A program made the translations under genes and the position numbers. This document shows positions 1 through 27,584 of a stretch of 27,584 nucleotides of DNA, one piece after another; position 1 is the first letter of the stretch; each line of letters begins with the position of its first letter. The notes beneath the pieces are model-generated. The model was given only the letters and a program-made list of their open reading frames with translations. It searched no databases and was not told the origin of the DNA. Origin of the DNA: a virus; the IMG/VR virus record IMGVR_UViG_3300009071_000048, positions 1 to 27,584 of that record. The stretch is one strand, 5' to 3'.

Positions 1-164
1 AATAAGTTCCCAAGTATTTATAATAGGGCTATAAGGCTTTAAAATAGGGCTTAATCAAGCTTTTACATTTTGTCATAAGCTAACATTAAAAAATGTTTTT
101 ATTGGCTTGTAGCTATCATTTAATAGGTTTATCGTCTGAACAATAAATAAATATATCTTTTATG
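1..164. other. Gene-free left edge with a reversed promoter half-site
   Basis: No plausible gene is seen. Positions 6-11 read GTTCCC, which is TGGGAAC-like on the minus strand; a matching -10 element would lie outside the window, so this is only a half-site of the early promoter family. AATAGGGCT occurs twice (about 21 and 43). AACATT-AAAA-AATGTT followed by T residues (about 83-102) is a weak AT-only hairpin that could terminate transcription. The stretch probably separates divergent transcripts, but this is inference. Confidence 0.35.
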
Positions 165-193
165 GGAACTAATTATTATATTGATAGTATATA
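165..193 (+). promoter_or_regulatory. Early promoter, family site 1
   Basis: GGAAC at 165-169, then 17 nt, then GTATATA at 187-193. This is the shared layout of ten intergenic sites in the left block. It lies about 110 nt upstream of the first gene, leaving room for a structured leader. Promoter function is inferred from position, repetition and the -10-like box. Confidence 0.65.
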
Positions 194-201
194 GTATTAA
201 G

Positions 202-283
202 TAAGCCAACAACATCTAAAACTAAAGTTAGTTGAGTTATTATTATTTTGGTTCGGCTTAGCCTTAGAGATAATATTTTAGAT
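202..283 (+). promoter_or_regulatory. Structured 5' leader with possible pseudoknot
   Basis: TAAGCCAAC (202-210) can pair with GTTcGGCTTA (251-260) with one bulged C. ATCTAAAA (214-221) pairs perfectly with TTTTAGAT (276-283). The two helices cross, giving an a-b-a'-b' (pseudoknot) order. A local GGC-TTA-GCC hairpin (255-263) would compete with the first helix. The element sits between promoter site 1 and the Shine-Dalgarno AAAAAGG of the first gene. A related TAAGCCAA/TTGGCTTA hairpin occurs in the leader at 6917-6944. Confidence 0.45.
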
Positions 284-303
284 ACTAACAAAAAGGAAAA
301 AAT

Positions 304-567
304 ATGTTACTAAGTAAACAAGATAAAAAAAGAATAAGTAAGAAAATAAAAGCTCTAAAAATAAAGAAAATCAAAACTATGCAGGGAAATTATATGAGTG
401 TAGAAAATGGATTAATAGTTAGAGTAAATGGAATAAAATTCCCAATGGTGAAAGGGGATAGATATTTAACAAGAGATAACACAAGAGCAGTTAAAATGGC
501 TATTAAAGAATACGAACAAAATATAAATATAAATAATCCTAAAGATTTTATAGGAGATTATTTATAA
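304..567 (+). CDS. Small basic early protein, unknown
   Basis: An 87-aa protein I do not recognise. The first 25 residues are very Lys-rich (RISKKIKALKIKKIK), followed by a short mixed beta-like segment (NGLIVRVNGIKFPMV) and an acidic C-terminus. The start is ATG with AAAAAGG about 8 nt upstream. It is the first gene after promoter site 1 and the structured leader at 202-283. The basic N-terminus could bind nucleic acid, which is a guess from composition only. The next gene is separated by a promoter and hairpin. Confidence 0.7.
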   Translation: MLLSKQDKKRISKKIKALKIKKIKTMQGNYMSVENGLIVRVNGIKFPMVKGDRYLTRDNTRAVKMAIKEYEQNININNPKDFIGDYL

Positions 568-579
568 GAGATAAAAAAA

Positions 580-606
580 CATGGGAACTTTTTATAGGTT
601 CCCATG
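580..606 (-). terminator. 9-bp inverted repeat with T-run on minus strand
   Basis: CATGGGAAC (580-588) and GTTCCCATG (598-606) are perfect inverted repeats with a 9-nt spacer. Read on the minus strand, the stem is followed by seven T residues (573-579), the form of an intrinsic terminator. The same bases hold the GGAAC box of promoter site 2, so one sequence may block leftward transcription and start rightward transcription. Confidence 0.5.
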
Positions 607-612
607 TTTAAA
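584..612 (+). promoter_or_regulatory. Early promoter, family site 2
   Basis: GGAAC at 584-588, 17 nt, then GTTTAAA at 606-612. The spacing equals that of the other nine sites, although the spacer here carries a reversed GGAAC copy. It starts transcription just ahead of the 64-aa gene at 644, which supports that gene's downstream start over the ATG at 581 inside the promoter. Confidence 0.55.
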
Positions 613-643
613 GAGTATGCAAACAAAACAAAGGACAAAACAA

Positions 644-838
644 ATGGAAAAAATACAAATAAGCAAATTAGAATATTTTGAATTTTTAAATAATATTCCA
701 ATAACGCAATTAAATAAGTATATGAAAATTGATAATAAAAATGATTTGAATTATTATATAAAAGATAATTATAAATATTGTATGAAAACTAATTTAAAAC
801 CATTATATAATATTTATTATAAAATAAAAATTAAATAA
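644..838 (+). CDS. Small Tyr/Asn/Lys-rich early protein, unknown
   Basis: A 64-aa protein beginning MEKIQISKLEYFEF. The start at 644 is preferred over an in-frame ATG at 581 because the latter lies inside a promoter hairpin, while 644 has AAAGGA 8-13 nt upstream. The C-terminus is Tyr-, Asn- and Lys-rich (NYYIKDNYKY; YNIYYKIKIK). No family is recognised. It lies alone between promoter sites 2 and 3. Confidence 0.6.
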   Translation: MEKIQISKLEYFEFLNNIPITQLNKYMKIDNKNDLNYYIKDNYKYCMKTNLKPLYNIYYKIKIK

Positions 839-841
839 ATG

Positions 842-870
842 GGAACTAAAAAGAATTAAGATAGTATAAA
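842..870 (+). promoter_or_regulatory. Early promoter, family site 3
   Basis: GGAAC at 842-846, 17 nt, GTATAAA at 864-870. It lies immediately after the stop codon of the previous gene and about 33 nt before the GTG start of the next. Confidence 0.65.
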
Positions 871-903
871 GAGTAAGAAAACAAAACAAAGGGAGTATAG
901 ATT

Positions 904-1212
904 GTGAGAGTTACAAAAGAACATTTAGAAAATCAGGTTTTAATGTTAAATGAGTTTACTGGACAACCAAAAGAACCATATTCTAAAAACGAAAATGGAG
1001 AATATAAAAGCAACATTGGGAATTATAATATTGGTTGGGCTTATGGTGGGTGCAAACTAGAACAGATAGTTAATGAGGGCGGTGGAGTTAGAGAAATAAC
1101 TTATCATAGACTTACAAAAAGAGAGCTATATTATGTTGTTCAGTCAATGAATAATATGCTAAGAAGTGAGTTAGATAAAAATGGGAAAAGATTATTATTA
1201 AAAGATATATAA
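904..1212 (+). CDS. Conserved phage protein of unknown function
   Basis: A 102-aa protein read from GTG at 904, with GGGAG 8-12 nt upstream. It has a central pattern, NIGNYNIGWAYGGCKLEQIV then NEGGGV, followed by a KREL-containing helix (residues about 85-100). From memory this layout recurs in short early proteins of many unrelated tailed phages that have no assigned function. It is followed 23 nt later by the 73-aa gene at 1236, so the pair is probably co-transcribed from promoter site 3. Confidence 0.75.
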   Translation: MRVTKEHLENQVLMLNEFTGQPKEPYSKNENGEYKSNIGNYNIGWAYGGCKLEQIVNEGGGVREITYHRLTKRELYYVVQSMNNMLRSELDKNGKRLLLKDI

Positions 1213-1235
1213 AATAACAAAGTGAGGGTTATGAA

Positions 1236-1457
1236 ATGAAAAAAGAATATAAAGAGTTAATTAAAAATCAAAAATCTTTAAACTTTTTAGAGGGTTTACC
1301 AATTTTTGATGATGAAAATAATATAACTGATAAAGGACAATATTTAATTAATAGTATATTTAATACTAAATATTTGATTAGAGATGTTTTTGAATTAGAT
1401 ACATTATTAGAGATAAAGTCACTATTAGATGAACAAATAAAGGAACTATTAGATTAA
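1236..1457 (+). CDS. Small helical early protein, unknown
   Basis: A 73-aa acidic protein that looks mostly helical, ending LLEIKSLLDEQIKELLD. An ATG at 1231 is followed at once by a stop in its frame, so ATG 1236 is the start; GAGGG lies about 8 nt upstream. No domain is recognised. It follows the gene at 904 without a promoter between them and is followed by promoter site 4. Confidence 0.65.
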   Translation: MKKEYKELIKNQKSLNFLEGLPIFDDENNITDKGQYLINSIFNTKYLIRDVFELDTLLEIKSLLDEQIKELLD

Positions 1458-1476
1458 AAGAAATATAAAATAATAG

Positions 1477-1505
1477 GGAACAAATATTAGTAAGAATAGT
1501 TAGAG
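1477..1505 (+). promoter_or_regulatory. Early promoter, family site 4
   Basis: GGAAC at 1477-1481, 17 nt, GTTAGAG at 1499-1505. The 33 nt at 1493-1525, covering the -10 box, the transcript start and the Shine-Dalgarno site, are identical to 2460-2492 of site 6. This is the clearest duplication of a complete expression cassette in the set. Confidence 0.65.
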
Positions 1506-1528
1506 TAATAGAAACAAAAGGAGAACAA

Positions 1529-1783
1529 ATGGACGAAAAAAGAAGAGAACAAATAGCAACAGCAATAAGTAACAGAGAGTTAAATTTAACTAAAAGTTAT
1601 GCGTATTGCATGTTTAGAAATACGCAACCAATGTTAGAGGATTGTTTAACAATATTAGAAGAGTGCGGAGATGTAGAAGATACCAAAGAATATCAGGGAG
1701 GCGAAGAAGAAAGAGCAATAGATAGAGTAGTAGAGATTGCTTGTGAAATTGCAGAAATGTATGGTGGTATGGAATATGAATAA
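1529..1783 (+). CDS. Small acidic early protein, unknown
   Basis: An 84-aa acidic protein with ATG start and AAAGGAG about 7 nt upstream. It begins MDEKRREQIATAISN and has three cysteines spread through the middle (CMF, DCL, ECG) and one near the end (IACEIAEM). The spacing does not match a standard zinc finger. I do not recognise a family. Its end overlaps the start of the next small gene by 8 nt, suggesting coupled translation from promoter site 4. Confidence 0.65.
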   Translation: MDEKRREQIATAISNRELNLTKSYAYCMFRNTQPMLEDCLTILEECGDVEDTKEYQGGEEERAIDRVVEIACEIAEMYGGMEYE

Positions 1784-1931
1784 GATGAACGAAACAAGAC
1801 AATATTTAAAACATTTCAGTCAGATAGTTGAAATGCAAATAGAAGATTATGAAAATGGTTCTAGTATAGACGAGGTAAATATAAATAAAATTATAGATAA
1901 ATTAAAATACCTTATTAGATATAGAAAATAA
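1776..1931 (+). CDS. Small helical early protein, unknown
   Basis: A 51-aa protein from ATG 1776, overlapping the previous gene's stop by 8 nt. A second in-frame ATG at 1785 is also possible. It is rich in charged helical segments (ETRQYLKHFSQIVEMQIEDY; INKIIDKLKYLIRY). There is no strong Shine-Dalgarno site, so expression probably depends on coupling to the 84-aa gene. No function is recognised. Confidence 0.5.
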   Translation: MNKMNETRQYLKHFSQIVEMQIEDYENGSSIDEVNINKIIDKLKYLIRYRK

Positions 1932-1934
1932 ATG

Positions 1935-1963
1935 GGAACTTTAATTAATTAGGATAGTATAAG
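1935..1963 (+). promoter_or_regulatory. Early promoter, family site 5
   Basis: GGAAC at 1935-1939, 17 nt, GTATAAG at 1957-1963. The GGAAC box starts two bases after the preceding stop codon region. This site and site 6 share TGGGAACTTTAATT and the downstream GTAATAGAAACAAAA. Confidence 0.7.
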
Positions 1964-1992
1964 TAATAGAAACAAAAACAATTGGAGATAAA

Positions 1993-2262
1993 ATGAAAGT
2001 AGTATCAGCAGTAAAATCAAGAGTTGGGGGTGTGAATGTTGGAATTACTAAAGATGATAAGGTAATTGCGTTCTATTCAAAAGATTATGATAATAAAGGT
2101 AATGTCAAAGGCAAGTATTTAGATATGCAATTTATTCATGGCGTAGGTGCATTTTATTTATCTTATTGTAATTATGATAAACAAACTTTAAATAAACTTG
2201 GATATTCTTCCAATGATTTAATTAAAGTAAATAATTTTCTTAACAATATGGAGGAAAAATGA
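1993..2262 (+). CDS. Small early protein, unknown
   Basis: An 89-aa protein with ATG start and TTGGAG 7 nt upstream. The N-terminal half is beta-rich and Gly/Val-rich (MKVVSAVKSRVGGVNVGITK, then KVIAFYSKDY). The C-terminal half is likely helical. No family is recognised. Its last four bases overlap the start of the next gene (ATGA), so the two are translationally coupled under promoter site 5. Confidence 0.65.
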   Translation: MKVVSAVKSRVGGVNVGITKDDKVIAFYSKDYDNKGNVKGKYLDMQFIHGVGAFYLSYCNYDKQTLNKLGYSSNDLIKVNNFLNNMEEK

Positions 2263-2441
2263 AAATAAATAAAATGATTGACGAATTAAAATTATTGCAA
2301 GATGAGTATGGCGATAAAGAAATAAGCCTAATAGAAATGGATGAACAAGAAGGTAATATTTATTATTACCTTGATGATGAGTGCATAACAGAGTATATGG
2401 ACTTGTCAGATGAGATAGCAATTTATATAAAATCAGAATAA
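2259..2441 (+). CDS. Small acidic early protein, unknown
   Basis: A 60-aa strongly acidic protein starting within an ATGA overlap with the preceding gene; GGAGG lies about 6 nt upstream. It begins with a helix (MKINKMIDELKLLQDEYGD) and continues with a short beta-like stretch (GNIYYYLDDECITEY). Phage proteins this acidic and this small are sometimes DNA mimics or inhibitors, but nothing here shows that. It is followed by promoter site 6. Confidence 0.6.
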   Translation: MKINKMIDELKLLQDEYGDKEISLIEMDEQEGNIYYYLDDECITEYMDLSDEIAIYIKSE

Positions 2442-2443
2442 TG

Positions 2444-2472
2444 GGAACTTTAATTGATTAGAATAGTTAGAG
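2444..2472 (+). promoter_or_regulatory. Early promoter, family site 6
   Basis: GGAAC at 2444-2448, 17 nt, GTTAGAG at 2466-2472. Positions 2460-2492 repeat 1493-1525 exactly over 33 nt. It drives the 148-aa gene at 2499, whose AAAGGAG lies within the repeat. Confidence 0.7.
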
Positions 2473-2498
2473 TAATAGAAACAAAAGGAGAATAGATA

Positions 2499-2945
2499 AT
2501 GGGATTAGACGCAAATGGTGGAAAATTAAATCATTTATACGAGTATGAATTTGAGAACCAAGAAGGAGAAAAAGTCAAACATAGTTATACAGGAGTAGGA
2601 CATTTTGAGTGGAGAAAACACGCAAGACTACAAGAGTTTATGACAAGATTATATATGAAAAGAAAGAGAATTAAAAACAAATGGTATGACAGAGGTGATG
2701 GGTGGTATCCAATAGAGTTTGGAGCATACAACAGAATAAGATTGAAAGAAGAAGATATAGACAAACTGGAAGAGGCAATTAAAACTGATTATGATGAATA
2801 TTTTTGTGATGGTGGGTTTTTATGGGGACACCAAAGGCAAGAGGATAGCATGAATTGGTATAGAGAGCAAGATTTAGAGTTTGTAGAGTATGCAAGACAG
2901 CGATTAAAAGACAACAAGACAGTTTATTATTCTTGTAGTTGGTAA
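2499..2945 (+). CDS. Conserved phage protein, MGLDA/YYSSW-type family
   Basis: A 148-aa protein with features I recognise from a widespread unnamed phage family: N-terminal MGLDA, an aromatic-WRKH block (FEWRKHARLQEFM, residues about 36-48), a central region ending in a GGF-aromatic-G motif (DGGFLWGH), an acidic helix (DLEFVEYARQRL) and the C-terminal tail VYYSCSW. The function is unknown. The start is ATG with AAAGGAG 11 nt upstream. It is the only gene between promoter sites 6 and 7. Confidence 0.75.
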   Translation: MGLDANGGKLNHLYEYEFENQEGEKVKHSYTGVGHFEWRKHARLQEFMTRLYMKRKRIKNKWYDRGDGWYPIEFGAYNRIRLKEEDIDKLEEAIKTDYDEYFCDGGFLWGHQRQEDSMNWYREQDLEFVEYARQRLKDNKTVYYSCSW

Positions 2946-2953
2946 AATAGTTG

Positions 2954-2982
2954 GGAACAAAAAAGAAAAACTATTGTTAAAG
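2954..2982 (+). promoter_or_regulatory. Early promoter, family site 7
   Basis: GGAAC at 2954-2958, 17 nt, GTTAAAG at 2976-2982. The predicted transcript would begin at about 2988-2990, only a few bases before the 14-bp helix of the RNA element at 2997-3111. Confidence 0.6.
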
Positions 2983-2996
2983 GTAGTATGAAACAA

Positions 2997-3111
2997 TTAA
3001 TAATGCATTGCGAGTATCTTGCATTGCCCTGACTAGTAGATAAAAAATATAGTATACTATATTCTACTTGCAGAGAGATATGGAGTAGAGTCAGGTTCAA
3101 TGCATTATTAA
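2997..3111 (+). ncRNA. Structured RNA / 5' UTR element closed by 14-bp helix
   Basis: The ends, TTAATAATGCATTG (2997-3010) and CAATGCATTATTAA (3098-3111), are perfect complements. Inside, CCTGACT (3028-3034) pairs with AGTCAGG (3089-3095). AGTAGA (3035-3040) pairs with TCTACT (3063-3068), capped by an 18-nt palindrome (3046-3063). A second AGTAGA (3084-3089) could pair with the same TCTACT, offering two exclusive folds. The element begins just after the predicted start of transcript from site 7 and ends 9 nt before the AAAGGAG of the gene at 3130. It may be a cis-regulatory RNA or a processed small RNA. It matches no class I know. Confidence 0.65.
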
Positions 3112-3129
3112 ATAACAAAAGGAGAACAA

Positions 3130-3315
3130 ATGAAAGCAAGAGAGTTAAAAGAGATATTAAAAGATGTGCCAGATAATAACCCTGTGAGTTTTTATATTAT
3201 TCACAATTTTACAAAAGATATCTATTTGGGCAATCCAGAAGTTATTTGCTCTAATGGAATTAATGATGAGGGTTGCGTTGACTTTGGATTTAAACCAACA
3301 ATGGAGAACAAATGA
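3130..3315 (+). CDS. Small early protein with MKxRELxExL start, unknown
   Basis: A 61-aa protein starting MKARELKEILKDVPDNNPVS, a start typical of short phage proteins in which a helix is followed by a short beta segment (FYIIHNF). AAAGGAG lies 6 nt upstream of the ATG. The last four bases overlap the next gene. Its leader is the RNA element at 2997-3111, so it is the best candidate for control by that structure. Function unknown. Confidence 0.65.
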   Translation: MKARELKEILKDVPDNNPVSFYIIHNFTKDIYLGNPEVICSNGINDEGCVDFGFKPTMENK

Positions 3316-3767
3316 AAGTATATAGAAAAAACCACAAGAACGAAGTTATGAAAGCAGGTAGATATTACATAGGAGATTTATGTTATATCTTAGATGAGAA
3401 AGATTGGGGAGAAGTTTGTGATTTAACATTTCCCTTTGATACTGACTATCACAAAGATGTAGCTAATGTAGAAATTGGCGGAAAGTTTACATTAAAAAAT
3501 GGAAAGATTATATCTTTGTATGGAACTGAACATGGAGATGGAACATACCATATAAAGAACATGAAAGATAACAACATAGGAAAACTTTATGTAGATAGCG
3601 GAACATTAGGTTGTGTTATGATACAAGATAAAAGTGAACTGCCTATGGGTAGTGGATTTAAGACGAAAACATTTAAAGAAGATTTTGAGTTGGACTATAC
3701 CAATAGCGGAGAGATTGTATTTAAGAATCTTGATGGGGATTGGATAGCATATATACCAACAATGTAA
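3312..3767 (+). CDS. Conserved GxYYIGDLCY-type protein, unknown
   Basis: A 151-aa protein with the signature AGRYYIGDLCYILDEKDW near the N-terminus (residues about 15-33), then a beta-rich body with GDGTYHI, YVDSGTLGCV and a C-terminal DWIAYIP. From memory, small beta-rich proteins with a [Y/Y]IGDPCY-like start occur in phages and in some bacteria without known function. The start overlaps the previous gene by 4 nt and has GGAG 6 nt upstream. The 3' end is followed at once by the structured gene-free region 3773-4476. Confidence 0.7.
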   Translation: MKVYRKNHKNEVMKAGRYYIGDLCYILDEKDWGEVCDLTFPFDTDYHKDVANVEIGGKFTLKNGKIISLYGTEHGDGTYHIKNMKDNNIGKLYVDSGTLGCVMIQDKSELPMGSGFKTKTFKEDFELDYTNSGEIVFKNLDGDWIAYIPTM

Positions 3768-3772
3768 GACTT

Positions 3773-3990
3773 GGGGGTGGTGGATATTGTCGCTACTCTT
3801 TGCGAGAGAGTATTTGTTAGGGTAGTAAGTAGTGAGAGAAAATGTTATATGTGCGTCTGCGGATGCTAATAAGAATATCTTACTAGTTATTGCATAGCAA
3901 TTATATTCAGAAACCCCCGCTAGATTTGAGGTTAGCATATAGAAGAGGTAAGCTATTAAATAATACCTGTGCTCTATTGGGACGACAACG
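3773..3990 (+). ncRNA. Candidate structured RNA A
   Basis: No plausible ORF. GGGGGT (3773-3778) pairs with ACCCCC (3913-3918). TTGTCG (3787-3792) pairs with CGACAA (3983-3988), and these two long helices cross. Local hairpins: TACTCT/AGAGTA (3794-3812), GCGTC/GATGC (3853-3866), GAATAT/ATATTC (3873-3908) enclosing ATTGC/GCAAT (3889-3901), and ATAGA/TCTAT with AGGTA/TACCT (3939-3977). A T7 run follows at 3992-3998. No early promoter lies directly upstream, so it may be part of the transcript of the 151-aa gene. No known RNA class is recognised. Confidence 0.5.
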
Positions 3991-4054
3991 CTTTTTTTAG
4001 CAAGACTCCGATAGTATCAAACGAGATTATAAACAAAGCCTCAAAAGATTTATG

Positions 4055-4083
4055 GGAACTTTATTTAATTAGGTTCGTATAAG
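4055..4083 (+). promoter_or_regulatory. Early promoter, family site 8
   Basis: GGAAC at 4055-4059, 17 nt, GTATAAG at 4077-4083. No coding start follows for more than 400 nt. The predicted transcript start (about 4089-4091) lies just ahead of the closing helix of structured RNA B. Confidence 0.7.
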
Positions 4084-4105
4084 TAGTATTAAAAGATATT
4101 TAAAA

Positions 4106-4476
4106 ATTGGAGATTATAAAAAACTATTCAAAGATAGTTTGAGTTGTAAATATGTTGAAGGGATAAGGCTTCTATAGATGCTATGGAATCCCAATAAACT
4201 TACATTAACGACCTGTACTGAAGTTTTACGAATCTTTGAAATTCGGTTAGATGATATAACGAAGGACTCACCAGAATTTTGGCTGAAAGAATGATGATTA
4301 TAATTAACTTCGGAGAGAAACCAAAGGAGTTATAGTTAGATTTTAAGTAGGTAATTCCATCGGCTACAAAAGCCACATTATAAGTTTTAGGACTGAGATG
4401 GATTAGCAATGTGAAGTTATTGAACGATTAAACAATTAGGCAAATAGGTAAGAACATTACAATAATAATCTCCAAT
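4106..4476 (+). ncRNA. Candidate structured RNA B, 371 nt
   Basis: Gene-free. The ends close on each other: ATTGGAGATTAT (4106-4117) with ATAATCTCCAAT (4465-4476), 12 bp perfect. Inside: AAACTAT/ATAGTTT (4121-4140); GGGAT/ATCCC (4160-4164, 4188-4192) stacked on TCTATAG/CTATGGA (4171-4187) with a 6-nt bulge; CGAAT/ATTCG (4229-4245); TAACTTC/GGAGTTA (4305-4332). AAT-CCATC (4353-4361)/GATGGATT (4397-4404) is crossed by CACATT (4374-4379)/AATGTG (4408-4413), an H-type pseudoknot holding a GGCT/AGCC hairpin. It has its own promoter (site 8) and ends just before site 9. It lacks a tRNA-like CCA end, so it is not an obvious tmRNA. Confidence 0.65.
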
Positions 4477-4485
4477 AAAAAGTTG

Positions 4486-4514
4486 GGAACTTTAATTAAC
4501 AAAAGGAGTATAAG
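4486..4514 (+). promoter_or_regulatory. Early promoter, family site 9, overlapping a Shine-Dalgarno site
   Basis: GGAAC at 4486-4490, 17 nt, GTATAAG at 4508-4514. Unusually, the spacer contains AAAAGGAG (4501-4508), the Shine-Dalgarno site of the gene at 4519. A transcript starting at about 4520 would lack it, so this promoter would give a nearly leaderless mRNA, while read-through RNA would use the SD. Confidence 0.55.
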
Positions 4515-4518
4515 TAGT

Positions 4519-4716
4519 ATGAATAACAAAAAAATAATACAGGCAATCAAAGAGTGGTTAGCAGATAATATAGTAACTGATGATGAAATCAGTGGTATAT
4601 CAGATGGGACACACGATATAGTGTATGGAAGAAAAGAGTTAGCAGTTTCTATGCTAGAAAAAATACATACATGGGAGAGATTTCCTGAAAACATAATAAC
4701 AAGAGAGGAAAGATGA
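4519..4716 (+). CDS. Small early protein, unknown
   Basis: A 65-aa protein from ATG 4519. An upstream in-frame TTG (4483) falls inside promoter site 9 and is rejected. It is acidic and helical (KKIIQAIKEWLADNIVTDDE; GRKELAVSMLEKIHTWERF). AAGGAG is 10 nt upstream but lies within the promoter. It overlaps the next gene by ATGA. No family is recognised. Confidence 0.6.
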   Translation: MNNKKIIQAIKEWLADNIVTDDEISGISDGTHDIVYGRKELAVSMLEKIHTWERFPENIITREER

Positions 4717-5075
4717 ATGAATACAAAGCAAACCCCAACATAGAAACAGGTGGGACATACAGGTTCGGAGAGGTGATGTTAAAACCAGTAGAACTATTGA
4801 TGGTGTTTGGTAAGCCACACGTTATGGATAGTTACAAGGTATCAGGTGAGTATCTGTTTGAACACAGAGAAACAGGAACACCAGTAACTTTATATGATTG
4901 GAAGTATACTACTCTGTATGAATCAGATGGTATTGAACCAGTAGATTTTTGGAAGTTAGATGAGGAGGTTCAGTTCAATATAGGTTCAAACAATAGTTAT
5001 TCTTTTGGATTTGATGAATGGATAAAATCTTTTATTAAAGATGAGTTAAATAAAATAAACAAAGGAGAAAGATAA
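4713..5075 (+). CDS. Conserved phage protein with YDWKxTxLY motif, unknown
   Basis: A 120-aa protein with a pattern I recognise from other phage early regions: a short FGKPH segment (residues about 32-36), SGEYLFEHRETGTPVTLYDW then KYTTLYE (about 44-70), a Pro-x-x-FW element (PVDFWKL) and a C-terminal IGSNN-F-x-x-WI region. The function of such proteins is unknown. The start is inside an ATGA overlap with GAGAGGAAAG upstream. The stop shares a base with the next start codon (TAATG). Confidence 0.7.
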   Translation: MNEYKANPNIETGGTYRFGEVMLKPVELLMVFGKPHVMDSYKVSGEYLFEHRETGTPVTLYDWKYTTLYESDGIEPVDFWKLDEEVQFNIGSNNSYSFGFDEWIKSFIKDELNKINKGER

Positions 5076-5320
5076 TGGGTAAGATGAGTGAGTTAGATAG
5101 ACAGATGCGTGAAGTGGAGGAAGTAATGAACAATGAAAACCAAATAACAATACCAGTCTATTACACAATAGATGATGAGACAGGTATCAGACACTACGAT
5201 ACAGATAGTATGCGTGATGAGTTTGATAAAGAAATCAAACAACTAGAAGACAACACACAAGCAGAGGTTGATGGATGGAATGAGAAACAACAAGACTATG
5301 CTATGGATAGCATGGCATAA
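5075..5320 (+). CDS. Small acidic early protein, unknown
   Basis: An 81-aa acidic protein with TAATG coupling to the gene before and AAAGGAG about 7 nt upstream. It opens with a charged helix (MGKMSELDRQMREVEEVM), has a short beta segment (ITIPVYYTIDDETG) and ends with a Gln/Asp-rich helix. No domain is recognised. It is followed four bases later by a short zinc-binding-like gene. Confidence 0.65.
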   Translation: MGKMSELDRQMREVEEVMNNENQITIPVYYTIDDETGIRHYDTDSMRDEFDKEIKQLEDNTQAEVDGWNEKQQDYAMDSMA

Positions 5321-5323
5321 TTA

Positions 5324-5485
5324 ATGTCAAATGACAAGTTATACAGGTGTATATCCTGTAAACAAGCAATGCTAAAACATGAGAAACATAATATAAACAA
5401 AAAAAGTTATTGTTTTGGATGTTGGTTAGCTACAATAGAAACGAAAGAAAGAGAGAAAGATAGTGAGAGATTACACAACAGATAG
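5324..5485 (+). CDS. Small CxxC...CxxC zinc-ribbon-like protein
   Basis: A 53-aa protein. Two CxxC pairs, YRCISC (residues 8-12) and YCFGCW (30-34), separated by a basic, His-containing linker, form a compact zinc-ribbon-like unit. The C-terminal part is a charged helix (TKEREKDSER). The ATG is three bases after the previous stop; it lacks a strong SD, so coupling is likely. It overlaps the start of the next gene by 23 nt in another frame. The metal-binding role is inferred from the cysteine pattern alone. Confidence 0.6.
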   Translation: MSNDKLYRCISCKQAMLKHEKHNINKKSYCFGCWLATIETKEREKDSERLHNR

Positions 5486-5801
5486 TATTGAATCAAAATA
5501 TAGAGCAGACATAGAAAAGCTTGGGACTTATTCAGTGATTATACCATTGGATAGAACAGACATAGGATGTTATGTAGAGGGGTTTGATGACATGGATAGA
5601 AAAGATAGTGATGAACTTTGTAGAGAGGTTATTAATGTATTAGAGTTTGAGATATTAGTAATGAACAATACAACCGAAGACAATACAAACAATAAGTTTA
5701 TGACTTTGGTAAAGAATTGCACACAAAAAATATGTAGAATGAACAACTTAACATTCATAGATAAGGATAAGTTATTCTTATTAGGAGAGGCAAGTGCTTG
5801 A
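5463..5801 (+). CDS. Small early protein, unknown
   Basis: A 112-aa protein read from GTG 5463, with GAGAGAAAG upstream. It is mixed alpha/beta (TYSVIIPLDRTDIGCYVEGF near residues 22-42) and acidic in the middle (FDDMDRKDSDELCREVINVL). It overlaps the zinc-ribbon gene by 23 nt and the nuclease gene by 8 nt, so it belongs to a tight operon leading into the recombination genes. No family is recognised. Confidence 0.6.
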   Translation: MRDYTTDSIESKYRADIEKLGTYSVIIPLDRTDIGCYVEGFDDMDRKDSDELCREVINVLEFEILVMNNTTEDNTNNKFMTLVKNCTQKICRMNNLTFIDKDKLFLLGEASA

Positions 5802-6528
5802 TGTAAAAGAAATATATGCAGGATACTTAAAGAAACTAAATGAGGATAATCGTATCAACAGATACGAAGACAGGGAACATTGGTTCCATGCCTCATCTAG
5901 TGGAATGTGTATGCGTAAGATATATTACAATAGTGTAGAGAAAGTAGAAAGCACAGAGATAGATGAGAATACATTGAGGCTATTTAGACTTGGTGATTTG
6001 GTTCATGGGGATATACAGGATGCTTTAACTCTACATGGAGAGAAAGAAAAAGTAGATGTATTGATTGAAGAAGAGATACAGATACAAGACATAAATGTCA
6101 GAGGCTTCTTTGATATATGTATAGTTGATGATGATGCAATGTATGATATAAAAACGTGCAATAGTTTTAAGTGGAGGAACTTGTTTGGTAGAACACCTGA
6201 CCCTGAACCTGCGGAGAATTATGCGTTGCAGCTAGGCACCTATGCATACTGGTATCAACAGAAGTATGATGTTGAATTACAGAAGTTGGCATTGATTTAT
6301 TATAACAAAGACAACTCTTTAATGAGGGAAGTCAATGTCCCTAAGTCCTTTATTAATAAGGCTTACAGGTATTGGCAAGATGTGAATGAACGATTTAAAA
6401 TTGGGATACCAGAGGTATCACTAGGCACCGCACCAGTATATGAGTGGGAGTGCAATGTTAAATATTGTGGCTACTTCAACCACTGCGGAGGTGGATTGAA
6501 GGGTCAGAGTAAATGGAGTAAACGATAA
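5794..6528 (+). CDS. PD-(D/E)XK nuclease, Cas4/RecB-like with Fe-S cysteines
   Basis: A 244-aa protein from GTG 5794 with AGGAGAG close upstream. It carries the order of RecB/Cas4-type exonuclease motifs: H71 in LGDLVHGDI, GFFD107 in the GhhD position, D118-I-K120 as the D-x-K pair and Q146 in YALQLGTYAYW. C39 (SGMCMRK) with C220, C225 and C231 at the end (WECNVKYCGYFNHC) is the four-cysteine pattern that binds a 4Fe-4S cluster in Cas4 and AddB-like nucleases. A role in end resection ahead of the ERF annealing protein is likely. There is no CRISPR array or other cas gene, so this is a stand-alone phage nuclease. Confidence 0.85.
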   Translation: MLDVKEIYAGYLKKLNEDNRINRYEDREHWFHASSSGMCMRKIYYNSVEKVESTEIDENTLRLFRLGDLVHGDIQDALTLHGEKEKVDVLIEEEIQIQDINVRGFFDICIVDDDAMYDIKTCNSFKWRNLFGRTPDPEPAENYALQLGTYAYWYQQKYDVELQKLALIYYNKDNSLMREVNVPKSFINKAYRYWQDVNERFKIGIPEVSLGTAPVYEWECNVKYCGYFNHCGGGLKGQSKWSKR

Positions 6529-6543
6529 AAAAAAGGAGTAATA

Positions 6544-6873
6544 ATGGCTAAGACATATGCAACAGGAAGAAAGAAACACGCAGAAGGACCAAAGAGAAAG
6601 ACCTATGCAACAGGTAGAAAGAAACATTCTAACATACCTACCTTAAAGACAGGTAGAGCTAGAATAACTTCAACTAATGGTAGACCGAGCAAAACTTTAT
6701 ATGTGTTAAAACATTTAGAGGAGCATGGGAGTATCACTAGTTGGGATGCTATACAATTATATAGTGCAACTAGATTGTCAGGTATCATCTTTACCTTAAA
6801 AGAACAGGGGTATGTGATTGAAACTACTGGCGGTGCAGGTAGAAACTTTGCTACATATCATTTAAGAAGTTAA
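6544..6873 (+). CDS. HTH_39-like DNA-binding protein with duplicated basic N-terminus
   Basis: A 109-aa protein. Residues about 48-93 match the phage helix-turn-helix pattern LKHLEEHGSITSWDAIQLY, TRLSGIIFTLKEQGY, as in HTH_39 (small phage regulators or excision-like proteins). Before it lie two copies of KTYATGRKKH (residues 3-12 and 19-28), a recent in-frame duplication of a basic segment that could grip DNA. The start is ATG with AAAAGGAG 7 nt upstream. It sits right after the nuclease and just before promoter site 10, the last early promoter, so it is a candidate regulator of that family. Confidence 0.75.
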   Translation: MAKTYATGRKKHAEGPKRKTYATGRKKHSNIPTLKTGRARITSTNGRPSKTLYVLKHLEEHGSITSWDAIQLYSATRLSGIIFTLKEQGYVIETTGGAGRNFATYHLRS

Positions 6874-6882
6874 AAATAGTTG

Positions 6883-6911
6883 GGAACTTTTTAAAGTTAG
6901 TGTCGTATAAG
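6883..6911 (+). promoter_or_regulatory. Early promoter, family site 10
   Basis: GGAAC at 6883-6887, 17 nt, GTATAAG at 6905-6911. It is the rightmost copy, 2 kb beyond site 9, and is placed to drive the replication/recombination operon from 6964 to about 10.6 kb. Confidence 0.7.
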
Positions 6912-6916
6912 TGTTG

Positions 6917-6944
6917 TAAGCCAAAGCAATGGTGCCTTGGCTTA
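6917..6944 (+). promoter_or_regulatory. Leader hairpin after promoter site 10
   Basis: TAAGCCAAaGC (6917-6927) pairs with GCcTTGGCTTA (6934-6944), one mismatch, 6-nt loop. The predicted transcript start is in or just before its 5' arm. TAAGCCAA and GGCTTA also form the main helix of the first leader (202-260), so the two leaders share a motif. The SD AAAAAGGAAAA follows 7 nt later. Confidence 0.5.
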
Positions 6945-6963
6945 AACCAAAAAGGAAAACATA

Positions 6964-7098
6964 ATGGTTGAAGTAAATAAAATAATAAATACTATAATAG
7001 ATAGATTAAAAGTAATTGATAAATATGAATCTGATAAAATAATATCAGAGAAAGATTTTCTATTACAAATGTTAAGGAGTTTAGATGAAACAAACTGA
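6964..7098 (+). CDS. Small helical early protein, unknown
   Basis: A 44-aa protein starting MVEVNKIINTIIDRLKVIDK, helical and amphipathic, with AAAAAGG about 10 nt upstream. It is the first gene after promoter site 10 and its hairpin, and overlaps the next gene by 14 nt. It resembles the first gene's setting (304) in leader structure but not in sequence. No function is recognised. Confidence 0.55.
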   Translation: MVEVNKIINTIIDRLKVIDKYESDKIISEKDFLLQMLRSLDETN

Positions 7099-7291
7099 TA
7101 CAGTGTATTTAATAGCAAGACCAATCAATGGTATTTCATTGAATGGTAATGAATACTTACACGATAAAGATAATAATAGATTTGAATTTACAACATACGA
7201 AGATTGTGCTAAGAAATGTATTGAACTAGGATTAGATGATACGTGTGTTTGGAGTGTAGAAGTAGAAGATAAAGATGTTCAAGAAGCATAA
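7085..7291 (+). CDS. Conserved phage protein, RPINGISLNGNEYL type
   Basis: A 68-aa protein with the segment YLIARPINGISLNGNEYLHD (residues 8-27), followed by an acidic region with two cysteines. From memory this N-terminal block recurs in short phage and prophage proteins without assigned role. The start ATG overlaps the previous gene; AAGGAG is 6 nt upstream. The next gene begins 9 nt after the stop. Confidence 0.65.
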   Translation: MKQTDTVYLIARPINGISLNGNEYLHDKDNNRFEFTTYEDCAKKCIELGLDDTCVWSVEVEDKDVQEA

Positions 7292-7300
7292 GGAGTAACA

Positions 7301-7471
7301 ATGAGTGAAGATGAAGATAGAGGAGTGTTAGTCTGCTGTGATTGCGGTGGTTCACCTAGTAGTGAGCCTATGGAAGACGTAGGATGTAATATATGGTCTG
7401 CCCTATGTGCTGTATGCAGAGACTGGGCTGACTTTAAATATGAAAAAGACATGGAGGAAGAGAATGAGTAA
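7301..7471 (+). CDS. Small cysteine-rich protein, zinc-binding-like
   Basis: A 56-aa acidic protein with six cysteines: VCCDCGG (residues 12-15), C29, C36 and AVCRDW (C39). C13/C15 or C12/C15 with C36/C39 could form a zinc-ribbon-like site. The start is ATG with AAGGAG 5 nt upstream. It overlaps the next gene by 8 nt. It is the second short cysteine-rich protein in the block (the other is at 5324), and the two are not obviously alike. Confidence 0.6.
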   Translation: MSEDEDRGVLVCCDCGGSPSSEPMEDVGCNIWSALCAVCRDWADFKYEKDMEEENE

Positions 7472-7607
7472 ATCAGAAAAGGCGTTTGAGTTACAAGAAA
7501 GAATAGGGAGGTTGATTGTTAAACTAGATAAGCTTGGGTTTGAGTTTATGTATTACAATCATCAAAGTTCTATTAGAAGGAAGAGAGACAAGAGTGAATC
7601 TAAGTAA
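7464..7607 (+). CDS. Small basic helical protein, unknown
   Basis: A 47-aa protein from ATG 7464, with GGAGGAAGAG upstream and an 8-nt overlap with the previous gene. It begins with a charged amphipathic helix (MSKSEKAFELQERIGRLIVK) and ends in a basic stretch (SSIRRKRDKSESK). An upstream in-frame ATG at 7407 lies inside the cysteine-rich gene and has no SD. Function unknown. Confidence 0.55.
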   Translation: MSKSEKAFELQERIGRLIVKLDKLGFEFMYYNHQSSIRRKRDKSESK

Positions 7608-7737
7608 TGATAGTGCTTGGGATATAAAAAAAGAAGGGCATTTAAATCCAAACAATATTATATTCCAAGACAAGAAGTATGTCAAGATATACAACGACAT
7701 GAAAAAAGAGAACGATAAAATAAAGGAGAAACAATGA
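7594..7737 (+). CDS. Small charged protein, unknown
   Basis: A 47-aa protein read from GTG 7594, overlapping the previous gene by 14 nt and the ERF gene by 4 nt. GGAAGAGAGA lies upstream. It is Asn- and Lys-rich and ends KKENDKIKEKQ, a charged helix. Its position between coupled genes supports it being translated. No family is recognised. Confidence 0.45.
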   Translation: MNLSNDSAWDIKKEGHLNPNNIIFQDKKYVKIYNDMKKENDKIKEKQ

Positions 7738-8408
7738 GAGTAGAAACAACAATGTCAGAATCAATCAAGAACTTAGCATCAGCACAAGTCAAAGTTCAAC
7801 AAGAGATTGAAGACATGGCACACGACAGTAAAGGCTATGGATATAATTATACATCATACGATGCACTAGTTAAATACCTTAGACCATTACTAACCAAACA
7901 TGGAATATCATTTGTTCAGATGCCAGTAGGCTCTAGCAGTGAGATAGGTGTTGAGACTTTGTATATGCACACATCAGGAGAGTGGATACGTAGCGGTATG
8001 ATGACACCGATTGCAGACTCTAAAGGTATGAACATATATCAGTCTGTAGGTTCAGCTATTACTTACTTCAGAAGATACAGCTTGTCAGCATTCGTGGGTA
8101 TTGCTAGTGATGCAGACAATGATGTAAAGTCTATAGAGGTTGATGCAAAACCTATAAACAAACCTGCAGCTAAACCTAAGAAGGTAGTTAAAGTAAAGGG
8201 TGAATCTATATCAGCCACCGATGCAGTGATATTACGTGGTATGTGTCAAGGGTTAAGTGAAGATACAAAAGAAAAAGTTAGAGAAGGACTTGAAAGTAAT
8301 CGTATAAATGCATCTAACATTGAAGATACAAAGAAATGGTTAGAAGGATTGATTGATGAACAAGACACTACTTTATCACCAGAAGAAGTAGAGAAAGTTT
8401 TCAGTTGA
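7734..8408 (+). CDS. erf: ERF-family single-strand annealing protein
   Basis: A 224-aa protein. Residues 34-65 (KGYGYNYTSYDALVKYLRPL, then KHGISFVQMP) and 104-132 (SVGSAITYFRRYSLSAFVGI, then ASDADND) are the ERF superfamily hallmarks. A Lys/Pro linker (about 139-157) leads to a C-terminal helical domain. ERF proteins bind single-stranded DNA and anneal complementary strands in phage recombination and genome circularisation. ATG lies in an ATGA overlap with AAAGGAG upstream; a second ATG at residue 7 is possible. Neighbouring nuclease, resolvase and SSB-like genes fit a recombination operon. Confidence 0.88.
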   Translation: MRVETTMSESIKNLASAQVKVQQEIEDMAHDSKGYGYNYTSYDALVKYLRPLLTKHGISFVQMPVGSSSEIGVETLYMHTSGEWIRSGMMTPIADSKGMNIYQSVGSAITYFRRYSLSAFVGIASDADNDVKSIEVDAKPINKPAAKPKKVVKVKGESISATDAVILRGMCQGLSEDTKEKVREGLESNRINASNIEDTKKWLEGLIDEQDTTLSPEEVEKVFS

Positions 8409-8776
8409 TTATAGATAGTGAAACACTTAAATTAAAATTAATGAAAACAAAAGCAGTAAAGATAAACAAGAAAGTAGTAGGAAATGTAAAGGGTGAAACC
8501 TTTATAAGAGAATTAGATTCTTCTAAAGATTTCCTACGAACTCCACCAGCAATAACTTTTGATGAATTGGCTCTGTCAAAAGCTGAAGAGTTGGGTGCGA
8601 ACAAAATAAAAGTTGAAGATACTTTAACAGGTATTAATTATTATTCAACTATCAATGCTGTCCGCTCTAGGGGTTTTGCTTTCAACAGAGGACTTGGTAG
8701 TCAGGTTGGTCTTGCACTATCAGAATGGAGTAAGAATGAAGAGAGCCAAGTTAAAATATTCGATAGCACAGAATAA
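8405..8776 (+). CDS. Hypothetical protein downstream of erf
   Basis: A 123-aa protein, open from TTG 8405 that overlaps the erf stop (TTGA). The only early ATG is at 8441, with no clear SD, so the TTG start with GAGAAAG upstream and translational coupling is preferred. Two conserved-looking blocks are TPPAITFDELALSKAEELGA (residues about 47-66) and SRGFAFNRGLGSQVGLALSE. No domain is identified. Because it is coupled to erf it may take part in recombination. Confidence 0.6.
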   Translation: MIIDSETLKLKLMKTKAVKINKKVVGNVKGETFIRELDSSKDFLRTPPAITFDELALSKAEELGANKIKVEDTLTGINYYSTINAVRSRGFAFNRGLGSQVGLALSEWSKNEESQVKIFDSTE

Positions 8777-8792
8777 AAAAGGTAATCATACC

Positions 8793-8903
8793 ATGCTTTA
8801 TAATGTATTGACTTGTAAAGATAGTTGGTTGTATGTCAAGTATTTTAAACTAGATAAACAAAAACAAATGTTAAACGAATTAGAAAAAAAGGATAAAGAA
8901 TGA
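8793..8903 (+). CDS. Very small protein, unknown
   Basis: A 36-aa protein beginning MLYNVLTCKDSWLYVKYFKL and ending in a charged helix. AAAAGG lies about 10 nt upstream of ATG 8793. The end overlaps the lipoprotein gene by ATGA. An open frame continues upstream inside the previous gene, but no other start there has an SD. Confidence 0.5.
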   Translation: MLYNVLTCKDSWLYVKYFKLDKQKQMLNELEKKDKE

Positions 8904-9271
8904 AATATAAAACATACTTACTTCTATTGTTTGTAGGCTTAGTATTTTACACTGGTTGTGTTTTTAGTAATAAACCTAATGTAAAGCTAGAGGCTACAAC
9001 AGCAGAGTATACACCTGAAAAGGTAGTAGAGGCAGAGGTGCCTGAAAGTCCAGAGCTAACACCAGAAGAAAAGGTAGAAGTTCAGGAAGAAATCAAGCAA
9101 TCTTATAAAGAGATAGAAGAAACACTTGATGTTAAAAAGAAATCAGTAGAACAAATGCGTGACGATGTGCATAAAATCTTAGATGAAATCATTGAAGAAG
9201 ATAGCAGCGTAGTCATTTCATTTAATATGCAGATAAAGAACCCATTGGTATATGAAACAAAAGAAAACTAA
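8900..9271 (+). CDS. Predicted early lipoprotein
   Basis: A 123-aa protein with a signal peptide: KYK, a hydrophobic core (TYLLLLFVGLVF) and a lipobox-like FYTG-C20. The mature part is strongly acidic, Glu/Pro-rich (about residues 30-65), then a long charged helix. The first residue after Cys is Val, giving no inner-membrane retention signal of the Asp+2 type. An early phage lipoprotein could block superinfection at the cell surface, as in the T5 Llp class; that is an analogy, not homology. The start is in an ATGA overlap. Confidence 0.65.
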   Translation: MKYKTYLLLLFVGLVFYTGCVFSNKPNVKLEATTAEYTPEKVVEAEVPESPELTPEEKVEVQEEIKQSYKEIEETLDVKKKSVEQMRDDVHKILDEIIEEDSSVVISFNMQIKNPLVYETKEN

Positions 9272-9518
9272 ATTAACATACAACGATATGTTAGAAGTAA
9301 TGACATCTCTTAAACAAGAAATGTTAATAATGAAAAATGAAATCTTTAGTGTTCAATTTCTTATTAACTCTTTATTAGAGATGAATCAAGATGTAGATAA
9401 ACTAACTGACTTTATAGAGGGTAAAATTGAAAAAGAAAAAGATGACACCACAACAGATGGGAAGAAGAAACAGGCAAAGGGGAGCAGAACTACAGAGACT
9501 AGCGGTAAACCTAGCTAA
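9252..9518 (+). CDS. Small coiled-coil protein, unknown
   Basis: An 88-aa protein with a predicted coiled coil (residues about 12-62, heptad-like LEVMTSLKQEMLIMKNEIF) and a Lys/Thr/Ser-rich tail. It overlaps the lipoprotein gene by 20 nt and the nuclease gene by about 90 nt in another frame. The long overlap with a well-supported downstream gene lowers confidence in its full length. Confidence 0.5.
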   Translation: MKQKKTKLTYNDMLEVMTSLKQEMLIMKNEIFSVQFLINSLLEMNQDVDKLTDFIEGKIEKEKDDTTTDGKKKQAKGSRTTETSGKPS

Positions 9519-9786
9519 AGATTTTAACCTTGAAGCACACAACAGAGACAGGGGTGGAGCTTGTCATCCATTAGGAGATATATTAATTGATGGAAACTAC
9601 TATGGATGCAAGATGCGTAAAGCTATACCATCCTATTTGTTACCTGAAAAGGAAGAGATAGGTGTAGTAGTAAGAGCAGATAGAATTAAACCAGTAATAC
9701 TTATTGACTTAGAAAGATATTTATTAATGTTAAAACTTTTGAAAGAGGCAGAACATGGAGATGAGAGCATTGATAAGCTTGTATAA
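9427..9786 (+). CDS. Resolvase-like PD-(D/E)XK nuclease with atypical active site
   Basis: A 119-aa protein, TTG 9427 (GAGGG 5 nt upstream) or ATG 9442. Residues RGAELQRLAVNLAKDF (18-33), GGACHPLGDILIDG (43-56) and CKMRKAIPSYLLPEK match the layout of small phage Holliday-junction-resolvase-type nucleases: E21, D51 and K62. In the usual E-x-K motif the acid before x-K is missing: the protein reads YYGCKMRK. It would cleave branched DNA in replication or packaging if active. It overlaps the coiled-coil gene and the next gene (32 nt). Confidence 0.65.
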   Translation: MKKKKMTPQQMGRRNRQRGAELQRLAVNLAKDFNLEAHNRDRGGACHPLGDILIDGNYYGCKMRKAIPSYLLPEKEEIGVVVRADRIKPVILIDLERYLLMLKLLKEAEHGDESIDKLV

Positions 9787-9937
9787 GGATTTATACAAAG
9801 CAGGTAAGATAACTGGTGCTGGAGTAGAAAGACACAATGAATTGGTTAAAAAATATAGAAAAAAACTTATGGAGTCTTATGATTCTAAAACAGGAAAAAG
9901 AATCAAAGCAATTAAATTAATAGAGGTAAAGAAATGA
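9755..9937 (+). CDS. Small basic helical protein, unknown
   Basis: A 60-aa Lys-rich protein starting MEMRALISLYKDLYKAGKIT, with a helix-turn-like first half and a basic C-terminus (GKRIKAIKLIEVKK). AAAGAGG is about 8 nt upstream. It overlaps the preceding nuclease by 32 nt and the next gene by ATGA. No family is recognised. Confidence 0.55.
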   Translation: MEMRALISLYKDLYKAGKITGAGVERHNELVKKYRKKLMESYDSKTGKRIKAIKLIEVKK

Positions 9938-10200
9938 AAATTAACTACAAAGATATATCAATAACATTTAAGTTTAGATTAGAAGAACTAGAGAATATGA
10001 TAGAGGTATATACAAGACAACCAAAGAAGTGCGAACTTGAAGATGGTATTAGACAAGACCTTAGAAACATAAGAATTAAAGTAGAAGAAAGAATTATTTT
10101 AGAAAAACAAGCAGAAGAACAAAGGCCACCTGAAGATATGAGAGAGGCTTCAGCTAACCCTACATCTGTTGAACACATAAAGGAGACAACTAGTGAGTGA
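9934..10200 (+). CDS. Small acidic helical protein, unknown
   Basis: An 88-aa protein. A short beta start (INYKDISITFKF) leads to a charged helical body (EELENMIEVYTRQ; RNIRIKVEERIILEKQAEEQ) and a Pro/Glu/Thr tail. It is coupled by ATGA to the gene before, and its stop overlaps the GTG start of the next gene. No domain is recognised. Confidence 0.6.
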   Translation: MKINYKDISITFKFRLEELENMIEVYTRQPKKCELEDGIRQDLRNIRIKVEERIILEKQAEEQRPPEDMREASANPTSVEHIKETTSE

Positions 10201-10369
10201 TAATACAATAAAAGTAACAGAACAACAATGGGGAGTGCTAACAGAAGCTTTAGAGTTATATGGTAGGCTAACAATGGATGCAGATAACCATTACGCAGAT
10301 GTAGCATCTAATTTAGTATTAGAAGATTTTGTAAAACAATGTATAAAAGAGGAGACAACTAATGAGTGA
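10193..10369 (+). CDS. Small protein, unknown, coupled to SSB-like gene
   Basis: A 58-aa acidic helical protein read from GTG 10193, preceded by AAGGAGACAACTA. The same initiation region, with one base changed, recurs 169 nt later at the SSB-like gene (10350-10370), so this small gene or its start may come from a local duplication. It overlaps the preceding gene and the next gene by 8 nt each. Function unknown. Confidence 0.6.
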   Translation: MSDNTIKVTEQQWGVLTEALELYGRLTMDADNHYADVASNLVLEDFVKQCIKEETTNE

Positions 10370-10631
10370 TTATGTACCAAAACCAAATACAGCAAACCTA
10401 TTTCATAATGATGTAGGTGACAATCCAAAAAGACCTAATTGGAAAACAATAGGGGTAGTAACTTTTAATGGAGTTGAAGGATATGTTTCAGGCTGGAGTA
10501 AGAAAGCAAACAATGGAAATGATTTTATATCTATTGTCTTTGAAGACAAAGAAACTTACGAAGCTAAAAGAGGCGGAGCAAGACCTCAACCTAAAGAAGC
10601 TGCACCACCTAAAGACGATATGCCCTTTTAA
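10362..10631 (+). CDS. Small SSB-like protein with DDMPF tail
   Basis: An 89-aa protein. The core (residues about 25-67: NWKTIGVVTFNGVEGYVSGW, FISIVFEDKE) has the strand pattern of a small OB-like fold, and the C-terminus is a Pro-rich linker ending in DDMPF. That tail matches the acidic tip by which bacterial SSB recruits partners (DDIPF in E. coli). With ERF and two nucleases upstream, a single-strand-binding role is likely. It is much shorter than host SSB (about 175 aa). AGGAG lies 7 nt upstream. Confidence 0.6.
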   Translation: MSDYVPKPNTANLFHNDVGDNPKRPNWKTIGVVTFNGVEGYVSGWSKKANNGNDFISIVFEDKETYEAKRGGARPQPKEAAPPKDDMPF

Positions 10632-10634
10632 CAC

Positions 10635-10701
10635 TTAGGCTAGGTTTGTTATTTTCCGTATAAATATATTAACATAATAACAACAATAATTCCTAGCCTA
10701 A
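10635..10701 (+). terminator. Double stem after SSB-like gene, possible terminator
   Basis: TTAGGCTAGG (10635-10644) and CCTAGCCTAA (10692-10701) are a perfect 10-bp inverted repeat. Inside it TTGTTATT (10646-10653) pairs with AATAACAA (10676-10683). It starts 3 nt after the SSB-like stop codon. No T-run follows, so it is a poor intrinsic terminator; mRNA 3' protection or a replication structure are alternatives. Confidence 0.4.
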
Positions 10702-10710
10702 AACTTTAAC

Positions 10711-10765
10711 AGCTGTCAGATGTTTATTGTTATACAGTTAGTTTTTTCCTTTTGGTCTGACAGCT
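10711..10765 (+). promoter_or_regulatory. 10-bp inverted repeat in intergenic region
   Basis: AGCTGTCAGA (10711-10720) and TCTGACAGCT (10756-10765) are perfect complements, with a 35-nt T-rich loop. It is the second of three consecutive paired elements in the 270-nt gap 10632-10901. ATAATAACAACA also occurs twice in the gap (10674-10685, 10785-10796). Confidence 0.4.
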
Positions 10766-10770
10766 AACTT

Positions 10771-10880
10771 TGGGCTGACATTATATAATAACAACATTTA
10801 AATTAAAAAGGAGTTATACATTACCTATAGCTATTTAATTAGAGATGTTGCAAATAACGGTTTGGCTACCTGTTAGCCCA
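10771..10880 (+). promoter_or_regulatory. Structured 5' leader, riboswitch-like layout
   Basis: TGGGCTGACA (10771-10780) pairs with TGTTAGCCCA (10871-10880), 10 bp with one G-U. Nested inside, CAACATTTAAAT (10792-10803) pairs with ATTTAA (10833-10838) and ATGTTG (10845-10850) around one 6-nt bulge. A local GGCTA/TAGCC hairpin (10864-10878) shares the 3' arm of the outer helix, so the two folds exclude each other. The Shine-Dalgarno AAGGAG of the gene at 10902 lies 10 nt downstream. A cis-regulatory role is inferred. No known riboswitch class is recognised. Confidence 0.5.
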
Positions 10881-10901
10881 TAAAAATTACAAGGAGATAC
10901 C

Positions 10902-11159
10902 ATGGCTAAATCACATCCAACGTATAATGTAGAACACATTAAGTGGGGACAAAAACCAAAGCTTACACCAGAAGAAAGAGTGAAGCAGATAAAAGCATTA
11001 GACCCATACAGTAAAGAAGGACAAGAGCTGCAAGAATATCATGCTAAAAAAAATGGTAGAGGTTGGCACATATTTCAAGGAGTTACTCTTAGAGCTAACA
11101 GAAAAGAAAAGACTTGGATAGAACAATTTTACGTAGAAAGAATTAAGGAGAAAAAATAA
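10902..11159 (+). CDS. Small basic protein, unknown
   Basis: An 85-aa protein beginning MAKSHPTYNVEHIKWGQKPK and ending in a Lys-rich helix (ERIKEKK). It includes KLTPEERVKQIKALDP and a central GRGWHIFQGV. I do not recognise the family. The start is ATG with AAGGAG 6 nt upstream. The structured leader at 10771-10880 suggests post-transcriptional control. The next gene starts 3 nt after the stop. Confidence 0.65.
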   Translation: MAKSHPTYNVEHIKWGQKPKLTPEERVKQIKALDPYSKEGQELQEYHAKKNGRGWHIFQGVTLRANRKEKTWIEQFYVERIKEKK

Positions 11160-11162
11160 AAA

Positions 11163-11618
11163 ATGGATATGAAATTAATACAAGACCTAAGAAGTACGAT
11201 TATACAATTAAAAAAAGAGTATAACGAGCTAAGTAAAGAATCACAAAAAGCACGAGATTTTTACGAACAGCATACACGTTCTGGGAAATCTTGTGAAGAT
11301 TTAATAAAAGATAATAGAAAGACAATAGAAGATAATAATAAATTGAAATTAAAAATTCGTTGGGGACAAAACGGAAATATAATTTCTACGGAATTTCTTT
11401 GTGCTATTTATTATAATAATTTAATAGATGAAAATACGTATAATAAACTGTATCCAGAACATAATATGAATAGTTTATCTATGCTTGGAGAGCATCTTGC
11501 TAATGATGAACTAGCTCAAAAAGTATACATATTAAACCACGAAAGTAAACAGATGGCAATAGAGAGACACGAACACCAAGAATACATGGAAGAAGGAATA
11601 TATGAAAAACAACGATAA
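11163..11618 (+). CDS. Coiled-coil protein, unknown
   Basis: A 151-aa protein. The first half is a long charged coiled coil (residues about 4-70, KLIQDLRSTIIQLKKEYNEL and after), and the second half is helical with His/Glu-rich ends (AIERHEHQEYMEEG). AAGGAG lies about 13 nt upstream of ATG 11163. It overlaps the MazG-like gene by 17 nt. Function is not recognised. Confidence 0.6.
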   Translation: MDMKLIQDLRSTIIQLKKEYNELSKESQKARDFYEQHTRSGKSCEDLIKDNRKTIEDNNKLKLKIRWGQNGNIISTEFLCAIYYNNLIDENTYNKLYPEHNMNSLSMLGEHLANDELAQKVYILNHESKQMAIERHEHQEYMEEGIYEKQR

Positions 11619-11796
11619 AATATTATGTATGATTAAGCAGCGGCTAGATGTAGGTGCTGCAAAGTATGGGGAACAAGTTCCTATTGATGGAAGTAGGGAC
11701 AATCTTAAGGAAAGCATAGAAGAAGTTCTTGATTTGTGTGTCTATTTAGCTGGAGTTATGCTAGAATTACACGAAAAATACAAAAATGATGAATGA
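11602..11796 (+). CDS. Small MazG-like protein
   Basis: A 64-aa protein. The run KYGEQVP, RDNLKESIEEVLDLCVYLAG (residues about 33-52) resembles the short all-alpha phage nucleotide pyrophosphohydrolases of the MazG/dUTPase-like group: an EE-x-x-D helix that binds Mg and a preceding helix. It is shorter than typical members (about 90-110 aa), so some motif may be absent. Such enzymes remove modified or excess dNTPs during phage replication. It is the last gene of the + strand block, with GGAAGAAGGA upstream. Confidence 0.5.
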   Translation: MKNNDKILCMIKQRLDVGAAKYGEQVPIDGSRDNLKESIEEVLDLCVYLAGVMLELHEKYKNDE

Positions 11797-11918
11797 CGCA
11801 TTAGCTTGTAGCTTCAGGGCATTCAGTGTAATTAGTCGATAGTTATATCCAATAGAAAAAGTTATGGCCGTATAGGCCTATCCTCGTAAGGAGAATTTTA
11901 GAAAAGTGTAGAAAAAAT
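11797..11918. terminator. Convergent intergenic region with hairpins
   Basis: Here the two gene blocks meet tail to tail. GGCC-GTATA-GGCC (11867-11879) sits between the two stop codons; on the minus strand it is followed by TAACTTTTTC, fitting an end for late transcripts. TCCT-CGTA-AGGA (11881-11892) followed by GAATTTT fits an end for the + strand operon. The stems are short, so termination is only moderately supported. A 17-codon ATG frame at 11787 has no SD and is not called. Confidence 0.4.
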
Positions 11919-12818
11919 CTATTTAACTTTATTCTTCTGTGCTTTTTGAAAATAAAGTTTGTCGTAAGGACTTTCAAAATATTCATCTTTATATGGAAAC
12001 AAGCCATCATCACCATACCCGTATTTTTTTTTGTTAAAAGGAAAATATCCAAACTCATTAATGTCATCTCCTGCCCAGTATACATCTTTTACCTTTACTT
12101 TTTTAGATATTACTGTTCCTTCATTTACTATTTTCCCATCAGCTCTTTTCCAAAATGAGGCGTTTGCGTGTTGCTTTGCATATGTTGGACTTATTGTAAC
12201 CCAGTCTCCCGTATTAATATCTTTAACTCCTTTTGGAACTCCCCTGTATATTGTTAATTCTGCGTTTGGATTGTTTTTAAATTTCATAACTGACTTATAG
12301 CTTTCATCGTTAGCTATTCCAAATATATCTTTATAACCTTGTTTTGGACCTCTAGCATAAAATTCTTGGCCTCTTGCTCCATATATATCTTTAGGGTAAC
12401 CTGCTTGTCTTCCAGCAATATCCTCAGTTAAATCATCAAGCCTAATTGCTTCAGGAGTTTCTGGTCCTCTTGGTTGGTGGTCAATTCTATAAGAAGTATC
12501 TGCTTTTTCTTGAATTTTTTTAACTCTTTTTGCAGTAACAACAGAGCCTATGAATGGTAACATAGCCACAGAAGATAATGCCGCATCTTTAAATTTTCCC
12601 TCTGTAGCATATAAAATTGAATCTGCCATGTCAGCAGCAAAACCTGTTGGTCCAGGAGCAAAACCTAATCCCATTAAAAAATTATGAATACCTTCTGTGT
12701 TTTTTTGTTTTTTTAATTGCTTTCTGTTTGTAGTATTTAAAGCATCTGCAGCAGCAGTGTAATTGAACGAAGGAGAACCTACTAGGTCTAACATAGTTAT
12801 TTTCTTTTTATCTGACAC
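11919..12818 (-). CDS. Pre-toxin-like module fused to ADP-ribosyltransferase-like domain
   Basis: A 299-aa protein read from GTG 12818, directly after the stop of the 1270-aa gene. Residues 45-100 (GFAPGPTGFAADMADSILYA, then GKFKDAALSSVAMLPFIGSV) resemble the hydrophobic pre-toxin segment of polymorphic toxins. Residues 110-258 hold YPKDIYGARGQEFYARG, TIYRGVP (R192), GDWVTISPTYA (S210) and DDINEFGY (E255), the R-S-E order of ADP-ribosyltransferase-like folds. From memory this block recurs in phage virion-associated proteins. Its place after the internal virion genes suggests an injected effector. Enzyme activity is inference. Confidence 0.55.
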   Translation of the reverse strand: MSDKKKITMLDLVGSPSFNYTAAADALNTTNRKQLKKQKNTEGIHNFLMGLGFAPGPTGFAADMADSILYATEGKFKDAALSSVAMLPFIGSVVTAKRVKKIQEKADTSYRIDHQPRGPETPEAIRLDDLTEDIAGRQAGYPKDIYGARGQEFYARGPKQGYKDIFGIANDESYKSVMKFKNNPNAELTIYRGVPKGVKDINTGDWVTISPTYAKQHANASFWKRADGKIVNEGTVISKKVKVKDVYWAGDDINEFGYFPFNKKKYGYGDDGLFPYKDEYFESPYDKLYFQKAQKNKVK

Positions 12819-15800
12819 TTATGGATTTTCTTTTTTCTGACGTTGCTTGTAAACATATGACAATATTTCTTCTGCATTTGGTTGTAGCAAAGGTTGGTCT
12901 GGGTGAGCTGTGTTCCAAGATATAATTTTTCTTTTAGCTTCTGCATTTTTTCCTTGGTAAACATCTTTAACTATCTCTCTGTGAACTCTTCTTCTTTGAG
13001 ACTCTATTCTTCCTTCAGACTGCCTATCAGTTTCTAATCGTCTTGTTAAATTTTTTATATTAGAACCAAGTAATTTACTAAAGTTTTGTGGTGAACGCTT
13101 CATTGCTCCACTGACTCCATAATCATCTACATCTTCAAAGATACTTGTTAGGCCGTTCCAAACCGTTGTAACGTCATCCCATATAACAGGTTCAAGTATA
13201 TATCCTAGATTACCCATTTTATTATCAGCAGACATAAAGTCTGTTACAACTCCCATTGTTCCTACCGCTGCAAGCTCTTCCATAGTAGGTGTAAGAAGTT
13301 CTGTCCAGTAATCTGCTCTTTTATAGTTCTCTTCTCCTGAAATAAATCCTGGTTTCATTTCTGAAAAACTTTGTTTTGCTCTTCTCCAATCATACTCATC
13401 TTTACCAGATAGTAGATTTTGCATAAACTCATAAGAGTTAATAATAAATTTACCGCCAATACCAGCACCGATTGCTAATCTAGCAACAGGTAATACATTT
13501 CCTTCACGAACTTCTCTTCCAAGTCCTTTAGATATTAATTGTGATTGTTTAATACCAAACGTTTTCAGAACTAATAAAGGTCTAAACATTGGCTCTGTTA
13601 AAAACAAAGGTTCTTTTAATAAGTTTCTTTGTAGCTGAGTATCTTTAGCAAATCTAATTGCACCTTGCGTAAGCTCTGTCATACCTATTTCTTTTTTACC
13701 AGTCCAAGTAACTCCATAATCTCTTGAGAGTTTACGTTTGGCCCACGCCGTTCTACTTTGACCAGCTAAGGTATCATTAATAATTCTTTTCTTTGCACTA
13801 GCTGAAAGAGGAACATTTTTTAATAACACATTCTCCCCATTAGCTACACGATTTAAGTAACGCATCATATCAATACCTACAGAAGCAGACGTTTCAAGAT
13901 TTAACCTGTTCATTCCTGTAAAACCAGTTAACTTTGTAAGCCTACCTACAATCCTATCACTCAATGTGTTCCCACGTTTTGATGTACCAGTAAGAACTTC
14001 CATTGTGTTTAAAAATTGACTATCCCCATACAATCCCATTTCTTTTAATAACGCTTTTCTGTCTCCAGAAACAAATCGTTTCATATAACCTGGTATTCCA
14101 ACTCTATAATTACCTAGAAATAAAGATGAAATAAGAGGTTGTGTTATATTAACAATCGTTGCAAGACCACCACCAATTTTAGTACCAATTTCAAAATTAA
14201 CCATCTGTCTTACAAACTCTTTATTTTTAGGAGATAGATTTCTAGATGGGTCTAATTCTATAGCACCAGTTACTCTAAGCATAAGCTCTTTCATTGTATC
14301 TGCAGTAGCTCTGTCTGCTGTTTTACCAACCTTACCTGTTGATACATCATCAATTAATTGTATTGCATTTTGATAATTAGTCCCAAAAAATTTCTTGGTA
14401 GCTAACTGATTAGCCATTTGGTTTGTATAGTTTAGTATGTTGGCATAAGCATTCTCTTCAAATATAGGTATGTTATATCCTTTTCCAGGAACCCAACTAA
14501 CATTACCAGTTCTTGACTTATCTATATTACTAAAAGGTCTAGACTTTTTTTGTATTAAATGCCTGTCCATGTCAGTAAAAATTTTAACAACATCATTTCC
14601 ATATTGTTGCTTTAATGATTTAAAATAAGTTTGAAGAGGTTTGTTTCCCGCATTATCTTTTAATATGTTTGATAATTTATTTTGTAAAAAACTTACAACT
14701 TCTGGGTCGTTAGCTATTTTGTCTACCCCAGCATACACTCTTGGTTCTTTTCTATTTATATCTGCTCTAAAGTTTCTTAACAAATCAGCTAAGTCTTCTT
14801 GTAAAAATCTTCCTGCATAATTACCTTGGTATGCTTTCATATCTAGACCTTCTTTTACTCCAGCCTTATAAAGGTCATCGTATATACTTCTCATTTCTTT
14901 AGCTATATTACTCATATTAGAGGTGATACCTACATTCGTTTCAAGCTCTTCAGTAACTAATTTCATAAGTTTTTTATCAGTCATATTTTTCATATTAGCA
15001 CCAGGTATTTTGTTTAGTCTTCCCAAAACAGCTGCAGCTATTTGTGATGAATAATCTGCGTGATGGCTAACTTGATACATTAAATGTTTTGCTTCTAAAG
15101 CAACCCCTGGCTTACTTAGTTTTGCTTCTACACTTCTAATTCCAGATAAATAGTTTTGACTTTCAATTCTTTTACCTAATACTGGAATAGTAAATCCATC
15201 TAATGTTAGTTTATCAAAGGCTCTTGATATTCCTCCAAATACTCCAGGTAAATATTGCCTAGAATATTCTACCTCTACTGCAGCTAGTTCTTGAGCAAAC
15301 TTTTCTAGTTGAGATTTTTGAGATAGTTTTTTATTTAATTGATATAATTCTCTTTCTGTTAATGAACCTAATCCTCTGTCTGAAGGCTTTAATCCTTTAG
15401 GAACGTTTCCATTTCTTAATCCAAAAACTATTTTTCTTATTTGGTTTGTATCGTTTATACCTAAAGTGTCAAGTTCTCTTCCAATACTTCTTACTAGTTC
15501 AAATCTTGGAGCTTTTTTACTCTGTACTATATTAAATTCTTTATAAAACTCAGACGATGGTACTGTCTTAGGCTTAGTTAATCCTGCGGATTTATAAGTA
15601 ATTGTATCAAGACCTTTTTCTACAACACTAACTAAAGAACCATCTTTAGACCAAAACTGCTCTCCACCCCTTATAACATCTGAAGCTTTCTTTGCTGCTA
15701 TATCTCTTTCTAAAGCTTCTCCAGCTTTAATCTTTATATTCTCAGGCCTATCTTTAAACTTAATAGCATTCTTATTTCCAAACGCTGCGTTAGTTTCTTC

Positions 15801-16631
15801 TATTATACCTTTTCTACTTTGAATGCTACTTAGTCTACCTCTAGTCAGTAAATTAATACCACCTAACAAACCAATGGTATGTCCTAAGTCTTGAGGATTT
15901 GGCATAAGATTTCCTTCTGACCAAGAGTAAGGTGCAACAAACCCAGCTGATTCACCAGCTAATCCTAAAGCTCCTTTTAGTATTGGAGATTTTTTTCCAA
16001 CAATATTAGTGGCTGCAATACCACCAACTTTACCAGCAGGTAAAACAACCGCACCAACTATAGCTTTATTAATTCCTTTTAGCCAGTCATAATCTTCATC
16101 GTTTACACCTTGTCTAAGCATTTCGTGTGTACCACTAATCACTGAAAAACCAGATGAATCTTTTAATAATCTATCACCATTATCTACAAAAGTTTTAGTT
16201 AATTGTTTTTGGACTTGATTAATGTAGGTAGGGTTTGCTCCATTGTCTGCTAAAATTTTACTAGCTTGTCCAATGTTTTGTTTCATTTTATTTCTAGCAC
16301 TGCTTGAAGCAACTCTTTTTACTGTTTGTTTTCCTGCTCCTTTTAAAGCAACCGATGCGAATCCTGCACCAGTTAGGTATGCAGGTATGTCTCCAATAAA
16401 AGATAATACGGTAGTCCCTACATCAAAGAGGGTTCCATATTCATATTGAGATAAATCATGTCTTTCCGCACCATTAATTAGCTGGTCAGCCAAACCGATT
16501 GTGCTTTTATTATATGATTCTTTTAGAAAGTTATTGACGTGTCCAGGAAAAGCCAACTTAATTGGTGCTGGTCTTCCAACGCCTAAGCTAGGAGTAAAAG
16601 AATTATTATAAGTTCTTTGACCTTCAGGCAT
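12819..16631 (-). CDS. Very large internal virion / ejection protein
   Basis: A 1270-aa protein, the largest in the window. It begins MPEGQRTYNNSFTPSLGVGR, has a hydrophobic segment at about residues 67-98 (GTTVLSFIGDIPAYLTGAGF) and another Gly/Leu-rich one near 250, then mixed helical, basic sequence to the end. Its size and position after three other internal-type proteins parallel the large ejection protein of T7-like phages (gp16), but I see no lysozyme-like motif and cannot prove homology. The start is in a TAATG overlap with the 505-aa gene; the stop abuts the ART-like gene. Confidence 0.6.
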   Translation of the reverse strand: MPEGQRTYNNSFTPSLGVGRPAPIKLAFPGHVNNFLKESYNKSTIGLADQLINGAERHDLSQYEYGTLFDVGTTVLSFIGDIPAYLTGAGFASVALKGAGKQTVKRVASSSARNKMKQNIGQASKILADNGANPTYINQVQKQLTKTFVDNGDRLLKDSSGFSVISGTHEMLRQGVNDEDYDWLKGINKAIVGAVVLPAGKVGGIAATNIVGKKSPILKGALGLAGESAGFVAPYSWSEGNLMPNPQDLGHTIGLLGGINLLTRGRLSSIQSRKGIIEETNAAFGNKNAIKFKDRPENIKIKAGEALERDIAAKKASDVIRGGEQFWSKDGSLVSVVEKGLDTITYKSAGLTKPKTVPSSEFYKEFNIVQSKKAPRFELVRSIGRELDTLGINDTNQIRKIVFGLRNGNVPKGLKPSDRGLGSLTERELYQLNKKLSQKSQLEKFAQELAAVEVEYSRQYLPGVFGGISRAFDKLTLDGFTIPVLGKRIESQNYLSGIRSVEAKLSKPGVALEAKHLMYQVSHHADYSSQIAAAVLGRLNKIPGANMKNMTDKKLMKLVTEELETNVGITSNMSNIAKEMRSIYDDLYKAGVKEGLDMKAYQGNYAGRFLQEDLADLLRNFRADINRKEPRVYAGVDKIANDPEVVSFLQNKLSNILKDNAGNKPLQTYFKSLKQQYGNDVVKIFTDMDRHLIQKKSRPFSNIDKSRTGNVSWVPGKGYNIPIFEENAYANILNYTNQMANQLATKKFFGTNYQNAIQLIDDVSTGKVGKTADRATADTMKELMLRVTGAIELDPSRNLSPKNKEFVRQMVNFEIGTKIGGGLATIVNITQPLISSLFLGNYRVGIPGYMKRFVSGDRKALLKEMGLYGDSQFLNTMEVLTGTSKRGNTLSDRIVGRLTKLTGFTGMNRLNLETSASVGIDMMRYLNRVANGENVLLKNVPLSASAKKRIINDTLAGQSRTAWAKRKLSRDYGVTWTGKKEIGMTELTQGAIRFAKDTQLQRNLLKEPLFLTEPMFRPLLVLKTFGIKQSQLISKGLGREVREGNVLPVARLAIGAGIGGKFIINSYEFMQNLLSGKDEYDWRRAKQSFSEMKPGFISGEENYKRADYWTELLTPTMEELAAVGTMGVVTDFMSADNKMGNLGYILEPVIWDDVTTVWNGLTSIFEDVDDYGVSGAMKRSPQNFSKLLGSNIKNLTRRLETDRQSEGRIESQRRRVHREIVKDVYQGKNAEAKRKIISWNTAHPDQPLLQPNAEEILSYVYKQRQKKENP

Positions 16632-18148
16632 TACTGCCCTAATAATTCTAGTATTTCATCTAAGTAAACATTACGACTTAATCTTTCTTCAATTACGTCT
16701 ATCTTACTTTGAATTAAGTTTAGTCTTTTATTTTTAAGACTTGGTTTTAATACACCATTTTCAACTCTTGTATATCTTTTTTGTAAGTCTCTAAGTTTTT
16801 CTAAGTCTGGCCCTCTGGTGTCATCTACACGTTTACCATCAGAAAAAAGAGTCGCTCTTCGGTCAAACTCTTTCTTTTTAACTGGTTTACCAAGTATTTT
16901 TTCTGGGAGTGCGTCTGTTATCGCACTAGTTCCTCTTAATTCTAAACTATCTAAAAGTTCTAATGCTTCACTTGTAGAAATATTCCCACCTATATTGTCT
17001 ATTTCAGAAATAAGTTTATCTACTGATAAAGGAAATGCAGCTAATTCTTTTTCTGTATACATACGACCACTCATATAGTCAGGAGTATCATCAGTCAATA
17101 ATCCAGATATATTTTCTAAAGTAGATGAAATAGGGTCTAAAACTTCTTCTGGGTTTGCATCAAATGCATTTTCTTCAAACTCTGTAATGTCTAGGCTTGT
17201 AAGAGTTTCTATAGCATCTGGAGATAAATCTTCAAATTCTGCAATAGGTACCTTAGATATAACCTCTTCTGTTTCATCTTCATTTACTGAGGATGTACTA
17301 CCATCACCTTGTGAGTCTATATTATTTTTTTTATCGTATTGTGCAATAGCATAGTCTAATTTGTTATCCCTAAAATAATTAAAGTCTTGTATACTTTTGT
17401 CTAATTGTAGATATTCCTTGTCAAGGTTGGAAATCCTTTCATTAAGCTGTGCATATGTTAATTCTTGTTGATTGTCTCCTGTACCAATAATTATACTTCC
17501 ACCTTGAATTTGTCTTGCAGTATTTAAATCTATTGATTCTAATCTAGATTGATATTCAGCATCTGATTCTAATTCTGTTTGTGGAAAAACTCCTCTAAAG
17601 TTAACTTCTTGTTGTCTCAATCCAGCTATCTCAGTAGTCAAACTGCCATATCTGTTTGTATCTTGTGAATATTGAGTTCTATCTATACTGCTAATAATTT
17701 TAGAAAAACTTTTTGTCATTTTAGCTTCTGCTGATTGTCGTGCTCTATCAACATATGGACCATCTGGGTCTATTGTTTTATACAAAGCTACAAGTTCATC
17801 AGCTGTTTCAGCTTTATCAAAATCTTTAATAGAATTTTCTTGTATTTTTAAGTCTGGAAAATCATATGTATTATCAAATAATGTTACAACTTCAGTAAGA
17901 TTCATAGATTCAGCCATCTCTCTTTTTTTAGAAATGTCAGGAAATTGCTTTTCAAACTTTAAAAACAAGTTATAGTTATCACGTTTAGCTTTTTCTTCTA
18001 ATTGTTTTTCAGCAATTCTTTCTTGTGCTTCTATCTGTGCACGCTCTAATCTATCTCTTGTAGTGCCAAATATAGAGTCAACGATATTAGTGCTTGGCTC
18101 TTTATAACTAACATTTATATCTCTAGTTAATCCTTTTCCGTTAGCCAT
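16631..18148 (-). CDS. Acidic coiled-coil virion protein
   Basis: A 505-aa acidic, largely helical protein. It has coiled-coil segments (residues about 30-65, RLERAQIEAQERIAEKQLEE; and near 235-270) and a Glu/Asp-rich stretch (about 285-350), with several Asp-Pro turns. Composition and gene order fit an internal or ejection protein that assembles around the large 1270-aa protein. It starts in a TAATG overlap with the 389-aa gene (SD AAGGAGGG), and its own stop overlaps the next start the same way. Confidence 0.55.
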   Translation of the reverse strand: MANGKGLTRDINVSYKEPSTNIVDSIFGTTRDRLERAQIEAQERIAEKQLEEKAKRDNYNLFLKFEKQFPDISKKREMAESMNLTEVVTLFDNTYDFPDLKIQENSIKDFDKAETADELVALYKTIDPDGPYVDRARQSAEAKMTKSFSKIISSIDRTQYSQDTNRYGSLTTEIAGLRQQEVNFRGVFPQTELESDAEYQSRLESIDLNTARQIQGGSIIIGTGDNQQELTYAQLNERISNLDKEYLQLDKSIQDFNYFRDNKLDYAIAQYDKKNNIDSQGDGSTSSVNEDETEEVISKVPIAEFEDLSPDAIETLTSLDITEFEENAFDANPEEVLDPISSTLENISGLLTDDTPDYMSGRMYTEKELAAFPLSVDKLISEIDNIGGNISTSEALELLDSLELRGTSAITDALPEKILGKPVKKKEFDRRATLFSDGKRVDDTRGPDLEKLRDLQKRYTRVENGVLKPSLKNKRLNLIQSKIDVIEERLSRNVYLDEILELLGQ

Positions 18149-19317
18149 TAGTAGTTCCCTCCTTGCTGGTTTTCTAATATAGATGTAATAAAGTCAGTCA
18201 CTTGTTGTTGAGAGGGATATGCAGTATTAGTTCCATAGTATTCATTAATATAATTTTGTACATCTGCAATTTGTGAATCATTTAAATTGAAGTTTTCATA
18301 TTGTTGTGAATAGTTTGGAGCAGTTATAACTTCGTTTGCACCACCTGTTCCACCTTTTAAGTATTGTCCTAAGTCTACATTAGCATCAAGTAAATCATTT
18401 CTAGCAGATGATAAACCAGATTTAAGAGTATCTATTGTTCCTGATAATAAACTATCTAACGATGATACATATTGTCCTTCAGCTCCCATTAGTTGACCTT
18501 GTAATACATCTTCTAATGTTTCTCTTGCTTGTTGCTGTCTAACACCTTGTCTACCACCCATTAATCCAGAAGTGCTAGATTGTGCATTCATATCTAATAA
18601 AGTTCTTGCTTCGTTTGATGCTCCAGTTGCTACATCCCCAAGCATCATACTTCTTCCCTCTTGAAGGTTTCTTAGTTTTTCTCCAGTTCCCTGAAAGTAA
18701 TCTCCAAATTGTTCTACGACTCCCATCTCTAATAAGGTGTCACGTAATCCATCTTTATTAGTTTTTACATCTGAGATGTTAAAACCCATTAAGGCTCCTA
18801 TTTCGTCTACATCTAACTTAAAGTCAGATAAAAAGGTTTTATATTGGTCTGCTTCATTAGGACTTAACCCAGAAAGAAACGAAGAAAATAAATCTGATGT
18901 CGGTGTAAAGAATGAACTACTATCTGGTGCTCCACCAGGCAAGGTTCCCATCATACCACCTGAAGTATCAGATGTTTGTTGCCCTCCTGTTTGGTCTGGG
19001 TCAGTAGAAAAATTATTTCCAAATCCAAACATTTCAGATGAGTTTTGTAACCCTTGATTTTGCATTTGATTTTGATAAAAACTAGGAGCACCAGCTTGTA
19101 CTGGCCCTGATTGATTCATTGAAGATAAAGGTTGTTGGAATCCTTGCATTGCAACCTCTGAGGTTTGTCCTATTTGATTGTCTAAGTCTGTATTAAAAGA
19201 TTGCATACCACCGAAAGGTTTCATCCCTTCCATAGGATTTAAATTCATTTTTTTATTTCTTTCTTTTAACTTTTCAAGAGGAGCAACACCTAATAAGCTT
19301 TTTAAATTTATTGCCAT
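18148..19317 (-). CDS. Gln/Asn/Gly-rich virion protein
   Basis: A 389-aa protein. The first 130 residues are Met/Gln/Asn/Gly/Ser-rich and look disordered (AMQGFQQPLSSMNQ; YQNQMQNQGLQNSS; DTSGGMMGTLPGG). The C-terminal 250 residues are helical, ending in a Gln/Asn/Tyr-rich tail. A disordered Q/N-rich start is common in phage internal core proteins. The start and stop are both TAATG junctions. Function is inferred from neighbours only. Confidence 0.5.
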   Translation of the reverse strand: MAINLKSLLGVAPLEKLKERNKKMNLNPMEGMKPFGGMQSFNTDLDNQIGQTSEVAMQGFQQPLSSMNQSGPVQAGAPSFYQNQMQNQGLQNSSEMFGFGNNFSTDPDQTGGQQTSDTSGGMMGTLPGGAPDSSSFFTPTSDLFSSFLSGLSPNEADQYKTFLSDFKLDVDEIGALMGFNISDVKTNKDGLRDTLLEMGVVEQFGDYFQGTGEKLRNLQEGRSMMLGDVATGASNEARTLLDMNAQSSTSGLMGGRQGVRQQQARETLEDVLQGQLMGAEGQYVSSLDSLLSGTIDTLKSGLSSARNDLLDANVDLGQYLKGGTGGANEVITAPNYSQQYENFNLNDSQIADVQNYINEYYGTNTAYPSQQQVTDFITSILENQQGGNY

Positions 19318-20096
19318 TATTCTCTACCTTTCAAGTCTAATTGATTTTGTTGCAAGAAACGTACTAAAGCTGCAGTAGCATCTTCTGGCATATTTTGTTG
19401 AGTTGTTTTATCAATATAAGAAGTTGGGTCTGATAAATAATCTCCAGCTTCTCCCATAAATGATTTGAATAAACTGTCACTTTTAAAACCTTCTGGATTT
19501 TGTAAATACTCATCACTAAATACATCAAATCCTTCTACATCTTCAAACATAGGAAAATTTTCTCCTCCTTTAAATACATTTAGTGGATTAAACTTTTCTT
19601 TAAAAGAGTCAAACTTATCTGTATATTTTTCAGTAGCATCTTTAAACTCATCACTCTTCATTACTTCACCAATTATTATATCTAGTCCCATACTTTTAAG
19701 ACTGTTACTAGCTTTCATATCTTCGGTTGATTCTCTTAGAGCGTCTTTTACTCGCCTGCTAATTTCATCTCCTTTTGTTTTAAGATACTTTAGCTTTGAT
19801 GTATTAATTCCTGGAGATGAAAGCAAGGTGCTTCTTTTTTTATCGTCTACTAAAGCTGCAGTAGCATCAAAAATTAAATCATCGAATTTATTAGGAGTAA
19901 GTCCTGTTATAAACTTAGCAGCTTTTCTTACAAAACCTTGGCTTCTAGTATTTTTTAATTTATTAAGTTTGTTTTGTACCATTTTTTCTATCATAATGGT
20001 ATCTTCAGTTCTTAGTTTTAAAAGTTGTAAAAGATTATTTTCTTTAGCTGTACTAAATTTAGTTTGATTTTGATATGTTCCTCGTGCATTATACAT
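19317..20096 (-). CDS. Probable internal virion protein
   Basis: A 259-aa basic-to-acidic helical protein beginning MYNARGTYQNQTKFSTAKEN. It has Lys/Leu-rich helices up to about residue 170, then an acidic Phe/Asp-rich segment (FPMFEDVEGFDVFSDEYLQN). No domain is recognised. It is the first of four consecutive internal-type genes (259, 389, 505, 1270 aa). The start overlaps a 36-aa gene by 8 nt; the stop overlaps the next start as TAATG. Confidence 0.5.
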   Translation of the reverse strand: MYNARGTYQNQTKFSTAKENNLLQLLKLRTEDTIMIEKMVQNKLNKLKNTRSQGFVRKAAKFITGLTPNKFDDLIFDATAALVDDKKRSTLLSSPGINTSKLKYLKTKGDEISRRVKDALRESTEDMKASNSLKSMGLDIIIGEVMKSDEFKDATEKYTDKFDSFKEKFNPLNVFKGGENFPMFEDVEGFDVFSDEYLQNPEGFKSDSLFKSFMGEAGDYLSDPTSYIDKTTQQNMPEDATAALVRFLQQNQLDLKGRE

Positions 20097-20199
20097 AAAT
20101 GTATTCCCTAGGTGTTTGGGTTAAATTTACAAATTTGTCGTCAGTCAAGTCAAGAACTACGACAGTAAATACCCTATTAGTGTGTGTATTATTATTCAT
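20089..20199 (-). CDS. Very small protein, possible coupling peptide
   Basis: A 36-aa frame between the 124-aa and 259-aa genes: MNNNTHTNRVFTVVVLDLTD, then a basic-aromatic end (TPREYIYV). ATG 20199 follows the previous stop by one base, and its stop overlaps the start of the 259-aa gene by 8 nt. There is no strong SD, so it depends on reinitiation. The tight fit between neighbours and the lack of stop codons support it. Function unknown. Confidence 0.45.
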   Translation of the reverse strand: MNNNTHTNRVFTVVVLDLTDDKFVNLTQTPREYIYV

Positions 20200-20200
20200 A

Positions 20201-20575
20201 TTATTTTAAAATTAAGCTTTCTCCATCTGGAGCAACTTCAAATTCTCCCACTACTACATTTGAATCTCCAGCAGCAGGTACAGAACCATAGAACTTTTTA
20301 CCAGTACCAGCTCTAACTCCACCAGAAAATATTTTAATAGCATCTCTTGCTGGTTTCTTTATATCAGAGAACTTTGCAAATGTTTTTAATTCTTGTATTT
20401 CTGGACTACTATACTCTAGTTCAAATATTTTACCAAATTCTTTTCGTATTACTTTTAGTCTTCCTTTGTGGTATTGTAATATCTCTTCACCATTTTTCAT
20501 TTGATTAACAGATACAGGTCCACGTTTAACTTGTTTGCTTGTTCCAGATACTGCTCTTCCTTTAACTAGTGTCAT
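20201..20575 (-). CDS. Small virion-region protein, unknown
   Basis: A 124-aa protein beginning MTLVKGRAVSGTSKQVKRGP, basic at the N-terminus, with a beta-rich C-terminus (KKFYGSVPAAGDSNVVVGEF). It starts in a TAATG overlap with the tail gene stop. Its place between the gp10-like tail protein and the internal virion genes suggests a small structural or assembly protein. No family is recognised. Confidence 0.55.
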   Translation of the reverse strand: MTLVKGRAVSGTSKQVKRGPVSVNQMKNGEEILQYHKGRLKVIRKEFGKIFELEYSSPEIQELKTFAKFSDIKKPARDAIKIFSGGVRAGTGKKFYGSVPAAGDSNVVVGEFEVAPDGESLILK

Positions 20576-22770
20576 TATCTTACCCCCCTAGACCTATAGA
20601 CTATTGCTATATCTTGTATTTCAAAATCAGCTTGTGCATTTCCTGCTATCTTTATTTGCAATGACTTCTTTTTAACCCTAGAGCCACTGGCTACTTGAAA
20701 CTTTGTAGTCACCATTGAACTACTTGTTGAAAATGTATTAGAATCAAAGATATTTGTTGTTGGTGCAGCACCTTCAAACCCACCAGTAATAACTAAATCA
20801 TCTGCATTCTTATGTGTTACATAAACTGAATAAAACTTTTTATCTACTGAAGGTTCTCCTAAGTCAATCTCTCCAGTTTGTATATCTATTGTTTGTGCTT
20901 GCGGAGATGTGTCAAATCTTTTAACGGTATACACGTCATTACTACCTGCTCCAGCAGTTGTTCCTGTGGTTAATTCCATACATACTAGCTCTTGGTTGTA
21001 AGTAACTAAGTTAGTTGTCTTCTTACTTACTAAAGTGTTAGTATCATTTATATTAACAAAAGACTTTGTTGCAATGTCATATATATATCCTTTACTGTCA
21101 GTAGAACTAGAGTCTCCTATAACTAGTATTTGATTTTTCTTAGGAATAAATCCAACAGAACAGTTCGTTCCAACAATATTTGTTGCCCATGTATCTTCAT
21201 CTATAGCTCCACTTAACGTAGATATGGTATCTGAAAAGCTAAACATTCCATTTTCATTTACCCATACTAATCCTAAATCTGATTTACATACAGCTGCAGG
21301 ATTACTAATACCTCTGTTTTCAAACTCTCCTTCTACATACCAACCAGCATCAGAACCAGATGCAATATTAATAATAAATAGTTTATTCTTTTTGTATACA
21401 AATAATCTATCTGAAAACTCTATAATTTTAACAATAGCGTCACCATCGTTTGTTCCTACATCTAAGTAATATGTCTGTGGAAACGTATCATACTTTCTAA
21501 CAGGAGTATATTGTATTCTATCTCCCATTTCTTTTGTTACGCCTTCGTCATTCACATACAATACATTACCTACAAATGCTCTTTGATTAGCAACAGTAGC
21601 TGTCTTATATGAAAATGCTTCAGCTCCATTGAATGTAATTGCCTTTTCTTCTGGTGAAAATCCGTTAATAGTAGAATAGGTATCTAATCCAGGTGATTTG
21701 ATAGCATAGGCTCTAGAGTCGGTAGCACTGTTATTGGTGTCATTGGTTACTACATAGTCTCCTTCATCGATGAAGGCATCATATTCATCCGCTAAGGACA
21801 ATCTAGAACCTTTCTCAAAGTTAACATCAAGTAACAATCTATATTCATCATCTGGATTATTAAAATTCTTTGCATATATTCTCATTCCTTGTAAAAAAGA
21901 ATTTAAACTATCATCTTTAATAGACATACTAGCTATAAAGTATTGAGCATCTGCAATAGAAATAGGGTCTGCTATATTAGTTAACAATGATTCTTGTCCA
22001 CCAAAATATACATAGCTAACTCCAATAGCATAGTTTCCTTCTGGCCATAGTCCATCTGTTTTAGAACTACTAGAGCTCATTTCAATTCTAAAATCATCCC
22101 CAGAAGCAGGGTCTACCCCATCTTCTACATTAGAAGCAGGGTCTACTGGTGCATGAAATGCTCCAGAGTTTAAGGTAAAGTCTGCAGCAGCTGGTGCTAT
22201 CAACCCTCCAGTATAAAATTTCATTTGGTCTGTTACTGCTGCCGCATAAACATCTGGGTGGTCATCATTAGTTCTTTCAATCCTAGCTAATACTATCTGT
22301 TTGTTTCCTGTATTACCAAAGTCTGAATCTGCTATGCGTAATCCACCATCAGCATAATAATATACTGGTTGTGCGTCTGTTGCACTACCTGTACCTATTA
22401 AAGTAGCAGAATCAAATACTACTGCTAGTCCATCACCACCACTACCAAATGTAGCACTAGTGCTTAAAAACACCTCTCCCTTTGGAGATGTATAAGCTAG
22501 ATATTCTGCAGCTGCGGCTCCACCGCCTGGTGTGATGTCACTACTAAACTTAAACAATCCATATCCTGGTTGTATTGCAGCGTCACCATCATCTGTTAAG
22601 GTAAATGAACTACTAAGGTTGGCAAGCTTTCCAGTGGTAATTATCTTACCTAAGTGCCCTACATTTACATTAGTAGCTTCTGCTAAGAAGCCTTGTTGTA
22701 AGTCTTTAGCAGAGTTTTTATTATTAAGCCCTCCGTCAAACCTTGCAATATTAAATGCTTGTTTTGCCAT
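20575..22770 (-). CDS. P22 gp10-like tail accessory / DNA-stabilisation protein
   Basis: A 731-aa beta-rich protein. The start FNIARFDGGLNNKNSAKDLQ followed by NVNVGHLGKIITTGKL is the pattern seen in podovirus tail accessory or DNA-stabilisation proteins (P22 gp10 type). The middle has repeated beta blocks (DRLFVYKKNKLFIINIASGS, CKSDLGLVWVNENGMFSFSD) typical of a propeller-like fold. In P22 the protein plugs the portal after packaging and anchors the tail needle. ATG lies 9 nt after TAGGA. Assignment is by pattern; exact function is less sure. Confidence 0.65.
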   Translation of the reverse strand: MAKQAFNIARFDGGLNNKNSAKDLQQGFLAEATNVNVGHLGKIITTGKLANLSSSFTLTDDGDAAIQPGYGLFKFSSDITPGGGAAAAEYLAYTSPKGEVFLSTSATFGSGGDGLAVVFDSATLIGTGSATDAQPVYYYADGGLRIADSDFGNTGNKQIVLARIERTNDDHPDVYAAAVTDQMKFYTGGLIAPAAADFTLNSGAFHAPVDPASNVEDGVDPASGDDFRIEMSSSSSKTDGLWPEGNYAIGVSYVYFGGQESLLTNIADPISIADAQYFIASMSIKDDSLNSFLQGMRIYAKNFNNPDDEYRLLLDVNFEKGSRLSLADEYDAFIDEGDYVVTNDTNNSATDSRAYAIKSPGLDTYSTINGFSPEEKAITFNGAEAFSYKTATVANQRAFVGNVLYVNDEGVTKEMGDRIQYTPVRKYDTFPQTYYLDVGTNDGDAIVKIIEFSDRLFVYKKNKLFIINIASGSDAGWYVEGEFENRGISNPAAVCKSDLGLVWVNENGMFSFSDTISTLSGAIDEDTWATNIVGTNCSVGFIPKKNQILVIGDSSSTDSKGYIYDIATKSFVNINDTNTLVSKKTTNLVTYNQELVCMELTTGTTAGAGSNDVYTVKRFDTSPQAQTIDIQTGEIDLGEPSVDKKFYSVYVTHKNADDLVITGGFEGAAPTTNIFDSNTFSTSSSMVTTKFQVASGSRVKKKSLQIKIAGNAQADFEIQDIAIVYRSRGVR

Positions 22771-22791
22771 TAGTTTATTCCTATTATTTTT

Positions 22792-23055
22792 TTATCGTTT
22801 GGCATATTCGTATAATTCTTTACATCCTTTTACAGATAGTTCTACCATATAACTTGTGATTAAAAACAGTAATACTATTCCTACTGCTAACACCATAAGA
22901 AAGAATGAAACAGCAAGTGTGAGCGTGTAGGCTAAAGCCGATACACACTCCACAACCCATTGCTGTAAGCTTTTAGATGTTTTAGATTGCACCTTTTGGT
23001 CAAGACTGTTAAAAACAGATTCTAAATCTTTGGCCAACTTACTTAATGTTTGCAT
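22792..23055 (-). CDS. Small membrane protein, lysis region
   Basis: An 87-aa protein from ATG 23055, in a TAATG overlap with the 10-aa cysteine peptide. An upstream in-frame ATG at 23076 lies inside that peptide and has no SD. One long or two close hydrophobic segments (VECVSALAYTLTLAVSFFLM, then VLAVGIVLLFLITSYM, residues about 37-73) follow an amphipathic N-terminus. It lies downstream of the holin and may be a second holin, an antiholin or another lysis helper; sequence alone does not decide. Confidence 0.6.
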   Translation of the reverse strand: MQTLSKLAKDLESVFNSLDQKVQSKTSKSLQQWVVECVSALAYTLTLAVSFFLMVLAVGIVLLFLITSYMVELSVKGCKELYEYAKR

Positions 23056-23087
23056 TAACCGCAACCGCATCCACATTCACAATTCAT
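23055..23087 (-). CDS. 10-aa cysteine-repeat peptide
   Basis: MNCECGCGCG, then TAA. The ATG at 23087 has AGGAG about 7 nt upstream, the strongest SD near this junction. The stop codon overlaps the start of the 87-aa membrane gene as TAATG. The C-x-C-x-C-x-C pattern could bind metal, or the frame may act only as a leader that feeds ribosomes to the next gene. Codons for Cys are mixed (TGT, TGC). Confidence 0.5.
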   Translation of the reverse strand: MNCECGCGCG

Positions 23088-23096
23088 ATAGTTCTC

Positions 23097-23252
23097 CTAT
23101 TTCTGTAATGATTTTTTAACTTTTTCCCAAACTTTATTATCTAGTTTATTAGATGATAGTTCGACTAAATAGTCTCCTACTACTAGTAATATAGAAATTA
23201 AAGTTTCTTCGCTTACTACTTTTTTTAATAAGCTTGCTATTGTTTTACCCAT
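23097..23252 (-). CDS. Small protein in lysis region, unknown
   Basis: A 51-aa protein from ATG 23252 with GAAGGGAT about 8 nt upstream. An earlier in-frame ATG (23345) lies inside the 45-aa gene and lacks an SD. It begins MGKTIASLLKKVVSEETLIS, with a hydrophobic stretch (LISILLVVGDYLVEL) and a basic C-terminus, so it could be an amphipathic or membrane-associated peptide. It is 9 nt before the 10-aa peptide gene. Confidence 0.55.
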   Translation of the reverse strand: MGKTIASLLKKVVSEETLISILLVVGDYLVELSSNKLDNKVWEKVKKSLQK

Positions 23253-23301
23253 TTTCTTATCCCTTCTTCGTTTGTTTATCTTGACCAATTCTAAGTATAT
23301 C

Positions 23302-23439
23302 TTACTTTCCTTGACCCCTGTATTTCTTTTTGTAATACGACCCAATTTTAGAACCTCTTTTAGTATTTTTGCTATTCCCTTGCCTTGTTTTCTTTGGTCC
23401 GTTGCTTCTTCTTGTTTGAGATACGAAGCCTTTTCTCAT
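23302..23439 (-). CDS. Small very basic protein
   Basis: A 45-aa protein, rich in Lys, Arg, Gly and Asn (KGFVSQTRRSNGPKKTRQGN; GSYYKKKYRGQGK). The start overlaps the holin stop (ATGA), so translation is coupled to the holin. Its composition resembles the small basic proteins at 23914-24640. A nucleic-acid or virion-core role is possible but unsupported. Confidence 0.55.
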   Translation of the reverse strand: MRKGFVSQTRRSNGPKKTRQGNSKNTKRGSKIGSYYKKKYRGQGK

Positions 23440-23807
23440 GCTCTACCTTTTACTTTTTCCCAGCTACGCATTCCTGACATACCAAGAAGACCATATAATA
23501 AAGTGGTCATTGTATTCATATCAAAGTTTGGCAGTTGGATTTCTACACCTCTACTAGCCATAATAAACAATAAAAAGGGTTGTAATATATAATGATAACC
23601 AAATGCAGCACATAGAACCCACCCTAGAAAAGGTCTCCATCCACTTTTAAATACATTATCAGAGCCTGCTTCCACTTCATTTATTTTCATTTGGGCAGCA
23701 TTCATCTCTCTTAATAGCTCTGCTTTTTCTGTTTGGTCTAAAGTAAAATCATCTACTCTTCCAGCAACCTTATCCATTACATTGGTTATAACTTTTAATC
23801 TACTCAT
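23436..23807 (-). CDS. Holin, 3-TM GTA-type
   Basis: A 123-aa protein. A charged, helical N-terminus (residues 1-52) leads to SGWRPFLGWVLCAAFGYHYI (55-74), a second hydrophobic segment (LQPFLLFIMAS, 75-85) and a third (TLLYGLLGMSGM, 102-113), ending in WEKVKGRA. This W-R/K-P plus three-segment layout is the GTA_holin_3TM family, which makes membrane holes at lysis. It is the first gene after the sigma70-type promoter at 23873-23901, so lysis can be timed apart from the upstream genes. No endolysin is seen nearby. Confidence 0.8.
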   Translation of the reverse strand: MSRLKVITNVMDKVAGRVDDFTLDQTEKAELLREMNAAQMKINEVEAGSDNVFKSGWRPFLGWVLCAAFGYHYILQPFLLFIMASRGVEIQLPNFDMNTMTTLLYGLLGMSGMRSWEKVKGRA

Positions 23808-23826
23808 AATCTTTTCTTCCTAGGGA

Positions 23827-23848
23827 ACCCTAATAGGGTAACCCTAAT
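23827..23848 (-). promoter_or_regulatory. Operator-like repeat in holin leader
   Basis: ACCCTAAT occurs twice (23827-23834, 23841-23848), with an inverted AGGGT between (23835-23839). This gives two overlapping palindromes, ACCCT-AAT-AGGGT and AGGG-TAA-CCCT, that exclude each other as hairpins. It lies between the promoter at 23873 and the holin start at 23807. Protein binding or a leader switch are both possible. Confidence 0.4.
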
Positions 23849-23872
23849 ACCAGTCCCTTGAAGTAGTCTTCA

Positions 23873-23901
23873 AAGATAACTGGTTATGACCTTTTTGTCA
23901 A
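23873..23901 (-). promoter_or_regulatory. Sigma70-type promoter upstream of holin
   Basis: On the minus strand TTGACA (23901-23896), 17 nt, TATCTT (23878-23873): a perfect -35 box and a 4-of-6 -10 box at ideal spacing. It lies right after the stop of the preceding gene and about 65 nt before the holin. A TTGAAG-TAGT-CTTCAA hairpin (23858-23873) covers the probable start point. It differs clearly from the early promoter family of the + strand block. Confidence 0.6.
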
Positions 23902-23913
23902 TGTTTTTTTAAT

Positions 23914-24198
23914 TTATCTACACTTCCAACGTCTACGTGCCTGTCTAATTCTTGAATTAGGGTCGTTTCTAGTTGCAGCAGAACTTCTTTTTAGTTGCCC
24001 TAAAGACCTTGCACAATAAGACCTTCTTCTTTTAGCTTTCTTACTACCTGGCTTTACCTTACCAGTAACAGCAGTTTGTAACTTACTTCCAGGGTTTGCT
24101 TTTCTATAAGCAGCTACACCTTTTTTAGTCATCCCTGCACCATCTTTAGTCTTTCTATAGTTAGGACTTTTACCTGTAGTAGTTTTTCTTATAGCCAT
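23914..24198 (-). CDS. Small basic marine-phage protein (DUF6321-like)
   Basis: A 94-aa very basic protein. It has GMTKKGVAAYRKANPGSKLQ (residues about 21-41), KRRRSYCARSLGQLK (about 57-71) and RNDPNSRIRQARRRW (about 77-91), with cysteines at about 63 and 93. The order K-G-AYR-N-G-S-L, S-CAR and NDPNSRI-x-A-x-R-W is that of short basic proteins common in marine phages and large viruses; the DUF6321 label is from memory. It begins in a TAATG overlap with the DUF5872-like gene. Function unknown. Confidence 0.65.
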   Translation of the reverse strand: MAIRKTTTGKSPNYRKTKDGAGMTKKGVAAYRKANPGSKLQTAVTGKVKPGSKKAKRRRSYCARSLGQLKRSSAATRNDPNSRIRQARRRWKCR

Positions 24199-24479
24199 TA
24201 TGCTCTTTTCTTATTGTTTTGTTTCATAGCAAATGTTCTTACATTTGTTGGCTTACCGCCTACGCCTTGTTTTTTTGCTCTTTTTCTTTGTACAGCACTT
24301 TTCTTTTGTGATGCTGACATAGTTGCTGCTTTAGAAGAAGGTACGCATTTAGGATATTTTCTTTTACTACCCTTTGTTGATGAACGACCACATTTCTCAT
24401 GTCCACCACCTTTTTTCTTTGAACCTATATCTACCCAGTTCTCACTAAACCACTTCTTAAGACCGCCTTGGTAATCCAT
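24198..24479 (-). CDS. DUF5872-like small basic protein
   Basis: A 93-aa protein beginning GGLKKWFSENWVDIG, with GGGHEKCGR (residues about 24-33), YPKCVPSSKAATMS (about 42-55) and a GGKPT tail. This order (W-aromatic start, G-x-x-x-CGR, YPKCVP) fits the DUF5872 family found widely in aquatic phages; the role is unknown. Cysteines in CGR and YPKC could bind metal. Start and stop are both TAATG junctions with its neighbours. Confidence 0.75.
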   Translation of the reverse strand: MDYQGGLKKWFSENWVDIGSKKKGGGHEKCGRSSTKGSKRKYPKCVPSSKAATMSASQKKSAVQRKRAKKQGVGGKPTNVRTFAMKQNNKKRA

Positions 24480-24640
24480 TAATACTTACCACCACGTTTT
24501 TTATATTCTCTCACTAACCAAGCATTTGCATATGCAGAAGGATATACATCAAACTTACTCTTTGCTGCTGACTTAACCCTAGAGTATAAAGCTTTATTTT
24601 TAGGAGTAGGACTACCTTTGCGTTTCTTTTTCTTAGCCAT
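24479..24640 (-). CDS. Small basic marine-phage protein
   Basis: A 53-aa protein: MAKKKKRKGSPTPKNKALYS, then KSKFDVYPSAYANAWLVREY and a KKRGGKY end. The block KFDVYPSAYANAWLV-x-EYK-x-RGGKY is a short conserved pattern I know from many marine phages. It is the first of three adjacent basic genes (24479, 24198, 23914). The start overlaps the stop of the beta-barrel gene and its stop overlaps the DUF5872-like start, both as TAATG. Function unknown. Confidence 0.75.
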   Translation of the reverse strand: MAKKKKRKGSPTPKNKALYSRVKSAAKSKFDVYPSAYANAWLVREYKKRGGKY

Positions 24641-25731
24641 TAGTATATCAACCAGTTCAGTCCAACCTTAGACTCATAAGATTGTACATCGTACATTGAC
24701 AAAAATCTACCTTCTAAAAATACTCCAAACTTATTAGTAAGCTTCCAACCATAGACCATTCCTAAGTCGTAATCCATGCCATTCTCGGCTACTTCATAGT
24801 TAAAGGCATAGTCAGACATACCTTTAGTTACTGGGTAAGCTGTAACCCACATATGCAACCAGTTCTTAGGTGTGTACTTATAATAGTCTGCACCTACTGA
24901 TAAACTTAGTTCGTTCTGGTATCCTAATTCTTTTGCATATTCTTCATTATATTGTTTAACAATCTCTCCATAAACTTGTTTATAGAATTGTTCATCTGTA
25001 TTAGCAACAAGGTTTCCTTCTGCATCATACCATTTAAAATCAAAGTAACTATATCCATATTGTGTGAATTGTTCTACAAACTCATCTGAATAGCCATAGA
25101 AATATGCAAAGTCCCAAAAGGGTGTAAACTCATCTGTGTTAATATCTTGTTCAGCCCACCATAAATCAATAGGTCTAAAGTCTAAGTATGCTGGATGCAT
25201 TCTACCAGCTACGCCTAATGATAGTGCTAGATTACCTACATCCTTTTTGTAACGCATATCTAATGCTGCAAACTCTACATCTTCTAATCCTCTGGAATCA
25301 TAGTTAGCTTTTACTAAAAAATTCTTTCCCATATATCGTAACATATATTGTTCGTTTACAAACTCTTCTTCAAACTCTTTGTGGTCAGAGTATTGTATTA
25401 CATACTCCCAGCCAGTAGGTACATTACCAATAGCAACACTTTCATTAATAGGTGCTTCATCTCCTGTGTACCAAACTTCTGGTTTATTCTCATAGCCAAA
25501 CCTTGCTAGTTTTCTAATACCAAATGTCATAATAGTGTGGTCATCTAGTTCTTCTTGTAACTCTTGTAATTGCCCACCAGACACTTGATATTGTAATTCT
25601 TTAGTTACAGGACTACTAAAGCTATATGCACCATATATAGTGCTAAACTTAAAAAAGTCTTGTGCTGTTAATGCTCCCATAAATAACACGCAACCAAATA
25701 ATTGTTTAAACCATCTTGCTAAATATATCAT
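24640..25731 (-). CDS. Exported outer-membrane beta-barrel-like protein
   Basis: A 363-aa protein. A signal peptide (WFKQLFGCVLFMGALTA, cut near residue 23) precedes an aromatic-rich beta pattern: KFSTIYGAYSFSSPV, NFLVKANYDSRGL, NLALSLGVAGRM, SVGADYYKYTPK, LGMVYGWKLTNKFGVFLEGR, ending in VGLNWLIY, with the C-terminal aromatic typical of outer-membrane barrels. A phage could use such a protein to change the host surface or to block superinfection. It is coupled by ATGA to the thioredoxin-like gene. The barrel call is by composition and repeat pattern. Confidence 0.6.
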   Translation of the reverse strand: MIYLARWFKQLFGCVLFMGALTAQDFFKFSTIYGAYSFSSPVTKELQYQVSGGQLQELQEELDDHTIMTFGIRKLARFGYENKPEVWYTGDEAPINESVAIGNVPTGWEYVIQYSDHKEFEEEFVNEQYMLRYMGKNFLVKANYDSRGLEDVEFAALDMRYKKDVGNLALSLGVAGRMHPAYLDFRPIDLWWAEQDINTDEFTPFWDFAYFYGYSDEFVEQFTQYGYSYFDFKWYDAEGNLVANTDEQFYKQVYGEIVKQYNEEYAKELGYQNELSLSVGADYYKYTPKNWLHMWVTAYPVTKGMSDYAFNYEVAENGMDYDLGMVYGWKLTNKFGVFLEGRFLSMYDVQSYESKVGLNWLIY

Positions 25732-26129
25732 TGAAACTTCCTTAGTTGTATTTCATCAATTTCATCTTTGATTTCCTTGATGATTTTATCTTTATCTAAA
25801 TTGAAACTTAATCCAGCTTCAAATCTTTTTACTTCTTTTCCATACTCGAACATAATTATAGTAGGAACTGAAACTATCTTCCATTCATTTACGATAATCG
25901 CACCATATTCTTTATCATCTATACTTGCATTAAACCATACGCAATTATTTAAACCATTTAAATCTAACGATGCTTTAAAATTCCAATCTGCATTTACTTG
26001 AACTATAATACATTCTTCTTGACTCAATAATTGAATCTGTTGTAAATCTTTTAAACTACTTTGAGCATATAAGGGCGATACCGATAAACAAATACCAACC
26101 AAATATGTAATACCATATAACCAATTCAT
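25728..26129 (-). CDS. Exported thioredoxin-fold protein without active cysteines
   Basis: A 133-aa protein with a signal peptide (residues about 5-22, cut after PLYA). The body follows the thioredoxin order: IIVQVNADW (41-49) where VDFWAEWCGPC stands in active enzymes, then VSVPTIIMFEYGKEVKRFEA (87-106) with the cis-Pro P89. The CxxC is replaced by N50-F-K-A, so no redox activity is expected. It overlaps the beta-barrel gene by ATGA, which suggests a chaperone-like or binding role for it in the envelope. Neighbouring TGA-to-ATG spacing is 9 nt. Confidence 0.6.
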   Translation of the reverse strand: MNWLYGITYLVGICLSVSPLYAQSSLKDLQQIQLLSQEECIIVQVNADWNFKASLDLNGLNNCVWFNASIDDKEYGAIIVNEWKIVSVPTIIMFEYGKEVKRFEAGLSFNLDKDKIIKEIKDEIDEIQLRKFQ

Positions 26130-26138
26130 CTCTGTACC

Positions 26139-26429
26139 TCACTTTTGCATCAACATACGTTCAATGTTCTTCACATCTGTACGCATTTCTTTTTGTTCTT
26201 CTTTAATTTCCTGTACATCTTTTTCAGTTTCAATGATTGTGTTTCTAATCATTTGGTCCTTTAAGTCGTACTCAGTTCTACCTATTGGAGGTTCAGGTAA
26301 TTCTTTTGCTTCTTTAATATCTGCTTGTAATGTAAACCACATACCTACTACTAACACTAAAGTAGTTGCTAATGATATTAATGTTTCTAAACTTAATGTA
26401 AATTTACTGTCTTTACTCAGTTCTGCCAC
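26139..26429 (-). CDS. Membrane-anchored coiled-coil protein
   Basis: A 96-aa protein read from GTG 26429, with GAAGGA about 8 nt upstream. One membrane segment (LETLISLATTLVLVVGMWFT, residues 13-32) is followed by a charged coiled coil (about 50-94: IETEKDVQEIKEEQKEMRTD). It overlaps the 46-aa gene by 17 nt. The layout is like that of small lysis-accessory or spanin-like proteins, but it lacks a lipobox or proline-rich periplasmic part. Function unknown. Confidence 0.6.
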   Translation of the reverse strand: MAELSKDSKFTLSLETLISLATTLVLVVGMWFTLQADIKEAKELPEPPIGRTEYDLKDQMIRNTIIETEKDVQEIKEEQKEMRTDVKNIERMLMQK

Positions 26430-26553
26430 TTTTTTTTCCTTCTTTCTTTTTTTTATTAAATATTATGTCCCAACGCTTCGCATATTCTTTTTGAGATATA
26501 CCTATATTCCTAGGTTTATCTCCTTTTCCTACTCCGTTGGGACCCCTAAACAT
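26413..26553 (-). CDS. Small basic protein, KxYxxxWDxIF pattern
   Basis: A 46-aa protein: MFRGPNGVGKGDKPRNIGIS, QKEYAKRWDIIFNKKKKEGK and a short basic end. The segment EY-x-x-x-WD-x-IF plus a Gly/Lys/Pro-rich start recurs in very short proteins of marine phages. Its DNA holds a nested inverted repeat: GTCCCAACG (26467-26475) with CGTTGGGAC (26536-26544), and ACCTA/TAGGT inside. The ATG is 6 nt after the previous stop. Confidence 0.6.
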   Translation of the reverse strand: MFRGPNGVGKGDKPRNIGISQKEYAKRWDIIFNKKKKEGKKSGRTE

Positions 26554-26559
26554 TCTTTA

Positions 26560-26799
26560 TTAACCTTTGATTTTCTTGTATTCAACAATGTCTGCTTTTA
26601 ATTCAGTTACTCTTGCTTCAGCATTTACTAAGTCTGCTTCTGCTTGTGTAATCATATCATCTACTGGTCTTACATCAGTCCAATCTACTACTGAAACATC
26701 TTTACCTGCTTCATCTTTCATAGTTCTAAGATGTTTGATTTCAACTTGTTTAACTGATACTCCAGCTTCTACTGCTTTTTCTGCTATTTTCTTAGCCAT
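26560..26799 (-). CDS. Small helical protein downstream of tail fibre
   Basis: A 79-aa protein beginning MAKKIAEKAVEAGVSVKQVE and ending in a coiled coil (TQAEADLVNAEARVTELKAD, then IVEYKKIKG). The start overlaps the fibre gene's stop by 8 nt and has AGGAGAGA just upstream. Proteins of this size next to fibre genes sometimes assist fibre assembly, but no family match is seen. Confidence 0.6.
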   Translation of the reverse strand: MAKKIAEKAVEAGVSVKQVEIKHLRTMKDEAGKDVSVVDWTDVRPVDDMITQAEADLVNAEARVTELKADIVEYKKIKG

Positions 26800-27584
26800 T
26801 TTTCTCTCCTAGTTTGAGTTTGAGTTCATCTATTTCACACTTCATTTCTTGAATTGCTTTTACTAAATACATATTCAAGTCGTGAGGTGTAAATTGTTTT
26901 AAGTCATCGTAGATAACTTTATCATCTACAACTAATTCTTTTTCAGATGTTACTGCATCTGGAAAAACTTCTTCATACTCTTGAGCAATAAAAGAGTTAT
27001 ATCTTTGTGAGCCAGAAAGTTCTGGGTTTGCTTTTAAATAATCTTCTGTATAATTAAAGGAAACTGGTCTTAGTTTCAGTATTTTATCTAAACCATTTTC
27101 TATATTCTCTACATTAGTTTTAATTCTTTTATCAGAAGTGTTAGTCCAAGCTGTTCCTGTGCTTAGTCCTGCAGTTCCAACAACATCTAAAATGTGAGCT
27201 GGTGAAGAAAGTCCTATACCAATTCTACCTGTGCTATCTTTAATTCTAAATCTTTCTGCTACACCACTTTCATCTATTACTAAATCTCCACCAACATTAC
27301 CTATTACATATTTATTAGTTGTATCTTCTAATTCAAGATAAGCACCACTACCAGCATTATCGGTTTCAATTCTTAATTGTGAATGTCCACCTGTATCTAA
27401 TATGTGTAAATCTACTGCAGGTGAGCCAGTTCCTATACCGACATTTTGACTTGCATCTACCACCATAGCAAAATCAGCACCACTTGCACTTGAACTATTA
27501 GCACTACCATCAGTATAAAACTCTATTTTACCACCAGCACTTCTAATTCTTGTTGAACCACCAGTTGCTGATTGTATAATACTA
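26792..27584 (-). CDS. Tail fibre/spike with S74 auto-cleaving chaperone (5' partial)
   Basis: Open to the right edge, so at least 263 aa with the N-terminus outside the window; an internal ATG at 27466 is not the true start. Two fibre repeats, NVGIGTGSPAVDLHI and RIGIGLSSPAHILDV, precede the C-terminal chaperone: NTSDKRIKTNVENIENGLDK, LRPVSFNYTED, YNSFIAQEYEEVFPDAV and LVKAIQEMKCEIDELK. In S74 chaperones the Ser of SD-x-R and the Lys of the next IK form the catalytic pair; the chain is cut just before that Ser (codon at 27136-27134) after the trimer folds. It fits a host-recognition fibre. Confidence 0.85.
   Translation of the reverse strand, partial: SIIQSATGGSTRIRSAGGKIEFYTDGSANSSSASGADFAMVVDASQNVGIGTGSPAVDLHILDTGGHSQLRIETDNAGSGAYLELEDTTNKYVIGNVGGDLVIDESGVAERFRIKDSTGRIGIGLSSPAHILDVVGTAGLSTGTAWTNTSDKRIKTNVENIENGLDKILKLRPVSFNYTEDYLKANPELSGSQRYNSFIAQEYEEVFPDAVTSEKELVVDDKVIYDDLKQFTPHDLNMYLVKAIQEMKCEIDELKLKLGEKNG

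Follow-up and report, generated by a model that had tools for sequence, protein, structure and literature searches.

GOLLD and ROOL are large branched orphan RNAs of phages and prophages, dispensable where tested and endowed with long-range loop contacts, with ROOL env-120 measuring 659 nt and many GOLLDs more than 800 nt (PMC12286853). Orphan, abundant noncoding RNAs (ncRNAs) were also detected by RNA-seq in phage ICP1 and the PLE satellites, the PLE one lying between inverted repeats (PMC7567579), and Racr is a phage-borne RNA anti-CRISPR that mimics CRISPR repeats (PMC10651486). Phage morons are units with their own promoter and terminator, variably present and inserted between conserved genes.

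The DNA analysed here is a virus record of 27,584 bases with a GC content of 33% (the window), and the element under study occupies positions 4106-4476 (region B; the homologous RNAs are named B versions). Similarly to GOLLD and ROOL, B is a branched orphan phage RNA with a probable long-range loop contact, but it is only about 370 nt long, has no covariance match to them (at the gathering cut-off or at E up to 10) and fails both the length criterion of above about 500 nt and the frequent location near tRNA genes. Moreover, it swaps its core and variable arm between versions and is carried in a moron-type promoter/terminator cassette. Its complementary loops would permit a homo-oligomeric cage of the GOLLD/ROOL type, oligomerisation itself being hypothetical. 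Like the ICP1 and PLE ncRNAs, B is a gene-free phage RNA whose role is unknown, although it was detected by genome comparison and theirs by RNA-seq. The likeness to Racr, as a noncoding phage RNA directed against host immunity, is for B merely proposed; CRISPR-repeat mimicry in particular has no support so far, none of the CRISPR repeat families of Rfam matching region B even at E up to 10, although the arrays of the host are unknown. As in morons, promoter and terminator are both recognised by sequence in one relative (L036), whereas in the window only the promoter was found, and B comes and goes at one constant site among the window's relatives (the slot of the second lineage being variable among relatives by large terminase, TerL). 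The difference from morons is that the cargo of the cassette is RNA rather than a protein gene.

Region B, its reading frames and its homologues

A preliminary description, made from sequence alone, had presented 4106-4476 as a gene-free stretch of 371 nt without coding frame, and this held in both the ORF list and the homologue comparison. On the + strand, which is the coding strand, no ORF of at least 60 aa was found from 3768 to the gene start at 4483/4516, and only two ORFs of this size overlap the region, both antisense (4200-4409, with a TTG start, and 4428-4694). Since the overlapping ORFs are antisense only and the homologues of region B carry single-base indels, there is no credible frame in it; a conserved protein frame on either strand, which would have refuted the RNA according to that description, does not survive among the homologues. 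The perfect 12-bp end-to-end helix (4106-4117/4465-4476) also held, being part of the minimum free energy (MFE) fold of the + strand (-77.3 kcal/mol, z -2.39). The opposite strand gave a close value (z -2.66), as expected for an inverted-repeat region. Any perfect 12-bp inverted repeat appeared in 22 of 2000 dinucleotide shuffles of the region (~1%), and two 12-bp inverted repeats with arms 200-500 apart were present in the left arm of the window, against 0.45 expected. By itself the helix is thus only moderately unusual, and the evidence from the single sequence is suggestive but falls short of proof.

About ten sister phages were reached through the window proteins and further contigs through conserved B motifs, yielding six distinct versions of B in IMG/VR contigs of two phage lineages. 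A type 1 core is found in the window (4106-4476, + strand), L034 (4440-4809, minus strand) and L035, which is the same as L083, and a type 2 core in L002 (2284-2615), L014 (8761-9093) and L036, which is the same as L060 and nearly identical to L037. L034, L083 and L036 represent the second lineage, whose TerL matches Terminase_6 and Terminase_3 and adjoins a DUF5681 small terminase. The ends are common to all versions, whereas the cores split into the two types, and a 5' A/U-rich box, helices P1, P1a, P2 and P3 and the long hairpin P5 are present in every version. The structural evidence rests on these six distinct sequences, many of the changes being single events common by descent; the contigs are fragments, and presence or absence in incomplete ones was scored only where both flanks were present.

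No match to Rfam 15 was obtained at the gathering cut-off for the window or the homologue loci, and at E up to 10 region B gave only weak chance matches to eukaryotic RNAs. The exclusion of tmRNA, RNase P and self-splicing introns in the preliminary description also held, as Rfam covariance models and ARAGORN gave no match; no tRNA gene was detected in the window and 15 loci, and tmRNA was not found. Of the checks that it had proposed, the Rfam search of the region matched no family and the alignment of homologues revealed compensating changes in P1, the P2 arms and P5. Comparison of the window DNA with named phages, near and distant, and of the L036 version with phages and plasmids returned no B match, the sole DNA match outside the relatives being 57 nt of the promoter region within an Arcobacter plasmid gene. 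Two gut MAG matches from the genome-contig pattern search and the candidates L140 and L141 were rejected as chance, and weak profile matches in L028-L030 and several pattern loci as chance or coding.

Helices, covariation and loop contacts

Helix P1, formed by 4106-4117 and 4465-4476, shows two-sided changes among the homologues at three pairs (A-U to U-A, G-C to A-U and U-A to C-G), two of which appeared in a second count that omitted the outermost pair. One further pair changed from A-U to G-U, which supports an RNA because G-U is tolerated only by the + strand RNA. L034 has lost the two outer pairs, and the compensated changes are common to L035, L036 and L037, each of them having perhaps arisen only once.

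In helix P2 the 5' arm (UUGUAA..UGUU, 4144-4156) pairs with AACAUUACAA at 4453-4462. UUGUAA plus UGUU pairs with AACA plus UUACAA in the window and L014, and UUGaUAGgGUU pairs with AACgCUAaCAA in L002 and L036, both arms being altered together, such that the sister phages L014 and L002 differ jointly on both sides; L034 has a single A-C mismatch. P2 is followed by a variable arm (4157-4192) whose hairpin content varies among homologues, with one hairpin in the window, other hairpins in L002 and L014 and three in L036. The composite hairpin noted there previously (GGGAT/ATCCC plus TCTATAG/CTATGGA, at 4160-4192) held only in part: it exists in the window, but conservation in the homologues does not extend to the inner part. 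Helix P3 joins CUUAC (4199-4203), within the invariant AATAAACTTACATTAACG, to GUAAG (4448-4452), and since both arms are invariant in the homologues it offers no covariation signal either way.

Hairpin P5 (4295-4338) covaries strongly. Its 17 pairs are formed in 90.2% of the alignment cells, against 36-48% when the helix is slid. Two-sided changes were observed at five pairs (13 such cells versus 6.3 in shuffles), and the covariation score was 0.510 versus 0.312 in shuffles (0 of 500 shuffles). The counts of two-sided pairs and of pair types were not above those of shuffles (144/500 and 243/500). The apical loop, GGAGNGAAACY, is near-invariant among the B homologues, and in the loci searched it was found outside 70-aa ORFs only in these, in the stretch of L007 referred to below as RNA E and, less strictly matched, in the L126 unit named RNA G. 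A search of 734 kb with a P5 model returned no significant members other than the B homologues.

An H-type pseudoknot had been proposed at 4353-4413, and this claim failed, since its helices nest without crossing: CCATC (4357-4361) and GATGG (4397-4401) enclose GGC (4362-4364) and GCC (4372-4374). These nested CCAUC/GAUGG and GGC/GCC pairs belong to type 1 only, CCAUC/GAUGG being invariant in the window, L034 and L035, and the MFE fold likewise has nested pairs only there. A different contact, missed by the earlier reader, was found between hairpins P1a (AAACTAT-TCAAAG-ATAGTTT, 4121-4140) and P4 (CGAAU-CUUUGAA-AUUCG, 4229-4245), as the P1a loop UUCAAAG (4127-4133) and the P4 loop CUUUGAA (4234-4240) are fully complementary. 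The P1a stem is invariant except for one G-U. In type 2 homologues, P4 reads CUGAA-CUUUGUAAA-UUCAG, the P1a loop is UACAAAG and its partner CUUUGUA is again a hairpin loop, so that the 7-nt complementarity is kept in 6/6 versions. In shuffled sequences such a 7-mer match arose by chance with a frequency of 4.9% for one type and 2.3% for the other. The P1a-P4 loop-loop pseudoknot is therefore likely on sequence comparison, with good but not overwhelming support, because the two types count as a single coupled change; the contact could be made within one molecule or between two.

Promoters, cassette gain and loss, and transfer between lineages

The RNA unit is preceded by the promoter-like sequence GGGAAC-N18-TATAAG (4054-4083, + strand), which is one of nine GGGAAC-N18-TATA/TTA-type sites in window positions 1-7000, all on the + strand with a constant 18-nt spacing and a slightly variable second box. 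The own promoter within a promoter series claimed previously thus held at the sequence level, the sites at 4054 and 4485 (4485-4514, + strand) bracketing the region. No sigma factor was identified for the GGGAAC-type sites. The window unit has no recognisable terminator, so read-through into 4516-4713 is possible. Ahead of P1 lies the conserved 5' A/U-rich box, AAAAGATATTTAAAA(ATT) (4091-4105), which may be an RNase E-type processing site; every B homologue, in either lineage, has it, it also stands before other ORF-less RNAs, in L007 and L126, and a looser form precedes the ORF-less block C (RNA C) in L036 and L083.

The flanks of B in the window have near-identical counterparts in the related contig L006, from which precisely one promoter copy and B itself are missing. 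The L006 junction lies within GGGAACTTTA, where the 4054 promoter is fused to the 4485 promoter, the second recombining repeat of the cassette, indicating that B was lost or gained through promoter-repeat recombination. B is absent from L006 and L007 and present in the window, L002 and L014. In L014 it directly follows element A (see below) with no promoter between, and hence an own promoter is not universal.

In the second lineage (L036 and L083) two TTGACA-17 promoters stand upstream of B (matching 11/12 and 10/12 in L036), the B promoter being TTGACA-17-TATACT, and B is followed by the A/U box, block C and an intrinsic terminator, CCCCCTGAAATATGGGGG-TTTTTT; in L036 promoters and terminator flank the RNA with no gene between. 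This unit sits between a sigma-70 region-4-like regulator and terS, in a slot that ranges from 194 to 3300 bases and differs in content across some 50 relatives (L059-L138). Most of the 33 slot proteins scanned had no Pfam family match, the remaining contents including DNA methyltransferases, ParB-like proteins and PAPS reductase, besides about 30 singleton small ORFs.

As a separate observation, the slot cargo units of L059-L138 have similar TTGACA promoters and mostly encode singleton small proteins of no known family, which could possibly be accessory or anti-defence genes.

Between the lineages, the window B shows 90-91% identity with that of L034 along about 385 nt and 89% with that of L083, and L036 and L014 share 94.6% identity across 258 nt of core. 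Other DNA common to both lineages is limited to a few short matches of 68-92% identity and at most about 200 nt. The exonuclease and Erf of L002 are 97-99% identical to those of the window, yet its B has a type 2 core. As B is closely similar across lineages and the core differs in the sister L002, neither the movement of B nor the exchange of its core has followed the genomes that carry it; B is mobile between genomes. Apart from B, the longest match between the lineages lies in a small gene at 10902-11159 (85 aa, about 47-64% protein identity), a sign of gene exchange between them.

Proposed role, rival explanations and other RNA-like units

The homologues support the central claim of the preliminary description, a discrete structured ncRNA of no named class with its own promoter, which was wrong or incomplete on two points: the pseudoknot sits elsewhere, and the RNA is a mobile cassette and no fixed part of the phage. 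That 4106-4476 encodes a real folded ncRNA gene is well supported by computation, in the absence of expression data, and the same computation shows a conserved covarying RNA, a promoter at the sequence level, mobility and an accessory slot. We regard B as a new family within a known kind, the orphan structured phage RNA, and what is unusual is its cassette and core-swapping biology.

Regarding function, we lean, without great confidence, towards a new family of trans-acting accessory (moron-type) RNAs serving as decoy or inhibitor of a host factor in take-over or counter-defence. The host polymerase would transcribe, from a phage promoter belonging to the unit itself, an RNA of ~385 nt (about 4091-4476), putatively trimmed at its 5' end at the AUUU/A-U box, which would fold through closure by P1, with P1a, P2, P3, P4, P5 and the P1a-P4 loop contact. 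A fixed surface would be formed by the two kissing loops together with the P5 loop GGAGNGAAACY, the variable arm and core differing by version, and through this loop and the kissing-loop core the RNA may bind a host factor in trans, the binding partner being inferred. Host take-over or counter-defence would be its most likely role. The cassette is gained, lost and exchanged through recombination, in the window lineage via the repeated promoter, and occurs in two or more phage lineages, which probably encounter each other in common hosts. The counter-defence reading derives from the company B keeps in the second-lineage slot; no target has been found and the host is unknown. Core variation and slot neighbours may fit counter-defence or take-over, without proving either.

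The main rival, which remains possible, is an RNA-only scaffold or cage like GOLLD and ROOL, in which many copies would assemble via contacts between their loops and, at a late stage of infection, hold cargo. B is phage-borne, multi-branched and orphan, and its complementary, co-varying loops could pair between molecules; GOLLD and ROOL prove that such RNAs exist in phages (PMC12286853), and the most abundant transcript of ICP1 is an orphan ncRNA of ~800 nt (PMC7567579). Against it, B is shorter, has no Rfam match to either family and lies in loci without tRNA, and the P1a-P4 contact fits intramolecular pairing equally well. A role as phage packaging RNA was rejected, as most TerL relatives lack B and the window lineage carries it elsewhere.

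It is unlikely that B acts in cis, as a leader or attenuator of the gene that follows. The RNA of the window does precede a gene on the same strand, from which no clear terminator divides it, but the fresh promoter copy at 4485-4514 separates the two, L006 keeps the same gene without the RNA, and the second lineage has different downstream genes and an intervening intrinsic terminator. Still less plausible is a MITE-type mobile DNA element, in which the 12-bp terminal inverted repeat would be a transposase site and the RNA fold a by-product. The inverted termini, the precise presence and absence and the transfer between lineages would agree with it, and such an origin has been suggested for the phage-satellite RNA between inverted repeats (PMC7567579). 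However, the junction in L006 maps to the promoter repeat, away from the termini, there is one copy per genome and no clear target duplication, and the internal covariation of P5 and P2 and the G-U pairs make no sense in a DNA element.

Other RNA-like units were observed in these genomes. Element A (window 3768-3924) is a conserved gene-free block right after the CDS 3312-3767, closed by GGGGG/CCCCC and containing a hairpin, UACUCUUUGCGAGAGAGUA/CACUCUUUGCGAAAGAGUG, with a compensating change; about nine sister contigs carry it, some together with B and some not, and it has no match in Rfam. L007 8050-8745, in the same slot, holds a short RNA D (AUAACUUGGGUG...CACCCGAGUUAU), an A/U box and then an ORF-less RNA E of ~600 nt. 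The highly structured stretch of L007 (MFE -177 kcal/mol over 630 nt, with a 13-bp hairpin capped by GGAGUGAAACC) is absent from all other contigs searched, and RNA E as a B homologue by virtue of this B-type loop is unsupported (P5 model 10 bits, E 0.28). RNA G (L126 4799-5060) combines a box, a terminal helix, UGGAUAUUAAAAA/UUUUUUAAUAUCCA, and a terminator, sharing with B its 5' end and the spacing to ACAAAG, the rest being different. RNA C (L036 3085-3312, and L083) is conserved between the two phages and lies behind a second A/U box, with B upstream and the terminator downstream, and L011 5840-6080 is an ORF-less structured stretch behind AAAAAAGATATTTGAAAT and ahead of a GGGAAC promoter.

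A bolder reading, which we consider on balance doubtful, is that these phages possess "RNA cargo slots" filled with arrays of structured RNAs that are exchangeable and unrelated to one another, where each RNA would lie behind a similar A/U box acting as processing site and be cut from one precursor. The leads are the arrangements B-box-C (L036 and L083), D-box-~600-nt E (L007), box-G-terminator (L126) and A-box-B (L014). If true, RNA cargo slots would be the RNA counterpart of protein-coding anti-defence islands.

As for B itself, read as a mobile accessory RNA, gene-free stretches of phage accessory loci are easily overlooked while these loci are mined for anti-defence proteins, and a conserved RNA with covariation, travelling from one phage lineage to another as a transcription unit in its own right, means that noncoding RNA is also phage cargo. 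It also provides a defined family to work on, whose conserved loop and loop-loop pairing are a simple handle in the search for its partner.
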